DNA from: Thermohalobaculum xanthum
GTDB taxonomy: Bacteria > Pseudomonadota > Alphaproteobacteria > Rhodobacterales > Rhodobacteraceae
DNA: 64,000 bases
Assembly: GCF_016623495.1 (NCBI RefSeq)
Contig: NZ_JAEHHL010000001.1
Location: forward strand, 992,001-1,056,000
Reading direction: 5' to 3'
The notes under the pieces: model-generated
What the model saw: the letters and a program-made list of their open reading frames with translations, nothing else
The model's database searches: none
What the model was told of the DNA's origin: nothing
Shown here: positions 1 through 64,000 of the stretch, piece after piece
Layout of the letters: every line of letters begins with the position of its first letter
Numbering within the stretch: the first letter of the stretch is position 1
Position numbers and translations under genes: made by a program

Positions 1-942
1 CAGGATGAAGCGGTCCATACGCGTGAAGTAGGGCACTCTTGGTAATAGATTGGCAGTTGCGAAGAGATAGGCGACAAGCGTCAGAAAAGCTGTGGCAGCG
101 ATGCCAATCCTGGCTCCTGTTTCTGAACTGGGGATCCAGAGCGGCGCCCATGACATTGCAACGATGAGGCAGAGCGGGACGATCAGTTTGAACACGTAAT
201 ATTGGGGCGTTCGCTGAGTGAATATCTCCATTATAAATCCAGCCGTTCCCGCCTCACCCTTGAAAGCAAGGAATTCGCGTGGCTCGACCTTCCAGTCCAG
301 CACCTCGAAATCGGGTAACGAAAAGGTTTCGCTGATCGCGGATTGACGCCCATGCGCTTCTACGAGAGCCACGAGGGCCACCTCGGTTCGCAGTAATCCT
401 GCGGCAACCACATGGATCTGGAGTGTCTGACGATCGAACGGGAAATCTCGCAGGTCAAGGGGCTGGGAGAACCAGGCCCAGACCTTCTGCCGCATGGTCA
501 CTGTGCCATCCGGCTCCACCTCCGCATAGGGTGGGAAAGCGGACCATCCCTGCTGCTGATTGACGATCGCAAGACGAGGTGTCCAAACGGAGGTGGCAGG
601 CATGATTTTCGGCCCGGGGCCCGAATGCTTCAGACTGTGGTCAGTCCACCTGGCAACAAGGAAAACACTCGCCGAGAAGCGCTGGTTCGCGGAGTCGATC
701 GCGTCAACGTCGATCACGTAAGTCCTCAGCTGGACTTCGGTGGGTTCGCCCCAGGTGGTCGGGCGTTCGATGGTCGTGTGATCCGCGGCGGGCGTCGGCT
801 CTTCGGAAATGGGGGCCGTGCCGGGGGTCTGTGCAGGCACCGATAATATTGGACAGCAAACTGCCGCGAGCATCAGGAAGGCAATGTAAAGAACTCCCGG
901 GTGTCGATTACGAGTGCGGCTCATCATGTGCCCCGAGGCCAT
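1..942 (-). CDS. Pentameric ligand-gated ion channel homologue (partial, C-terminus cut by window edge)
   Basis: Translating the minus strand gives 314 open codons reaching the window edge. Residues about 15-37 form a signal peptide ending near PAQ. An extracellular beta-sandwich follows (VDAIDSANQRFSASVFL near 79-95, RWTD at 98-101, VWTPRL at 119-124, LDLRDFPFDRQTLQI at 162-176). FPFDRQ is the hallmark of the loop that carries the disulfide in animal Cys-loop receptors; the cysteines are absent here, as is usual in bacterial members such as GLIC and ELIC. TM1 lies near 249-269, TM2 near 277-298, and TM3 begins at the edge. The family forms homopentameric cation or anion channels in the inner membrane with the ligand site in the periplasm. 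I chose the ATG at 942 because a GAGGGA lies upstream; ATGs at 927 and 924 are in frame. The family call is firm, ligand and ion selectivity are unknown. Confidence 0.88.
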   Translation of the reverse strand, partial: MASGHMMSRTRNRHPGVLYIAFLMLAAVCCPILSVPAQTPGTAPISEEPTPAADHTTIERPTTWGEPTEVQLRTYVIDVDAIDSANQRFSASVFLVARWTDHSLKHSGPGPKIMPATSVWTPRLAIVNQQQGWSAFPPYAEVEPDGTVTMRQKVWAWFSQPLDLRDFPFDRQTLQIHVVAAGLLRTEVALVALVEAHGRQSAISETFSLPDFEVLDWKVEPREFLAFKGEAGTAGFIMEIFTQRTPQYYVFKLIVPLCLIVAMSWAPLWIPSSETGARIGIAATAFLTLVAYLFATANLLPRVPYFTRMDRFIL

Positions 943-1108
943 CGTTCTTATTCCCTCGCGTCTTCGTCTGGGTTGAGAATGCGGGGAAAAGGAACGCTAG
1001 TGGCACGACCCAATCCGGTCGGATTGGAGCGCGCCGCGGCTTGGGAGCCCGGTGCATTGAAGATGCGCGTGCCAAGCGCTCGCGCTGTCAACGCAAGGGA
1101 TGGGCAGC

Positions 1109-1927
1109 TCATTTTGGGAACACCAGCGTCACATTGACCGTGAATCCGAGACCCTCGGCGCTCGCGGGCGTGTCGGCAGCCCACCAGCGCAGGCGGCCCT
1201 GGATCTGCACCGGCTGCTCGCCGATCTTCACGAGCTTCGCGACCCCGAAATTGATCGGCCCGGCCAGGTGTTCGCCACTCTGTGCATCCCAGTTGTAATT
1301 GAGCTCGGAATTGACCGAGAACGACCATGCCGACTGCGTCGTGTAGACGATGAAGGGCTGCATGTAGGTGTTGTTGAGGTCGGGCACGTTGTCCCTGGTC
1401 TCGGCGACGCCCCAGACATGGTTGACGAGGGCGCCATAGGTCCAGGGACCCTCCTGAAAAAGCGCCACGCCCGTGGGCCCGAGCCCGAACGTTCCAAGGC
1501 CCAGCAGCCGGTCGGTCGATGTCGGGATCTGCGCCGCGGGGCCGACGCCCCAGACCAGATTGCCCATCGGCGTCTTCACGGGTTTCTGCGGCGAGAAGAA
1601 CAGGCTCTGCAAACTGTCGCTGAGGCCGAACTGCGAGCCGGAGTTTCCCGCGACATCGTCCTGGTAGATGATCGGCACGATCGTCCGGCTGATCATGTTC
1701 CAGTCATCGCCCAGCGTGATGGGAATGACCGGCTGGATGTTCGTCGTGCTGCGCCATCCATCGTCCGGCCCGACATTGAAGTCGAAGTTGCTCTGGATCG
1801 GAACGCTGATCAGGTTGGCGATCGGGTTCTGAAGTTGCTTGGCAAGGTCCGCGTCGGCCCATGCCGCGTCGGCCGTGGAAAGAAAAAGGACCACCGCCAG
1901 GCATCCACTTGTCGCTCTCGTTGTCAT
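1109..1927 (-). CDS. Putative outer-membrane channel of the phenol-degradation MetA-like family
   Basis: A 272-residue protein with an N-terminal signal peptide (hydrophobic core near residues 9-24, cleavage after AWA) and alternating-residue strands rich in aromatic positions, ending VTLVFPK, as in beta-barrels. The opening QNPIANLISVPIQSNFDF and the later GLGPTGVAL resemble proteins of the putative MetA phenol-pathway/transporter family, often mislabelled neuromedin U. Their role is thought to be passage of small compounds through the outer membrane, but this is weakly established. The start at 1927 has a good GGAGGGAG site; a longer frame begins at 1963. It sits 36 bp downstream of the phosphatase gene on the same strand, so the two may be cotranscribed, and the ion-channel gene follows. 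Function here is inferred from resemblance only. Confidence 0.6.
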   Translation of the reverse strand: MTTRATSGCLAVVLFLSTADAAWADADLAKQLQNPIANLISVPIQSNFDFNVGPDDGWRSTTNIQPVIPITLGDDWNMISRTIVPIIYQDDVAGNSGSQFGLSDSLQSLFFSPQKPVKTPMGNLVWGVGPAAQIPTSTDRLLGLGTFGLGPTGVALFQEGPWTYGALVNHVWGVAETRDNVPDLNNTYMQPFIVYTTQSAWSFSVNSELNYNWDAQSGEHLAGPINFGVAKLVKIGEQPVQIQGRLRWWAADTPASAEGLGFTVNVTLVFPK

Positions 1928-1963
1928 TGCGCTCCCTCCTCCATCCCGATCGCCATGCGGCAC

Positions 1964-2962
1964 TCAGTCCGGGAAGATCCGCGACCAGTCGTCCTTCATG
2001 CTTATCAGGTGCCAGCCCTTCTCGGGCGCGGCATCAAGCGCCTTGTCGAGGTGCCCGAAATGGGACTTCCGGTCATAGGCAACCTCCCGCTCGGCGTCGT
2101 CGTGGTGAACAATCATGCCGAGGCGGCGCCCGGCGCCCGCGGTGGTCCATTCCAGCATCTGGAAATCGCCGTCCGAGTTGCCAAAGGCCGCGATCGGCTG
2201 CTTGCCGATGAACTTCTGGATGCCGACGGGTTTACCGGGGCCGTCGTCAATGAAATCGATCTCCATCTGCCGCACGATCCTCGGCGTACCCTCGACGACG
2301 TCGTATTTCGTCTTGATCGACGACCCGACGACGTTCTCGGGCGGGATGCCATAGGTCTTCTCGGTCCAGGGCCGCATGAACTCGACGCCGCCGCCCGAGA
2401 CGATGAAGACCTTGAAGTCGTTCGCCTTGAGATAGTCGATGAGTTCGAGCATCGGCGCGTAGATCATCTCGGTATACGGCTTGCCGCTCACCGGATGCTT
2501 GGCCGTCGCGATCCAGTCGGCTGCGATCTGCGTGAAAGCCTCGCTCGGCATGCCGCCATGGGTCGCGGCAATAATCTGGAGAAGCCCCTTCTGCCCGACG
2601 GCGGCGAGCGCTTTCATATCGCCCGACAGGACCGACTTGTAGGGCTCGGCCTCCTTCCACTCCGGATGAGCCGGCGCCATTTCCTTGACGCGGTCGAGTG
2701 CGAAGGCGAGCTGCACATACATCGGCTGTTCGCTCCAAAGCGTGCCGTCATTGTCGAAGGTCGCGATGCGATCATCGGGTGGCACGTAGTCCGCGCCGCC
2801 CTCCGAAGTCACGGCCGAAACGAAGTCGACGATCGCAGCCTTGGTCTCACCATTGTTCCACGATGGCAGAGGATCCTCGGCGGCCAGGGCAAGGCCCGCT
2901 TGCGCAACCACTGCCAGAACGGCAAGTGACGGTGCACGGATGCCCAGTCTGAATGCTCGCAT
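1964..2962 (-). CDS. Exported HAD-superfamily phosphatase
   Basis: A 332-residue protein with a signal peptide (residues 1-28, ending LALAAE). HAD motif I is TFDNDGTLW with nucleophile Asp70 and general acid Asp72; motif II is the Ser of IVSGGG near 190; the Lys of motif III lies in the segment before GNSDGD, which is motif IV. The phosphoserine-phosphatase-like fold hydrolyses phosphomonoesters through an aspartyl-phosphate, here in the periplasm. The substrate cannot be read from the sequence. The start at 2962 follows a GAAAGGA site and gives a clean signal peptide, whereas the longer frame from 3010 would bury it. It is the middle gene of a minus-strand run of exported proteins between the sulfatase and the outer-membrane channel gene, which suggests joint work on a phosphorylated or sulfated envelope or environmental substrate. 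Confidence 0.8.
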   Translation of the reverse strand: MRAFRLGIRAPSLAVLAVVAQAGLALAAEDPLPSWNNGETKAAIVDFVSAVTSEGGADYVPPDDRIATFDNDGTLWSEQPMYVQLAFALDRVKEMAPAHPEWKEAEPYKSVLSGDMKALAAVGQKGLLQIIAATHGGMPSEAFTQIAADWIATAKHPVSGKPYTEMIYAPMLELIDYLKANDFKVFIVSGGGVEFMRPWTEKTYGIPPENVVGSSIKTKYDVVEGTPRIVRQMEIDFIDDGPGKPVGIQKFIGKQPIAAFGNSDGDFQMLEWTTAGAGRRLGMIVHHDDAEREVAYDRKSHFGHLDKALDAAPEKGWHLISMKDDWSRIFPD

Positions 2963-3058
2963 GATGGGTCCTTTCCAAAGTCGCGAAATCCTACGCCGCA
3001 CCCGATCCACACGCGGACGGCGCCCGACTCCACGAGCGCCGTCGGGTTGTGCCTGCGC

Positions 3059-3442
3059 TCAGTTCCCCATCGCCTCGTGGTAGGCATGGAAGGCCTCGAG
3101 CCGGCATGCCTCCATCTCACCACCTTTGAGGCCCTGATCGCCGCAGTTGTCGACGGCGTCATCAAGTGCCTTTTTTGCTGCGGCAACCTCCGCAGAGTCG
3201 TTCGTGTCGTCGAAATCAAGGTGAAGAGTCCGCTCGGTATGGTTCTGAGCGGCATCAACCGAACTTTGCATCGCCAGCACATGCATCTCGCACATGCTTC
3301 GTTGCGACTGGCTCGAATAATCATCGCTGTTCCGACATGCGTCGAGCGCGGCATTCACCGCCGCGTCGTCCGCATGGGCAAAACCTGCCCCGACAACCCC
3401 TGCCAAGAAGGCGCCGATCACGAGCGTCATCTTTTTCGACAT
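3059..3442 (-). CDS. Small exported protein of unknown function
   Basis: A 127-residue protein. Residues 1-24 are a signal peptide (MSKK, hydrophobic run, cleavage after FAHA). The mature part is acidic and helical, with four cysteines spaced as two pairs, which could form disulfides in the periplasm. I do not recognise the family. The ATG at 3442 was chosen over 3454 because GGAGACGAAC lies directly upstream of it. It lies between the sulfatase and phosphatase genes on the same strand with gaps near 100 bp, so it may be in the same transcription unit. Confidence 0.6.
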   Translation of the reverse strand: MSKKMTLVIGAFLAGVVGAGFAHADDAAVNAALDACRNSDDYSSQSQRSMCEMHVLAMQSSVDAAQNHTERTLHLDFDDTNDSAEVAAAKKALDDAVDNCGDQGLKGGEMEACRLEAFHAYHEAMGN

Positions 3443-3570
3443 GTTCGTCTCCATAACAGAATGAGTGTCGTTCCGTTGGCTGCCACGAACGTCCTCGCCT
3501 CCTGAGAACTTCCGTGGTCATTCGCGATGAAGCCGGGCCCGTGGGCGGGCCCGGCCGAGTTGTGTGTGGC

Positions 3571-5181
3571 TCAGTTCCCCGCCCGATTGGCCATGGCCCG
3601 CTCGACCTGCGCCTTCACGGCAGAGAGATTGAAGCTCGCTGCGCGCTGCATCGGCGGGAAGTCCCCGAAGGTCTGCGCAAGCTGGGCGACCTGTTGTTGC
3701 ACGAAGACGAAGCGCCAGAACTCGAAGGCCCACCATTCGCCCGCGAAGAGCGAGTCGCCGACGTTCATCTTCTCGAACGGGTCGAGGCGCAGATTGTAGA
3801 TGCCCGGCCAGTCGAGATGCACCTTGGGCCCGAACCAGCCGTCCGGCTGCTCTATGAACACGTATTTGTAGTCTCCGACCCTCGCGGAGGCGAGCTCCGT
3901 CTCGGTGAAGTACCAGAGTTCTTCGCGTGCCGAGGCACCGCCCTTGGTCAGCATGTCAAGCTGATTGTAGCCGTCGAGATGCACCTTGTACTCCGTTCCG
4001 GCCAGGGACTTGCCCGCCTTCAGCTCCTCGGCGACGTCGCCGTCATAGCCGGCGGCCGCAACGAAGGTAGGGAAGAAGTCGAGGCCAGACATGACGCCGT
4101 TGATGATCTGCCCGCGTTCCATTCGGTCCGGCCAGCGCATGATCATCGGCACGCGGAACCCGCCCTCGGTGCCCATGCCTTTCCAGCCCTTGAACGGGGT
4201 TGTGCCGCCGTCGGGCCAGGTGAACCCCTCCGCGCCGTTGTCCGTGGTCACGACGACGATCGTATTGTCGGCGATCCCCTTCTCGTCGAGATAGGCCATC
4301 ACGCTGCCGATGATGTCGTCGAACTGCGCCATGCCGGCCTCGTAGACCGACCAGCCATTCTCGGACGTGCGCATGGCTTCATACTTTTCGCTTAGATGGG
4401 TGAAGACATGCATGCGGGTCGGGTTCAGCCAGACGAAGAACGGCTTGCCGTCGGCCTGCGCCTTGTCCATGAAGCTCGTGGCGTGTTCGAGAATGACGTC
4501 GTCCACCGTCTCCATGTTCAGTTCGACACCGTCGACCGGGTGCGGCGGCAGTGGTCCCTTGTCCTCGATCCTCTGCTTGCCCACCTTGCCCCAGCGCGGA
4601 TCAACAGTGAGGTCCTCCTCTTCGGTGGCCCAGCTGTGCAGCACGTTGCGGGGGCCAACCTTGTCCAGAAGGTCCTTGGGATAGTTCGGTTTCCACGGAT
4701 CCTCCATCGCGTCGAGGTGATAGAGATAGCCGAAGAACTCGTCGAAACCATGCACCGTCGGCAGGTACTCGTTGCGGTCGCCGAGGTGGTTCTTGCCGAA
4801 CTGCCCGGTCGCATAACCGAGTTCCTTGAGCGCTGTCGCGATCGTGGGGGCCTCCGCCGGCATGCCGACGGTGGCGCCGGCCTGGCCCACGGTGGTGAGG
4901 CCGGTGCGTATCGGCAGCTGGCCGGTGACGAAGTTGGCACGGCCAGCCGTGCAGCTCGCTTCGGCATAGTAGTCGGTGAATAGCGCGCCCTCGGCCGCAA
5001 GCTTATCTATGTTGGGCGTTCGCCCCGCCATCAAGCCGCGATGATAAGCCCCGATGTTCCACATCCCGATGTCGTCTCCCATGATGAAGACGATGTTTGG
5101 TGGGGATGTTTCCTGTGCGACCGCAATCGTCGCGCCAAGCGACACGGCGGCAGCTAAAAATGCTGTTCTGATTGGTAGCAT
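3571..5181 (-). CDS. Exported type I (formylglycine) sulfatase, arylsulfatase family
   Basis: A 536-residue protein with a signal peptide (residues 1-23, ending AVAQ). The metal-binding start NIVFIMGDDIG (Asp36, Asp37) is followed by SCTAGRANFVTG, which fits the sulfatase signature C-x-[PA]-x-R, with Cys77 to be converted to formylglycine and Arg81. TTDNGAE further on supplies the second set of metal ligands. Members hydrolyse sulfate esters, some phosphonate esters; this one would act in the periplasm. Maturation needs a formylglycine-generating enzyme, not seen in this window. The start at 5181 follows AAGGGA by about 11 nt; a frame from 5301 is open but gives an unlikely N-terminal extension. 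The gene is divergent from the sensor kinase at 5375, leaving about 190 bp for shared control, so induction by that two-component system is plausible. Confidence 0.88.
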   Translation of the reverse strand: MLPIRTAFLAAAVSLGATIAVAQETSPPNIVFIMGDDIGMWNIGAYHRGLMAGRTPNIDKLAAEGALFTDYYAEASCTAGRANFVTGQLPIRTGLTTVGQAGATVGMPAEAPTIATALKELGYATGQFGKNHLGDRNEYLPTVHGFDEFFGYLYHLDAMEDPWKPNYPKDLLDKVGPRNVLHSWATEEEDLTVDPRWGKVGKQRIEDKGPLPPHPVDGVELNMETVDDVILEHATSFMDKAQADGKPFFVWLNPTRMHVFTHLSEKYEAMRTSENGWSVYEAGMAQFDDIIGSVMAYLDEKGIADNTIVVVTTDNGAEGFTWPDGGTTPFKGWKGMGTEGGFRVPMIMRWPDRMERGQIINGVMSGLDFFPTFVAAAGYDGDVAEELKAGKSLAGTEYKVHLDGYNQLDMLTKGGASAREELWYFTETELASARVGDYKYVFIEQPDGWFGPKVHLDWPGIYNLRLDPFEKMNVGDSLFAGEWWAFEFWRFVFVQQQVAQLAQTFGDFPPMQRAASFNLSAVKAQVERAMANRAGN

Positions 5182-5374
5182 GATGATGATTCTTCCCTTG
5201 CTGTTCCGGGATCGGGCCATCCAGGCGTTGAACGAGGCATCTCGACACAGTCGGCTCGCATTCCGGTGCCGAAGCGACGGTGGCCTAAAAGAGCAACCCA
5301 TTGAGGCTCACGATGGGTATGTTACCGGCTCGGCTAGACAGATGTTATTGGACCGAGGGCCTACATTGAGACGG

Positions 5375-7222
5375 ATGCGTTCTTTTGTCCGGTGCTTGCC
5401 GTCTGGAGCACTTCTGGCTGCGTTTCTCGCGTTTCCGGGGGGCGGGTTGCACGCCGATACGACCACGCTGCGGTTTCTTGTCATTTACGAGCATCACAGT
5501 TCGCTCATTGCGAACATCGAAATCGCCGGGGGGATCGAGCAGAGGCTGGCCGAGGCCTTGCCGACGGAACGCGAGATCTACAGCGTCTATCTCGACAACG
5601 CGCGGTTCCCCAAAAACCCGAAGTCGGCACGCTTCATGGGCATGCTGGAAGAAAACTTCTCAAGCATGACCTTCGACGTCGTTATGGCCGTCGGTCCCGC
5701 TGCCCTCTCCTTCGCGCTGGAGCACCAGGATAGTCTGGCGCCGGGCGCCCCGATCCTGTTCACCACGGTTGCCTGGGACCCGATGATCAAAGCGGATCTG
5801 CCGCCCCATGTGGGCGGCCTCTTCAGGGCCTATGACATGGCCAATCTGATGGAGTTCGCGATGAAACTGCAGCCCGAGGCACGCCAGATCGTGGTGATGT
5901 CCGGCTCTGCCGAGTTCGACCGCAATCTGGCCAGCTGGGCGCGAAAAACACTCGGGAGCCAGTTCGCTGGCCTTCCGGTGTCCTTTGTCTCGGATCTGCC
6001 GCTGGCCGGCTACGTGGAGGCGGCGCGCGGCTACGACCGCAATACCATCCTTCTGATCCTGACAATCCTCAGAGACGCCACGGGAAGGAAAATGCTCCCC
6101 AGCGACGCCGCGGGGGCAATCGCGGCCTCTTCCGGTGCGCCGACCTATGGGTTCTACAGCACCTTTCTGCGATCCGGCGTCATGGGTGGCCACATCACGA
6201 CCTTTGCGGATATCGGATGGATCCTGGCCGACAGAGCCCTTTCCGCGATAAGTGACGGGGGTAGCGGCAAGCTGCCGATCACCGAGGCGCCGGGTGCCGA
6301 TGTAGTGAACTGGCCTCAGCTCGCCCGCTTTGGCATCGACAGGGACCTTGTCCCGTCGGACACGGAGCGCCTCTTCTACGTTGCCCCCGCATGGCGGAGA
6401 TACGAGCTCGAAATTGCATTGGCCACGGTGGTTCTGTTGCTCCAGACGGCGACCATTGCCGCCTTGATCGTGCAGATGCGACGGCGGAGGAACGCGGCCA
6501 GACAGCTCGAAGCGGATCGACTGGCACTTGCTTACTCGGCGCGCGCATCCCAGCTCGGCCAGCTTTCCGGTGCCATTGCCCACGAGCTGAATCAACCTCT
6601 GGCAGCCATCATGTCGAACGCCGAGGCCGGCTCGCGCATACTCGACTCGGAGACGCCAGACCTCGCCGAGGTCTCTGAAATCCTCTCCGATATTGCCAAG
6701 GATGATCGGCGCGCCGCAGAGATCATTGTCCAGCTCCGGCGCATGATGAAGGAAGGCGAGGTGGAGTTCGGGCAGATCGACCTGAACGCGGTCATCTCCG
6801 ACACGCTAAAACTGTCGCACAGTGAGTTGATCGCACGGCGAACGGACGTCGATTTCAGGCGCAGCAAGGAACAAATCACGGTTCTGGGCAACTTCACGCA
6901 ACTTCAGCAGGTCGTCCTCAACCTGTTGCTGAATGCGGCCGACGCGATGAGGGAACTGCCACCCGAGCAGCGCCAAGTCCTTGTCGAGAGCCGAGTTCTC
7001 GCCGACGGCACGCGTCAGGTGGTGGTCTCCGACGAAGGGCCAGGAGTTACAAAAGAGGCCGCGGTCGATGCCTTCAGGCCATTCGTCTCCTCGAAGCAAG
7101 ATGGCCTCGGACTCGGGCTGTCGATTTGTCGCTCGATCGCGAAGGCCCATGGCGGTACGCTTGCGTTTGAACACGATTTGAAGACTGGTGCACGCATCAT
7201 CCTCGCCCTGCCCGAACCGTAA
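5375..7222 (+). CDS. Sensor histidine kinase with periplasmic binding-protein-like sensor domain
   Basis: A 615-residue protein. A signal peptide or first membrane anchor covers residues 1-27. About residues 30-320 resemble the ABC-type substrate-binding (TrpX-like) domain, seen as FDVVMAVGPAALSFALEH and PILFTTVAWDP. A membrane segment lies near 343-367, followed by RRRRN and a short coiled coil. The kinase core has the H box AHELNQPLAAI with His403, the N box LNLLLNAADAM, the G1 box VVVSDEGPGV and the G2 box GLGLGLSI. It should autophosphorylate His403 and pass phosphate to the regulator 8 bp downstream. The start at 5375 gives a neat signal peptide; ATG at 5342 is an alternative. Ligand unknown, likely a small organic compound or ion bound in the periplasm. 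Confidence 0.88.
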   Translation: MRSFVRCLPSGALLAAFLAFPGGGLHADTTTLRFLVIYEHHSSLIANIEIAGGIEQRLAEALPTEREIYSVYLDNARFPKNPKSARFMGMLEENFSSMTFDVVMAVGPAALSFALEHQDSLAPGAPILFTTVAWDPMIKADLPPHVGGLFRAYDMANLMEFAMKLQPEARQIVVMSGSAEFDRNLASWARKTLGSQFAGLPVSFVSDLPLAGYVEAARGYDRNTILLILTILRDATGRKMLPSDAAGAIAASSGAPTYGFYSTFLRSGVMGGHITTFADIGWILADRALSAISDGGSGKLPITEAPGADVVNWPQLARFGIDRDLVPSDTERLFYVAPAWRRYELEIALATVVLLLQTATIAALIVQMRRRRNAARQLEADRLALAYSARASQLGQLSGAIAHELNQPLAAIMSNAEAGSRILDSETPDLAEVSEILSDIAKDDRRAAEIIVQLRRMMKEGEVEFGQIDLNAVISDTLKLSHSELIARRTDVDFRRSKEQITVLGNFTQLQQVVLNLLLNAADAMRELPPEQRQVLVESRVLADGTRQVVVSDEGPGVTKEAAVDAFRPFVSSKQDGLGLGLSICRSIAKAHGGTLAFEHDLKTGARIILALPEP

Positions 7223-7230
7223 GGAAACCC

Positions 7231-7857
7231 ATGTCCGAAGCGCCGCCGACGGTGCATGTCGTGGATGACGATCCCGCTATCCGAAAGAGCCTTTTCCGGC
7301 TGCTATCCTCGGCGGGATACAGCTGTTCCTGCCACGAAAGTGCCGAAGCCTTCTTCAAGGAGTACACGCCGGGTGGGTCGGGGTGCGTGCTGATTGATCT
7401 CGATCTTCCGGGCGTCGATGGCTTTGCCGTCCAAGAATCTCTTTCATCTTCAGGGACTGGCCTGCCTGTTTTATTCCTGACGGGTACCGGCAACATCCCG
7501 GCGAGCGTGCGCGCGATGAAGGCTGGAGCCGTCGATTTCCTGACCAAACCGGCGGACGCGTCGGCCCTTCTATCAGCTGTCGAGAAAGCTCTAGCGTTTG
7601 ATGATGCCACTCGCGCGGTCAAATCAACATGCGTCGATCTCGTGGAGCGCCTCGAAACGCTTACGCCGCGTGAACGACAGGTGCTCGACCTCGTCGTGAT
7701 CGGGCGGCAGAACAAGCAGATCGCGGCAGAGCTCGGCACGGCGGAAAAGACGATAAAGGTTCACCGCTCTCGCATGATGCGGAAGATGCGTATGCCGTCC
7801 CTCGCAGAACTGGTCCGCGCGATGGTTGGGCTCGACGTTGAAAGCAAGAAAAGCTGA
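7231..7857 (+). CDS. FixJ/NarL-type response regulator
   Basis: A 208-residue two-domain protein. The receiver domain (residues 7-122) has the acidic pocket VVDDD, phosphoacceptor Asp56 in LIDLDLPG, the Thr of FLTGTG and Lys in LTKPAD. The C-terminal LuxR-type helix-turn-helix (about 143-200) has LTPRERQVLDLVV and KQIAAELGTAEKTIKVHRSR. It begins 8 bp after the kinase stop codon behind AAGGAA, so the pair is cotranscribed and is its cognate partner. Phosphorylation would make it bind DNA; the divergent sulfatase promoter and the genes that follow are the obvious candidate targets. The family call is firm, the targets are inference. Confidence 0.9.
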   Translation: MSEAPPTVHVVDDDPAIRKSLFRLLSSAGYSCSCHESAEAFFKEYTPGGSGCVLIDLDLPGVDGFAVQESLSSSGTGLPVLFLTGTGNIPASVRAMKAGAVDFLTKPADASALLSAVEKALAFDDATRAVKSTCVDLVERLETLTPRERQVLDLVVIGRQNKQIAAELGTAEKTIKVHRSRMMRKMRMPSLAELVRAMVGLDVESKKS

Positions 7858-7916
7858 CCCAGGGATAGGCCCAAAGGCCAATTTCCATCCGCCTGCGGTA
7901 GGCCTATACGATCAGA

Positions 7917-8294
7917 ATGGACTATGATCGAATTTTGGTCGCGATCGTCGATGACGATGCAGGCGTGCTACGCGCGCTCGGACGGCTGGTCCGCTCACTT
8001 GGATACGAAGCAGTTACATATGGCTCGGGCGAAGCTTTGCTTGCCGCCGTCGATACGACGCCTCCGGCGTTTGCCATTTTGGACCAGCATATGCCCGGAT
8101 TGACGGGAGTGGAGACTCTGAAGAAGCTTGCCACGTTGACCCCTGCGGTCTCAGTCGCAGTGATCACTGGACTGGACGAGCCAGGTCTACGAGAGACCTG
8201 CCTCGCGGCTGGTGCTGTGGCCTATATTTTGAAGCCCGTGTCACAGTCGGATATTGAGGCCCTGATCGAGAAGACAACGCAAACTACTGATTGA
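7917..8294 (+). CDS. Single-domain response regulator (receiver only)
   Basis: A 125-residue protein that is a receiver domain alone: acidic pocket VDDDAG, phosphoacceptor Asp56 in ILDQHMPG, Thr in VITGLD and Lys in ILKPVS. With no output domain it likely acts as a phosphate sink, a relay between kinase and another regulator, or through protein contacts. It lies 59 bp after the FixJ-like regulator on the same strand, so the kinase, regulator and this gene form one three-gene signalling unit. The gap holds a short inverted repeat (TAGGCC near 7866, GGCCTA near 7901). Confidence 0.85.
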   Translation: MDYDRILVAIVDDDAGVLRALGRLVRSLGYEAVTYGSGEALLAAVDTTPPAFAILDQHMPGLTGVETLKKLATLTPAVSVAVITGLDEPGLRETCLAAGAVAYILKPVSQSDIEALIEKTTQTTD

Positions 8295-8715
8295 ATTTTT
8301 GTCGGCATACCGATGCACAGACTTCGAATTCTCAAGGTTAAATGTCCGCCATAAATTTTTGTTAGATGTTCCTATCTCCGCACCAGACTACGATCGGTCC
8401 TCGAAATTTCGGGAGGCCACCCATCTCAGCCATGCCAGATTTCCAAGGCCGCGATACGAGGGATCTCCGCTACCGGTATGTAGAGCTGAGCTTCGTCCAA
8501 GCCTCAGCGAACGTCTGCTTCCCGCCCACGAATGTCATCAAGGGTACCGCGGCGAATGACCGTTCAGGGCTCGAAGCGGCCATTCGCTGCACGGATAACG
8601 AAAGGCCACTCGGCGGACGAAGCCGACATTGAGCGGTCGGCAGCTTCCGGCCCAAAGCCGTCATTCGTGCTCGACGCTGCTAATGTCCGCTTCGAACCCA
8701 ACCGAGACTACTAGC
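8295..8715. repeat. Non-coding stretch with degenerate dispersed repeat fragments
   Basis: About 420 bases without a credible gene between the receiver protein and a convergent minus-strand gene. The first 100 bases are AT-rich for this DNA. From about 8551 to 8705 there are fragments such as GCGAATGACCG, AGCGGTCGGCAGCTT and CTAATGTCCGCTT, partly inverted with respect to each other. A related fragment starting GCGAATGACCG recurs near 14551. I read these as decayed copies of a dispersed intergenic repeat. Short frames crossing this region show no protein character. Confidence 0.4.
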
Positions 8716-9186
8716 TCAACCGCCTTCGTCACTGAACACGCGTTCCTCGAGCGAATGGCCCTTCCCCCTGGTCAGGATGCCTTCGCCTGCGCGACCTCCC
8801 ATGTATTTTGGGCCCTTGCCGCCTTCGCTCTCATGGCCATCGGCCGCGTCGGCGTGGTCGTCGTCTGCGGTGTGATCATGCTCGTCACCACTATCATGGC
8901 CGCCGGTCGCCCCGTCTCGGCCGCCCATGTATTTCGGTCCTTTGCCTTTTCCTTCCGAGGCGTCGTGCTGGTCGCCGATCTCATGGCCAGTCCCGTGGCT
9001 CGTGTCATGCGTGCCCGTCACGAGGTGACCGCCACCGGCGCCGGCCTTACCGCCGCCACCTCCGCTGCCGCCAGAATGGGTCTGCGCCGAAAGATCGAGT
9101 GGTGCCGCGCCAATTAGTGTTACGAGCGCGGTGCCCGCGAGGAGCTTGGCGAGCGCGCGTCGCGTCGTCCGAGATCTGAAGATCAT
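8716..9186 (-). CDS. Exported Gly/His/Asp-rich protein with paired GKGPKYMGGR motifs
   Basis: A 156-residue protein. It starts with a basic signal peptide (MIFRSRTTRR, hydrophobic core, cleavage near LSAQT). The mature chain is low in complexity: a GGSGGGGG run, then a His- and Asp-rich middle. The motif GKGPKYMGGR occurs twice, once in the middle and once near the C-terminus, each after a Ser-Glu-Gly-rich lead. No family is recognised. The His/Asp richness would suit metal binding, but this is inference. The start at 9186 has GGGAG six bases upstream; ATG at 9192 is two codons earlier. It lies 82 bp downstream of another exported Gly-rich gene on the same strand. Confidence 0.6.
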   Translation of the reverse strand: MIFRSRTTRRALAKLLAGTALVTLIGAAPLDLSAQTHSGGSGGGGGKAGAGGGHLVTGTHDTSHGTGHEIGDQHDASEGKGKGPKYMGGRDGATGGHDSGDEHDHTADDDHADAADGHESEGGKGPKYMGGRAGEGILTRGKGHSLEERVFSDEGG

Positions 9187-9268
9187 GGTCATCTCCCTCG
9201 CCCCAAGTCTTCGAAAAAAGGGGCGCGAAGCGGCTTCGCTCGCGCCCCCACTTCTAGCAATGATCGCC

Positions 9269-10432
9269 TCAGTTCGCGGCCAGTTGGTCGACCGGCACCG
9301 CGTATTCATGGATGTACTCGATCACCAGCCGCGCATCTTCGGCTGCCGCCGTGAAGGCTTCGAGAGAGCCGCTCGCCGTCAGGTCTACATTGTCGAAAAC
9401 GACCTCATAGATATTCACCTCCGTCGGTAGCCAGCTTCCGTCGGTCTGCTGGATCAGGACGGTCGTGGTGACGCCCGTGAAGGTGTCGGAACGATCATAG
9501 CTGAAGTCGGCATACTCGATGTCGGAATAGGTGACATCGCCCACGGTCGTCGTCTGGATGCCGAGGAAGGCATCGATGTAGGCGATCTCATCGGCCGTGA
9601 AGACACCGGTCTTGTCGGTCGCGGCCGCGAGGAACGCGGGGGCGGCCTCGAGGTCCTCGACCGTCAACTGGCCATCGACCATGAAGTCGAACTCGGTTCC
9701 CGCCAAGGTCTCGGGCGTCAGGCCAGGGATGCTCCCGGTCGTCATCAACGCCACGTAGATCGCGAGGTTCTCGAGCGGCGAGTCGATCGTCTTCGTCGTC
9801 TCGACGCCGTCAACGACTGAGGTCACGAGGAGCCGGCCGGCCGGATCAAGCGCGAGCGCCGTTGCACCCGAGAGCAGGGCGATGACCTCATCGGCCCGAC
9901 GGTCGAGCACCTTGGTCGGCGCGCGGCCGACGTTGAGGCGGCCAAGTTCGACTTCGACGGTCAGGGTCTCGTCGACCGGGTGTCCTTCCTCGTCGAGCGG
10001 GATCGGGTTGCCGTCGGCGTCGAGCGGCTGGACGAAGCCCTCAGGGGTAAGGATCGGCACGCCATCCTCGTCGCGCAGGATGACCCAGAGGTCGCCGAAT
10101 ACGTCACCGCGCTTCGAACCGGCGGTCTCGGGCTTCGCACCAGCGCCCGCCTTGCCACCCTTCTCACCCGCCCAGTCTGGTCGATCGGAATCCTCGTCCG
10201 CCGCGCCCGTGATGTCGCGGAAGATGCCGCCAAGCCCACCGCTCCGGCCATGGGCCGCGTCCGAACCGCCCTGGCCGTGCCCACCGCCGGCGCCCTGGCC
10301 GCGCTGCTGGCCACTGCCCGAGCCCTGGCCGGCCGCCGACGCCGTGTCCAGCGGAAGTGCAATCATGAGTGCGCCGGCCGTGACGCTTGCCAGAAGCGCA
10401 GCAGTTACTCGGGTAGGATTACGGAATGTCAT
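9269..10432 (-). CDS. Exported protein with Gly-rich N-terminus, unknown function
   Basis: A 387-residue protein. The signal peptide covers residues 1-33 (cleavage near ASA). Residues about 35-110 are Gly-, Ser- and Gln-rich and look disordered. The remainder is acidic and appears folded: a stretch rich in DEDG/DADGNP turns (about 120-155), then alternating helices and strands to VPVDQLAAN. DADGNPIPLDEEGHP recalls calcium-binding acidic loops, but no EF-hand can be claimed. I do not recognise the family. It is between the paired-motif protein and the three-barrel outer-membrane protein, all on the minus strand, suggesting a joint surface role. Confidence 0.65.
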   Translation of the reverse strand: MTFRNPTRVTAALLASVTAGALMIALPLDTASAAGQGSGSGQQRGQGAGGGHGQGGSDAAHGRSGGLGGIFRDITGAADEDSDRPDWAGEKGGKAGAGAKPETAGSKRGDVFGDLWVILRDEDGVPILTPEGFVQPLDADGNPIPLDEEGHPVDETLTVEVELGRLNVGRAPTKVLDRRADEVIALLSGATALALDPAGRLLVTSVVDGVETTKTIDSPLENLAIYVALMTTGSIPGLTPETLAGTEFDFMVDGQLTVEDLEAAPAFLAAATDKTGVFTADEIAYIDAFLGIQTTTVGDVTYSDIEYADFSYDRSDTFTGVTTTVLIQQTDGSWLPTEVNIYEVVFDNVDLTASGSLEAFTAAAEDARLVIEYIHEYAVPVDQLAAN

Positions 10433-10598
10433 CGGTTCTTGTCTCCCACAAGGAAAAGGCGCCTACCGGCCACGAGCCGAAACTGCCTTCCGGTCGGACG
10501 CCCCGCTAAGTCACCGAAACCATCCGACTTGCCGGTCCATGTGTCCTTGATCGGAGTCAAAATGCTGGAAATCTCTGTGGAACTTCTGGCGATGCTTC

Positions 10599-13016
10599 TC
10601 AGAACCTGTAGGAGAGCCCAACACTGAACTGGTTTTCCGACGGCTCGAACCGTTCGGTCCCCGCGCCGTAATCCACTGTGAACGAGTCGTAGCTCGTATG
10701 GGTGTAATCGAGGTTCACATGCAGCTTGTCCGTAACGGGGAACTCGATCCCTCCGCCCACGCGAATGCCAGTGTCGGAGCGACTGCGCGAGGCAGATGCA
10801 CCCCCGAAACTGTAATCCGCGTCGAACCAGCTGTTCACCACGCCACCCTTGGCGTAGACGAGGATCGCATCGTTGACGATGTAGCCGCCCTTGAGCATCG
10901 CCCCGACCAATCCCTTCTTCTCGGCCGAGAAAAGCCGCCCGTTCGGATCGCGATCGATGTTCCAGTTCGAGGTCGAGAGTTCGCCTTCGATCTCGGCACC
11001 AACGTAGAACTCGTCGAACGCGTGGCCATAGCCGGCGAAGATACCGCCGTTGACGCCTCCGCTGCCCTGGGTCGTCTCGCGCAGGGTCGTGACGCCCATG
11101 CCCGACGTCCGCTCGCCCGACGTGTCGGTCAGGAGGGTGCCATGCCCGACGCGGGCGCCGACATAGAAGCCGGTGAAGTCGGCGGGCTGCGGCGCCGGCG
11201 CGTCATGCTCGCCCAAGCTGTAGACGAGCCCGACCCGCGCGATCGACTCCATGTTGGCGAGGTTGTCTTCCGTCGCGGTCAGCCCGTAGTCGTAGTCGCC
11301 ATATGAGGTAAGGAGGTATTCCATGCGGCCCGAGAAGCCGTTGCCGATCAGGAACTCGGCGCCGATACCACCCCGAAGGCCAAGGCGGCGCTCGGTGTCG
11401 CTCACTTCGATCAACCCGTTCCCGTAGCTGGTCTCGAAACTCGTGCCGACCGCGCCGGCGCGACCATAGAGAAGCACATCGTTGCGGGTGCGGAATCCAA
11501 CGATTGCGCTGCCGCCGATGCTGTCTTTGCGGCGAACCGAAAAGTCCCGGTTGGAGGAATGCGCCCATTCGGCGTCGCCGTAGTCCCCGTCGAGCTCGAC
11601 GCCGAGGAGGATGTTCCCGACATCGGCACGGTAGCCGATGAAAGGGCCGCCAAGCACGCCTGCTCCCGCGAAGTCAGCCGCAAGCGCCCCCGTTCCTCCT
11701 CCGCCGCGTTGGCCGTCGAGCGCTGTCGTCAGGGTCCCGTGCCCGAACTGCACGCCACCGTAGAAGCCCCCGTCGGTGCCCGAGGCGAAGCCCTCGTTCA
11801 CCGCGTAGGCCGCGTCGAGTGTGGCACCAAGGCTCAGCATGAAGGTGTGCTCGTCATAGTCCTGGCCTGCGACATCCGAGCTTCGCTGGGCGAAGCTGTA
11901 GTCGCCGCCAAGAAACACGTTGGGCGTGAGGTAGTAGCGCAGCCCGCCACCGATTTCCGTCACGTAGTCGGTCCGCGAGCTCTCGCGGTAGTCGTTCTTG
12001 GTGAGAAAGGCATAACCCACCACCGAGAGATCAGGCGCCACGCGGTGCGAGACATCGAGGCCGGCCGCGGTGCTCACATAGCCTGACGAGCCGGCGAGCG
12101 TGGTTTCCTCGATCGTGCGATCGACAAGGCCGGTGACGGTCGTGCGGGGCCCCGGTCGCCAGGTCACCTTGCCACCGAAGTCGGGGACGGTTGTCGCAGA
12201 GAAGGCCGGGTCCTCGTAGTTCTGCGAGAGCACGCCAACAAGCACCTCGCCGCGCACGGGCCCGAGATCGCCGGAGACGCCGACCGCGGCCTGAATGCCA
12301 TCGGAGTCACGCTCGTATCCCTGGTCGTCAACGGCCTGCTTATAATGTCGCATGTCGTACAGGCCTTGGACGAAGAGGGCGCGATCGTTTCCGATATCGT
12401 AGGCGACGCGCCCGCCGAACTCGCCCATCAGGCGGTCGCGGTCGTTGTTGTCGATGAATCCGGGCGGGCTTGCCGAGGGGACATTGCCGAAGTCGAGCCG
12501 GCGCATGTTTGCGCCGACCCGGATGCCGACGCGTCCCTCGTCGTGAGAGACACCCACGAAAGCACTTCCCTCGGTATAGGGGGTAGGCCTGGTGCCGTTC
12601 TCGTCGTCGGGCGACGTCCGGGGCTCATGCTCCCAAGCGTAATCTGCCCCGCCGAAAATGAAGGTCTCCGCGCCAAGGTTCACGCGACCCTCGCCCCCGA
12701 CGAGGAAGTCCTCGTAGTTCTCGCCCGTCTCGCGTGCATGAAGTCCGATGTCGCCCGACGCCGAGAGCCGAACGCGCGCCGTCTCATTGCCGCCATTGAT
12801 CGTGACGAAGGGCTGGATCACCGTGATGAAGTCGCCCTGCTTGTCGTTCTCGGTTGCGAAGATGTTGTCATTGTACATCTCGCCGACCGTCACGCCGGCG
12901 TCGATGTCCCATGATGCGCCCGCATCCTCCGCATCCTGCGCCATCGCGGCCGCGCCGACACCGGCGAGTGCCGCGGCGATCCCGACTGGGATCCGCCGTC
13001 CTCTCTTGCCCTTCAC
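10599..13016 (-). CDS. Outer-membrane protein made of three consecutive beta-barrel units
   Basis: An 805-residue protein with a signal peptide (residues 1-26, ending AMAQ). Residues about 35-400 resemble the putative beta-barrel porin 2 group: DAGVTVGEMYNDNIFATEN at the start is typical. Two shorter barrels of the 8-strand opacity/OmpA-like kind follow, beginning GFYGGVQFGHGTL (about 420) and GFYVGARVGHGTL (about 635). Each has the LLGVELDGDYG or YVGAEIEGELS strand and a VGLVYS or VGLSYRF ending. The protein finishes in aromatic F, the usual signal for outer-membrane assembly. Tandem single-chain barrels of this kind are unusual. It could be a porin fused to two surface or adhesion barrels. 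It is the first gene of a minus-strand set with two Gly-rich exported proteins. Confidence 0.75.
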   Translation of the reverse strand: MKGKRGRRIPVGIAAALAGVGAAAMAQDAEDAGASWDIDAGVTVGEMYNDNIFATENDKQGDFITVIQPFVTINGGNETARVRLSASGDIGLHARETGENYEDFLVGGEGRVNLGAETFIFGGADYAWEHEPRTSPDDENGTRPTPYTEGSAFVGVSHDEGRVGIRVGANMRRLDFGNVPSASPPGFIDNNDRDRLMGEFGGRVAYDIGNDRALFVQGLYDMRHYKQAVDDQGYERDSDGIQAAVGVSGDLGPVRGEVLVGVLSQNYEDPAFSATTVPDFGGKVTWRPGPRTTVTGLVDRTIEETTLAGSSGYVSTAAGLDVSHRVAPDLSVVGYAFLTKNDYRESSRTDYVTEIGGGLRYYLTPNVFLGGDYSFAQRSSDVAGQDYDEHTFMLSLGATLDAAYAVNEGFASGTDGGFYGGVQFGHGTLTTALDGQRGGGGTGALAADFAGAGVLGGPFIGYRADVGNILLGVELDGDYGDAEWAHSSNRDFSVRRKDSIGGSAIVGFRTRNDVLLYGRAGAVGTSFETSYGNGLIEVSDTERRLGLRGGIGAEFLIGNGFSGRMEYLLTSYGDYDYGLTATEDNLANMESIARVGLVYSLGEHDAPAPQPADFTGFYVGARVGHGTLLTDTSGERTSGMGVTTLRETTQGSGGVNGGIFAGYGHAFDEFYVGAEIEGELSTSNWNIDRDPNGRLFSAEKKGLVGAMLKGGYIVNDAILVYAKGGVVNSWFDADYSFGGASASRSRSDTGIRVGGGIEFPVTDKLHVNLDYTHTSYDSFTVDYGAGTERFEPSENQFSVGLSYRF

Positions 13017-13332
13017 GCTGCCCCTCGCTCGTTCGCGGCAATTCCCCGAAACACTATTCCATATCGGCGCCCTTTAAGTTGACTTATGACAAGGTCAGTC
13101 CGTGAAAAGTCCATTCTATGTTGCTGAGATGACGGATTTCGCGCCGCTTATGGCGAAGGCGCGCACCTGGCGACGGATTCCCGACCGCAGCAGCCAGGGA
13201 TTGGCTCGCCTGGAATTGGCTCTAAACGGAGACGCGTTAGCGCAGGCAAGATGACCTGCCGCTCCCAAGACGGCTCGGTCTCAACCTAGTGGATGCCGGT
13301 CGGCTCTGACGGCCGGGAGAAAGGAGACCCCC
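13017..13332. other. Intergenic region between divergent genes
   Basis: About 316 bases between the minus-strand outer-membrane protein gene and the plus-strand PepSY gene. The stretch TTGACTTATGACAAGG near 13078 is AT-rich for the locality and could carry promoter elements. GAGAAAGGAGACCCCC just before 13333 is a good ribosome site for the PepSY gene. No RNA gene, repeat or coding frame was seen. Confidence 0.4.
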
Positions 13333-13791
13333 ATGTCACGCTTTATCACCGCGGCCGCGATCACCGCGGCGCTCCTTGCTGGCCCGGCAGCTGCAGCCGA
13401 ACCGGAGCAAGGCGCGCGTCTCGGCATAACGCTCGACGAGATCTCCGCCGCGCTGGCCGCCGACGGATACGCGCTCACTGCGTTTGAGCGCAGCGATAGG
13501 TCGATCGAACTCACCATCATCAGGGAAGCCCGGAGGATCGAGGCTTTCGTCGATCCTTCGACCGGCGAGGTTACGCGGGTCGAAACGCGAGGCCGCGGCG
13601 GTCCCTGGCCTCTTCCGGGCGTCGATGACGCCGACCTCCGAGCGCGGCTCTCGGCAGAGGGCTATGAGATCGTGAAGTACGAACGCGAGCGTGGCGAGAT
13701 CGAGGTAAAGGCGATGCGCGACGGCCGTCGCTGGGAGCTCGAGATCGACCCGCGCGATGGCCGCACCTTGAAGGTAGAGGAGGACGAATGA
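13333..13791 (+). CDS. Exported PepSY-domain protein (two repeats)
   Basis: A 152-residue protein with a signal peptide (residues 1-21, ending PAAAAE). The rest shows two similar halves: ISAALAADGYALTAFER...IEAFVDPSTGEVTRVE and LRARLSAEGYEIVKYER...WELEIDPRDGRTLKVE. This is the PepSY pattern of helix, strand, strand ending in D-x-x-[TD]-G. PepSY units often inhibit peptidases or sit with cytochromes and ferric reductases. The start at 13333 follows AAGGAG. Its stop overlaps the start of the cytochrome b561 gene, so the two are translationally coupled and probably act as an electron-transfer pair. Confidence 0.8.
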   Translation: MSRFITAAAITAALLAGPAAAAEPEQGARLGITLDEISAALAADGYALTAFERSDRSIELTIIREARRIEAFVDPSTGEVTRVETRGRGGPWPLPGVDDADLRARLSAEGYEIVKYERERGEIEVKAMRDGRRWELEIDPRDGRTLKVEEDE

Positions 13792-14405
13792 TGCCCGACA
13801 CTGTGTCTTCCAACGAGACCCTTCGGCCTTGGGACCCGGTCGTCCGGCTCACGCATTGGGGGATTGCGGCCGCTGTTCTCCTCAACGGCCTCGTTACCGA
13901 GGATGGCGGCCGGGTCCATGTCTGGGTCGGTTATGCAGCCTTCGCGCTTCTGGCGCTGCGGCTGATCTGGGGCCTCGTTGGCACGAAGAGGGCGCGCTTC
14001 GCATCCTTTCCGCCGAGCCTCTCGACCGCACGTGCCCATTTGGGCGACCTGCTCGCCGGGCGCTACCGCGACTACCCCTCGCACAATCCGCTCGGCTCGC
14101 TGATGGCCTACGCACTCTGGGGTCTTCTTGCCGTGGTGACTCTGACCGGCATCGGCATGGCGGGCTCGCCGTTCGAAGAGCGTCCCGCCACCAGGCAGGA
14201 GTCGGTTGCATCGCATGATCGCGACGACGAGCGTGAGCGGGAGGAGGAAGACGAGGTCCTCGAGGAAGTCCACGAGGTCGCCGCGAACCTTATTCTTGTC
14301 CTTGCCGCCCTTCACGTTGCGGGCGTCGGACTCGAGAGCCGGCTTGCGGGCCGCAACCTCGTGCGCCCGATGCTGGGCGGCCGTTCGAGCGGAAAGGAAG
14401 GCTGA
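13788..14405 (+). CDS. Cytochrome b561-type diheme membrane protein
   Basis: A 205-residue membrane protein with four hydrophobic segments. Likely heme ligands are His in VRLTHWG (near 22), in GRVHVWVG (near 44), and in EVHEVAANL and AALHVAG near the C-terminus. Such proteins pass electrons between quinol or a soluble donor and a periplasmic partner. A charged stretch, DRDDEREREEEDEV, sits before the last heme helix, longer and more acidic than I expect. It overlaps the PepSY gene by 4 bases. Redox partner unknown; the PepSY protein is the best candidate by context. Confidence 0.82.
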   Translation: MMPDTVSSNETLRPWDPVVRLTHWGIAAAVLLNGLVTEDGGRVHVWVGYAAFALLALRLIWGLVGTKRARFASFPPSLSTARAHLGDLLAGRYRDYPSHNPLGSLMAYALWGLLAVVTLTGIGMAGSPFEERPATRQESVASHDRDDEREREEEDEVLEEVHEVAANLILVLAALHVAGVGLESRLAGRNLVRPMLGGRSSGKEG

Positions 14406-14827
14406 ACGGGCTTGGGCTGATGGCCGGTGGGGCAGTCCCCTTGGTTCTGGATATGCATCAGCGCGGTAGGGCCTTGCAGGCATCCGTGATTATGCCGGCC
14501 GAGCCGATGGGAATACCTGTCCGCAAAGCGGACTTTGGTGACCGGCGCAGCGAATGACCGCTCGCCGCCCGAAGCCGCCACTGCCGTAGCCAATCCGAAT
14601 GGCAGAACCCGGTCCATTGCTGTCGCTCGGCCGAGCCATAACGTATTACTGCTCGCGTGCCCAAGTGGCCTCTGCAGCCTTCATTCGAACGAAGACACCC
14701 GTTTGCGGACCTTTCAAACGCTGGATGATGCCTGTGGTCTACACCTTCTACGTGCAGTAGATGCAAATCGCGCACGGTTTGCGATACAGTTTGGCGGAGG
14801 ACATGCCCAGCTTCGAAGGGTCACATC
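14406..14827. repeat. Non-coding stretch with a second degenerate repeat fragment
   Basis: About 420 bases with no convincing gene. A small palindrome GTCCGCAAAGCGGAC lies near 14519-14533, followed by GCGAATGACCGCTC near 14551 and Ala/Pro-like GC-rich sequence. The GCGAATGACCG fragment matches the one near 8552, which supports a decayed dispersed repeat. The last 60 bases lead into the small gene at 14828 and may contain its promoter. Confidence 0.35.
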
Positions 14828-15121
14828 ATGCACCCCGATCTTGAGGTTAGTCACCGCGTTCTTCGTACATCCTATCGCCGTTATATCGACGCCGACCGCG
14901 CCTTTCAGCGTGCGCTCGAAATGGCCCTCGCCTGGTTTCCGGGCGCTGACACTCATGGCGTCCTCATGATTGGCGACCCGGGCTCGCGTCTCAGATCGCT
15001 CTATGAGAACCGCGATCGAGCACTGGCCCGCCTTCAGCTTGCGAGAGCCACCTTCAAGCAACGGCAAGCCGGTCTCGCTCGAAAGACGGTGATCACAGCA
15101 TCAACCTGGACGATCAACTAG
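14828..15121 (+). CDS. Small helical protein of unknown function
   Basis: A 97-residue predicted protein, rich in Arg, Ala and Leu and likely all helical: SHRVLRTSYRRYIDADRAFQ, then FPGADTHGVLMIGDPGS, then LYENRDRALARLQLARATF. GAAGGGTCACATC precedes the ATG. It has no signal peptide or membrane segment. The pattern of one helix, a GDPGS turn and a second basic helix looks like a conserved small hypothetical protein rather than chance, but I cannot name a family. It lies alone between repeat-like DNA and the flavodoxin-like gene. Confidence 0.5.
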   Translation: MHPDLEVSHRVLRTSYRRYIDADRAFQRALEMALAWFPGADTHGVLMIGDPGSRLRSLYENRDRALARLQLARATFKQRQAGLARKTVITASTWTIN

Positions 15122-15309
15122 ATCATTCATGCGGACGTGCGGGCCAATGCTGGACGCTCTCATCCGCGCTCCGAGGGCCAATCCGCGCGCGCGGCGTCTT
15201 GGCTTGCTAACTCCGATCCACTGTTTGGGATGCCAGCGCCTGCGTCCATCGAAGGCTTGGGTTTGAATTGTATTGGCCGACACGCGCACGAAGCGCTAGA
15301 CGCCAAAGC

Positions 15310-15795
15310 ATGGTGCAGCTCTTGATCGTTTATCACTCGAGAACTGGCGGCAGCCGGCAGATGGCCGAGGCCGCAGCCGGGGCAGCTCAGACGGAAATCG
15401 AGACCTTCCTGCGGACGGCGGGTGGGGCCGGACCCCACGACTTGCTGCATGCGGATGGCTACATTTTCTGCGCACCGGAGAACCTTGCCGCGATTTCTGG
15501 CGTGATGAAGGATTTCTTCGATCGATGCTATTATCCAGTTCTCGGCCGCATCGAGGGGCGCCCCTACGCCCAGATGGTCTGCGCTGGCTCGGACGGAGAA
15601 AATGCAGCACGACAGATCGCGCGCATAGCGAGAGGGTGGCGTCTGAAGGAAGTTCAACCGCCCCTGATCGTCTGCACCCACGCCCAGACACCTGAGGAAA
15701 TTCTCGCGGAAAAGACCATCCCGGAGGAACAGCTCGCCCGCTGTCGCGAGTTGGGAGCCGCCATGGGGGCCGGGTTGAGCATGGGGGTGTTTTGA
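15310..15795 (+). CDS. Flavodoxin-like NAD(P)H-dependent oxidoreductase
   Basis: A 161-residue protein of flavodoxin-like fold. The first strand and phosphate-binding loop are LLIVYHSRTGGSRQMAEA, which binds the FMN phosphate. DGYIFCAPENLAAISGVMKDFFDR matches the second FMN-contacting region of the NADPH-dependent FMN reductase family. It probably reduces flavin or quinone in the cytoplasm. Start ATG at 15310 has no strong ribosome site, but it places the Rossmann strand at the usual position; a frame open from 15268 adds 14 unlike residues. No tight operon with neighbours. Confidence 0.75.
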   Translation: MVQLLIVYHSRTGGSRQMAEAAAGAAQTEIETFLRTAGGAGPHDLLHADGYIFCAPENLAAISGVMKDFFDRCYYPVLGRIEGRPYAQMVCAGSDGENAARQIARIARGWRLKEVQPPLIVCTHAQTPEEILAEKTIPEEQLARCRELGAAMGAGLSMGVF

Positions 15796-15990
15796 CTGGG
15801 CCGCGATCGGCGCGGCTCTTCAAACTCACGCCTCGTGACATGGAAAATCTTGGAGAAGCTGGTGTCGGAATAGCCATTCTTCGAGGCAGATTTCCGGCGG
15901 GGTCGCGTCGCGGATAGCCCCTGAAGTTTCATGCTCTGCCTTTTGCACTAGGTGATCCGGTGAGTGGAACCTGATGAGGGACATGTCGAC

Positions 15991-16911
15991 ATGAGCCTCT
16001 CGAGACGCACTCTTCTTGCCGGTGGCGTCGCCGCGGCCGCGACGTTGAGCCTGTTCAGGCGCGGCCAGGCCACCGATCCGTCTGCAGAGGCCACACGGGC
16101 CATCCCGATGACTGGCGAGCGCATCCCCGTGATCGGCCTTGGCAGCTGGATCACTTTCAACGTGGGCAGGGACCCGGTGCTGCTCGAGCGTTGCGCTCAA
16201 GTCATCGAGGCTTTCGCGGAGGAAGGCGGCGGGATGATCGACTCGTCGCCCATGTATGGCTCGTCCCAGGATACCATTGGACACGGTCTGACGAGGCTAC
16301 GTGATCCATCGGTCGTATTCTCCGCCGAGAAAGTCTGGACCTCCTCACCTAGGCAAGGCCCAAATCAGATCGCCGAGACTGGAGACAAGTGGGGTATCGA
16401 CAAGTTCGATCTCCTCCAGGTTCACAACCTGCAGGGCTGGAGGGGTAATCTCGAAACCCTCTATGCAATGAAGGCCGAGGGTCGCCTTCGGTATGTCGGG
16501 GTCACGACCTCCCATGGGCGCAGACACGAACTGCTCGAGCAGATCATGCGGGAGGAGCCGATCGATTTCGTGCAGCTCACCTACAATGTACAGGACCGGG
16601 AGGCCGAGGCGCGGCTCCTGCCGCTGGCTCAGGAGCGCGGCATTGGGGTGATCGTCAACAGGCCCTACCGCCGCGGTGCATTGGTGCGGCGTTTTCAAGG
16701 GGCGCCGCTGCCAGCCTGGACCGAGGAAATCGGAGCGCAGACCTGGCCGCAGTTGCTGCTCAAGTTCATCATATCGCACCCGGCCGTAACTGTTGTCATT
16801 CCCGCCACGCGGCAGATGGCCCATCTCCGTGAAAACAAGGCCGCGGCGCGCGGACCGCTCCCCGATGACGCACTCAGGAGGCGGATGGCAGCGGATATCG
16901 CAGATCTCTGA
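15991..16911 (+). CDS. Tat-exported aldo/keto reductase
   Basis: A 306-residue protein. The N-terminus has a twin-arginine signal (LSRRTLLAGG, residues 3-12, then a hydrophobic run), so it folds with cofactor and is exported to the periplasm. The barrel shows the aldo/keto reductase tetrad: Asp of MIDSSPMYG with its Tyr, Lys of FSAEKVWTS and His of LLQVHNLQG. NADPH-binding features near the C-terminus (VVIPATRQMAHLREN) are kept. It reduces or oxidises an aldehyde or sugar-like substrate; substrate unknown. The start at 15991 follows GAGGGAC and places the twin arginines correctly. Its stop overlaps the next start by one base. Confidence 0.82.
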   Translation: MSLSRRTLLAGGVAAAATLSLFRRGQATDPSAEATRAIPMTGERIPVIGLGSWITFNVGRDPVLLERCAQVIEAFAEEGGGMIDSSPMYGSSQDTIGHGLTRLRDPSVVFSAEKVWTSSPRQGPNQIAETGDKWGIDKFDLLQVHNLQGWRGNLETLYAMKAEGRLRYVGVTTSHGRRHELLEQIMREEPIDFVQLTYNVQDREAEARLLPLAQERGIGVIVNRPYRRGALVRRFQGAPLPAWTEEIGAQTWPQLLLKFIISHPAVTVVIPATRQMAHLRENKAAARGPLPDDALRRRMAADIADL

Positions 16912-17594
16912 TGACCGACTGGCTCAGCTATTCGCCGGGCGACTTCCTGATGTTCGGCCCCGATGTCTATTGGCGCCTCTTCGCTCTCCAGAACCTCTCG
17001 CTTTGGCCCCTACCTGTGTTTGCCGCTGGTACCGGCGTCACGATGCTCGGCGCGCTCGCAACCCCGGGGCGTTGGAAGCTGCGCGTGATCTGGCTGGCGC
17101 TTGCATTGGCCTGGTTGGGGTCGGCGCATTTCATCGCGGCGCGCTACGTCCCGATCAACTGGCCCATGAAATACGCGGTCTGGGGGTTTGGGGTCGAGAG
17201 CGCTCTGATAGTGGCGGCGGTGCTGACCGGAGCGCTCTTGGCGCGAGATTCGAGGTCTGGCATCTCTCGGACGTTGGGCATCGGACTCATCGCTTATGCC
17301 GTGCTCCTGCATCCTTTGATTGGTCTCGGATTTAGGCGGGCTTTTGACCAGGCAGAGATTATTGGCCTCGCACCAGACCCCACCGCGCTCGCCAGCCTCG
17401 GCCTTCTTCTGCTAATCCGACGCAGCCCATTGCGTGCGGCACTATCGATCGTGCCCGTCGCTTGGTGCGTGACGAGCGCAACCACGTTGCTGCTCCTCGG
17501 CGAGGCGCAGGGCTGGCTCCTGCTCGCCGCGCTCGGAATTTGGACCATTGGGTATGCGGCAGACTGGAGGCGCAGCGGCGTAAACCGCCTCTAA
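16911..17594 (+). CDS. Multi-pass membrane protein, DUF6064-like
   Basis: A 227-residue protein with about six to seven hydrophobic helices. The opening WLSYSPGDFLMFGPDVYWRL followed by a membrane helix recalls the DUF6064 family, whose function is unknown. Its start overlaps the stop of the aldo/keto reductase gene (TGATG), so the two are translationally coupled. It could be a membrane partner or redox anchor of that enzyme, but no heme or metal motif stands out. Confidence 0.6.
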   Translation: MTDWLSYSPGDFLMFGPDVYWRLFALQNLSLWPLPVFAAGTGVTMLGALATPGRWKLRVIWLALALAWLGSAHFIAARYVPINWPMKYAVWGFGVESALIVAAVLTGALLARDSRSGISRTLGIGLIAYAVLLHPLIGLGFRRAFDQAEIIGLAPDPTALASLGLLLLIRRSPLRAALSIVPVAWCVTSATTLLLLGEAQGWLLLAALGIWTIGYAADWRRSGVNRL

Positions 17595-17695
17595 AGGCGT
17601 CAGCGTACTGTCAAAATGCACTTCAAGGAACAAGGCCGACTTGACCGCCCATGTACCTTTCCTCTCCGATGGCGGCTAAGGGAGCACGACAGTCC

Positions 17696-19939
17696 ATGCT
17701 TTTTGCACATTCATCTGAACGGCGCGATCGTACGGACTGGGAGCCCCTGAAAGATCACCTCTTGGCGGTTGCCGCTCGGGCGGGAGAGTATTCCGCGCAA
17801 TTCGACGCCAGGGCATGGGGCGAAACCGCTGGCCTGCTCCACGACCTCGGCAAGGCCAAGCCCGCCTTTCAGGCCAAGTTGAGGGGCGAGGCCAACTCCG
17901 AGCCCCATAGCGGAGAGGGCGCGCGTTACGCGGAGGAGCACCTTCCAGGCCTCGTCGGAAAACTGCTCGCTTTCTGCATTGCAGGGCACCATTCGGGGTT
18001 GCCGAACGGCGCAACACACTCCGAGGGTCGCCCGCCAACACCGCTCCGCGAGCGGACGCGAACTGCAGAGCTCATACAGCTCCCCGAAGGTATCGTGCTG
18101 CCGACCGTGGTGGGTCATATCCCGCGACCACTCAGTGTCGTCCCGGCGAATGCATCGGAACGCTCGTTTGCATTCCAATTCTTCGCGCGAATGATTTTCT
18201 CCGCGCTTGTCGATGCCGATTATATCGAGACAGAGCGGTTTTATGACGAGCTTGGTGGTCGCGCCTCCAGGCGTAGCCAAGGACCGTCGGTAGCCGTTCT
18301 GTCCGAAGCTCTGGAGGAGCGTCTGTCACGCTTTGGCAATCCCAGCGGAACGGTAAACAAGCTTCGCGACGAGATCAGATCTCACGTTCGGAGCCAGGCC
18401 GCAGCCGCCCCCGGGCTCTTCTCGCTCACGGTTCCAACCGGCGGAGGGAAGACTCTCGCATCGCTCGCGTTTGCGCTCGATCACGCCAAGCGGCACGGTC
18501 TTCAGCGGGTGATTTACGTGATCCCCTACACTTCCATCGTCGAACAGACCGCAGACGTCTTTCGCGATGCGCTCAAGGACAATGAAGCCGTTCTGGAGCA
18601 CCATTCGGCGTTCGACTGGGATGGGCTCGACGATCCAGCCGAGTCCGAACGTATGAAGCTCGCGGCGCAGAACTGGGATCGCCCGGTAATCGTGACAACC
18701 GCAGTCCAGTTTTTCGAGAGCCTCTACTCCAATCGCACCTCCAAATGCCGAAAGCTTCATCGGCTTGCGAATGCCGTCATGATCCTTGATGAAGCGCAGA
18801 CGCTACCACTCCGCTTGCTCCGTCCATGTCTCGCAGCACTCCGGGAACTCGCGCGCGGCTACAACTCGAGCATCGTCCTTTGCACGGCAACTCAACCGGC
18901 TCTCTTTCGGGAAGATGGTTTCCCACACCCTGAAGGTTTCGCACGCGCCGATGTTCGCGAGCTCGCGCCCCAGCCCGCACAACTTTACGAGGCGTTGCGC
19001 CGCGTCCGTGTCGTCAACTGTGGCCCCCTTTCAGACGATGAACTGCTGGCACGCCTTGCCGCGAAGGCCAGCGGCCTCGTAATCGTCAACAACCGCCGCC
19101 ATGCGAGACAGCTCTTCGAACGTATACGCGACCACGACGGCGCCTCTCATTTGACCACCAGCATGACGCCAGAACACCGGCGGAGTGTTCTGCGCGAGGT
19201 ACGCACAAGGCTAGCTCAAGACCTTCCGGTGCACCTGATTGCGACCTCCCTGATTGAGGCCGGCGTCGACGTCGACTTTCCCGTGGTCTACCGGGCAGTC
19301 GCCGGGATCGACTCCGTCGCTCAGGCAGCAGGACGTTGCAATCGAGAAGGACGCATGGCCGAACGAGGCGAGGTGTTTGTCTTTCGGCCCAGTGGAGAGC
19401 ATCGGCCACCGCCCGATCTGAAACAGTTTGCCGATATCGGTGCCGAGATTCTCTCTCGCCACGCTGATCCTCTCTCGCTCGACGCGGTTCGCGACTATTT
19501 CCGGCTTCTCTACTGGGACCGGGCGCATGATCTGGACGCGGAGATGGTCGGATCTGTGAGGGGGATTATTCCGGCAATCGAGCGATCGGGCGGCCAAATG
19601 GACTTCCCGTTTGCGGACATAGCCTCTGCATTTCGAATTATCGCCGATGGTGCGCTGCCGATCGTCATTCGCGGGGGAGCCTTTGGCGTACCCGATGCAA
19701 CACTGGAGCGACTGCAGACCCACCCGCATCCCGGCACCATCGCGCGTCAGCTCCAGCCCTATCAGATCCAGTTGCCCCAAAGAGTGCGTGGACGGTTCGT
19801 TGCGGCTGGGGCGGCTGAGTTCTGGCGAGAGGACGAGTTCGGCCCGCAATTCTTGCTGTTAGCGAATGTTGACCTCTACGATGACCGTGCTGGGCTGCGC
19901 TGGGATGATATTGAAGACTTTGGCTTGCAGGAATTGTGA
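17696..19939 (+). CDS. cas3: CRISPR-associated nuclease-helicase Cas3 (type I-C)
   Basis: A 747-residue protein. The N-terminal HD nuclease domain has GLLHDLGK (His49, Asp50) and GHHSG. The SF2 helicase has Walker A VPTGGGKT (246-253), the DExx box ILDEAQT (Asp365), VNNRRHA, TSLIEAGVDVDF and AQAAGRCNREG (motif VI). It unwinds and degrades target DNA recruited by the Cascade complex. I prefer the ATG at 17696, because AAGGGAG precedes it and FAHS near the N-terminus is typical of the family; ATGs at 17651 and 17672 are in frame. It leads the operon cas3-cas5c-cas8c-cas7, 6 bp before cas5c. Confidence 0.95.
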   Translation: MLFAHSSERRDRTDWEPLKDHLLAVAARAGEYSAQFDARAWGETAGLLHDLGKAKPAFQAKLRGEANSEPHSGEGARYAEEHLPGLVGKLLAFCIAGHHSGLPNGATHSEGRPPTPLRERTRTAELIQLPEGIVLPTVVGHIPRPLSVVPANASERSFAFQFFARMIFSALVDADYIETERFYDELGGRASRRSQGPSVAVLSEALEERLSRFGNPSGTVNKLRDEIRSHVRSQAAAAPGLFSLTVPTGGGKTLASLAFALDHAKRHGLQRVIYVIPYTSIVEQTADVFRDALKDNEAVLEHHSAFDWDGLDDPAESERMKLAAQNWDRPVIVTTAVQFFESLYSNRTSKCRKLHRLANAVMILDEAQTLPLRLLRPCLAALRELARGYNSSIVLCTATQPALFREDGFPHPEGFARADVRELAPQPAQLYEALRRVRVVNCGPLSDDELLARLAAKASGLVIVNNRRHARQLFERIRDHDGASHLTTSMTPEHRRSVLREVRTRLAQDLPVHLIATSLIEAGVDVDFPVVYRAVAGIDSVAQAAGRCNREGRMAERGEVFVFRPSGEHRPPPDLKQFADIGAEILSRHADPLSLDAVRDYFRLLYWDRAHDLDAEMVGSVRGIIPAIERSGGQMDFPFADIASAFRIIADGALPIVIRGGAFGVPDATLERLQTHPHPGTIARQLQPYQIQLPQRVRGRFVAAGAAEFWREDEFGPQFLLLANVDLYDDRAGLRWDDIEDFGLQEL

Positions 19940-19945
19940 GGGGAT

Positions 19946-20614
19946 ATGGGGTTCGGGATTAAACTTCTCGTTTGGGGTGATTATGCCTGCTTTACGCGCC
20001 CGGAGATGAAGGTGGAACGCGTGAGCTACGACGTGATCACACCTTCAGCAGCGCGGGGAATCCTCGAAGCGATCCACTGGAAGCCAGCGATCAGATGGGT
20101 CGTCGACAGCATCCATGTGCTCGCCCCCATCCGGTTCGAAAACATCCGCCGCAACGAGGTGGGATCGAAGATCTCCGCCGTTAATGTGAAGCGAGCGATG
20201 AATGCCGGAAACCTCGACGGGGTCGGCCACGCAATCGACGAAGATCGCCAGCAACGCGCGACGCTCGCGCTGAGGAACGTCCTGTACGGGATCGAGGCAC
20301 ATTTTGAGATAACCCCGAAAGCTGGGCCCGATGATAACGACACCAAGCACATCGAGATGTTCAGACGTAGGGCGGCGAGCGGGCAGTGCTTTCATCGGCC
20401 ATGTCTGGGCGTGAGAGAGTTCCCCGCCCATTTCGACCTTGTTGATGAGTTTCCCGAGAGCAGCCTGCCGCAAGACGAACGCAACCGGGATCTTGGATGG
20501 ATGCTCTACGACATAGATTACGAAAACGGTCGTGAGCCCCTCTTCTTTCGGGCCGTTATGCAGGACGGGGTAATTGACCTCGGTCGCGCCCGCAAGGAGG
20601 GGATGGCACAGTGA
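19946..20614 (+). CDS. cas5c: CRISPR-associated protein Cas5c (Cas5d), crRNA-processing subunit
   Basis: A 222-residue RAMP-type protein starting with [19 protein letters not shown] and [19 protein letters not shown], characteristic of Cas5 of type I-C. In this subtype Cas6 is absent and Cas5c cuts the precursor crRNA in the repeat, then stays on the 5' handle. [13 protein letters not shown] and [22 protein letters not shown] are family features. It overlaps cas8c by four bases (GTGA), indicating coupling. All core parts appear intact. Confidence 0.93.
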
Positions 20615-22422
20615 CGATCCTGACCGCACTGGCATCCCTCTACGACCGGCTTGCGGATGCCGGCGAAGCCCCGCGACCACGATATTCCGTCGAGAAGATT
20701 GGCGCCGAAGTCGTGCTCGACGAGGAGGGCAATGTTATCCGTATTGCTCCAAAACTGGTGACAGAAGGAACACGGAGGATCGCCGCATCCCTCTCTGTAC
20801 CAGCAGCCGTAAAGCGGACAGCAGGCATTAAGCCAAACCGTCTATGGGACAAGACGGCTTACGTGCTTGGTATCACGGCAAAAAAGGATGAGGGCGGCAA
20901 ACCAATCACCGACGATGAAGGACGCATGGTCCCCGGACAGGAAAAGCGCACCGCTGCGGAACACGAAGCATTCAAGCTGCTTCATCAAGACCTCCTCGCG
21001 GATGCGACTGACCCCGGCCTAATCGCTATGCGCCGCTTCCTCGAGACATGGCATCCGAGCGACTTCGCCGCACGGGGCTTCCCGGAGGAGGCACTCGACC
21101 AGAACATCGTCTTTCGGCTCGACGGTGACACGGATGCCAGCGGCGTCCCCCTCTATGTCCACGAGCGCCCCGCCGCCGTCGAATTGATCTCCGCGGAGGA
21201 GCCCTGTGGGAACCAGTCGCTTTGCCTCGTCACGGGTGAGCGCGCATCGATCGCAAGGCTGCACCCATCGATCAAAGGCGTTCTCGGCGCACAGAGTTCC
21301 GGGGCGTCGATCGTGTCGTTTAATCTTAACGCCTTCGAATCTTATGGAAAAACGCAGGGGGAGAACGCTCCCGTATCGGAGCGCGCGGCATATGCATACA
21401 CGACCGCCCTCAATGCTCTTCTGGCGCGCGACTCGGGACGGAACGTTCGTATCGGAGATGCGACCGTCGTCTTCTGGGCAGAAACCCAAAACCCAAAAGC
21501 TGCCGCTACCATAGAAGATCTGCTCTTCGGCGCCCTCCAGCCGGAGGACGATGACGCTGCAAACCTCAAGATCCGTGCCGCGCTCGAGGCCGTTGCAAAG
21601 GGGCAGGCCACGGACGGCCCTGAGCTTGACCCCCAGACCCGTGTCTACATTCTCGGCCTCGCGCCCAACGCTTCCCGGCTCTCGATCCGCTTCTGGAACC
21701 CGGGCACCTTCGGAGACTTCGCCCGCCAGATCATGCGCTTCTGGCAGGATCTCGAGTTGGACCCTGCTCCATGGAAAGGGCCACCAGCGGCCTGGTCGCT
21801 CCTTTACGAGACTGCAATCCAGCGCAAGGCAGAGAACATTTCCCCCCTCCTCGGTGGTGAGCTGATGCGCGCGGTTCTGACAGGAGCGCCCTATCCGCGG
21901 CCACTGCTTTCAAGTGTCGTCGGCCGGATCAGAGCGGATGGCGAAATTAATGGCCGCAGAGCTGCGATCTGCAGGGCATTCGTCAACAGAAACATTGGAC
22001 AGGAGGTGATCCCAGTGGGCCTCGATCCCGACAACCCCAACCCGGCCTATCGGCTGGGACGGCTCTTTGCCGTTCTCGAGAGTATCCAGAGAAGGGCTCT
22101 TCCCGGCCTCAATGCGACGATCAAGGATCGGTACTTCGCGGCTGCGTCGTCGACGCCGGCGCGCGTGTTCCCCGTCCTCGTGAAGAACGCCACCCACCAT
22201 TTGGCCGTCATGCGAAAGGGCGATGGAGGCGGCCTTGCTCACTGGCTGGATTCCCAGATGGGTGAGATCTGGGCGGGGCTCGAAGCTGATTTGCCGCGCT
22301 CTCTTAACCTCGAGGACCAGGGACGCTTCGTTGCCGGTTACTACCACCAGAGGTGGGCTCGAAAGAAGGCCGACGAGACTGAGGGCGCAGAGGAACTGAT
22401 CGACGCTGGGAGCGAAGAATGA
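20611..22422 (+). CDS. cas8c: CRISPR-associated protein Cas8c (Csd1), large Cascade subunit
   Basis: A 603-residue protein in the place and size range of Cas8c. [20 protein letters not shown] at the N-terminus and FYILGLAPN-like [18 protein letters not shown] in the middle are typical of Csd1. It recognises the PAM and opens target DNA in the type I-C complex, and in this subtype an internal start inside the gene often makes the small subunit Cas11c; I did not pick such a start with confidence. The initiation codon is GTG at 20611, overlapping the cas5c stop, and its stop overlaps the cas7 ATG. Confidence 0.93.
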
Positions 22423-23321
22423 CCGCGATTTCGAACCGCTATGACTTTGTCTTTTTCTTTGATGTCGAGAACGGCAACCCGAACGGCGACCCCGATGCGG
22501 GCAACTTGCCGCGGATGGACCCGGAGACAAACCAGGGCCTCGTTTCGGATGTAAGCCTCAAGCGGAAGATCCGCGACTACGTAGCCGCTTCGAAGGCGGG
22601 CGAGCCGGGCTACGAGATCTACATGGCCGAGCGCGCGGTTCTCAATCGCCAGCACGCGCGTGCTTATGAGGCAACCAAGATCAAACAGGAAGCGAAGAAG
22701 CTCCCAAAGAAGGAGCAGGAGGCGCGCGAGCTCACCGACTGGATGTGCAAGAACTTCTTCGACATCCGTACGTTTGGCGCCGTCATGACAACGGAGGTGA
22801 ATTGCGGCCAGGTGCGCGGCCCGGTGCAGCTGTCATTCGCCCGCTCGCAAGAGCCGATCATGCCGCTTGAGGTCTCCATCACACGATCCTCAGTGACTAA
22901 CGAAAAGGACATCGAGAAAGAGCGCACAATGGGTCGAAAGCACATCGTGCCCTATGGGCTCTACTGTGCGCACGGCTTCATCAACGCGAAGCTCGCGGAG
23001 AAATCTGGCTTCTCGGAAGATGATCTCGAATTGCTCTGGAATGCGTTTCGGGACATGTACGACCTCGATCGGTCTGCGGCGCGCGGAATGATGGCGGGAC
23101 GTCGCCTGATTGCTTTCAAGCACGACTCGGCGCTCGGCAATGCTCAGGCGCACAAGCTCTTTGATCGAGTAACGGTGAGCCGCCTGAATGGCGGCGATGC
23201 GCTCCCGGTCGGCGACCCGCGCACGCACAACTGGCCACCAGCGCGCGCGTTTTCGGACTATCGAATTGGCGTCGACACATCCGGTCTCCCTGACGGGATT
23301 TGCGTCATAGAGCCGTTCTGA
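22419..23321 (+). CDS. cas7: CRISPR-associated protein Cas7 (Csd2), Cascade backbone
   Basis: A 300-residue protein opening FVFFFDVENGNPNGDPDAG, the hallmark of Cas7/Csd2 of type I-C. DIRTFGAVM and GPVQLSFARSQEP are family segments. Multiple copies coat the crRNA spacer. The ATG overlaps the cas8c stop (ATGA). In a complete type I-C operon cas4, cas1 and cas2 would follow; here a small unrelated gene follows 41 bp later. Confidence 0.95.
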   Translation: MTAISNRYDFVFFFDVENGNPNGDPDAGNLPRMDPETNQGLVSDVSLKRKIRDYVAASKAGEPGYEIYMAERAVLNRQHARAYEATKIKQEAKKLPKKEQEARELTDWMCKNFFDIRTFGAVMTTEVNCGQVRGPVQLSFARSQEPIMPLEVSITRSSVTNEKDIEKERTMGRKHIVPYGLYCAHGFINAKLAEKSGFSEDDLELLWNAFRDMYDLDRSAARGMMAGRRLIAFKHDSALGNAQAHKLFDRVTVSRLNGGDALPVGDPRTHNWPPARAFSDYRIGVDTSGLPDGICVIEPF

Positions 23322-23362
23322 GACAGTCTTCACTGCCGCTTGCACAATCAATCAGAGGAAGA

Positions 23363-23716
23363 ATGTATACAATTGAAGACCTCAAGGCCGCGCGCGATGA
23401 GCTGCGGCAATGGGAAGAAAGATCCGATCGCTACGATGGCAACAATCCAGACAAGTACCGAAGCGATATTCGTCTTGCCCGAAGCAAAGTGCGTTTGATC
23501 GAAGGGCACTTGAAGAGGGCTGGCCAAATCGCATTGACGGAAAAGGAGGCGCTGGAACAGGCGCTTGATCATGCCTTTCCCAATGCAATGAGCAAAGAGG
23601 TCGTCGAGTTCGAAGGACGCCGTTATCAGCGCAGATTCTGGCCTCTTGAAAAAAGCCGCTCACGCAAGACGGTCACCGAATGGGGCAGTGACTGGGTTGA
23701 GCTACCCAAAAAATAG
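23363..23716 (+). CDS. Small protein between cas7 and the array, unknown function
   Basis: A 117-residue cytoplasmic protein, mostly helical and charged, with no cysteine. Features are YTIEDLKAARDELRQWEE (helix 1), RSDIRLARSKVRLIEGHLKR (helix 2), then VEFEGRRYQRRFWPLEKS and TVTEWGSDWVEL, which look like a small beta unit rich in aromatic and basic residues. The AGAGGAAGA just before 23363 is a good ribosome site. It is collinear with the cas operon, 41 bp after cas7 and 74 bp before the array, in the slot where cas4-cas1-cas2 normally lie. It resembles none of them. It could be a Cas accessory, a regulator or anti-CRISPR, or a passenger gene. Confidence 0.7.
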   Translation: MYTIEDLKAARDELRQWEERSDRYDGNNPDKYRSDIRLARSKVRLIEGHLKRAGQIALTEKEALEQALDHAFPNAMSKEVVEFEGRRYQRRFWPLEKSRSRKTVTEWGSDWVELPKK

Positions 23717-23790
23717 CGTTCGGCGCTGGGTCCAGATTTTGGTGCGTGGACATAAACATCAACGAAAGCGCCGGTATCCCGACTCACACG

Positions 23791-24089
23791 CTCGCCCCCC
23801 GTGCGAGGGCGTGGATTGAAACTTCTCGTAGGCTTGCTTGGTAAAGTTGAACTGGCGTCGCCCCCGTGCGGGGGCGTGGATTGAAACTACGGCATGGACG
23901 CGGCGGGCGAAAAGCCGAGCGAGTCGCCCCCCGTGCGGGGGCGTGGATTGAAACATTGATCCAGATCCGCCACGGCGCGTCATCGGACGGTCGCCCCCCG
24001 TGCGGGGGGCGTGGATTGAAACAAGTTTCAGGACCATGAAAATACGGAGGTTCTGCGATCGCCCCTCGTGCCGGGGCGTGGATTGAAAC
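23791..24089 (+). CRISPR. Type I-C CRISPR array, 5 repeats and 4 spacers
   Basis: Repeats lie at 23791-23822, 23857-23887, 23923-23954, 23990-24022 and 24058-24089 (31-33 nt). They contain a GCCCCC/GGGGGC hairpin around GTGC and end GTGGATTGAAAC, the type I-C repeat. Spacers are 23823-23856 (34 nt), 23888-23922, 23955-23989 and 24023-24057 (35 nt each). The repeat orientation matches the cas genes, so one transcript can run from the cas side. The first repeat has C at position 1 and an A in the stem; the fifth begins with A and has two changes in the stem; the internal ones differ in C or G run length. Only about 74 bases separate the array from the upstream gene, a short leader. Confidence 0.97.
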
Positions 24090-24134
24090 CACCGATCCGT
24101 CCCAAGCGACGCTCGGTGAAGCTCAAGCACGAGA

Positions 24135-25157
24135 TCAAGCTTTCGACAGGGATTTGAGCAATTCGGCCTGCCGCTCTCGAGACACCGGGAGGTAGGATTC
24201 CATGGTCGTTGCGAGATTTTCGTGACCCATGTTCATCGAATACGCCTTAAACTGCTCGCGCGTCTGGCAAATCCGGTCGCCATAAAGCACCAAGGTCTTC
24301 CGGAAGGAGTGCGGCGTAAATTGCGGCAGGTGCACCCGCGCGAAGGCCGCCCGGATCACGGAGGTCAGCTTGCCCGTGCCCTCGTAATGCTCCCGTGCCA
24401 GCCCGTCCTTCGCGAACTTGCCGGATCGTAGAGCCATCCGAGGCTTCGGAAAGAGCGGGTCAGTATCACTGAAGAGCTCCACCTCGCGCAGGTAGATCAC
24501 CCAGCGCTCAAAGTACTCCCGGTATGACGGGTCGACCGGCAGGAACCATGTGTCGAAGGTCTTTGCGTTCTTCGTCGCCACCTCGCGGGCGTCCTGGAAG
24601 ACGTGGCCGTCGAACAGGTTGACATGCTTCAACCGCAAGCTCGCGACGGCACCGACGCGGGCACCGGTCAGCATGAAGAATGCAAAGAGTGCCTTATCAC
24701 GCCGCTCGAACACGTCCACTTCGGGCATGCCATGGAAGGCATGGAGACACTGCTCCATCGATGGATACGGGGTCGCTCGCCGTGCGTGAGCGGCTCGAGA
24801 TGCCTTCAGAGAGTTGTTGAAGTAATCGGCATCGCTGTAGCCAACCCTCGACTTGTATCCCGGCTGGTCGGCCAGCCAGAGCACGAATGCCTTCACCTGC
24901 GCGAGGGTCGCATCGACCGTCGACTGGCTGAGAGGTCTCCCGGTTCTCTTGCTGCGGGCCTTTTTCAGATGCGTCTTGAACCGCTCGCCCCATTCCCGGC
25001 GGAATCGCTTGAAGTCCTTCCAGCCGATGGCGGCCTCGAACTGGCTGAGCGCCGCCGCGACCTTGTCGAGGGTCTTCTCGTCGCGACCCTTCGCCTGCTT
25101 CAGGTGGTAGAGGTAGCGGTGCTTGATATGCTCGTTTTCGGGGATGACTTTCACCAT
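24135..25157 (-). CDS. Tyrosine recombinase/integrase
   Basis: A 340-residue protein. The N-terminal half is a helical SAM-like core-binding domain. The catalytic domain shows Arg in LTGARVGAVASLRLKHV, HSFR in TPHSFRKTLVL, His in NMGHENLATTMESY and the nucleophile Tyr in that last segment. It should cut and rejoin DNA at specific sites. The stop codon lies only about 45 bases from the last CRISPR repeat. It is the last gene of a minus-strand block with two HTH proteins, probably a mobile-element module, and may be an integrase or resolvase distinct from the tRNA-linked one at 26864. Confidence 0.88.
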   Translation of the reverse strand: MVKVIPENEHIKHRYLYHLKQAKGRDEKTLDKVAAALSQFEAAIGWKDFKRFRREWGERFKTHLKKARSKRTGRPLSQSTVDATLAQVKAFVLWLADQPGYKSRVGYSDADYFNNSLKASRAAHARRATPYPSMEQCLHAFHGMPEVDVFERRDKALFAFFMLTGARVGAVASLRLKHVNLFDGHVFQDAREVATKNAKTFDTWFLPVDPSYREYFERWVIYLREVELFSDTDPLFPKPRMALRSGKFAKDGLAREHYEGTGKLTSVIRAAFARVHLPQFTPHSFRKTLVLYGDRICQTREQFKAYSMNMGHENLATTMESYLPVSRERQAELLKSLSKA

Positions 25158-25208
25158 CTTCAGCCTCCTGCTCGAAGTGTTGTTTTGAACCGGGTCGCAG
25201 AGGTTCGC

Positions 25209-25634
25209 TTAGTCGTAGCCACGCCTGTTGATGGCGAACTCGAACCTCGTGGCCCATTCGGTAAGGTTGCGATCGCTCACGATCCGTTGGGCGGTCCGTT
25301 CACAATGCGGGCAGATCATGATTATGCGACTTCGCCCTCCTTCCATCGGCTCGTGATCGACCAGTCCCGGCATTGGGGCGCGGGGGCGCTTGCAGCAGAG
25401 ACAGAAGATCTCGAAGGCCCCTAAAGCTTGCTTGCTGGCCTTGAGGCGCGACGCGTGGAACTCCTTGAAGTCCCGGCCTCGGATCAGGAAGGGGCGCTTG
25501 TCGGTGATGCAGGGAAGGCCCTGCCTGCGCCAGTTCCTGACTGTTTGAACCGTCACCCCGACAATCTCGGCGAGCTGATCGATCCTGTAGGCCCGGTGCG
25601 TTTTCACGCGGCGCGCGTCGATGCGCCGGCGCAT
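25209..25634 (-). CDS. HTH protein with a C-terminal cysteine cluster
   Basis: A 141-residue protein. Residues about 16-60 form a MerR/excisionase-like helix-turn-helix (YRIDQLAEIVGVTVQTVRNW, then FLIRGRDFKEFHA). The rest contains FCLCCKRP and ICPHCERT, a four-cysteine arrangement that likely binds one zinc ion. It probably binds DNA at the element, as recombination directionality factor or repressor. Its ATG overlaps the stop of the gene before it (TGATG), so they are coupled, and the recombinase gene follows 51 bases later. Confidence 0.7.
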   Translation of the reverse strand: MRRRIDARRVKTHRAYRIDQLAEIVGVTVQTVRNWRRQGLPCITDKRPFLIRGRDFKEFHASRLKASKQALGAFEIFCLCCKRPRAPMPGLVDHEPMEGGRSRIIMICPHCERTAQRIVSDRNLTEWATRFEFAINRRGYD

Positions 25635-25846
25635 CAGAGTGCGCCGTCATCGTTCGGATCTACGCGGCGCGCGTCGGCCCACGCGTTCAGATCCGCGCCG
25701 CGGTAGATGATCTTTCGGCCCAGCTTGTAATAGGCGGGGCCGACACCCTTGTGGCGCCACTGTGTGAGTTTGTCCCGGTCGCCGAGCAGGTCGAGGTCCG
25801 GGTCGCCGGGCAGATAGTTGCGGTCGTGCTCGAAGAGTTTCGCCAT
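25634..25846 (-). CDS. AlpA/excisionase-like small HTH protein
   Basis: A 70-residue protein with the usual winged HTH_17 signature: DRDKLTQWRHKGVGPAYYKL and KIIYRGADLNAWADARR. Such proteins act as excisionases or as activators of integrase genes. The ATG at 25846 follows GGAGGCC; a frame open from 25867 adds seven unlike residues. It is translationally coupled to the cysteine-cluster HTH gene and lies 87 bases after the unknown 284-residue gene. Confidence 0.75.
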   Translation of the reverse strand: MAKLFEHDRNYLPGDPDLDLLGDRDKLTQWRHKGVGPAYYKLGRKIIYRGADLNAWADARRVDPNDDGAL

Positions 25847-25933
25847 GATCTGGCCTCCTTGGTTCATCTTGGAGGCGTTGGACCACGCTTGAGCAGGTCG
25901 GTAAAAATGCGGCTTCGGAGCGTTGGAAAGCCC

Positions 25934-26788
25934 TTACTCTGACTGCCTTCTTCGATCGTTCATCAATGCCAGGCACTCCTCGAGAGCGTTCCGCTGACGC
26001 GGCACGCCGTACCCACGGAGCCCCTCGAAAGCGTCTCCCGAAGGCTCCATGTCCGTTTCGGTCAGTTGGCCCAGCGCCCACTCCGCAGGCCCGCGCGTAT
26101 GAGACTTGATCCCCAGGATCGTGAAGGCCTTCGCAAGGGCCCGCGCGAACTGGGTCGATCCGCTGCCGTCATGGGGCGATGTGCCCCAGGTCGGGAACTG
26201 GCCTGTCTCTTGCGCAAACAGCCGGGCAAGTCTGAGAGCGATCTCGCGCGCGTAGTAGTCCGGGGCGCGGTGCTTCAGGTTCCAGAAGCGCTCTTCCTGT
26301 TCGTTGAGTTCGCGGAGCCGGTCCCCGATAACGCTTTGAAGATCAAGACACATATAAAGGAACACATGGCTCCCGCCCACCTCAGCAATGTTCTTCCTCA
26401 CGAGGGACGTCGGGCTATCCGCGAATATGCGGCGCGCCTGATCTCGCAGCTTCTGATCGATGCGCGGGTGCAAGGCGTCGAACATTTCCCGCCCGGCTTC
26501 GTCTTCCTCCGAAGGCAACAGCGTGGAGAACACCGCGTCGAGGTGCTCCAGCGTCTCCTTGCACGCATCCCGCTCGCGAATGAACTGCGCCTTGGTGTCG
26601 TGCTGGTTCGGCTTCGATGTGTCGAATGGCGGGGAGTTTCCCAGGAGGGTCGATGCTCTGGGGGATTGCTTGCCATAGGGTGAGAGCATCTCGTCCACGA
26701 CGGCATGGAGCTGTTCGGCAACCGAGAGGTCCTGGTTTTCTGCGTCATTTTTTTGCATGAAGGCAGCTTGAGGCATGCCTTCCTGCAT
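25934..26788 (-). CDS. Unknown protein of the mobile-element block
   Basis: A 284-residue soluble protein, mostly helical, acidic in its first half, with no signal peptide. Recognisable stretches include FIRERDACKETLEHLDAVF, GGSHVFLYMCLDLQSVIGDR and HRAPDYYAREIALRLARLF, and near the end HTRGPAEWALGQLT. I do not recognise the family. Its position between two recombinases, with HTH proteins downstream, makes it likely cargo or a helper of the integrated element. The first in-frame ATG is used; ATGs four and ten codons later are possible. Confidence 0.6.
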   Translation of the reverse strand: MQEGMPQAAFMQKNDAENQDLSVAEQLHAVVDEMLSPYGKQSPRASTLLGNSPPFDTSKPNQHDTKAQFIRERDACKETLEHLDAVFSTLLPSEEDEAGREMFDALHPRIDQKLRDQARRIFADSPTSLVRKNIAEVGGSHVFLYMCLDLQSVIGDRLRELNEQEERFWNLKHRAPDYYAREIALRLARLFAQETGQFPTWGTSPHDGSGSTQFARALAKAFTILGIKSHTRGPAEWALGQLTETDMEPSGDAFEGLRGYGVPRQRNALEECLALMNDRRRQSE

Positions 26789-26863
26789 TACAAGAGATCG
26801 TTCTGGCTTTGTTTCAGTGTGCGACCCTTTGCGGGAATCCTCTACTAAAAGGACCTTCCCGCA

Positions 26864-28072
26864 TTACTTTCGCGGAACTTTCTTGAGTTCGACCACGTTC
26901 CCGAGGTTGCCGGTCACGTAATTCGACCAGCTCTCCATGAGCTTGCGCCGCCTTTCGAGGAGATCCGAGCGTGCATAGGCCTGCTCAACCACCGACCCGA
27001 TTCGGTGTGACAGGCTCATCTCGGCGACTTCCCGCGGCGCTCCCGCCACCTCTGCGGCCCAGTCCCGGAAGGTCGAGCGAAAGCCGTGCACCGTCACGTC
27101 GTCGGCCGACATGCGCCGGAGCAACATCAGCATCGCCATGTTCGAGAGCGGCCGGTGCCGCCGTTGCCCTTCGAACACGTACTCCGATCGCATCGAGTGC
27201 AGCGGCTCGATGATCGCGCGCATGGCGTCCGTCAGGGGCACGCGGTGCTCCACCCCCGCCTTCATGCGATCCGCTGGGCAAGACCACACGCGCTCTTCGA
27301 AGTTCAGCTCTTCCCACCTCATCCCGAGGACCTCGTTGGTCCGGCTTCCGGTGAGGCAGGTGAACATCAGCGCCTTCGCCGCCATCGCGTTGCGCCCCGC
27401 GAGGTTGGCATAGAAAGCCGGCACGTCGCGCCAGTGCATCGCCTTGTGGTGTGCGCGCTTCTTCCTGACCGGCGGCAGGACCTTGGCCTCCCGGATTGCG
27501 GTCACGGGGTTCTCGCCCTCTCGAAAGCCCTTGGACCGGGCGACGTCCAGGACCGTCTTGATCCGCTGCGCGACGCGACGCGCGGTCTCATGCTTGTCGG
27601 TCCAGATCGGTGACAGGCACATGAGGACTTCTGGTTGGCCGACGCTGTCGACGGGCATGCGCCCGATCTTTGGGAAAGCGTAATCGCGCAGGGTGTTGAT
27701 CCACTGCTGGCCATGCTTGGCGTTCTTCCACGTCGGCAGGCGTTCGATGTGCACCTGTTCCGCAACCTCGGCAAATGTCGGTACGGCTTGCCGCGCGTTG
27801 TACCGCGGGTTCAGGCCTTGCCGCGCCATCCGGCGGTATTCGAGAGCACGCTCACGGGCCTGCGCCAGGCTCACGACATCCGCGCCTCCAAGCCCGAAAT
27901 CGGTGCGAAGCGGCGCACCCTTCCTATTCCTTTGTCCCTTGACGGTCACGCGGACGATCCAGCGACGGGAGCCAGAGGGATCGACAACGAGATAGAGCCC
28001 GCCCCCGTCGCCATGCCTGCCGGGACCAAGGTTCTCGACCAGTCGCTTTGTCAATTTCCCGGTAAGCGCCAC
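26864..28072 (-). CDS. P4-type tyrosine integrase next to tRNA-Ser
   Basis: A 402-residue integrase. The N-terminal domain (about 1-95) has the DUF4102/Arm-binding pattern, LTKRLVENLGPGRHGDGGGL and SRRWIVRVTVKG. The catalytic domain shows Arg in TGSRTNEVLGMRW, HGFR in VHGFRSTFRDW, His in MSLSHRIGSVVEQAY and the nucleophile Tyr in AYARSD. It integrates islands at the 3' end of tRNA genes. The start I prefer is the GTG at 28072, since the family usually begins MALT; an ATG at 28171 is open but adds 33 hydrophobic residues not typical of it. It runs away from the tRNA-Ser gene 150 bases upstream. Confidence 0.9.
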   Translation of the reverse strand: MALTGKLTKRLVENLGPGRHGDGGGLYLVVDPSGSRRWIVRVTVKGQRNRKGAPLRTDFGLGGADVVSLAQARERALEYRRMARQGLNPRYNARQAVPTFAEVAEQVHIERLPTWKNAKHGQQWINTLRDYAFPKIGRMPVDSVGQPEVLMCLSPIWTDKHETARRVAQRIKTVLDVARSKGFREGENPVTAIREAKVLPPVRKKRAHHKAMHWRDVPAFYANLAGRNAMAAKALMFTCLTGSRTNEVLGMRWEELNFEERVWSCPADRMKAGVEHRVPLTDAMRAIIEPLHSMRSEYVFEGQRRHRPLSNMAMLMLLRRMSADDVTVHGFRSTFRDWAAEVAGAPREVAEMSLSHRIGSVVEQAYARSDLLERRRKLMESWSNYVTGNLGNVVELKKVPRK

Positions 28073-28221
28073 GGAGTCATACCACCATTCATACCACGCA
28101 ACGAGCAGAATGCGAGGTAAGCGAACAAAATTCAAGATGGCGAAGTGAGGTGATAAATTCAGAAAAATCATGCCGTTTGAAGAATGAAAGGCATCTCACA
28201 AAACTGAAGGGCATTTGGTGG

Positions 28222-28309
28222 TGGCGGAAGGGGTGGGATTCGAACCCACGGAACCTCGCGGTTCAACGGTTTTCAAGACCGCCGCAATCGACCACTCTGC
28301 CACCCTTCC
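28222..28309 (-). tRNA. tRNA-Ser(UGA)
   Basis: Reading the minus strand from 28309, the acceptor stem GGAAGGG pairs with CCCTTCC, followed by discriminator G and encoded CCA at 28222-28224. The anticodon loop is CTTGAAA with anticodon TGA. There is a long variable arm as in class II tRNAs, and the T arm contains GGTTCGAATCC. The 88-nt length fits. The 3' end faces the P4-type integrase, so the 3' part of the gene is the likely att site. Confidence 0.97.
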
Positions 28310-28442
28310 TGACGCGGAGCGCAGTTAACCCGGGGGCGCACACCTCGGCAAGGGGTGCGGCGCCGATGGCCGTTCTTCCCATGCATGGCACCCTTGGATA
28401 GACTGCTTGGCGGCAGGCAGGCAGGCCTCGGGAAAAACTGAG

Positions 28443-30074
28443 ATGAGCTTTGGAACGGCTGGGTCGGCGGGCGCGATGCGGCGGCTGTTCTTTGTACTTC
28501 TCGCATCGGGACTGACGGCTTGCGAGGCGCCGACGGGCACCGGGCAAGGGGAGCAGACGTCCGGCCAGGCGATCCCGGACTCGGCCCGTGGCGAACCCGC
28601 ATCGGAGATCGACCAGGCGACCGACGCCTTTCTGGCAAAGGCAGCAGACCGGCCGGATGCCCCCGACACAGCCACGGCTGAGATCACGCCCTCGCCCGGC
28701 GCCCCCGATAGCCCCGCGCCCGACACGCCACAGGATCCAGGAGAACCCCTGGATACCGCCGACATCGCCCTTGATGAGGACGGGGCCTCAGCCGAGAGCG
28801 CGCCCGGCACGGCTGACGAGGCTGCGCAGACCGATGGCGGGGAGACGAGCGCCGAAGGCCTCAACACCACGGCTGCAGGCGACGCTCGCCCTGATGGCGC
28901 GGCGGCGGAACCTTCGCCGGACGATCCGCAAACAACCGATGCAAGCGCCCCGGCGGACGCCTCGGCAGATGAAGCCGTCGCGTCGGAGGCCGAGGCCGAG
29001 CCCGAGGTCGAAAAGCTCCCCGAACTGCCCCCGGTCGATCCCGCGCTCTATGCGGGTGACTTCGACGGACGGCTGAACAACCGGCTGGAGCTTGCGCCCG
29101 ACGTCTTTGCGGCACAGGGTGAAGCGCGCTGGAACGGGACGCGCACGATTGCGGGGATCTGGGTAGCGCATCCGGCGGCACGACGCACGACGCGCGCGCG
29201 GATCTTCAACCTTTCGACTGGCCGCGCCGCGGACGGCGCGCTCTTCCGGCGCGAGGGCATGGCGCCGGATGTGCCGCTGCAGATCTCGTCAGAGGGGGCG
29301 CAGGCGCTTGGCATGCGCGTCAACCGCAGTGCGGACATCGTGATCGTGGCCCTTCGCGAACCCGCGCTGCCCGAACCCTCGCTGGTCGAGTCGGCTCCCG
29401 TCGTGAGGCTCGAGATCGAACCGCCCGAGGGCACCGACATCACCGAGCCGACGCCGGAAGCAGGTGCAGACCAGCCGAAGGTCGAACCGGCGTCAGCCGC
29501 GACGGAAACGCCGCGCGGTGCTGCCAGCGCGGAGACCGAGGAGCCGGCTGTCGAGCCCGCCGGCGAGGTCAGTCCTCCCGCCAGCGCGGCTCGCCCGAGC
29601 GAGGATTCGGTTGCCGCCAAGGAAGGAACGCCAGAGACACCGGCCGTCCGAGAGGACGCCGCGAGGCCTACGGCCCCAGACAGCGAGGCCGAGCCGGCCC
29701 GGCCGGACGCCGGCGCGACGGCACCCGAAACCGACCGGGGCCCGGCGGCGCCTGTCGACACCGAGGAGGAGGGGGCGTCCACGAACGAACCGGCCCCTGC
29801 CCCGTCCGATCTCACCCCGGCTGCCCGAACGCCGACGCGCGACACGGTGAATTTCATCCAGGTCGGAATCTTCGCGGTGCGAGAGAACAGCGACCGGCTC
29901 GTCGCGCAGCTCGCGGACGCGGACATCAAGGCTCAGGCGGAACCGATCGACAGGTCCGGACGGGTCCTTCTCCGGGTCATCGCCGGACCCTTTGGCAACG
30001 AGATCGAACGTGATAGGGCATTGAGAGTGATTGAGGATCTCGGCATCCGCGATGCCCGCCTGATCAGAGAGTGA
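28443..30074 (+). CDS. SPOR-domain lipoprotein with long acidic disordered spacers
   Basis: A 543-residue protein. After MSFGTAGSAGAMRR a lipoprotein signal leads to ASGLTACEAP, where the Cys would be lipidated. Residues about 25-200 and 305-460 are Ala, Pro, Asp, Glu and Thr rich and look disordered. Between them, about 205-300, is a folded part (WNGTRTIAGIWVAHPAARR, ARIFNLSTGRAADGAL, VPLQISSEGAQALGM) resembling the double-psi barrel region of RlpA-like proteins. A SPOR domain that binds denuded glycan ends the chain (NFIQVGIFAVRENSDRLVAQ). It should act in the periplasm at the division septum. It precedes the DacA-type carboxypeptidase gene by 67 bases, a pairing common in this group. Confidence 0.82.
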   Translation: MSFGTAGSAGAMRRLFFVLLASGLTACEAPTGTGQGEQTSGQAIPDSARGEPASEIDQATDAFLAKAADRPDAPDTATAEITPSPGAPDSPAPDTPQDPGEPLDTADIALDEDGASAESAPGTADEAAQTDGGETSAEGLNTTAAGDARPDGAAAEPSPDDPQTTDASAPADASADEAVASEAEAEPEVEKLPELPPVDPALYAGDFDGRLNNRLELAPDVFAAQGEARWNGTRTIAGIWVAHPAARRTTRARIFNLSTGRAADGALFRREGMAPDVPLQISSEGAQALGMRVNRSADIVIVALREPALPEPSLVESAPVVRLEIEPPEGTDITEPTPEAGADQPKVEPASAATETPRGAASAETEEPAVEPAGEVSPPASAARPSEDSVAAKEGTPETPAVREDAARPTAPDSEAEPARPDAGATAPETDRGPAAPVDTEEEGASTNEPAPAPSDLTPAARTPTRDTVNFIQVGIFAVRENSDRLVAQLADADIKAQAEPIDRSGRVLLRVIAGPFGNEIERDRALRVIEDLGIRDARLIRE

Positions 30075-30141
30075 GGCGTAGCAGCAGCGGCGCGTTGCGG
30101 AAGATGACCGCCGACCAACAGGGCAGACCACGAGGCAAGCA

Positions 30142-31293
30142 ATGAAGGCAATCACAACGATGCTCGCCGCACTTGCGGTGCTCTTCGGGCTCGCTGCGAC
30201 GGCGGGCGCCGAGACCCAGACAACGCCCGCGCGCGCCGCGGTGCTGATCGACATGCAGTCAGGCGCGACGCTGCTCGAGAAGAACGCGGACGAGCCACTG
30301 CCACCCGCATCGATGTCGAAGCTCATGACGCTCTACATGATCTTCGAGGCGATCGAGGCCGGGCGCCTGTCACTCCAGGACAGCTTCCGGACCTCGGCGC
30401 ATGCGGCCTCGTTCGGCGGCTCGAAGATGTTCATCCGCGAAGGCGAGGTGGTGAGCATCGCCGACCTCCTGCGCGGGGTGATCGTGCAGTCCGGCAACGA
30501 CGCCGCGGTGGCGCTTGCCGAGGCACTTGCGGGCTCGGAAGCCGGGTTCGCCGCGCTGATGAACAAGCGCGCACCGGAACTGGGCCTGACCGCCTCGCAT
30601 TTCGCGAACGCGACCGGCTGGCCGGACCCCCAGCACTACATGAGCGTGCACGACCTCGCGCTGCTGGCGACGCGGATCATCGAGGACTTCCCTCAGTTCT
30701 ACCCGATGTTCGCCGAGACCGAGTTCACCTGGGACGGGATCACCCAGCGCAACCGCAACCCCTTGCTTGAAGCGGGGATCGGTGCGGACGGGCTCAAGAC
30801 CGGTCACACCGAGGAGGCCGGATATGGCCTCGTCGCCTCGGCCAAGCGCGGCGAGCGCCGACTCATCCTGGTCGTCAGCGGGCTTGGCGACACCGCGCAG
30901 CGCCAGCGTGAAACCGAGCGGCTGATGAACTGGGGATTTCGCGCCTTTGAGACCCGCAAGCTTTTTTCCGCCGGCGAGGCGATCGCCGAAGCCGATGTCT
31001 GGATCGGCGCGGACACGACGGTTCCGCTTACCGCTGCTCGCGACGTCGTGGTCACCGCGCCGCTGGGCTCGATCGACGCCGCACGCCTGAGCGTGCACTA
31101 CGACGGCCCGGTCCCGGCGCCGATCGAGCAGGGCGCGCCGGTTGGCCGCATCGAGATCGCGATCCCCGACATTCCGACGCAGGCGGTGCCGCTGGTCGCG
31201 GCCAAGAGCGTGGCCGAGGGCGGTGTCCTCAGACGAATCGAAGCCGCGGCGAAGCTGATCATGCGCCGTGTGGTGGCGAGCGCAGATGGCTGA
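30142..31293 (+). CDS. dacA: D-alanyl-D-alanine carboxypeptidase (PBP5/6 family)
   Basis: A 383-residue protein with a signal peptide (ending TAGAE). The three penicillin-binding motifs are seen: SxxK in ASMSKLM (near residue 57), SxN in QSGNDAA, and KTG in LKTGHTEEAGYG. A C-terminal beta-rich domain and an amphipathic end (IEAAAKLIMRRVVAS) for membrane attachment follow. It trims the terminal D-Ala from pentapeptides in the cell wall. The next gene, tmk, starts inside its last codons. Whether it is dacA, dacC or dacF cannot be told by eye. Confidence 0.9.
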   Translation: MKAITTMLAALAVLFGLAATAGAETQTTPARAAVLIDMQSGATLLEKNADEPLPPASMSKLMTLYMIFEAIEAGRLSLQDSFRTSAHAASFGGSKMFIREGEVVSIADLLRGVIVQSGNDAAVALAEALAGSEAGFAALMNKRAPELGLTASHFANATGWPDPQHYMSVHDLALLATRIIEDFPQFYPMFAETEFTWDGITQRNRNPLLEAGIGADGLKTGHTEEAGYGLVASAKRGERRLILVVSGLGDTAQRQRETERLMNWGFRAFETRKLFSAGEAIAEADVWIGADTTVPLTAARDVVVTAPLGSIDAARLSVHYDGPVPAPIEQGAPVGRIEIAIPDIPTQAVPLVAAKSVAEGGVLRRIEAAAKLIMRRVVASADG

Positions 31294-31984
31294 AGCGCGC
31301 GCCGCCAGCGGTCGCGGCGCTGGTTCCGACCAAGGGTCCGGCGGCGTCTTCATTACGCTCGAGGGGATCGACGGCACAGGAAAATCGACCCAGGCCCGCC
31401 TGCTTGCGGAGCGTCTGCGCGCGTTTGGTCGCGACGTCGTGCTGACCCGCGAGCCCGGCGGCGCCCCCGGGGCCGAGGAGATCCGCCGCCTGCTTGTCGA
31501 AGGCGAACCGGGCCGCTGGTCGTCCGAGACCGAAACGCTGCTGTTCACCGCGGCGCGGCGCGACCATCTCGAGCGCGTGATCGCCCCCGGCCTCGCGCGC
31601 GGTGCGGTGGTCATCTGCGACCGCTTCGCGGATTCGACGCGGGCCTATCAGGGCCTCGCCGGCGGCTCGGGCCGCGACTTCGTCGACCGTCTGCACGCGC
31701 TTGCCATCGGCATCGAGCCTGACCTGACCCTGATCCTTGAACTGGCGCCGGACACGGCCCTCGCGCGCGCATCCTCGCGGTCTGACGCATCGGCCGGACC
31801 TCGCGAGGACCGCTTCGAGCGGAAGGGAGCGGACTTCCAGTCCCGGCTGGCCGCCGCCTTTCGCGACATCGCCGCCGCCGCACCTGAGCGCTGCCACCTG
31901 ATCGACGCGAATGCCGCGCCCGACGAGGTCGCCGCGCGCATCTGGGCGAGGGTAGAACGTCTTGCGGGGGCCATGGCGCCATGA
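31286..31984 (+). CDS. tmk: Thymidylate kinase
   Basis: A 232-residue protein with P-loop EGIDGTGKSTQ, the DRx motif CDRFADSTRAYQG and a LID region near REDRFERKG. It phosphorylates dTMP to dTDP with ATP in the cytoplasm. The start ATG at 31286 overlaps the carboxypeptidase stop by 8 bases, and its last codons overlap the holB ATG. The order tmk-holB-tatD is common in bacteria, which fits. Confidence 0.93.
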   Translation: MAEARAASGRGAGSDQGSGGVFITLEGIDGTGKSTQARLLAERLRAFGRDVVLTREPGGAPGAEEIRRLLVEGEPGRWSSETETLLFTAARRDHLERVIAPGLARGAVVICDRFADSTRAYQGLAGGSGRDFVDRLHALAIGIEPDLTLILELAPDTALARASSRSDASAGPREDRFERKGADFQSRLAAAFRDIAAAAPERCHLIDANAAPDEVAARIWARVERLAGAMAP

Positions 31985-33129
31985 GCGACACCCTGCCCGA
32001 GCCCGACCGGGTCCCCGGCCATCCTCACCCGCGCGACAGCGTCCACCTGATCGGCCAGGGGCCGGCCGAGCGCGCCTTCCTCGACGTCTGGCGGGCAGGA
32101 CGGCTGCACCACGCCTGGCTGCTTCGCGGACCGCGCGGGATCGGCAAGGCGACGCTCGCGTACAGGATCGCGCGCGCTCTGATCGCCGCACCGACCGACG
32201 ACGCCGGACCCAGCCTGTTCGGCGGCGACGCCGCGATCGGACCTTCCGTGCCGGATACCCTCGATCCGCCCGATGCCTGCCCCGTCCTCACCCGGATCCG
32301 AGCGGGCGCCGAGCCGCGGCTCGCGGTGCTGCGTCGCGGCCTGAACGACAAGAGCCGCCCCTACAGCGTGATCCGCATCGACGAGGTTCGGGACCTGCGC
32401 CGCTTCCTCGGCCTCAGCGCGGCCGACGGCGGATGGCGCGCAGTGGTCGTCGACGCGGCCGACGAGATGAACGTGCAGGCGCAGAATGCCATCCTCAAGA
32501 TGCTTGAAGAGCCGCCCGCCCGCACCGCCTTCCTGCTCGTGTCACACTCGCCCGCGGCACTCCTGCCGACGATCCGGTCGCGCTGCCGCACCCTCGATCT
32601 TGCGCCGCTGTCGCCCGCGGACCTTGCCGCCGCGCTCGAAGCGGCCGGTGCTCCGGTCGATCCCTCCGGTCAGGCCGCGCTGGCCGAGCTTGCCGGCGGC
32701 TCGGTCGGCGCGGCACTGCGCCTGCTGGAAGGCGACGGGCTCGAACTCTGCCAGCGTGTCATCGCCGCGCTCTCCGGCGGCGGCTGCGTGGACCGCACGG
32801 CCCTCATCGCGCTGGCGGATGCGGTCGGCGCACGCGGCGCCGAGACGCGCTACGCGCTCGCGCTCGACCTGATCATCGTGGTCGCGGGGCGGCTCGCCCG
32901 CCACGCCGCCGGGATCACTCCCGCCGCCGAGGTTGCCCGCGGCGAGGCCCAGCTTGCCAGCCGTATCGCCCGCCACCCCGCGCAGGCCGCGCTCTGGGCC
33001 GAGGCCGCATCCCGGCTCGCGGCGCGGACGGCCCATGCGCGCGCCGTCAACCTTGACCCCGCGCAGACCATCATGGATACGTTGCTCGATCTCGACGACA
33101 CTCTGGCCCGCGCCCGCGCGGCTGCCTGA
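31981..33129 (+). CDS. holB: DNA polymerase III subunit delta'
   Basis: A 382-residue AAA+ clamp-loader protein. RGPRGIGKATLAYRIA is the modified Walker A, IDEVRDLRRFL, VVVDAADEMNVQAQNAILK and EEPPARTAFLLVSHSP are the Walker B-adjacent and sensor 1 segments, and SRCRTLDL follows. The delta' subunit is a structural part of the clamp loader and does not hydrolyse ATP. The zinc-binding cysteines typical of some homologues are not obvious. Overlaps tmk by four bases. Confidence 0.9.
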   Translation: MSDTLPEPDRVPGHPHPRDSVHLIGQGPAERAFLDVWRAGRLHHAWLLRGPRGIGKATLAYRIARALIAAPTDDAGPSLFGGDAAIGPSVPDTLDPPDACPVLTRIRAGAEPRLAVLRRGLNDKSRPYSVIRIDEVRDLRRFLGLSAADGGWRAVVVDAADEMNVQAQNAILKMLEEPPARTAFLLVSHSPAALLPTIRSRCRTLDLAPLSPADLAAALEAAGAPVDPSGQAALAELAGGSVGAALRLLEGDGLELCQRVIAALSGGGCVDRTALIALADAVGARGAETRYALALDLIIVVAGRLARHAAGITPAAEVARGEAQLASRIARHPAQAALWAEAASRLAARTAHARAVNLDPAQTIMDTLLDLDDTLARARAAA

Positions 33130-33156
33130 AACCCCGCCTGAGGAGCCGCCCTTCCG

Positions 33157-33966
33157 ATGTCAGCGCCCCGGCTGGTCGACAGCCATTGCCATCTCGACTT
33201 CCCCGACTTTGCCGACGAGCTGCCCGCGGTCGTCGCCCGCGCAGCCGCGGCGGGGGTGACGCGGATGGTGACGATCTGCACGCGCCTTCGTGAAGAGCCG
33301 CGGATCCGCGCCATTGCCGAGCGCTTCGACGGGGTGTTTTACGCGGTCGGGACACATCCGATGAACGCCGCCGCCGAGCCGATGGCCACGGTTGACGAGC
33401 TGGTCGCGCTGGCGCGTCACCCGAAGTTCGTCGGGATCGGCGAAAGCGGGCTCGACTATCACTACACGGCCGAAAGCGCCGCGACGCAGCAGGAAAGCCT
33501 GCGCATACATATCGAGGCGGCGCGGCGCACCGGCCTGCCGCTGATCATCCACGCAAGGGATGCCGACGAGGACATGGCGAGGATCCTGTCCGAGGAACAC
33601 CGCGCCGGCGCCTATGCCTGCGTGATGCACTGCTTCTCGTCGGGCGCGTCGTTGGCGCAAACGGCGCTTGATCTCGGCTTCTACCTCTCGGTCTCGGGCA
33701 TCGCGGCTTTCCCGAAGTCCGGGGCGCTGCGCGAGATCTTTGCCGCCGCGCCGATCGACCGTCTGCTGGTCGAGACCGACGCCCCCTATCTTGCCCCGCC
33801 GCCCTATCGCGGCAAGCGCAACGAGCCGGCCTATGTCGCCCGGACCGCGGCGGCGATGGCCGAGCATCTGGGGATCGAGCTTGACCGGTTCGCGGCCCGG
33901 ACCAATGCCAATTTCGACCGGCTCTTTACCAAGGCCGCCCGGACGGGCGAGGAGGCCGCGGCCTGA
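33157..33966 (+). CDS. tatD: TatD-family metal-dependent hydrolase
   Basis: A 269-residue TIM-barrel protein. Metal ligands: HxH in VDSHCHLDF, Glu in GIGESGLDYHY, His in IIHARDAD, His in VMHCFSSG and Asp in VETDAPYLAP. Family members are 3'-5' DNases or related hydrolases. The gene lies 27 bases after holB and its stop overlaps the next start. YcfH-type by neighbourhood. Confidence 0.9.
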   Translation: MSAPRLVDSHCHLDFPDFADELPAVVARAAAAGVTRMVTICTRLREEPRIRAIAERFDGVFYAVGTHPMNAAAEPMATVDELVALARHPKFVGIGESGLDYHYTAESAATQQESLRIHIEAARRTGLPLIIHARDADEDMARILSEEHRAGAYACVMHCFSSGASLAQTALDLGFYLSVSGIAAFPKSGALREIFAAAPIDRLLVETDAPYLAPPPYRGKRNEPAYVARTAAAMAEHLGIELDRFAARTNANFDRLFTKAARTGEEAAA

Positions 33967-34781
33967 TGAGCGCAATTCTGCGTTTCACGGTGCTCGGCTG
34001 CGGGTCCTCGGGGGGCGTGCCGCGCATCGGCCCGGCCGGGCCGAACTGGGGTGCGTGCGACCCGAACGATCCGCGCAACCGGCGCCGGCGCTGTGCCCTG
34101 CTGGTCCAGCGCGTCACCGACGAGGGGGAGACCTCGGTCCTGATCGATGCCGGTCCCGACATCGCCGAGCAACTGGCGCATGCCGGCGCGGGGCTGCTCG
34201 ATGCCGTGGTCTTCACCCATGACCACGCCGACCACTGCCACGGCATCGACGACTTGCGCATGGTGGTCTTCAACCGCCGCTCGCGCCTGCCCGCATGGAT
34301 GGACGCTCGGACCGAGGCCGCGATCCGCCAGCGCTTCGGCTATGTCTTCGAGACGCCGCCCGGCTCGAATTACCCGGCGATCCTCGACCTCTTCCGGATC
34401 GAGGGGCCGGTCAAGATCGGTGGCGCCGGCGGCACCCTGACGCTCGCGCCCTTTTCCGTGCCGCATGGCGAGATCGAGGCCCTCGGCTTCCATATCGGCC
34501 CGCTGGCCTACACGCCCGACATCTCCGCCATGTCCGACGACGCATGGGAGGTGGTGCGCGGCATCGACACCTGGATCACCGACGCGCTGCGCTACACCCC
34601 GCATGTCAGCCACGCGAATGTCGAGACGGCGCTCGCATGGATCGCCGATGCCGCGCCGCGGCGGGCGTTCCTCACCAACATGCATGTCGATCTCGACTAC
34701 GAGACCCTGAACGCCCAGACCCCCGCCAACGTGACCCCGGCCCATGACGGGCTGGTGCTGGAATTCCCTGCCGCCGACTGA
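33966..34781 (+). CDS. MBL-fold metallo-hydrolase, PhnP-like
   Basis: A 271-residue metallo-beta-lactamase fold protein with LGCGSSGGVPRIGP at the N-terminus and the metal motif THDHADHCHGIDDL. Later ligands lie near PHGEIEAL, PDISAM and THMHVD-like TNMHVDLD. The PhnP-like group hydrolyses cyclic phosphodiesters; the in vivo substrate is unclear. ATG overlaps the tatD stop by one base, so the two are cotranscribed. Confidence 0.85.
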   Translation: MSAILRFTVLGCGSSGGVPRIGPAGPNWGACDPNDPRNRRRRCALLVQRVTDEGETSVLIDAGPDIAEQLAHAGAGLLDAVVFTHDHADHCHGIDDLRMVVFNRRSRLPAWMDARTEAAIRQRFGYVFETPPGSNYPAILDLFRIEGPVKIGGAGGTLTLAPFSVPHGEIEALGFHIGPLAYTPDISAMSDDAWEVVRGIDTWITDALRYTPHVSHANVETALAWIADAAPRRAFLTNMHVDLDYETLNAQTPANVTPAHDGLVLEFPAAD

Positions 34782-34859
34782 CCGACCGGTGGCACCGCTC
34801 GCACCCGGCGTATCACGCGCCTGCCTCCGCCGGGGCCGCGTCCATGAGAGGCATCGCCG

Positions 34860-35813
34860 ATGCACGCCATTCTCAGCCTCTTCCTGATCGTCCTGCCGGT
34901 GTTTCTGGTCGTCGGTGCCGGCTATGCGACCGTCCGGACCAAGATTTTTCCCGATGCGGGCATCGATGCGCTGGTGCGGTTCGCCACCGGGATCGCGGTG
35001 CCGGTGCTGTTGTTCCGGGCGATCTACCGCCTCGATCTCGGCGCGGTGCTAGTGCCCGAACACCTCGCGTCTTTCTACATCGGCGCGGTCACGGCCTTCG
35101 TCGGCGGGATCTTCCTCTCGCGCAAGATCTGGGGCCGCCGGCCGGGCGAGTCGGTCGCCGTGGGGTTCTGCGCGCTGTTCTCGAACACCGTTCTCCTCGG
35201 GGTCCCCATCATGACGCGGGCCTATGGCGAGGAAGCGCTTGCACCCGCCTTCGCGATCATCGCCTTTCATGCACCCTTCGGCTATCTCGTGGGCATCATG
35301 ACGATGGAGTTCTCGCGCCGCGATGGCGCGCCCATCGGGGTCGCGCTGAGACGGACCGCCCGCGCGATGTTCCACAACGAGCTGACGCTGGGCATCGCGG
35401 CGGGCTTCGCGCTGAATCTGGCAGGCGTCCCGCTGCCCGAGCCCGTGACCGCGACGATCAACATGATTTCGGCGGCCGCGCTGCCCGTCGCGCTCTTCGC
35501 ACTTGGCGGCGTCCTGACACGTTATCGCCTCCGCGCCGAGCTGGGCGAGGCGGGCATGGTGGCCGCGCTCAGCCTTCTTCTGCACCCCTTCATCGCCTGG
35601 GTGCTCAGCGCTCATGTCTTCGGCCTGCCGATCGAGTTCGTGCGCGCCTCGGTCGTGATCGCGGCGATGCCGACCGGGGTGAACGGCTACGTCTTCGCGG
35701 CGATGTATGACCGGGCGATCGGGACGTCGGCTTCCACCGTGCTTCTCGGCACCGCGGCGAGCGTCTTCACGATCACCATCTGGCTCGCGCTCCTGGGCGG
35801 CGCGGCTCTCTAG
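34860..35813 (+). CDS. AEC-family transporter
   Basis: A 317-residue membrane protein with about ten hydrophobic helices in two halves, as in the auxin efflux carrier family. Recognisable are LFLIVLPVFLVVGAGYA at the start, VGFCALFSNTVLLGVPIM, and NMISAAALPVALFALGGVL, typical of bacterial members such as MdcF-like malonate or malate carriers. The substrate is likely a small carboxylate but is not determined by sequence. It ends tail to tail with the DUF4864-like gene (four overlapping bases). Confidence 0.85.
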   Translation: MHAILSLFLIVLPVFLVVGAGYATVRTKIFPDAGIDALVRFATGIAVPVLLFRAIYRLDLGAVLVPEHLASFYIGAVTAFVGGIFLSRKIWGRRPGESVAVGFCALFSNTVLLGVPIMTRAYGEEALAPAFAIIAFHAPFGYLVGIMTMEFSRRDGAPIGVALRRTARAMFHNELTLGIAAGFALNLAGVPLPEPVTATINMISAAALPVALFALGGVLTRYRLRAELGEAGMVAALSLLLHPFIAWVLSAHVFGLPIEFVRASVVIAAMPTGVNGYVFAAMYDRAIGTSASTVLLGTAASVFTITIWLALLGGAAL

Positions 35814-36229
35814 CTGCCGACACCAGGCAGCCGCCGCAGCGCGACACCCGCGATACGCCAGACGCCGCCGACCTTTTCCATGAGGTAGTCCGCTTCCCAA
35901 AGGATGCCTGCCGCATCCTCGAACATGACCGTCTGGACCTGCCCGCGCGGCGTCGCCGACAGCCCGCGCATCTCGTAACGACCCGGGTCCCAGACCATCG
36001 GGTAACCGCTGCGCACCATGTCCCCGAAGGCGCGCGGGTCACCGAAACGCGCCTGGATCCCGGGCGAGGCATGGGCAAAGGCGGCCTCGAGATCGCCCCG
36101 ATCGAACGCGGCGAGCTGATCCGCGATGACTGTGCGGATCGCTGCGGCATCATCGGCCCGTGCTGGATGAAACGACAACGCGAGTGACAGGGCCAGGGCC
36201 AGGGCCAGTGACGAGAGCAGTCGGTGCAT
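35810..36229 (-). CDS. Exported DUF4864-like protein
   Basis: A 139-residue protein with a signal peptide (residues 1-25, ending HPARAD). The mature part has IRTVIADQLAAFDRGDLEAAFAHASPGIQARFG and WRIAGVALRRLPG, a cystatin/NTF2-like pattern matching DUF4864. Function unknown. The ATG at 36229 follows GGAGGAAAGG; a longer open frame from 36301 is not favoured. Confidence 0.75.
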   Translation of the reverse strand: MHRLLSSLALALALSLALSFHPARADDAAAIRTVIADQLAAFDRGDLEAAFAHASPGIQARFGDPRAFGDMVRSGYPMVWDPGRYEMRGLSATPRGQVQTVMFEDAAGILWEADYLMEKVGGVWRIAGVALRRLPGVGS

Positions 36230-36318
36230 CACCCTTTCCTCCGGAGCATCGCGTATCCGGAATGATGGGACGGCACCGATCGGGGTCAAGGACGCCCCCA
36301 CTCCGGCCGCGTGGTTCG

Positions 36319-37875
36319 TCAGCGCTCGGTGAACTTGAACTCGATCCGGCGGTTGCGTGCCAGGATGTCCGGGCTGTCGCCCTCCTCGATCGGCTGGTAC
36401 TCGCCGAAACCCGTGGCCGCCAGCCGCTCGGGCGGCACGCCTTCTTCCTCGACGAGGTAGCGCACGACCGACAGTGCTCGCGCCTGGCTCAGCTCCCAGT
36501 TGGCGAAGGGGCCGCCGCCCCGCACCGGCGTCGAGTCGGTGTGACCGTCAACGCGCAGGATCCAGTCGAGCCCTTCGGGGATGTTCTTCGACACCTCGCT
36601 CAGGACCGAGCCAAGCTTCGCGAGCTCGGCGATACCAGCGGGATTGAGTTCAGACGAGCCGGGTGCAAAGAGCACCTCGGACTGGAAGACGAAGCGGTCG
36701 CCCACCACCCTGATGTCGCTTCGCCCGCCCAGCACCTCGCGCATCCGTCCGAAGAATTCCGAGCGGAAGCGCGAGAGTTCGGACACCTTCTGCGCCAGCG
36801 CGGCGTTGAGCTTCTGGCCCAGCTCGGCAATCTGCACCTTCTGGCTGCGGTCGCGCTCGGCGGCGTCGTCGAGCAGGGCCTGAAGCGACCCGAGCTGATC
36901 GCGCAGCGCGCCGACCTGCTGGTTCAGAAGTGCGGCCTTGCGCGCCTCCTCGGCCGTCCGCTCCTCGGCCTCCGCCAGCTCGCTCTCGGCGATGCGCCGA
37001 AGCGCCTCGGCCTGGCTCAACTCGCTCTCGGTCTGGCCCTGGTCCTGCTCGAGCTTGCGCTTCGCCGCCTCGGCCGCGGCGAGCAGCGTGAGCGTCTCTT
37101 CCGCCTCCTTGCGGGCGCTCTCGAGGGCGAGCGTCATGGCATCGAGCTCGGCCTCCGAGCCTTCCAGCCTGCGCCGCAACGCCTCGGCCGCCGCGGCCTC
37201 CAGCGCCCGGGCCTCCTCCTCGGCCGTCAGGCTCTCGCGGGCTTCCGCCAGCCTTGCCTGTGCCTCGGCTTCGGTTCCGCGCAGCTTCGCGATCTCGTCG
37301 TCCTGCTGCTCGCGGCTGGCGTTGAGCTCGGCGATCAGCGCCTCCATCGCTTCGCGCTTGGCCGCGGCGAGGCGCGCGGCCTCGGTCTGCTCGTCGATCT
37401 CCTCGCGCGCGGCGGCCAGCGACGCGGCCAGCGCATCGCGCGCGTCGACGGTCTGGGCCAGCTCGCCCGTCAGTTCCTGAGTACGCGCCTCGGCCTCGGC
37501 GCGCGCCCGGGTCATCGCCGCGAGCGCGGCGTCGAGCCGGTCGGCCTCGGCCTGTGCATCGGTCAGGGTCGAGCGCAGCTCGCCCGCCTCGGCCTCGGCC
37601 GCCTCGCGGCCCGCACGCTCGAGCGACAGCACATCGGCCAGCTCCGCAAGCTGCGACGAGAGCCGGTCGATCTGCGTCGCCTGGGCCGTGAGCTCGTCCT
37701 CCTGCGTGCGGATCGTCTCGGTCTGGCCGGTGACGGTCTCGCGCAGGCTGAACTGCACGATCATGAAGATCGAGAGCACGAACATCAGGATGAGCAGAAG
37801 CGCCGTCAGCGCGTCCACGAAGCCCGGCCAGATCGTGGCCTCGAACCGAGCCCCCGTGCGGCGGGTGAGCGCCAT
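36319..37875 (-). CDS. MotB/OmpA-like peptidoglycan-binding protein with long coiled coil
   Basis: A 518-residue protein. One membrane helix near residues 15-45 (IWPGFVDALTALLLILMF) has Asp21, in the place of the proton-carrying Asp of MotB. About 50-360 is a coiled coil rich in Ala, Glu and Arg. The C-terminal OmpA domain (about 390-515) has VDGHTDSTPV and LSQARALSVVRYL with NRRIEFKF. It would span the periplasm and grip peptidoglycan. It is translationally coupled to the MotA-like gene just upstream. The role of such pairs outside flagella is not settled. Confidence 0.85.
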   Translation of the reverse strand: MALTRRTGARFEATIWPGFVDALTALLLILMFVLSIFMIVQFSLRETVTGQTETIRTQEDELTAQATQIDRLSSQLAELADVLSLERAGREAAEAEAGELRSTLTDAQAEADRLDAALAAMTRARAEAEARTQELTGELAQTVDARDALAASLAAAREEIDEQTEAARLAAAKREAMEALIAELNASREQQDDEIAKLRGTEAEAQARLAEARESLTAEEEARALEAAAAEALRRRLEGSEAELDAMTLALESARKEAEETLTLLAAAEAAKRKLEQDQGQTESELSQAEALRRIAESELAEAEERTAEEARKAALLNQQVGALRDQLGSLQALLDDAAERDRSQKVQIAELGQKLNAALAQKVSELSRFRSEFFGRMREVLGGRSDIRVVGDRFVFQSEVLFAPGSSELNPAGIAELAKLGSVLSEVSKNIPEGLDWILRVDGHTDSTPVRGGGPFANWELSQARALSVVRYLVEEEGVPPERLAATGFGEYQPIEEGDSPDILARNRRIEFKFTER

Positions 37876-39134
37876 CAGCCCTCTCCGCCCGGACCGCCTG
37901 TTCGTTCGTCGATCAGGCGGATCAGCAGCCGCAGCTCGGCCCTGATCGCGTCAACCGATTGCTGGCGGCCGAGCGCCAACTCGTCGATCAGCTGGCGCAT
38001 CTGGTGGTCGAGGTTCCGCAGGTGCTGGCGCGTCTCGCTGTCGAGCACCTGGCGGCGGCTTTCAAGCGCGCGGTCGAGGATCTGGACCATCCCGGCCTGG
38101 CTCGACGCGACCTGCGACTGCCCCTGGTCGATGCGCTTGAGGACGGTCAGCACGGCATGGTCGCGCCCCGACTGGTTCTCGCGCCCCTCGCGCATCTCGC
38201 TCACCATCTGCGCGACCGAGCTGCGCTCGTTCTCGATCTGCTCGGCCATCTGGCCCACAACATCGGCAGCGCGCGCCAGCCGGTTCTCGGCCTCGATGCG
38301 CGCGGCCTCGGCGCGCGCGGCGAATTCGACGGTCTTCTCCAGCCCCTCGTCCACGCGCTCGAGAAGGGCAACGAGCGGCCCCTCGGGCCCCTCGCCCTCC
38401 GAAATCAGCCCAAGCCGCGTAAACGAGGCCAGCCATTCCTCGAGCTCGCGGTAGAACCGGTTCTGACCATGGCCGGCAAAGAGCTCGAGCATCCCGACCA
38501 CGAGAGAGCCCGCAAGGCCCAGCAGCGACGAGGCGAAGGCCGTGCCCATGCCGCCGAGCTGGCTCTCGAGCCCCGTCATCAGGCGGTCGAAGACCGAGAC
38601 GTCCGACACCTGCCCGTCCGCGGGCGCAAGCGAGCGGATGGTGTCGACCACCGCCGGCACCGTCTTGGACAGGCCCCAGAAGGTGCCGAGCAGGCCAAGG
38701 AAGATCAGCAGGTTGGCGAGATAGCGCGTGATGTCGCGCGTCTCGTCGAGGCGCGTCGAGACCGAGTCGAGGATCGAGCGCGTCGAGCTGGTGGCAATGC
38801 GCTTCTGCATGCCGCCCTCGCGCACCAGCGGCGCCATCGCGATCATCAGCGAGGGTGGGCGGGTGAGCTCGATCCCCTTGTATCCCGCCTGCACCGAGCG
38901 CACCCAGCGCATCGCGGCAATCAGCTGGCCGACCTGCCAGAAGGTCGCCATCACGCCGATGACGAAGATGCCGATGATCACGCCGTTCAGGTAGGGATTG
39001 GCGAAGAAGACCTGCTGGATCTCGCGAAACAGGAAGAAGGCGGCGACGGCGACGAGCCCGAGCACGGAAAGCATCAGGAAGATCTGGCGCACCGGACGGG
39101 AGAACTGGACCTCCCTGTGGTCGATCGCTGCCAT
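37875..39134 (-). CDS. MotA/TolQ/ExbB-like proton-channel protein with coiled-coil tail
   Basis: A 419-residue protein. Four hydrophobic helices appear: near 18-38 (IFLMLSVLGLVAVAAFFLF), 50-72, about 140-160 (LLIFLGLLGTFWGLSKTVP) and 195-215 (SSLLGLAGSLVVGML). The third and fourth match the proton-channel domain of the MotA/TolQ/ExbB family. The rest is a helical coiled coil with many Glu, Gln and Arg (about 250-410). The ATG at 39134 has GGGGAGAG upstream; the much longer open frame is spurious. Its stop overlaps the ATG of the MotB-like gene (TGATG). Confidence 0.85.
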   Translation of the reverse strand: MAAIDHREVQFSRPVRQIFLMLSVLGLVAVAAFFLFREIQQVFFANPYLNGVIIGIFVIGVMATFWQVGQLIAAMRWVRSVQAGYKGIELTRPPSLMIAMAPLVREGGMQKRIATSSTRSILDSVSTRLDETRDITRYLANLLIFLGLLGTFWGLSKTVPAVVDTIRSLAPADGQVSDVSVFDRLMTGLESQLGGMGTAFASSLLGLAGSLVVGMLELFAGHGQNRFYRELEEWLASFTRLGLISEGEGPEGPLVALLERVDEGLEKTVEFAARAEAARIEAENRLARAADVVGQMAEQIENERSSVAQMVSEMREGRENQSGRDHAVLTVLKRIDQGQSQVASSQAGMVQILDRALESRRQVLDSETRQHLRNLDHQMRQLIDELALGRQQSVDAIRAELRLLIRLIDERTGGPGGEG

Positions 39135-39386
39135 ACGCTCTCCCCGCGCCCCAACCATGCTCACTGCTTCCCTCGCCGCCCAGAATAGCCGCATTTCCGC
39201 GTCGCGCCAGAGGCTTGTGCGACGTTCCCGAGACCAACCCGGTGCGTGGCCGACGCGCCACTGACACGTCGATTTGGCACAGGCTGGCCCTAACGCCGGG
39301 ACTTGGCGCACAGTATGGTCCTCATGCCCGGTCGAGAGAGGCCCTCGGCCGGACGAGAAAGCATAACCGACAGGGGGACTGGGACC

Positions 39387-40505
39387 GTGCTGATCGGCTG
39401 CCCGAAAGAGATCAAGAACCAGGAATACCGCGTGGGCATGACGCCTGCCGCGGCGCGCGAGGCGGTGGTCCACGGCCACCAGGTCATCATCGAGACGGGC
39501 GCCGGGGCCGGGGCCGGTTTCGGCGACGAGCTCTACCAGGCCGCGGGCGCCGAGATCGTCGCCACCGCCGCCGAGGTCTTCGCCCGCGCCGAGATGGTCG
39601 TGAAGGTGAAGGAGCCACAGGCATCCGAGCGCGCGCAGCTGCGCGAGGGCCAGGTGCTGTTCACCTATCTCCACCTCGCGCCGGACCCCGAACAGACGAA
39701 GGACCTGCTTGCGTCCGGCGTGACCGCCATCGCCTATGAGACGGTGACGGACGCACGCGGCGGCCTGCCGCTGCTGGCGCCGATGTCCGAGGTCGCCGGA
39801 CGGCTGGCGCCGCAGGTCGGCGCCTGGGCGCTGCAGAAGGCGAACGGCGGGCGCGGCGTGCTGCTGGGCGGCGTGCCGGGTGTCGGGCCCGCCGAGGTGG
39901 TGGTGATCGGCGGCGGTGTCGTCGGCACCAACGCCGCGAGGGTCGCGGCGGGAATGGGGGCGCATGTCACCGTGCTCGACCGCTCGCTCGACCGGCTGCG
40001 CTATCTCGACGATGTCTTCGGCGGGCAGATCGGCACCCGCTATGCGTCGCAAGCCAATACCGAGGAACTGGTGGCCACCGCCGACATGGTGGTCGGCGCC
40101 GTGCTGATCGCCGGCGCCGCGGCGCCCAAGCTGGTGACCCGCGCGCAGTTGTCTGAGATGAAGCCCGGCGCCGTGGTGGTGGACGTCGCGATCGACCAGG
40201 GCGGCTGCTTCGAGACCTCGCGCGCCACGACCCATGACGACCCGATCTACATCGTCGACGGCATCGTCCACTACTGCGTGGCGAACATGCCCGGCGCCGT
40301 TGCGCGCTCGTCGACCATCGCGCTGGGCAACGCGACCCTGCCCTTCCTGATCGCTTTGGCCGACAAGGGCTGGCGCGACGCCTGCCGGGACGACCCCCAC
40401 CTTTTGGCGGGGCTCAATACCCACAGCGGCAAGCTCACGAACTTCGCCGTGGGCCAGGCGCTGGAGATCGACGTCCTCAGCCCCAAGCTGGCGCTGGCGG
40501 TCTGA
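39387..40505 (+). CDS. ald: Alanine dehydrogenase
   Basis: A 372-residue protein, the family's usual length. IGCPKEIKNQEYRVGMTP is the N-terminal signature; VKVKEPQ holds a substrate-binding Lys; VVVIGGGVVGTNAARVAAGMGA is the NAD-binding fold; HYCVANMPGAVARSSTIAL follows. It converts L-alanine and NAD to pyruvate, ammonium and NADH. The start is GTG at 39387 behind a G-rich site. A 26-base palindrome follows the stop and may terminate the transcript. Confidence 0.95.
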   Translation: MLIGCPKEIKNQEYRVGMTPAAAREAVVHGHQVIIETGAGAGAGFGDELYQAAGAEIVATAAEVFARAEMVVKVKEPQASERAQLREGQVLFTYLHLAPDPEQTKDLLASGVTAIAYETVTDARGGLPLLAPMSEVAGRLAPQVGAWALQKANGGRGVLLGGVPGVGPAEVVVIGGGVVGTNAARVAAGMGAHVTVLDRSLDRLRYLDDVFGGQIGTRYASQANTEELVATADMVVGAVLIAGAAAPKLVTRAQLSEMKPGAVVVDVAIDQGGCFETSRATTHDDPIYIVDGIVHYCVANMPGAVARSSTIALGNATLPFLIALADKGWRDACRDDPHLLAGLNTHSGKLTNFAVGQALEIDVLSPKLALAV

Positions 40506-40516
40506 GCGTGAACCGG

Positions 40517-40542
40517 GTGGCCTTTCACACGTGAAAGGCCAC
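40517..40542 (+). terminator. Perfect inverted repeat after ald
   Basis: GTGGCCTTTCAC and GTGAAAGGCCAC form a 12-base inverted repeat with two bases between them, 12 bases after the ald stop. An AT-rich stretch with TTTAAAAC follows, not a clean T-run. It may be a terminator or an operator site. Confidence 0.45.
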
Positions 40543-40645
40543 TCATACATATGATTTAAAACAATTTTCCAAGAACAACATGACGGGCAGTCGGTGGCCG
40601 CGCGCCACCCCTGCCCGGCCGCATGAAGCCTGCAGGAGAGTCGCG

Positions 40646-40939
40646 ATGACCGAAGCCGTGCCAACCATCCACATCGACAACGACCAGGTCCGCGTCACCG
40701 AATGGAGCTTCGCGCCCGGCGCGGCGACCGGCTGGCATCGGCATGGCTTCGACTACGTCATCACCCCGGTCACGGGCGGGCCGGTCGAGATCGTCGGCCC
40801 GGGCGGCCAGCGGACCGAGTTCCTGATGCAGCCCGGCGTCAGCTATTACCGCGAGGCCGGCGTCGAGCACGACGTCGTCTGGAAGGGCGAGGGCGAGTTG
40901 CGTTTCGTCGAGGTCGAACTGAAGAGCCGGCCGGGCTGA
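40646..40939 (+). CDS. Small cupin-domain protein
   Basis: A 97-residue single-domain cupin. GWHRHGFDYVI holds two His of cupin motif 1 and REAGVEHDVVW the His of motif 2, a likely metal site. Small cupins serve as enzymes or binding proteins; function here is unknown. ATG at 40646 follows GGAGAGTCGCG. It ends tail to tail with the next minus-strand gene six bases later. Confidence 0.78.
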   Translation: MTEAVPTIHIDNDQVRVTEWSFAPGAATGWHRHGFDYVITPVTGGPVEIVGPGGQRTEFLMQPGVSYYREAGVEHDVVWKGEGELRFVEVELKSRPG

Positions 40940-40945
40940 GGCCCC

Positions 40946-41359
40946 TCACTTCGGCAGCGCCAGCTTCTCCTTGCCGCGCGCCCACCAGGCGGTCGCCTCG
41001 CGGGTGCAATTGGCGGTGCAGTTGCCGGCGGCCCGGGCCTGCCCCGCGTAATCGGGGCCGAAGGCGGCGGCGGGCAGCGCGAAGGCCAGTTCGGGCGCGC
41101 CCTTCGCCGGCACGGCGGTGAAGGCCACGAGCGAGCGGGTCGCCGACCAGCCGTCGACGCTCGCCGCTCCCTCGGCGCCGGCGAGGCTGCCGTCGGGATT
41201 GACCATCAGCAGGATATCCTCGGCCCCGCCCGCATAGTTCACTCGCAGGACGCCGCCGGGGAAGGTCTCGGGATCGAGCTTGGGCTCGGGCGTGCAGGCG
41301 GCCGCCGCAAGGGCCAGGGTGAAGCCGAAGGCGAGCGCGTTTCTCGCAGATGTGCGCAT
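40946..41359 (-). CDS. Putative lipoprotein, unknown function
   Basis: A 137-residue protein. The N-terminus ends in LALAAAACTPEP, a lipobox with a candidate lipidated Cys near residue 22. The mature part has a folded stretch, VLRVNYAGGAEDILLMVNPDG, and NCTANCTREATAWWARGK near the end with two cysteines. No family recognised. Convergent with the cupin gene. Confidence 0.65.
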   Translation of the reverse strand: MRTSARNALAFGFTLALAAAACTPEPKLDPETFPGGVLRVNYAGGAEDILLMVNPDGSLAGAEGAASVDGWSATRSLVAFTAVPAKGAPELAFALPAAAFGPDYAGQARAAGNCTANCTREATAWWARGKEKLALPK

Positions 41360-41442
41360 GATCCGTCTCCCGCGCGCTGTGTCAGTCCGGCACAGTCGCG
41401 CGCCAGTGCCGCGGGATCAAGTCCGCTTGACGCGAGGTAAAA

Positions 41443-42234
41443 TCAGTCGGGGTCGAGCAGCTTGCGGATCGGCTCGAACACCTCGGCGTTGGTGGCGAGG
41501 ATCACACCGGTCTCGAGCGGATCGCCGCCGGGCTTGATGGTGCCGACGAGGCCGCCCGCCTCCTTCACCAGCAGGATGCCCGCCGCCATGTCCCAGGACT
41601 GGAGTTCGCGCTCCCAGAAGCCGTCGTAGCGACCCGCCGCGACATAGGCGAGATCGAGCGCCGCCGAGCCCATGCGACGCACGCCCGAGCAGCGCGGCAT
41701 CAGCGCGGCGAAGTCGCGCATCGTGAGATGCAGCGTGCGCTTCGAGCCGAAGGGCACGCCGGTTGCGAGCAGCAGACCCACCATCTCGCGCCGCGCCGAG
41801 ACGCGGATGCGACGGTCGTTGAGCCAGGCGCCCGAGCCCTGCTCGGCCACGAACATCTCGTCCTTGGCCGGGTCGTAGACCACGCCCGCGACGATCTCGC
41901 CCTTGTGCTCGAGCGCGATCGAGATCGACCAGTGCGGCAGGCCGTGCAGGAAGTTCGTGGTGCCGTCCAGCGGATCGACGATCCAGCGCCGGGTCGGGTC
42001 CTTGCCCTCGACCGGCTCGGATTCCTCGCCCACCCAGCCATAGGCGGGGCGTGCAGTGGTGAGTTCCTCGCGGATGATCTCCTCGGCCTTGCGGTCGGCG
42101 GCCGAGACGAAGTCCCCCGCCCCCTTCATCGAGACCTGGAGGTTCTCGACCTCGCCGAAGTCGCGCACGAGGCGCCGGGCCGCCTTGCGGGCAGCCTTGA
42201 TCATCACGTTGAGCGTGGGCGAGGCGGTCGACAT
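41443..42234 (-). CDS. suhB: Inositol-1-monophosphatase family protein
   Basis: A 263-residue protein with the two FIG-superfamily motifs: DPLDGTTNFLHGLPHW and SWDMAAGILLVKEAGG, plus the metal-binding Glu in WVGEESEP. It removes phosphate from inositol monophosphates; SuhB also aids rRNA transcription in enterobacteria. It follows efp on the same strand with a short gap of 28 bases, so they may be cotranscribed. Confidence 0.9.
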   Translation of the reverse strand: MSTASPTLNVMIKAARKAARRLVRDFGEVENLQVSMKGAGDFVSAADRKAEEIIREELTTARPAYGWVGEESEPVEGKDPTRRWIVDPLDGTTNFLHGLPHWSISIALEHKGEIVAGVVYDPAKDEMFVAEQGSGAWLNDRRIRVSARREMVGLLLATGVPFGSKRTLHLTMRDFAALMPRCSGVRRMGSAALDLAYVAAGRYDGFWERELQSWDMAAGILLVKEAGGLVGTIKPGGDPLETGVILATNAEVFEPIRKLLDPD

Positions 42235-42262
42235 AGGTCTCTCCGGAGGACTCGACGGGCGC

Positions 42263-42826
42263 TCAGGCGCGCTCGACGTATTCGAAGGTTTCGGTGTTGA
42301 CCACGATCTTCTCGCCGCTGCCGACGAAGGGCGGCACCATCACGCGCACGCCGTTGTCGAGCATGGCGGGCTTGAACGAGTTGGCGGCGGTCTGGCCCTT
42401 GACCACGGGCTCGGTCTCGACGATCTCGCAGGTCACCTTCTCGGGCAGCGTGGCCGAGAGCGCCTCCTCATCATAATACTCGACGACCACGGTCATGCCG
42501 TCCTGCAGGAAGGGGCGGCGGTCGCCGAGGATGTCGGCCGGGAGCTCGGTCTGCTCGTAGGTCTCGGTGTCCATGAACACCAGCATGCCGTCGGTCTCGT
42601 AGAGGAACTGCTTGTCCTTCTGCTCGAGGCGGACGCGCTCGACCTTGTCGGCGGAGCGGAACCGCTCGTTCAGCTTGCGCCCGTCGCGGATGTTCTTGAG
42701 CTCGACCTGCGCGAAGGCGCCGCCCTTGCCCGGCTTGACGTGGCTGGTGCGCACGGCGATCCAGAGGCCGCCATCGTGTTCGATGATGTTGCCCGGGCGG
42801 ATTTCGTTCCCGTTGATCTTCGGCAT
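42263..42826 (-). CDS. efp: Translation elongation factor P
   Basis: A 187-residue, three-domain protein. The tip loop [17 protein letters not shown] carries the Lys that is modified in many bacteria, here within KPGKGG. The ending [18 protein letters not shown] is typical. It eases polyproline stalls on ribosomes. AAGG precedes the ATG at 42826. Confidence 0.95.
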
Positions 42827-43121
42827 GGAAAGGTCCTGCGATGGATGAGGTTCGCGCCCCTATATCCGCCCCTCCCGCCACTGGCAAGGCGCGCGCGGGC
42901 AAGCGCCGGCCGCGACGCGATCACCCGGACGGACCGGCCATGGCATCGAAAGGAACGCCGCCCCCCGGCCACCGGGGCGCAGTCGGCGCCAGCCACGGTG
43001 CCGTCATCCCCGTGCCGCGGGGCAGCGGCCGAGAAAGTGATCGGGTGCATGTTGCAAACCGCGGCGCAATGGTCCACCACGTTCCCGTGGAACCTCGATA
43101 AGCACTACAGGGGATTGTATT

Positions 43122-43781
43122 ATGAGCCTGCGGATTAATGACACCGCCCCCGACTTCACCGCCGACACGACTGATGGCCAGATCAGTTTCCACGAGTGGA
43201 TCGGCGACGGCTACGCGGTCCTGTTCAGCCACCCCAAGGACTTCACCCCGGTCTGCACGACCGAGTTGGGCACGATGGCGAAGATGAAGTCCGAGTTCCT
43301 CAAGCGCGGCGCCAAGATCATCGGCATCTCGGTCGATCCGGTCGAAAGCCACAAGAAGTGGAAAGCCGACATCGAGACCGCCACCGGCGGCAAGGTCGAC
43401 TACCCGCTGATCGGCGACCCCGAGCTGAAGGTCGCCAAGCTCTACGACATGCTGCCCGCGTCCGAGAGCGGCACCTCCGAGGGGCGCACGCCCGCCGACA
43501 ACGCCACCGTGCGATCGGTCTTCGTGATCGGACCGGACAAGAAGGTGAAGCTGTCACTGACGTACCCGATGACCACGGGGCGCAACTTCGACGAGATCCT
43601 GCGCGCGATCGACTCGATCCAGCTGACCGCCAGGCACAAGGTGGCGACGCCCGCGAACTGGAAGCAGGGCGAGGACGTGATCATCACCCCCGCGGTCTCG
43701 AACGACGAGGCGCAGGAAAAGTTCGGCGCGTTCGAGACGGTCCTGCCCTACCTGCGCAAGACCCGCCAGCCGCAGGGCTGA
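43122..43781 (+). CDS. 1-Cys peroxiredoxin (Prx6 type)
   Basis: A 219-residue protein with peroxidatic Cys in FTPVCTTELG (residue 46 or near), and the Prx6-type C-terminal arm with VITPAVSNDEAQEKFGAFE. It reduces peroxides; the missing resolving Cys implies an external thiol donor. Preceded by AGGGGATTGT. Followed by two hairpins and a convergent operon. Confidence 0.92.
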   Translation: MSLRINDTAPDFTADTTDGQISFHEWIGDGYAVLFSHPKDFTPVCTTELGTMAKMKSEFLKRGAKIIGISVDPVESHKKWKADIETATGGKVDYPLIGDPELKVAKLYDMLPASESGTSEGRTPADNATVRSVFVIGPDKKVKLSLTYPMTTGRNFDEILRAIDSIQLTARHKVATPANWKQGEDVIITPAVSNDEAQEKFGAFETVLPYLRKTRQPQG

Positions 43782-43805
43782 TCGCGGCGCCCGCGGGCGC
43801 GTGAA

Positions 43806-43858
43806 GGGCGGCTGCGAAGCCGCCCGGGGGCGCGTGACGGGCGGCATCAAAGCCGCCC
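43806..43858. terminator. Two tandem GC hairpins between convergent genes
   Basis: GGGCGGCTGCGAAGCCGCCC at 43806-43825 and GGGCGGCATCAAAGCCGCCC at 43839-43858 are near-duplicate hairpins of 8 and 7 paired bases. They lie between the peroxiredoxin stop and the zinc dehydrogenase stop, so a two-way terminator is likely. The unit CGCGTGA-hairpin occurs twice, suggesting local duplication. Confidence 0.6.
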
Positions 43859-43872
43859 GCGGGGGCATGGCG

Positions 43873-44877
43873 TCAGCCCTGCCCCGGCATCAGCACGATC
43901 TTGGGCGCGGCCGCGCGGCCGGCCTCGATCTCGGCAAAGGCGGCAGCGCCGGCCGAGAGGGGGCGGGCCTCGGCCCAGCCGAGCGGGCCAAGACGGCCCT
44001 CGAAGATCGCCGCCGCGGTCGCGCGGAAGTCCGCCTTCGTGTAGGTGTAGGTGCCGATGAAGGTGATCTCCTGCAGCGTCATGCGGCGGATTTCGAGGCC
44101 ACCCTCGGCCGAGCCGAGCCCGATATGCACGATGACGCCGCCCGGCCGCGCAAGCCGGCAGGCCTCGGCCCGCGTGGCAGGGTAGCCGACGGCGTCGATC
44201 ACCAGGTCGGCCTCGCCCGCGTCCAGGCCGCCCTCGCCCGGCAGATGCGGCGCCAGCGCCCCGGCCGAGGCGATGGCGGCGTGGCGCAGGCGGTTGGGCT
44301 CGGCCACCGGCACCGGGCCGGGCGCGCCCTGTGCGAGGGCCGCGAGCGCCGCGCCAAGGCCGATCGCGCCGCCGCCAAGCACCGCGCAGCGCGTGCCGGC
44401 CAGCGGCTGGCCCAGCGCTTGCGCCCCCAGCCGGACCGCGTGCCAGCCACAGGCAAGCGGCTCGGCCAGCGCCGCCATGCCAAGCGGCACACCATCGGGC
44501 ACGGTGACGAGGTTCTCGGTTGGCATGGCGAGCATCTCGGCAAAGGCGCCCTCGCGCGGCGGCATCGAGATGATCTGGCGCGTGGGGCACAGGTTCTCGC
44601 GCCCCGCCCGGCAGGCCGGGCAGCCGCCGCAGGTCACCAGCGGGTTGACGGTGACACGCCGCCCCGCCTCGGCGCCGCCGACGATCACGCCCGCGGCTTC
44701 GTGGCCCAGGATTAGCGGCGCGGGCCGGCGCTCGTCATGGCCCTGGTAGGCGTGCATGTCCGAGCCGCAGATGCCGACGGCATCGACGCGGATCAGCACC
44801 TCGCCCGTGTGCGGCGCTGCGTCGGGTACCTCGCGATAGTCGAGCGCGCGCGGCGCGGTGTAGACGAGCGCCTTCAT
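43873..44877 (-). CDS. hpsP: Zinc-dependent MDR dehydrogenase, HpsP-like
   Basis: A 334-residue medium-chain dehydrogenase. Catalytic zinc ligands: Cys in VGICGSDMHAY, His-Glu in LGHEAAGVI. The structural zinc cysteines are in CGGCPACRAGRENLC. The NAD fold has AVLGGGAIGLGAAL. As the last gene of a hpsKLMNOP-like operon it matches 2,3-dihydroxypropanesulfonate 2-dehydrogenase HpsP, which I infer from order and family. Its ATG overlaps the SDR stop (ATGA). Another polyol or sulfonate alcohol substrate is possible. Confidence 0.7.
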   Translation of the reverse strand: MKALVYTAPRALDYREVPDAAPHTGEVLIRVDAVGICGSDMHAYQGHDERRPAPLILGHEAAGVIVGGAEAGRRVTVNPLVTCGGCPACRAGRENLCPTRQIISMPPREGAFAEMLAMPTENLVTVPDGVPLGMAALAEPLACGWHAVRLGAQALGQPLAGTRCAVLGGGAIGLGAALAALAQGAPGPVPVAEPNRLRHAAIASAGALAPHLPGEGGLDAGEADLVIDAVGYPATRAEACRLARPGGVIVHIGLGSAEGGLEIRRMTLQEITFIGTYTYTKADFRATAAAIFEGRLGPLGWAEARPLSAGAAAFAEIEAGRAAAPKIVLMPGQG

Positions 44878-45647
44878 TTCGCGGTGAACCCCCCGTCGAC
44901 GAAGAGCACCTGGCCGGTGACATAGCCGGACGCGTCCGAGCACAGGAACACGAGCGGGCCTTCGAGGTCGGCCAGATCGCCATTGCGGCCGATGCAGGTC
45001 TGCGCCGCGTTGCGCGCGGCCCGGTCGGGGTCAGTGAAGACGGGCGCGGTTAGCTCCGTCGGGAAGAAGCCGGGCGCCAGCGCGTTCGCGGTGATGCCAT
45101 CCTTCGACCAGGCCTCGGCCATGGCGCGGGTGAGCTGCTCGACCCCGCCCTTCGACGCGCCATAGGCGATGCCGCCGGGAAAGGCGCGCCGCGACTGGAG
45201 CGAGGCGAAGTTGACGATCCGGCCCCAGCCGGCCGCGCGCATCGCCGGAACCAGCGCCTGCGAAAGGAAGAACGGCGCGTCGAGATTGAGCGCCATCGTG
45301 CTGCGCCAGCCCTGAGGCGTCACCGCGTCGGCCGGCTCGCGCGTGTTGACGCCGGCCGCGTGCACCACGATCGCGGGCGGGCCGAAGGGGGCCGAGACGC
45401 GCGCGGCGAGCGCGGCGAAATCATCGCAGGCGCCGAGATCCGCCACGACGGCGGCCGTCTCGCCCGCCGTCTCGGCGCGCCAGGCGGCCAGCGCGTCCTC
45501 GCGCCGGGCCACGCCAACCACGCGTGCGCCGCGCGCGGCCAGCATCGAGGCCGCGGCGCGCCCAAGCCCACTGCTCGCGCCCGTGACACAGGCAACGCGG
45601 CCCGCGACCGAGAACAGCGGATCCGCCGCGCGCGCCGCCTCAGTCAT
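44874..45647 (-). CDS. hpsO: Short-chain dehydrogenase, HpsO-like
   Basis: A 257-residue SDR. TGASSGLG is the cofactor loop, NFASLQS the catalytic Ser, AYGASKGG the Tyr and Lys, and TGQVLFVDGGFTAK the usual ending. It is an NAD(P)-dependent alcohol dehydrogenase. By its place after hpsN and before a zinc dehydrogenase, it matches DHPS 2-dehydrogenase HpsO. ATG at 45647 overlaps the hpsN end by 8 bases. Substrate assignment rests on context. Confidence 0.7.
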   Translation of the reverse strand: MTEAARAADPLFSVAGRVACVTGASSGLGRAAASMLAARGARVVGVARREDALAAWRAETAGETAAVVADLGACDDFAALAARVSAPFGPPAIVVHAAGVNTREPADAVTPQGWRSTMALNLDAPFFLSQALVPAMRAAGWGRIVNFASLQSRRAFPGGIAYGASKGGVEQLTRAMAEAWSKDGITANALAPGFFPTELTAPVFTDPDRAARNAAQTCIGRNGDLADLEGPLVFLCSDASGYVTGQVLFVDGGFTAK

Positions 45648-46947
45648 CGGCGGAGAGGTCGAAATTGCGGCCCGGGAAATACTTGGCGAGGCGGATGTCG
45701 GCGGTGCGGGCATGCGCCTCCATCCCCTCGAGCCGCGAGATCCGGGCGGTCGCCTCGGCCACCGGGCGCGCCGCCTCGCGGGTCGAGCGCTGCCAGGTGA
45801 CGACTTTCATGTACTTGTGCACCGACAGCCCGCCCGTATAGCGCGCCGAGCGCGAGGTCGGCAGCACGTGGTTCGGCCCCGAGGCCTTGTCGCCGAAGGC
45901 CACCGTCGTCTCCTCACCCAGGAAGAGCGAGCCGTAGCAGGCGAGGCGGCCCAGCCACCAGTCGGGGTCGGCGGCCTGCACGCTGAGATGCTCGGGGGCG
46001 TAGTCGTCGGCGGTCGCCGCCATCTCATCGCGCCCGTCGCAGAGGATCACCTCGGCGTAGTCGCGCCAGGCGGCCTCGGCGTTCTGGCGGTTGAGGTCGG
46101 GAAGATCGGCGATCAACGCCGGCACGCGGGCCAGCACGGCCTCGGCTAGCGGGCGGTGGTCGGTCACCAGCCAGACGGGCGAGTTGTAGCCATGCTCGGC
46201 CTGGCCGACCAGGTCGGCAGCCACGATCTCGGGGTCGGCGGTGGCATCGGCCAGGATCAGGCTGTCGGTCGGCCCCGCGATCATGTCGATGCCCACCCGG
46301 CCGAACAGCAGGCGCTTGGCCTCGGCCACGAACTGGTTGCCGGGGCCCACGATGATGTCGGCCTGCGGAAGGCCGAAGAGGCCGTAGACCATCGATGCCA
46401 CCCCCTGCACGCCGCCCATCGCGAGGATCGTGTCGGCCCCGCACAGATCGGCCGTGTAGAGGATGGCGGGCGCGATGCCCACGCCCGGGCGCGGCGGCGA
46501 GCAGGCGGCGATGTGGCCGCAGCCCGCGACCTTGGCGGTGGTCACGGTCATGATGGCCGAGGCGATATGGCTGTAGCGCCCGCCGGGGACGTAGCAGCCC
46601 GCCGCGCGGCAGGGGATGCTGCGCTGCCCCGCCACGAGGCCGGGCAGGATCTCGACCTCGAAGTCCGAGAGCGAGGCCTTCTGCGCCTCGGCGAAGCGGC
46701 GGATATTGTCATGGGCGAAACGGATGTCGTCCTTCAGCCGCTGGGGCACTTGGCGGGCTGCGGCCTCGATCTCGTCGCGTGTGACGACGACGTTGCCCTC
46801 GTAGCGGTCGAACTCGGCGGCGTAACGCCGGGCCGCGGGCTCGCCCTCGGATTCGATGGCGGAAAGGATGGCGCGCACCGCCTCGCCCACATCCGCGGCG
46901 CCGGTCTGGGCGGTCCGGCTGGCCTTCTTGAGATACGCGCGCGGCAT
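45640..46947 (-). CDS. hpsN: HisD-like dehydrogenase, probable sulfopropanediol 3-dehydrogenase HpsN
   Basis: A 435-residue protein of the histidinol dehydrogenase family. YVPGGRYSH, VGPGNQFVAEAKRLL, IAGPTDSLILADATAD, QAEHG and DYAPEHLSV (Glu-His catalytic pair) are seen, with SGPNHVLPT near the end. In histidine HisD the third motif usually reads AGPSE/AGPTE. There are no his genes nearby; it sits between a TRAP transporter and two dehydrogenases as in hpsKLMNOP of Cupriavidus and Ruegeria. HpsN oxidises (R)-dihydroxypropanesulfonate to (R)-sulfolactate with NAD. Start at 46947 follows TAGGAGG. Confidence 0.78.
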   Translation of the reverse strand: MPRAYLKKASRTAQTGAADVGEAVRAILSAIESEGEPAARRYAAEFDRYEGNVVVTRDEIEAAARQVPQRLKDDIRFAHDNIRRFAEAQKASLSDFEVEILPGLVAGQRSIPCRAAGCYVPGGRYSHIASAIMTVTTAKVAGCGHIAACSPPRPGVGIAPAILYTADLCGADTILAMGGVQGVASMVYGLFGLPQADIIVGPGNQFVAEAKRLLFGRVGIDMIAGPTDSLILADATADPEIVAADLVGQAEHGYNSPVWLVTDHRPLAEAVLARVPALIADLPDLNRQNAEAAWRDYAEVILCDGRDEMAATADDYAPEHLSVQAADPDWWLGRLACYGSLFLGEETTVAFGDKASGPNHVLPTSRSARYTGGLSVHKYMKVVTWQRSTREAARPVAEATARISRLEGMEAHARTADIRLAKYFPGRNFDLSADD

Positions 46948-46957
46948 GGCGGGCCTC

Positions 46958-48280
46958 CTATCGGTAGATCTCGGGCAGGAGCGCGGTCGAGACCTCGGGA
47001 ACATAGGCGATCAGAAGGGTCACGATCAGCATCGTCAGCACGAAGGGCACGGCGCGCCAGGCGATGCGCAGGATCGACTCGCCCGTCAGACCCGAGACCA
47101 CGAACAGGTTGAGGCCCAGCGGCGGGGTGATGAAGCCCACGCCCAGCGCCGTGATCATCATCACGCAGAACTGGATCTCGTTCATGCCGATCTCGTCGGC
47201 CAGCGGCTTGAGGATCGGCGCCAGGATGACGATGTTTGGCGTCGTCTCCATCACGCAGCCCGCGGCGATGAGGATCAGGATCATCATCAGGATCAGCGTC
47301 GCGGGGTCATCGGTGAAGCCCGTGACGGAGGAGACGAAGCCCTGCGGCACCCCCAGCGCCGCCATGGTCTGTGCCAGCGGCAGCGACATCGCGATGATCG
47401 GCAAAATCACGCCGCTGACCTTGGCCGAGCCGACCATCATCGCCGGGAAGTCGGCCAGACGCAGCGTGCCCAGCAGGAAGCCCATCGCCACCGTCACCGT
47501 GACCGCGGTGGCCCCGGCCTCGGTCGGCGTGAGGCGGCCCGAGAAGATGCCGTAGAAGATGATGCCCGGCACGATGAAGGCATACCAGCCCCGCGCGAGC
47601 GCGCGGCCGACGTTGCTTAGCCATTCACGCACCGAGATCGCGCCGCCCCCCTCGTAGGCATGGCGGCGGTTGATCACGATGTTGGTCACCAGGATCGCGC
47701 CGAGGATCATGATCCCCGGGATCAGTGCCGCCTGGAAGAGCGTGGCGGCCGAGATCCCCAGGACAAGCCCGATGATGATGTAGGCGATCGAGGGCGGGAT
47801 CAGGATGCCGGTGCAGGCGCCCGAGGCCACCAGCGCGCAGGCATAGGCGCGGGGATAGCCGCTCTCGACCAGCCGGTCGATGGTCATCCGGCCGACCGCC
47901 GCCGCGCCGGCCGCGTCCGAGCCCGAGATGGCCGAGAACATGCCGCAGACCAGCACCGTGGCCGAGCCGAAGCCGCCGCGGGTCCAGGAGGTCAGCGCCT
48001 CGGCCACATCGAGAAAGCGGCGCGAGAGCCCGGTGCGCACCAGAACGTCGCCGGTGAGGATGAACAGCGGGATCGCGGTCAGCGCGAAGGCGTCGATGCC
48101 GTCGAACAGCGCCTCGCCGAAGAGCGAGAGCGGCAGGATGTCGGATGCAAGCAGCATCGCCACCGTGCTCAGGCCGATCGCGGCCCAGACCGGCACGCCG
48201 AGCGCGATGAGCGCGGCAAAGAGGATCACCGGGCCGTAGAAGTCCCAGCCCAGCGAGGTTTCCTGGTGGAGCTGCCACAT
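46958..48280 (-). CDS. hpsM: TRAP transporter large permease (DctM type)
   Basis: A 440-residue membrane protein with about 12 helices. FYGPVILFAALIALGVPVWAAIGLS at the start, GSDAAGAAAVGRMTIDRLV and LGISAATLFQAALIPGIM are typical DctM features. It imports an organic anion with sodium. It lies between the small permease and hpsN. Symbol follows the hps assignment and is tentative. Confidence 0.85.
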   Translation of the reverse strand: MWQLHQETSLGWDFYGPVILFAALIALGVPVWAAIGLSTVAMLLASDILPLSLFGEALFDGIDAFALTAIPLFILTGDVLVRTGLSRRFLDVAEALTSWTRGGFGSATVLVCGMFSAISGSDAAGAAAVGRMTIDRLVESGYPRAYACALVASGACTGILIPPSIAYIIIGLVLGISAATLFQAALIPGIMILGAILVTNIVINRRHAYEGGGAISVREWLSNVGRALARGWYAFIVPGIIFYGIFSGRLTPTEAGATAVTVTVAMGFLLGTLRLADFPAMMVGSAKVSGVILPIIAMSLPLAQTMAALGVPQGFVSSVTGFTDDPATLILMMILILIAAGCVMETTPNIVILAPILKPLADEIGMNEIQFCVMMITALGVGFITPPLGLNLFVVSGLTGESILRIAWRAVPFVLTMLIVTLLIAYVPEVSTALLPEIYR

Positions 48281-48290
48281 CGCGCGGGCC

Positions 48291-48797
48291 TCAGTCGAAC
48301 AGCTTCTCGCCCTCGTAGGGCGTTCTGCCCCGGGCGAGATCGCGGAAGTCGCGGCGCAGCGATTGCAGCAGGCGGAAGATCATCAGCGAGAATCCGATCG
48401 GCACCGCCATCAGGAACCAGACCATCGACACCCTGAGCCCGGCGCTGACCGAGCCGAAGCGCCACGACAGTTTGGCCGTCTCGAAGGACCAGTAGACGGC
48501 GATCACGGCGACCGCGAGCATGACGAGGTCGGCGAAGATGTAGAGCACCGCCCGCGACCGCGGGCCGATGAAGGCATAGATGACGTCGATGCGGATATGC
48601 GCGCGCTCGCGCACCGCCGCCGCCGCGCCGATCCAGGCGAGATAGATGAAGGCGTAGCGCACGATCTCCTCGCCCCAGACGGACGAGTAGGCGAGGAGTT
48701 CGCGGCGCAGCACCTCGATCGCCATGGTGGCAACGAGCATCACGTAGAAGATGAGGAGCGCCCAGCGCTCGATGTTGCGATCGAGTGTTGCAAACAT
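48291..48797 (-). CDS. hpsL: TRAP transporter small permease (DctQ type)
   Basis: A 168-residue protein with four membrane helices. WGEEIVRYAFIYLAWIGAAAAVRERAHI is the DctQ hallmark. It pairs with the large permease 10 bases downstream. RWALLIFYVMLVATMAIEVL is the first helix. The hpsL symbol follows the operon inference. Confidence 0.85.
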   Translation of the reverse strand: MFATLDRNIERWALLIFYVMLVATMAIEVLRRELLAYSSVWGEEIVRYAFIYLAWIGAAAAVRERAHIRIDVIYAFIGPRSRAVLYIFADLVMLAVAVIAVYWSFETAKLSWRFGSVSAGLRVSMVWFLMAVPIGFSLMIFRLLQSLRRDFRDLARGRTPYEGEKLFD

Positions 48798-48858
48798 CTC
48801 GGTATCCGGATGATGGCGCGCCGGGCGCGGCGATACCGCGCCCGGAACCCTTGGGGCC

Positions 48859-50007
48859 TCAGGCGTCGTGGACGTAGTAGCGCCCGCGGGTGCCGGCAGC
48901 CTCGACCAGCTTGTCGAAGGTCTCCATCGACCCGGCGAGTTCGACCTTGAAGCTGTCCCAGTCGCTCAGCTGGTAGCCGCCGGCGGCCTGCCACTCGGCC
49001 AGCTGATCCTCGGTGAGCGAGTGGAACTCGACGCCGGACTTGCGCATCTCGGCCATGGCGAAGGTGCGGGCCGAGGGGACCTTGGCCAGGTTCTGGTGGA
49101 ACGACATCTCGGACGCCCAGTCGATCGCCTCCTGCACGCCACCATCGAGCGAGTTGAACCATTCGAGGTTGCACGAGTAGCACTGGCTGTCGGGCACCGC
49201 CTGGGTGAAGGTCACGTGGCTGAGTATGTCCTTGAAGCCGAAGGCATAAAGCGCCCCGACCGCCGGGTCGAGCGCATCCGCCACGCCCTGCTTGATCGCC
49301 GAGGGCGTCTCGCCCCAGGCCACCGGCGTGGGGTTCGCGCCGACCATGCGGTAGTACTGCTGGAGCATCTTCGAGCCCGGCACACGGAACTTGATGCCGG
49401 CAAGGTCGCCCGGGGTGATCACCGGCTTGCCGCCGCCCTTGCGCACCGCCACCACGCGCGGGTCGATGCAGAAGTAGAACAGCGGACGGAAGCCGCGCGC
49501 CTCGACGCGGGTGTTCACCTCCTCCTTCCAGATGTCCGAGGTGACGAGGTTCACGAAGCGCTGATTGGCGCCGCACAGATACGGCATGTTGATCAGGTCG
49601 ACCGCCGGCGCGTAGGGCGCGAAGTTCGACAGCGAGAACTGCCCGGCCTGCACCGTGCCCGCCTGCACCTTCTGCGCCAGTGCGCTGCCGATGCCCAGCT
49701 GGCCGCCGGGAGCGAGCTTGACATAGACCTTCCCGTCGGTCGCGTTCTGGATGTTCTCCTTCACGTCGAGCTGCATCATCGGGTAGCTGCGCGTGGTGCC
49801 GATCTGATACTCGGTGGCCAGCGTCATCACGTGCTGTGCCGCCGCCTCGCGCTCGCGCTCTTCCTTCGCGGTCTGCGCGACCGCCTCGCCCGACGAAAGC
49901 ACACCGCCCGCGCCCGCGACCACCGCCGCGGTGAAGGCGCCCGTGCCGGTCAGCTTGAGAAAGTTGCGCCGCTCCTCGGATCGCAGTTCGTCCTGGTCAT
50001 CGATCAT
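48859..50007 (-). CDS. hpsK: TRAP transporter solute-binding protein (DctP type)
   Basis: A 382-residue protein with a Tat-like leader (RSEERRNFLKLTGTGAF). TEYQIGTTRSYPMMQLDVKE, GDLAGIKFRVPGSKMLQQYY and GFKDILSHVTFTQAVPDSQC are DctP features. It captures the substrate in the periplasm. The ATG at 50007 follows GGAGGAGAG and overlaps the stop of the small gene upstream (ATGA). First transporter gene of the hps-like operon. Ligand by inference a C3 sulfonate. Confidence 0.82.
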   Translation of the reverse strand: MIDDQDELRSEERRNFLKLTGTGAFTAAVVAGAGGVLSSGEAVAQTAKEEREREAAAQHVMTLATEYQIGTTRSYPMMQLDVKENIQNATDGKVYVKLAPGGQLGIGSALAQKVQAGTVQAGQFSLSNFAPYAPAVDLINMPYLCGANQRFVNLVTSDIWKEEVNTRVEARGFRPLFYFCIDPRVVAVRKGGGKPVITPGDLAGIKFRVPGSKMLQQYYRMVGANPTPVAWGETPSAIKQGVADALDPAVGALYAFGFKDILSHVTFTQAVPDSQCYSCNLEWFNSLDGGVQEAIDWASEMSFHQNLAKVPSARTFAMAEMRKSGVEFHSLTEDQLAEWQAAGGYQLSDWDSFKVELAGSMETFDKLVEAAGTRGRYYVHDA

Positions 50008-50258
50008 GCCGTCTCTCCTCCCTTGCCGGGGCTTTGCCCCTGGTCCGTGTTTTCGCGCAATTGCGCGCCCTCGCGCCGCAGGACGCCCGCGACGAAGAGG
50101 CCGCAGGCCAGGAACAGCGTCAGCATCTCGGCAATGTCCGGGAAGAAGGGCTGCCCCCAGAGAGCGCCGGCGAGCACATTCGCCGCGAAGACGGCGAACA
50201 CGATCGCCGCCGAGAGCAGCAATCCGCGTCCATCCGGTCGGGCCATGCACTCGCTCAC
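50004..50258 (-). CDS. Small two-helix membrane protein ahead of the TRAP genes
   Basis: An 84-residue protein with two hydrophobic helices (LLLSAAIVFAVFAANVLAG and MLTLFLACGLFVAGVL) separated by ALWGQPFFPDI, then a hydrophilic tail. No family recognised. It is translationally coupled to the solute-binding protein gene. Start could be GTG at 50258 or ATG at 50246. It may stabilise the transporter. Confidence 0.6.
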   Translation of the reverse strand: MSECMARPDGRGLLLSAAIVFAVFAANVLAGALWGQPFFPDIAEMLTLFLACGLFVAGVLRREGAQLRENTDQGQSPGKGGETA

Positions 50259-50354
50259 TTGCGCTGGCGCTCACGTTAGGCGCGGCGCCCGGCGGTTGGC
50301 AAGCGTCCTGCCCCGGCGACCCGCTGGCGCCGGCGCAGCGCGCGGGCGGCCGCG

Positions 50355-51980
50355 TCAGTTCGCGGTATCGCGCAGGATCAGACCGGCGCCTTTCCAGCCC
50401 ATCATCATCGCCGGCGCGTTGGTGTTGCCGCCGATCAGGCTGGGGAAGGCCGAGGCGTCGCATACCCGAAGGCCCGCGACACCGTGCACGCGCAGGTCCG
50501 GCCCGACCACGGCTGTCGCGGGGTCGGGGCCCATGCGGCAGGTGCAGGAGGGGTGAAAGACAGTGCCTGACCGCGCCCGGATGTCGGCGATCAGATCGTC
50601 GTCCGTGACGACCGCCGGGCCGGGGCGCAGCTCCTCGTCGATCAGGGGCGCGAGCGGCTCGCACGCCGCGATGCGGCGCAGGAACTTCACCGCGGCCAGC
50701 ATCTCGGCGATGTCGTGCTCGGTGCTCAGGGCATTCGCCTCGATGCGAGGATGGGCGAAGGGGTCGGCGCTGGCCAGCGAGATCCGACCGCGACTGGTCG
50801 GCCGGCAGTTCGACAGCCCCAGCGACAGGCCCGGAAACGGGTCGGGCGTGAGCACCGGCCGCTCGCCCTCGCGCGGGATCAGCGTCGAGATCGCCTGCAT
50901 GTAGAGCTGCATGTTGGGCCGCGGCAGATCGGGCGAGGTGCGGAAGAAGCCACCGCCATGATTGATCGACAGCGATAGCGGCCCGCGCCCGGTCAGCAGG
51001 TAGCGCATGCCGACCGCGAGCTTGCCCCACCACGGGCGCAGGATGTCGTTATAGGTCGGCACCCGCATGCGGTAGGTGTAGTTGAGGCCCTGATGGTCGC
51101 TCAGATGCGCGCCGACATTGGCGTTGTCCACCACCACCGGCAGGCCGAGATCGCGCAGTGCGGCGCCCGGCCCCACCCCGGACAGCATGAGCAGTTGCGG
51201 CGAGTTGATCGCCCCGCCCGAAAGGATCACCTCGCGCGCGGCCCGCGCGACATGGGTGCGCCCGCGGTGGCGATACTCGACCCCGACCGCGCGCGTGCCC
51301 TCGAAGACCACCCGCGTCGCCTGGGCGTGGGTCAGGACGGTCAGGTTCTCGCGCTTCATCGCCGGCCGCAGGAAGGCCCGCGCCGCCGAGTTGCGCCGCC
51401 CGCCCTTGACCGTGAGCTGATAGCTGCCGACACCCTCCTGCTCGGCGCCGTTGAAATCCGCATTGCGCGGGATGCCGGCGGCCTCGGTGGCGTCGACGAA
51501 GACCTCGCAGAGCGGATGCAGGTCGCGCCGGTTGGCCGAGATGAAGAGCGGCCCGCCCTGCCCGCGCCAGGCATCGCCGCCGGCCTCGTTGTCCTCGATC
51601 GCGCGGTAGGCGGCCAGAACCTCGTCCCAGCCCCAGCCGGGATTGCCCGCGGCCTCCCAGTCCTCGTAGTCCGAGGCGTGTCCGCGAATGTAGACCATGG
51701 CGTTGATCGCGCTCGAGCCGCCGAGAAGCTTGCCGCGCGGCCAGTGATCGCGCTGCCCGGCGAGCCCGGGGTCGGCCTCGGTGCGATAGAGCCAGTTCAC
51801 CGCAGGATCAAAGAACAGCTTGCCGTAGCCCAGCGGCATCTGGACGAAGAAGCGCCGGTCGCTGCCACCGGCCTCGAGCACGAGCACACGATGCCGACCA
51901 CTGGCCGTCAGGCGCTCGGCCAGAACGCAGCCGGCCGAGCCGGCGCCGACAATGACGAAATCGAACGCGGACCCCGCCAC
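50355..51980 (-). CDS. GMC-family FAD oxidoreductase, choline dehydrogenase-like
   Basis: A 541-residue protein. The FAD fold GAGSAGCVLAERL, GKLLGGSSAINAMVYIRGH, ILSGGAINSPQLLMLSGVGP and the active-site region FHPSCTCRMGPD are GMC hallmarks. It oxidises an alcohol at FAD. Neighbouring TRAP genes recall the isethionate dehydrogenase IseJ, also of this family, but choline or other alcohol dehydrogenase is equally possible. It is about 96 bases upstream of the small TRAP-linked gene on the same strand. Confidence 0.85.
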   Translation of the reverse strand: MAGSAFDFVIVGAGSAGCVLAERLTASGRHRVLVLEAGGSDRRFFVQMPLGYGKLFFDPAVNWLYRTEADPGLAGQRDHWPRGKLLGGSSAINAMVYIRGHASDYEDWEAAGNPGWGWDEVLAAYRAIEDNEAGGDAWRGQGGPLFISANRRDLHPLCEVFVDATEAAGIPRNADFNGAEQEGVGSYQLTVKGGRRNSAARAFLRPAMKRENLTVLTHAQATRVVFEGTRAVGVEYRHRGRTHVARAAREVILSGGAINSPQLLMLSGVGPGAALRDLGLPVVVDNANVGAHLSDHQGLNYTYRMRVPTYNDILRPWWGKLAVGMRYLLTGRGPLSLSINHGGGFFRTSPDLPRPNMQLYMQAISTLIPREGERPVLTPDPFPGLSLGLSNCRPTSRGRISLASADPFAHPRIEANALSTEHDIAEMLAAVKFLRRIAACEPLAPLIDEELRPGPAVVTDDDLIADIRARSGTVFHPSCTCRMGPDPATAVVGPDLRVHGVAGLRVCDASAFPSLIGGNTNAPAMMMGWKGAGLILRDTAN

Positions 51981-52204
51981 GATCTCCCTCCGCAGGTTGC
52001 AAGCGCCACGACGCGGACGCGCAAAGACGCAAATCTGTCATCGCGGCACCGCGCCGACGCTTCGGTTTGCGACCCGGGCAGGTCGCATTTCTGCGCCGAC
52101 GCAACGGAAACCGTCGCGCCCGCGCCGACGACACGGGTGCAGCAGCGACGAAACTCGTGCTAGGGTTGCAGCGTTGGAGCGATGAAGTTTTCGGGGTTGC
52201 CTAC

Positions 52205-55200
52205 GTGGCTGAGTCGATTGGCGAATGGCTGTCCTCGCTCGGCCTGGAGGAGTACACGGCGCGGTTCAGCGAACAGCGCATCACGGTCGATATCCTTCGC
52301 GAACTGAGCGAGGCGGACCTCGAGAAGCTTGGCATCCCCCTGGGTGACCGCAAGCGGCTGTTGCGCGCGATCGCGTCCGCGCCCCCGCCCGCGGCTACGC
52401 CGCCCGCCCCCGAACCGCCCCCCGATGCGTCGCCCCCCGCCGTCGAGGCGCCGACCGTGCCCGGTGGTTTCTCGGACGTGACGGCGAGCGGGCACCTGCG
52501 GCATCTCACCGTGGTGTTCATCGACCTCGTGGGATCGACCGCGCTTTCGGCCGAGCTCGACCTCGAGGACTACAAGAACCTGATCCGGCGCTATCACGAC
52601 GTCTGCGCCCAGATCGTTGCCGGTCATGGCGGCTATGTCGCGCATTTCGCGGGCGACGGGGTCCTGGCCTATTTCGGCTACCCCACGGCACAGGAGGACG
52701 ACCCCGAGCGCGCGGCGCTGGCCGCGCTGGCGACCCTGCGCGAGGTGCCCATGATCGCGCCCGAGCGGGCCGAGCCGCTGGCCGCGCGCGTCGGCATCGC
52801 CACCGGCGAGGTGCTGATCGGCGGCCTGGTCTACGAGGGGCTCGAGACGATCCGCGCCGCGGTGGGCGAGATCCCCAACCTCGCGGCCCGGCTGCAGGCC
52901 CTGGCCGAGCCCGGCACCGTGATCGTGAGCGCCGAGACCCGCCGCCTGCTGGGCAACGCCTTCGTCTGCGACGACGCCGGGCGCCACCCCCTCAAGGGCT
53001 TCCGCGAGCCGATCCAGACCTATCGCCTGCGCGAGGTGCGCAGCGCCGCGGCACGCTTCGAGGCGCGCCAGCGCGGCACGCGCACCTTTTTCGTCAACCG
53101 CGAGGAGGAGTTGGGCCAGCTGCGCCGGCGCTGGGCGCGGGCGGTCGAAGGGCATGGCAACGTGGTCCTTCTGTCGGGCGAGCCCGGCATCGGCAAGTCG
53201 CGGCTGGCGCGGGAGCTGGCCGACCGAGCCGCCAGCGAGCCGCATCTGCGGCTGATGTACCAGTGTTCGGCGCATTACACCGAGAGCCCGCTCTACCCCG
53301 TGGCCGCGCACCTGGAATTCGCCGCACGCTTTCGCGCCGGGGATGGGCCCGAGGAGAAGCTGCGCAAGCTTTCGGCCCTGCTGGCCGAGCCGCCCTGCTC
53401 TGCCACGGAGTTGACGCTGTTCGCCCGGCTGCTGGGGCTGCCACACGAGACGGCCGCGCCCTCGCTGGCCGGGCTGACGGCGCAGCAGGTGCGCAACGCG
53501 ACGATCGAGGCTCTGGTCGGGCGGCTCTTCAAGCTGGCCGAGCGGCGCCCGGTGCTGGTCCTGTTCGAGGACCTGCACTGGATCGACCCCACGACGCAGG
53601 AGCTGCTGGATCTGCTGGTCGAGCGGGTCGACGGCCACCGGGTGCTGATGATCTGCACCTTCCGGCAGGAGTTCATGTCGAGTTGGAGCGGCCTGCCCAA
53701 CGTGACGCGGATCGAGATCAACCGCCTCGGCCCCAAGGAGTCCGCGGCGATCGTGACCAACCTGCTCAAGGGTCACGGGCTGGAGCACACGCCGCTCGAG
53801 GCAATCGTGTCGAAGACGGACGGCGTGCCCCTGTTCATCGAGGAACTGACCAAGGCCGCGCTCGACGCGGCCGAGGGCGATGGCGGGCAGGACGGCGCCA
53901 GGGGCGCGGCCACCGATCCGCTGTCGCTGCCCGCGACCCTGCGCGACTCGCTGATGGCCCGGATCGACCGGCTGCCGCTGGCCGACAAGGTGATGCCGGT
54001 GGGCGCCGCCATCGGGCGCACCTTCAGCCACCGCGCTGTCTCGATCGTCACCGGCCTGCCGGCCGAGGTCCTTAACGAGGCCCTGCGGATGCTGGTCAGC
54101 GCCGACCTCTTGTCGCAACACGGCGTCCCGCCCGATGCGCGCTACACCTTCAAGCATGCCCTCGTGCAGGACATCGCCTATGAAAGCATGCTCAAGAGCC
54201 GCCGGCGCGCCCTGCACGGGCGCATCGCCGAGGTCCTCGAGGAGCATTTCCCCGACCTGGTCGAGCGCCGGCCCGAGATGGCGGCGCAGCATTGCAGCAA
54301 GGCGGGACAACCGCGGCGCGCGATCGAGCTGTGGGAACAGGCGGCCCGGGCCGCGATCGCGCGATCGGCCAATTCCGAGGCGATCGCCCACTTGACCGCC
54401 GCCCTGCGCGAGAACGCCTCGGACACCGACGCCGCGCGGCTGGTCGCCACCGAGACCCGGCTGCGCGAGGCGCTGTGCATCGCGCTGGAGGCGCGCGGCT
54501 GGGGCTCGGAGGACATCACCGACAACCTCGACCGGCTGCACGACCTGGTGGCCGAGCATGGCGACGAGGCCAAGCTCTTCACCATCCTGCACGGGCTGTG
54601 CGGCGAGCACCTGATCGCCGGGCGCGCCGAGCTGGCCTACGACTTCGCGCAGAAGATGATGGCGCTGACCGGCCACGTCGCCGACCCCGCATGCCCCGTG
54701 CTGGGGCAGCACAACCTTGGTATGTGCTGCTTCATGCTGGGCCGGTTCGAGGCCGCCATCGAGCATTTCGACGAGGCGATACGGCTGCGCAGCGAGGTGC
54801 CGCTTTCGGCGCTGGCGCATTACTACGTCGCCGACCCCGAGGTGGTTGACAACGCCATGCGGGCCTGGGCTCTGGCGCTGATGTGCGACGAGGACCCCTC
54901 GGCCGGGGTCAGGGCGCGCGAGGCAGTCGCCCGGTCGCGCGCGCTGTCCGAGCGGGCCGGCCACGATTTCTCGTCGGCCTACGGCTTCTCGATCCTTGCC
55001 TCGGTCGAGCAGTCGCTGGGCGACGCCAACGCGGCGCTCGAGCTCGCCACGCGCGCGCGCCAGCTCAGCCGGCGCGACGGTTTCACCTATTGGGAGGCCT
55101 GGTCGCAGATCGTGTTCGGCTGGGCGATGACCATGACCGGCGACAGGTCGCTGGGGATCGAGCGGCTGCGCGCGGGGCTCGAGAAATACCGCGCCACGGG

Positions 55201-55408
55201 CTCGCGGCAGATCCTCGGCTATGGCCAGGCCCTGCTCGCGGACGCCCTGCTCAAGGACATGCGCCACACCGAGGCGATGGCCGCGCTCGAGGCGATGGAC
55301 GAGGCGCACGCAGGCATCAGCGTGCGCTTCTATGACCGACGCATCGAGGCGATCCGGCGCGCGCTGGCCGACGCGCCCGAGGCCGGCGACGCCGAGTTCG
55401 AACGCTAG
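52205..55408 (+). CDS. SAM-domain class III nucleotide cyclase with AAA ATPase and TPR-like region
   Basis: A 1067-residue protein. SAM-like domain at residues 1-58 (IGEWLSSLGLEEYTARF, RITVDILRELSEADLEKLGI). The class III cyclase domain about 95-280 has VVFIDLVGSTALS and AGDGVLAYFGYPT (metal-binding Asp residues) and RVGIATGEVLIGG. The AAA/STAND ATPase follows with LLSGEPGIGKSRLAREL (Walker A) and LVLFEDLHWIDPTTQ (Walker B). The C-terminal half is helical repeats. It likely makes cAMP in response to a partner or ligand sensed by the ATPase part. GTG at 52205 is preferred; the family begins MAE.IGEWL. Ligand unknown. Confidence 0.85.
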   Translation: MAESIGEWLSSLGLEEYTARFSEQRITVDILRELSEADLEKLGIPLGDRKRLLRAIASAPPPAATPPAPEPPPDASPPAVEAPTVPGGFSDVTASGHLRHLTVVFIDLVGSTALSAELDLEDYKNLIRRYHDVCAQIVAGHGGYVAHFAGDGVLAYFGYPTAQEDDPERAALAALATLREVPMIAPERAEPLAARVGIATGEVLIGGLVYEGLETIRAAVGEIPNLAARLQALAEPGTVIVSAETRRLLGNAFVCDDAGRHPLKGFREPIQTYRLREVRSAAARFEARQRGTRTFFVNREEELGQLRRRWARAVEGHGNVVLLSGEPGIGKSRLARELADRAASEPHLRLMYQCSAHYTESPLYPVAAHLEFAARFRAGDGPEEKLRKLSALLAEPPCSATELTLFARLLGLPHETAAPSLAGLTAQQVRNATIEALVGRLFKLAERRPVLVLFEDLHWIDPTTQELLDLLVERVDGHRVLMICTFRQEFMSSWSGLPNVTRIEINRLGPKESAAIVTNLLKGHGLEHTPLEAIVSKTDGVPLFIEELTKAALDAAEGDGGQDGARGAATDPLSLPATLRDSLMARIDRLPLADKVMPVGAAIGRTFSHRAVSIVTGLPAEVLNEALRMLVSADLLSQHGVPPDARYTFKHALVQDIAYESMLKSRRRALHGRIAEVLEEHFPDLVERRPEMAAQHCSKAGQPRRAIELWEQAARAAIARSANSEAIAHLTAALRENASDTDAARLVATETRLREALCIALEARGWGSEDITDNLDRLHDLVAEHGDEAKLFTILHGLCGEHLIAGRAELAYDFAQKMMALTGHVADPACPVLGQHNLGMCCFMLGRFEAAIEHFDEAIRLRSEVPLSALAHYYVADPEVVDNAMRAWALALMCDEDPSAGVRAREAVARSRALSERAGHDFSSAYGFSILASVEQSLGDANAALELATRARQLSRRDGFTYWEAWSQIVFGWAMTMTGDRSLGIERLRAGLEKYRATGSRQILGYGQALLADALLKDMRHTEAMAALEAMDEAHAGISVRFYDRRIEAIRRALADAPEAGDAEFER

Positions 55409-55410
55409 TA

Positions 55411-55441
55411 CCCCACGCCTCCGTCCGACGGGGGCGTGGGG
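55411..55441. terminator. Hairpin between convergent genes
   Basis: CCCCACGCC at 55411-55419 pairs with GGCGTGGGG at 55433-55441, a 9-base stem. It lies 3 bases after the cyclase stop and 18 bases before the convergent lipoprotein stop. Likely a terminator for one or both. Confidence 0.6.
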
Positions 55442-55458
55442 GCCGGATCGCGGTGCCC

Positions 55459-56415
55459 TCAGCGGGTGTTGACGATCGGCGGATTGGCGCAGCGGCCGAG
55501 GCAGTAGTATGGCGGCTCGGCCGTCGAGGGCAGGTTGCCGTTGTTCAGCGCGCCGCCGTCCGAGACGTCGAGCCCCGGGTTGAGCTCGAACATCATGTCG
55601 AAGCAGGCGTCGGGGTCAGCCTCGAAGATGCTCTGGAGTTCGGCCGGCGCGTTCGAGGCGGTGTATTTCTCGGTGTAGTTCGGGCCGCTGGCCGAGTTGT
55701 AGTTGCGGTCAATCCAGTAGTCGGTGATCCGCACATCCGTGCCCATCGCCCAGAGCTTGTAATTGAACACATCCGCCATCTGAGCGTTGATCGGGAACGC
55801 CACCGCGCCGAAGATCGGGAAGACGTTGTTGTCGGGCCCGGTCTTCTGCTCGATATGCATGGCGCCGGCGGGCACCGCGACGCGGAACATCTCGGCCCGG
55901 CCGAAGCTGACCGGGTCGGGGCCGGTGGTGCGCGACGCGGTGGTGATCATCTGCACCCAGATGTGCATCGGTTCGCCCGGCACGAAGTGGAAGCCAGACT
56001 CGTTGCCCACCGCGCTCTGGATCTGGCCCTTCACGCTGTAGCTGGTGAAGCCACCCTGGAAGCGCCCCTGGGCGTTGAGCGCGACGGCGGCCGCGGCCGC
56101 GGCGGTGCGCGCCTGGATGCCCCCCGCCCCTTTCAACTGCTTGTTCGGATTGCGCAGAAGCGCGTTGATCCGGCCCTTGGGCGTTGAGGCGCCGGGCGCG
56201 CCGAGGCGGTTCAGCATGCCGTTGAGACGATCGCGGGTCTTGACGTCGTCATCGAGGTTCGCGCCGGCAATCTTGAGCTTCATGTCGACCTCGGCGAACG
56301 GACTGGCCGTTGTCGCGAGCCCGACATCGGCCATCTTGCTCTCGATCTGAGCGCAGGCCCCGAGCGCGAGCACGAATGCGACCGCGCCGATCCGGCGCGC
56401 GAGACTGAAATCCAT
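55459..56415 (-). CDS. Putative lipoprotein, unknown function
   Basis: A 318-residue protein. The lipobox FVLALGACAQ near residue 22 marks a lipoprotein. The middle has a helix-rich part (KTRDRLNGMLNRLG, GRINALLRNPNKQLKG) then a beta-rich part (SGFHFVPGEPMHIWVQMIT, RVAVPAGAMHIEQ). The end has PPYYCLGRCANPPIVN with two cysteines. No family recognised. ATG at 56415 follows GAGGAGGGG. Confidence 0.7.
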   Translation of the reverse strand: MDFSLARRIGAVAFVLALGACAQIESKMADVGLATTASPFAEVDMKLKIAGANLDDDVKTRDRLNGMLNRLGAPGASTPKGRINALLRNPNKQLKGAGGIQARTAAAAAAVALNAQGRFQGGFTSYSVKGQIQSAVGNESGFHFVPGEPMHIWVQMITTASRTTGPDPVSFGRAEMFRVAVPAGAMHIEQKTGPDNNVFPIFGAVAFPINAQMADVFNYKLWAMGTDVRITDYWIDRNYNSASGPNYTEKYTASNAPAELQSIFEADPDACFDMMFELNPGLDVSDGGALNNGNLPSTAEPPYYCLGRCANPPIVNTR

Positions 56416-56516
56416 ATTCCCCTCCTCGGCCAAACCGGCCTGAAATCACGTGCAAGCAATTCTCCCCCGCAGGGCAAGTATGCCAGCGGCAGAGGGGGGA
56501 AACAATCGGAGGGGGA

Positions 56517-56538
56517 GAGGGGCGCGACTGCGCCCCTC
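56517..56538 (-). terminator. Terminator after the peptidase operon
   Basis: GAGGGGCGC and GCGCCCCTC form a 9-base stem with a 4-base loop, 24 bases past the M20 peptidase stop on its strand, followed by a C/T-rich tract. Probable end of the ABC-GGT-peptidase transcript. Confidence 0.55.
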
Positions 56539-56561
56539 CGTCTGGGATCATCCGCCTCGTA

Positions 56562-57968
56562 TCAGGCGCCCGGGCCGCCGGTCTCGCCGATATCCCAGAA
56601 CAGGCCCGCCATCGCTCTGAGCGCGTCGCGGCAGACGGGCTTGAGCACATGCTCGTTCGGCGCGTGCTGCGAGCAACCGCGATAGGAATGCGGGACCCAG
56701 ACCGTCGGAAGGCCGAGGATCTCGGAGAAGCTGTCGTTCGGCAGCGAGCCGGCGAGATTGGGCAGGATGTGCGGCGGCTTGCCCGCGGTGCGCGCGAGCG
56801 AGGCGGCGGTGAATTTCACCCATGGGTGGTCGGGGTCGAGGCGGGTCGCCTTGAAGAACCCGCGATCCATGGGGACGATCTTCACCATGCCGAAGCCTTC
56901 GCGGTCGAGATGGCGGCGCAGCGCCGGCAGGATGTCCTCGGGGTCGGTGCCGACGACGTAGCGCAGCTGGCAGGTCGCGCGGGCCGAGGCCGAGATGGCG
57001 TTCACCGGCGCCTCGGGCACGCCGCTCGTCATCGCCAGCACGGCGAAGGAGTTCCAGCCGAAGACCCGCTCGGCCGGTGTGAGGCTTTCCTCGCCCCAGT
57101 CGTGGTCGATCGCCGGGCCGTCCTCGCCCTCGATCGGCAGCCCGTCGAGGGCCGCGCGCACTGCGGGCGTCAGGCTGTCGGGGCGCCACTCGGGCACTTT
57201 GATCTGGCCACGTCGGTCGCAGATCGAGGCGAGCGCATGCGCCAGGATCATCGCCGGGTCGGCCAGCAACCCGCCCCAGTTGCCCGAGTGATGCGCGCCC
57301 TCGCGCAGATCGACGATCAGGTCGAAGCCGACGCCGCCGCGCGAGCCCATGAACATTGTCGGCGTGTCGGGCTGGAGGCGCGGCCCGTCCGAGGCGATCA
57401 GGACATCGGCCTGCAGGCGGTCCTTCTGGGCGGCGAAGAACTCGGGCAGGCCGGCCGAGCCGGTCTCCTCGGACATCTCGATCACGATGCGCACGTTGAA
57501 GCCGAGGCGGCCGCGCTCGGCCAGCACGGCCTCGAGAGCCGCGATGTTGATCAGGTGCTGGCCCTTGTTGTCGGCCGTGCCGCGGCCGTAGAGGCGCTCG
57601 CCCTCCTCGACCAGGCGGAAGGGGTGGAGGCCCTCGCGCCACTGATCGGTCTGCGCCCGGATCACGTCGCCATGGCCATAGGTCAAGACCGTGGTCAGGG
57701 CCGGATCCTCGATCCGCTCGCCCACCAGCAGCGGTCCGCCGCGCGGATCGGGGTTCGCGAAGATCTCGCAGGCAAAGCCCATGGCGACAAGGCGCGGCTC
57801 CATCGCCTCGCGCAGGTAGCGCATCAGCTCGGCCTTCTGCTCGGGATTCTGGCTCTCGGTCTCGAAGGCGACCAGGGCGCCGAGGTCGGACTGGAATCGC
57901 CCTTCCTCGTAGTACTTCGTCGCGTGGTCGATGGCGCCCTCGCGGGCAGCGGCGGTCATGGTGGTCAT
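56562..57968 (-). CDS. M20-family metallopeptidase
   Basis: A 468-residue protein. Metal ligands: His in LTYGHGDVI, Asp in GRGTADNKGQ, Glu-Glu in MSEETGSAG, then the dimerisation domain and a final His near HAPNEHV. Members are dipeptidases, carboxypeptidases and aminoacylases. No signal peptide, so cytoplasmic. Its ATG overlaps the GGT-like stop (ATGA). In context it would cleave dipeptides left after gamma-glutamyl removal, an inference. Confidence 0.85.
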   Translation of the reverse strand: MTTMTAAAREGAIDHATKYYEEGRFQSDLGALVAFETESQNPEQKAELMRYLREAMEPRLVAMGFACEIFANPDPRGGPLLVGERIEDPALTTVLTYGHGDVIRAQTDQWREGLHPFRLVEEGERLYGRGTADNKGQHLINIAALEAVLAERGRLGFNVRIVIEMSEETGSAGLPEFFAAQKDRLQADVLIASDGPRLQPDTPTMFMGSRGGVGFDLIVDLREGAHHSGNWGGLLADPAMILAHALASICDRRGQIKVPEWRPDSLTPAVRAALDGLPIEGEDGPAIDHDWGEESLTPAERVFGWNSFAVLAMTSGVPEAPVNAISASARATCQLRYVVGTDPEDILPALRRHLDREGFGMVKIVPMDRGFFKATRLDPDHPWVKFTAASLARTAGKPPHILPNLAGSLPNDSFSEILGLPTVWVPHSYRGCSQHAPNEHVLKPVCRDALRAMAGLFWDIGETGGPGA

Positions 57969-59548
57969 TGAGCCCTCTGCGATTCGGGTATGGCGTCGCC
58001 CCAGGGCGACATGATCTCGGTGCAGCCGGTGTTGCGCGCCCCCTCGCGCATCACGCCCGCCGGGCAGGCAAAGGCGTAGGGGAAGACCGTACGCCGGGCG
58101 CGGATCACGGGGTGGCCCGCTTCGAGCGCGGCGACGGTTTCGGTCGGCAGCGTGTCGTCGGCCACCACGGTATCGCCGCCCGAGACGTCGATCCGCGGAT
58201 GGTGGAAGGCCGCCTCGATATCCATGCCGAAATCGGCCACGAACGCCGAAAGCTGCGCGACCGCCGAGACGATCTTGCGCCCGCCCGAGGCGCCAAGCGC
58301 GAAACGCCGACCGCCGGCCTCGCCGATCACGGGGCAGACATTCATCAGGCAGCGCTTGCCGGGTGCCAGCGAGTTCGGTTTGCCCTGCTCGGGGTCGAAC
58401 CACATGATGCCGTTGTTCATCAGGAGCCCGGTCGAGGGCGACACCACGCGCGACCCGAAGATCGACAGCAGGGTCTGCGTCAGCGCCACCATGTTGCCGT
58501 GGCGATCGACCACCGAGAAATGCGTCGTGCAGGCGGGGGCGGTTTCGGCCTCGCCCTCGGCGCCCATGGTGGTCAGGCGCCGCGCATAGGCCGCCTTCAG
58601 CGCGCGGGCGATCATGGCGAAGGCCTTGCCATCGGCCGTCGCGCCGGGTGCGTACCCCTCTTCCATCACCGCGAAGACATCGCGGAAGGTGGGTCCGGCG
58701 GTCATGTAGGGCGTGACGTCGAACCGCGCACCCCGGTAGGCGAAGGTCAGCGGTGCTTCGAACTCGGCTCGATAGGCGCGCAGATCATCGAACGCGAGGG
58801 GGCCGCCCTTGGCCTGGATGTCGGCGGCAATGGCCCGGGCAACGTCGCCCTCGTAGAACTCGCGCGGGCCCTTGAGGGCGATCCGGTCGAGCGTGTCGGC
58901 CATGCGGTCCATCGCGATGCGCTTGTCGGAGAGGCTGGTCCAGCCCGCGATGGTCGGCCACTGACCGTCCTCGAGGAACATCGCCGCCGCGTCCGGGTCC
59001 TGCGCCAGCGCGCGCGTCGCCGAGGCGATGATCAGCGCGGCGTACCAGTCGACATGCAGCCCCTCCTTCGCCAGCCCGATCGCAGGTTGGATCAGGTCGC
59101 GCCAGGGCATCCGGCCGAAGCGTTCATGGGCGATGCCGACACCGTCGACCAGCCCTGGCACGGCGACCGAGGTCGCGCCCTGCACGTTGCGGTCCTCGAC
59201 CACGGCCTCCCATGGGAAGAGGTCGCTCGCCTTGCCCGCGCCCGAGAGAGGGTAGTCGGCGGGATCGAGCGCGGCAGGCGAGCGCATGCCGTAGTTGACC
59301 GAATGCGCCCGGCCTTCGTCGGCGCGCCAGATCATCATCGCGCCGCCGCCGGCGGGACCGCTCATCCATGGCTCGACGACGCCGATGGCGAAGGAGACGG
59401 CGACCGCCGCGTCGATCGCATCGCCGCCTGCGGCCAGCACCTCGGCGCCGATCTCGGCGGCACGGGAGTGCTGGGCGGCGACGACGCCGCCCTCGGTCGC
59501 GATCACCGCCTTGCGGATCTGCTGGGTGCCGGAAAAATTGCTTCTCAC
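57965..59548 (-). CDS. Gamma-glutamyltransferase-family protein
   Basis: A 527-residue Ntn-hydrolase precursor. The self-cleaving and nucleophilic Thr is Thr341 or so in CTTHFSVVDRHGN. AGGDAIDAAVAVSFAIGVVEP and GPAGGGAMMIW are N-terminal family marks. No signal peptide, so probably cytoplasmic, unlike the periplasmic E. coli enzyme. It could hydrolyse glutathione or other gamma-glutamyl amides. It follows the ABC genes by 28 bases on the same strand. Confidence 0.85.
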   Translation of the reverse strand: MRSNFSGTQQIRKAVIATEGGVVAAQHSRAAEIGAEVLAAGGDAIDAAVAVSFAIGVVEPWMSGPAGGGAMMIWRADEGRAHSVNYGMRSPAALDPADYPLSGAGKASDLFPWEAVVEDRNVQGATSVAVPGLVDGVGIAHERFGRMPWRDLIQPAIGLAKEGLHVDWYAALIIASATRALAQDPDAAAMFLEDGQWPTIAGWTSLSDKRIAMDRMADTLDRIALKGPREFYEGDVARAIAADIQAKGGPLAFDDLRAYRAEFEAPLTFAYRGARFDVTPYMTAGPTFRDVFAVMEEGYAPGATADGKAFAMIARALKAAYARRLTTMGAEGEAETAPACTTHFSVVDRHGNMVALTQTLLSIFGSRVVSPSTGLLMNNGIMWFDPEQGKPNSLAPGKRCLMNVCPVIGEAGGRRFALGASGGRKIVSAVAQLSAFVADFGMDIEAAFHHPRIDVSGGDTVVADDTLPTETVAALEAGHPVIRARRTVFPYAFACPAGVMREGARNTGCTEIMSPWGDAIPESQRAQ

Positions 59549-59576
59549 GTCAAAAACTCCGCTGAAACGGAAACGG

Positions 59577-60566
59577 TCAGGCCGTGGCGGGTTCTGCCTT
59601 TTCCTCGTCGAACAGGTGGCACTCGATGCGCCCGTCGGCGGTCGTCAGCGGGCGGGGCGCCACGCTCGAACATTGCGGCAGGGCCTTGGGGCAGCGCGGG
59701 TGGAAGTGGCAGCCGGACGGCGGCGCGATCGGATTCGGATAGGCCGCGCCAAGTTGCGTGTCCGGCACGCCGAGCGCGGGATCCGGGGTCAGGACCGATT
59801 CCAGCAGCGCCTGTGAATAGGGATGCCGGGCGTGGTCGAAGAGGCCGGCAACGCTCGCCTCCTCGACGATGCGGCCGAGATACATGACCGCCACGCGGGT
59901 CGCGAGATGCTCGACCACCGCGAGGTTGTGGCTGATGAAGAGATAGGTCAGCCCGAACTCGCGGCGCAGCTCGCCCAGCAGGTTGAGGATCTGGCTCTGG
60001 ACCGAGACGTCGAGCGCCGAGGTCGGCTCGTCGCAGATCACGATCTCGGGCTTCATGATCAGCGCGCGGGCGATCGCCACGCGCTGGCGCTGCCCGCCCG
60101 ACATCTGGCTGGGGTAGGAGTTCATCACCCGCGCCGGCAGGCCGACGATGTCGAGGATTTCGCGCACCGCCTTGTCCTGGCTGGCGGCATCGCCGATGCC
60201 ATGCACGCGCAGTGGCAGCGAGATGATGTCGGCGATGCTCTTGCGCGGATTGAGCGAGGAGTACGGGTCCTGGAAGATCGGCTGGATGCGGCGCGCCAGC
60301 TTGCGCCGGTCCTGCGCACCCACGGGCTCGCCGTCGATCAGCACCTCGCCCGTGGTCGGTGTCTCGAGGCCAAGCAGGATCTTGGCGAGGGTGGACTTGC
60401 CGCAGCCCGATTCGCCCACCAGCCCCAGCACGCCGCCGCGCTCGACCTTGAGCGAGACGTCGTCGATGGCCCGAAGCGACTTGCGCTCGGCAAAGAGGCC
60501 CTGGCGAATGGTGTAGACCTTCGAGACGTTGCGCAGCTCGAGCACCGGGGTCGTGGCGTCACTCAT
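59577..60566 (-). CDS. Oligopeptide-type ABC transporter ATPase (DppF/OppF-like)
   Basis: A 329-residue ATPase: Walker A GESGCGKSTL, signature SQMSGGQRQRVAIARAL, Walker B VICDEPTSALD. The C-terminal oligopeptide-type extension has CHFHPRCPKALPQC, a cysteine cluster found in this group. It powers import with its DppD-like partner, which it overlaps by four bases. Confidence 0.9.
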   Translation of the reverse strand: MSDATTPVLELRNVSKVYTIRQGLFAERKSLRAIDDVSLKVERGGVLGLVGESGCGKSTLAKILLGLETPTTGEVLIDGEPVGAQDRRKLARRIQPIFQDPYSSLNPRKSIADIISLPLRVHGIGDAASQDKAVREILDIVGLPARVMNSYPSQMSGGQRQRVAIARALIMKPEIVICDEPTSALDVSVQSQILNLLGELRREFGLTYLFISHNLAVVEHLATRVAVMYLGRIVEEASVAGLFDHARHPYSQALLESVLTPDPALGVPDTQLGAAYPNPIAPPSGCHFHPRCPKALPQCSSVAPRPLTTADGRIECHLFDEEKAEPATA

Positions 60567-61570
60567 GCCGATACCTCCGCGGTGGCCATGCCGGTTTCAT
60601 GCACGCAGCGGAAGGCATGCGCATCGTCCGAGCGGTGCCTCAGCGGGATCGCGCCGCGGCAGGCGGCGACGGCCTCCTCGCAGCGGGTGCGGAAGGGGCA
60701 GCCCGAGACGTCGCCCACCAGCGAGGGCACGATGCCCGGGATCGTGCCGAGCTCGGCGCCCCGCTCGGTCTTGCCGGGCACGGGGATGCAGCGCAGCAGG
60801 CCGCGGGTATAGGGATGCGTCGGCTGGCCGAAGACGGCGCCCGCGGGGCCGGTCTCGACCAGTTCGCCCGCATACATCACCGCCACCTTGTCGGCGACGC
60901 GCGCGACCACGCCCAGATCGTGCGTGATCAGGATCATCGCCACGTTCATCTCGCGCTGCAGGTCCACCAGCAGCCGCAGGATCTGCGCCTGAATGGTCAC
61001 GTCGAGCGCGGTGGTCGGCTCGTCGGCGATGATCAGTTCGGGCTCGCACATCAGTGCCATGGCGATCATCACGCGCTGGCGAAGGCCGCCCGAAAGCTGG
61101 TGCGGGAACTGGCCGAGGCGGCTGGCCGCGGCGGTGATCCCTACCTTCTCCAGCAGCTCGACCGCCCGGTCGCGCGCGGCCTTCTTGCCGACATTGCGGT
61201 GCAAGAGCAGCGCCTCGGTCAGCTGGTCGCCGATGGTGTAGGCCGGATTGAGTGAGGTCATCGGCTCCTGGAAGATCATCGACATGCGGTTGCCACGCAG
61301 GCTGCGCATCTTGCGCGGGCCGGCCTTGAGCAGATCGACACCGTCGAACTCCAGCCGGTCGGCGCGCCGCTCGATCCGGGGCGCCAGCAGTCCCATGATC
61401 GCCAGAGAGGTGAGCGACTTGCCGGAGCCGGACTCGCCCACGATGCACAGCGTCTCGCCGCGCGCGAGGTCGAAGTCGATACCGCGCACCGCGTGGAGCG
61501 TGCCGCCCCCGACGGGGATGTCGAGCGTCAGGTTGCGAACCGACAGGATCGGATCTCGGGTCTCGGTCAT
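60563..61570 (-). CDS. Oligopeptide-type ABC transporter ATPase (DppD/OppD-like)
   Basis: A 335-residue ATPase: Walker A GESGSGKSLTSLA, signature HQLSGGLRQRVMIAMAL, Walker B LIIADEPTTALD. C-terminal CPFRTRCEEAVAAC is the oligopeptide-type extension. It forms the heterodimer with the DppF-like subunit and lies seven bases after the permease gene. Confidence 0.9.
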   Translation of the reverse strand: MTETRDPILSVRNLTLDIPVGGGTLHAVRGIDFDLARGETLCIVGESGSGKSLTSLAIMGLLAPRIERRADRLEFDGVDLLKAGPRKMRSLRGNRMSMIFQEPMTSLNPAYTIGDQLTEALLLHRNVGKKAARDRAVELLEKVGITAAASRLGQFPHQLSGGLRQRVMIAMALMCEPELIIADEPTTALDVTIQAQILRLLVDLQREMNVAMILITHDLGVVARVADKVAVMYAGELVETGPAGAVFGQPTHPYTRGLLRCIPVPGKTERGAELGTIPGIVPSLVGDVSGCPFRTRCEEAVAACRGAIPLRHRSDDAHAFRCVHETGMATAEVSA

Positions 61571-61577
61571 CTGGCCC

Positions 61578-62474
61578 TCAGCTCCGGTTCTCGGGGGCGG
61601 TGACGTCGCGCAGACCGTCGCCCATCAGGTTGATTGCCAGCACCAGCAGGAAGAGCACGATGCCGGGGATCATCACGAGCCAGGGCTCGAACAGCATCAT
61701 CTGCTTGCCCTCGGAGACCATCAGCCCCCAGGACGGCGTCGGCGGCTGCACGCCGAGCCCGAGGAAGGACAGCGCGGCCTCGAGGAGGATCGCATGCGCC
61801 ATTTCCAGGGTCACGACCACAATCAGGTTGTTGACGATGTTCGGCATGATCTCGGTCAGCACGATCCGCGGGGTCGAACAGCCGATGGCGCGCGCCGCGG
61901 CGACGTACTCGCGCCCGCGCACCTGCAGGGTCGAGGCCCGCATCACGACGGCGAAACGGTCCCAGAGCAGCAGGCCGAGCACGATGATCACCACCTGCAG
62001 CGAGCCGCCGAAGATCGCGACGACCGCCAGCGCCACCAGGACGACCGGCATGGCCAGGCGGACATTGATCAGGAATGTCACGACCATGTCGACGCGCCCG
62101 CCGAAATAGCCGGCGGCGACGCCCATGGCCGTGCCGATCAGGCCCGAGATCAGCGCCGCGATGACGCCGATCATCAGCGACACGCGCGCCCCGTAGATCA
62201 GGCGCGAGAGGTAATCACGGCCCAGATGGTCGGTGCCGAGCGGATGCTCCCAGCTGCCGCCGAGAAAGACCGGCGGCTGCAGGCGCTCGAGCAGGCTCTG
62301 CGCATAGGGATCGTGCGGCGCAAGCACGGGGGCAAGGATCGCGACGACGACGAGGAGCGCGACCAGCCCGCCGCCGATCATCAGGCCGTGATGGCCGAAG
62401 ACGCGACGGCGCAGCAGCTGGCCCGGCGTCGGGCCCTGGATCTCTTCCAGCAGGGGATCTGTGGTCGTGGCCAT
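61578..62474 (-). CDS. Oligopeptide-type ABC permease (DppC-like)
   Basis: A 298-residue protein with six helices. The N-terminal helix ends in HHGLMIGGGLVALLVVVAIL. The permease loop EYVAAARAIGCSTPRIVLTEIMPN is the EAA motif that contacts the ATPases. HPLGTDHLGRDYLSRLI is typical of DppC. Next to dppB-like gene by one base. Confidence 0.9.
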   Translation of the reverse strand: MATTTDPLLEEIQGPTPGQLLRRRVFGHHGLMIGGGLVALLVVVAILAPVLAPHDPYAQSLLERLQPPVFLGGSWEHPLGTDHLGRDYLSRLIYGARVSLMIGVIAALISGLIGTAMGVAAGYFGGRVDMVVTFLINVRLAMPVVLVALAVVAIFGGSLQVVIIVLGLLLWDRFAVVMRASTLQVRGREYVAAARAIGCSTPRIVLTEIMPNIVNNLIVVVTLEMAHAILLEAALSFLGLGVQPPTPSWGLMVSEGKQMMLFEPWLVMIPGIVLFLLVLAINLMGDGLRDVTAPENRS

Positions 62475-62475
62475 G

Positions 62476-63393
<918 letters not shown>

Positions 63394-63436
63394 GTTCGAC
63401 GCCTCGTTGCTGGCCGCCGGGGGCCGTGCAGGGCTT

Positions 63437-63470
63437 GGCCGCGGCCGATCGCCAGGGATCGGCCGCGGCC
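63437..63470 (-). terminator. Strong 14-bp hairpin between binding-protein and permease genes
   Basis: GGCCGCGGCCGATC and GATCGGCCGCGGCC form a perfect 14-base stem with a 6-base loop, 20 bases past the binding-protein stop. A partial terminator or mRNA stabiliser would allow more binding protein than permease. Confidence 0.6.
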
Positions 63471-63489
63471 CGGGTCAGGTCGGTTCAGC

Positions 63490-64000
63490 TTACTTCCACG
63501 TCATCGCGTGGAAGCGCAGGACCTCGTCCGCGGTCGGCGTGTACTCGACGTCCTTCGTGAACACGTAGTTCGTGTTGTACGAGAACATCGGCGCCCAGTA
63601 GGCCTGATCCGCGATCTTCTGAAGCGCCTTGGCGTAGTATTCCTTGCGCTTTTCCGGATCGGTCGCCCGGTCGGCGATGTCCAGCCACTCCTTCACCTCG
63701 TCGTCGCGCGTGTCGTCAAGCGAGCCGTGCTTGAAGAACTGGCTGGTGATCGCCGAGGTGTCGTTGATCGAGTACGAGCCCCAGGTCTGGAACGAGATCG
63801 GCGTGCCGCTCGACATGCGCAGCTCGCGCAGCGCCGAGTACTGCAGCATCTTGAAGTCGGTCTCGATGCCGACCGCGTTGAGGAAGCTGGCGATGGCCTC
63901 GGCATACTCGCGGTCGCGATAGGCGTAGAACTCGGTCTTGAAGCCGTCCGGATAGCCGGCCTCGGCCAGCAGCGCCTTGGCCTTCTCGGGGTCGTACTCA
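63490..64000 (-). CDS. ABC solute-binding protein, family 5 (partial, N-terminus cut by window edge)
   Basis: The open frame runs to the window edge, with 170 codons visible. KAKALLAEAGYPDGFKTEF, the alternate helix AEAIASFLNAVGIE and SYSINDTSAITSQFF are C-terminal segments of the oligopeptide-binding protein family. ATDPEKRKEYYAKALQKIAD and APMFSYNTNYVF close it. It captures the peptide or related solute for the importer encoded downstream. Only the C-terminal third is seen. Confidence 0.88.
   Translation of the reverse strand, partial: EYDPEKAKALLAEAGYPDGFKTEFYAYRDREYAEAIASFLNAVGIETDFKMLQYSALRELRMSSGTPISFQTWGSYSINDTSAITSQFFKHGSLDDTRDDEVKEWLDIADRATDPEKRKEYYAKALQKIADQAYWAPMFSYNTNYVFTKDVEYTPTADEVLRFHAMTWK

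Follow-up and report, generated by a model that had tools for sequence, protein, structure and literature searches.

A rare small-protein family of mobile, defence-rich regions occupies the adaptation slot of a type I-C CRISPR locus in Thermohalobaculum xanthum

The window, a stretch of 64,000 nt from Thermohalobaculum xanthum, contains a type I-C CRISPR locus in which cas3, cas5c, cas8c and cas7c are all present in this order, each of them full length and with a strong match to its model (Table 1). On the same strand, 41 nt past the cas7c stop codon, begins an open reading frame of 117 codons (ORF117), and the CRISPR array follows. The ATG of ORF117 is preceded by AGAGGAAGA, a good ribosome site. 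The original prediction had described a real gene collinear with the cas operon, and our analysis agrees: the E-values of tblastn matches to homologues go down to 8e-36, which is beyond chance, and the frame looks expressed. A longer version starting at a TTG codon at position 23300 (138 aa) was discarded because the homologues begin at the position of the ATG and are of equal length. The encoded protein has a pI of 9.2 and is only mildly positive in charge.

Table 1. Features of the locus and of the ORF117 protein. Nucleotide positions refer to the window; residue numbers refer to the ORF117 protein.
Feature	Position	Strand	Remarks
cas3	17651..19939	+	HD domain and helicase; full length; strong Cas3 model match
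cas5c	19946..20614	+	full length; strong Cas5c model match
cas8c	20611..22422	+	full length; strong Cas8c model match
cas7c	22419..23321	+	full length; strong Cas7c model match
ORF117	23363..23716	+	117-aa protein; 117 codons, ATG start
Helical hairpin of ORF117	residues 4-22 and 33-53		YDGNNPDK loop; AlphaFold model
Alpha-beta-beta-beta domain of ORF117	helix 60-71; strands 80-83, 86-97, 104-114		AlphaFold model
Degenerate CRISPR repeat R0	23726..23757	+	repeat-profile scan; 65 nt (exactly one repeat-spacer unit) before R1
CRISPR array	23791..24089	+	five repeats, four spacers; only array of its repeat in the genome
Tyrosine recombinase	24135..25157	-	faces the array
Integrase	26864..28171	-	adjoins tRNA-Ser; probable island integrase
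tRNA-Ser(TGA)	28222..28309	-	right border of the lower-GC island

For comparison we searched for Cas8c (PF09709) in the relatives and across the class and read the flanking DNA, which gave 14 other I-C loci of the class readable past cas7. In 13 of these, cas4-cas1-cas2 follow directly after cas7, and ORF117 stands at the corresponding place, as had been proposed. This slot of the window contains no match to Cas4, Cas1 or Cas2 in tblastn at E < 0.1, no Pfam match above the cut-off and no convincing remnant of adaptation genes; cas1 was not found anywhere in the genome, and the locus is without an adaptation module. The fourteenth readable locus (L045) has lost cas4-cas1-cas2 as well, and here too another gene follows cas7: a large gene downstream of it (L045:4262-8506) encodes a protein of 1251 residues with weak Cap4-nuclease and STAND matches. 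The Cas3-like_C_2 model PF22590 exceeded its cut-off in all 14 control genomes when whole genomes were scanned; it is not specific for Cas3 and therefore unusable for judging the absence of CRISPR in genomes with homologues.

The five repeats of the array all differ in sequence and also vary in length (31 to 33 nt). A scan with the profile of these repeats identified the further, degenerate repeat R0, which, with the five true repeats included in the ranking, comes seventh out of 127,964 positions. R0 begins 9 nt past the stop codon of ORF117 and leaves no space for a leader; ORF117 therefore replaces the leader as well as cas4-cas1-cas2; the distance from cas2 to the first repeat is about 200 to 230 nt in two related I-C loci. 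The original prediction had placed the gene just ahead of the array. Nothing indeed intervenes, but it is R0 that adjoins ORF117, and the place of the leader is taken too. Other arrays of this repeat were not found elsewhere in the genome, and the four spacers had no convincing target in the phage and plasmid collections. The interference operon is intact, the adaptation genes are missing and the leader end of the array is decayed. Between cas7 and the array there is no terminator-like site on the plus strand, and no promoter-like site was detected upstream of the array. From this arrangement we infer that the cas transcript would include ORF117 as its fifth cistron, behind cas7, and that, with the leader gone, the array would be fixed and would depend for its transcription on read-through across ORF117.

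The I-C locus probably is carried on an integrative island at the tRNA-Ser gene. The GC content is about 0.60 to 0.63 to the left of this gene versus about 0.70 to its right. A second copy of the tRNA end, which would mark the left border of the island, was not found in the window, and a genome-wide search for exact matches did not find one either. The region from the array to tRNA-Ser (24135-28171) encodes two tyrosine recombinases, two small HTH proteins and one protein of 284 residues without a Pfam or PADLOC match.

Homologues of ORF117 are rare and scattered. We found 11 homologous loci, full or partial, on plasmids, proviruses and genomic islands (the window is excluded and two Burkholderia plasmids are counted as one). 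Five of 72,556 plasmids carry a homologue, among them plasmids of Shinella, Sinorhizobium (pSymA) and Burkholderia, as opposed to none of 50,697 phages; IMG/VR viral contigs contributed four loci, and relatives of Cas8c were not found in viral contigs. Among 61 relatives only the genome of the window itself has the gene. One extra genome with a homologue was found in 385 genomes of the class and two extra ones in 397 genomes of the phylum, and among 369 genomes of the class to which G501 belongs, this one alone is positive. Across 84,980 genome species, a peptide-pattern search, which reaches close relatives only, hit just one record, from Hydrogenophaga, in which the homologue lies in an island-like region. 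A weak hit (L074) was discarded since it falls in an unrelated protein.

The protein had been described as one without a match to any Cas family, and this description held: neither the protein nor the family alignment nor the C-terminal domain scored above the cut-off in searches of Pfam, PHROGs, NCBIfam, PADLOC and PDB. A match to Snx8 BAR was rejected as coiled-coil noise. The AlphaFold model (mean pLDDT 89.7) consists of a helical hairpin and a C-terminal alpha-beta-beta-beta domain (Table 1). Foldseek found no significant match to a known fold, with nothing below E 0.19 in the PDB; the best viral model, A0A516MNX1 (E 6e-3, probability 1.0, 62 columns), is a protein without a name. In the alignment, YxGNNPxK is kept between the two helices of the first half, and FPNA, VxxxGxxYxxxxxP, SxSGxxV and two tryptophans are kept in the second half. 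The two halves are separate modules, as three loci indicate. L023:7977-8162, on a viral contig that also encodes a T7-like RNA polymerase, comprises the N-terminal domain alone (61 residues); in L010:3959-4513 the C-terminal domain is duplicated; and L011:8219-8446, flanked by an integrase and an Abi_2 gene, has lost the C-terminal domain. The genome of L011 has an I-C locus of its own on another contig. Judged from the architecture, the hairpin would dimerise or dock on a partner, and the basic, tryptophan-rich C-terminal domain would bind nucleic acid; the latter mechanism is a tentative suggestion, drawn from the model, and somewhat doubtful, since Foldseek gave no significant match and the charge is only mildly positive.

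For the closest pair of homologues, from Shinella and Sinorhizobium, dN/dS is 0.12, and the window ORF117 and the Shinella homologue (L003) gave about 0.20; most other pairs were saturated. The pair compared at measurable divergence is under purifying selection, a further sign that the gene is real. This bears on the idea that ORF117 is a functionless passenger. The loss of adaptation and leader and the divergence of the repeats are what one would expect of a decaying locus, but the frame is intact, the invariant residues are kept and the dN/dS value against L003 is low, which makes such a passenger a poor explanation. What emerges is a real, conserved family of modular build that is rare, previously unnamed and independent of CRISPR.

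The last point follows from the genes around the homologues. The original prediction had suggested that ORF117 could be a new accessory or regulator, or else an anti-CRISPR, and had stated that homologues occurring mainly away from CRISPR loci would speak against this. Not one of the 11 homologous loci has cas genes beside it, none of the 14 other readable I-C loci of the class carries ORF117, and, G069 apart, the three cellular genomes that carry a homologue all lack cas1. These counts make a dedicated I-C accessory unlikely. The protein could in principle serve the I-C effector after adaptation was lost, and its collinear position 41 nt past cas7c, directly ahead of the array, would suit a regulator that took over at this stage; against the same counts, we give this version very little credence. 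What stood of the proposal is a non-Cas protein in the adaptation slot, and this protein may have a general role in defence islands.

The genes that adjoin the homologues are of varied kinds. On pSymA (L004) these are Gabija GajA and GajB (PADLOC E 2e-222 and 6e-135), in a provirus (L008) an AAA_13 protein of PDC-S06, a candidate defence gene, in L003 and L011 Abi_2 proteins with 43% mutual identity, in L024 an MNT nucleotidyltransferase (PDC-S09), in L001 HipAB and in L025 a 2OG oxygenase. Integrases or genes without assignment surround the homologue in L005, L010 and L023, and in L009 it lies at a contig end in a replication module. Two of 19 other genes from several of these neighbourhoods had PADLOC matches, both generic, in a comparison that is small and not randomly drawn. 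Counting the window, 7 of 12 loci have a tyrosine integrase no more than 6 kb away. The family is thus placed in mobile, defence-rich regions, on mobile elements near integrases and defence genes as defence-island cargo would be, although the sample is small.

Several functions can be considered for a protein in such surroundings. Since the neighbours are mostly defence or toxin-antitoxin genes and the distribution is sparse and horizontally spread, ORF117 might itself be a small stand-alone defence gene that clusters with others; no catalytic motif or toxin fold was recognised and a PADLOC match is absent, and we regard this as rather unlikely. An anti-CRISPR, or another anti-defence protein by which a mobile element tames the local defence systems, would agree with the small size, the occurrence on plasmids and proviruses and the several adjoining defence systems. 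However, these systems are unrelated and offer no common target, ORF117 lies inside the very operon it would inhibit, an HTH (Aca-like) partner was not recognised beside it in the window, and neither sequence nor fold matched solved structures in a search that covered the anti-CRISPRs of solved structure; this part of the original prediction is accordingly improbable. A role as recombination accessory or directionality factor of the mobile elements is suggested by the adjoining tyrosine integrases, at 36 nt upstream in L010, directly abutting the lone N-terminal domain in L023 and at 258 nt in L011, and by the presence of such an integrase within 6 kb in seven of the 12 loci. The integrases differ in type, however, both gene orders occur, no tyrosine integrase was recognised in the fetched stretches of L001, L003, L024 and L025, and the element in the window already has HTH excisionase-like genes, so that we hold an integrase partner to be quite improbable. 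That ORF117 is the first member to be recognised of a family of shared modulators on mobile elements, two-domain proteins that would associate with systems as unrelated as I-C CRISPR, Gabija, Abi_2, AAA_13 and MNT and tune or protect them, also has a rather small probability; if it were true, a single small protein would connect several immune systems that have nothing else in common.

The explanation that we favour, and which is probably but by no means certainly correct, is that ORF117 is cargo of a mobile element or defence island and has taken over the place that adaptation genes and leader would have in the I-C locus. This cargo would have landed in a decaying, adaptation-less locus, and ORF117 would be a small accessory protein that acts for its mobile element or the defence island on it, with no special tie to the I-C complex. 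Three points weigh against the cargo explanation. The tidy placement (same strand, 41 nt, array next) leaves room for an acquired role in the cas operon of this lineage. The defence neighbourhood is drawn from some dozen loci, and defence genes abound on mobile elements in any case. The left border of the island, finally, was not located. If the cargo reading is true, ORF117 represents another unnamed family that marks defence islands, and the locus is a clear case of an I-C system frozen by the loss of its adaptation genes and leader.

Compared with the type I-C arrangement cas3-cas5c-cas8c-cas7c-cas4-cas1-cas2-leader-array, the locus has the full interference operon in standard order and a repeat of 32 nt ending in GTGGATTGAAAC, but it has neither cas4-cas1-cas2 nor a leader, with ORF117 in their place, and its repeats have diverged. 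The Tn7-associated mini I-F systems (PMC6360697) are an example of CRISPR loci that lack adaptation genes and reside on mobile elements. Like these, the locus of the window is located on a mobile element and is without cas1 and cas2; in contrast to them it keeps cas3 and has an extra, unrelated gene, and its surroundings, as far as the genes there were read, showed neither tniQ nor Tn7 genes. With anti-CRISPR proteins ORF117 shares the small size and the location on mobile elements, whereas it has no match to the solved proteins and lies beside several unrelated defence systems. Cargo genes of defence islands and prophage hotspots have been described for the P2/P4 hotspots (PMC9122126). The ORF117 family resembles this cargo in its proximity to integrases, its varied defence neighbours and its patchy distribution, and is distinguished from it by being covered by no Pfam, NCBIfam, PHROG or PADLOC family.
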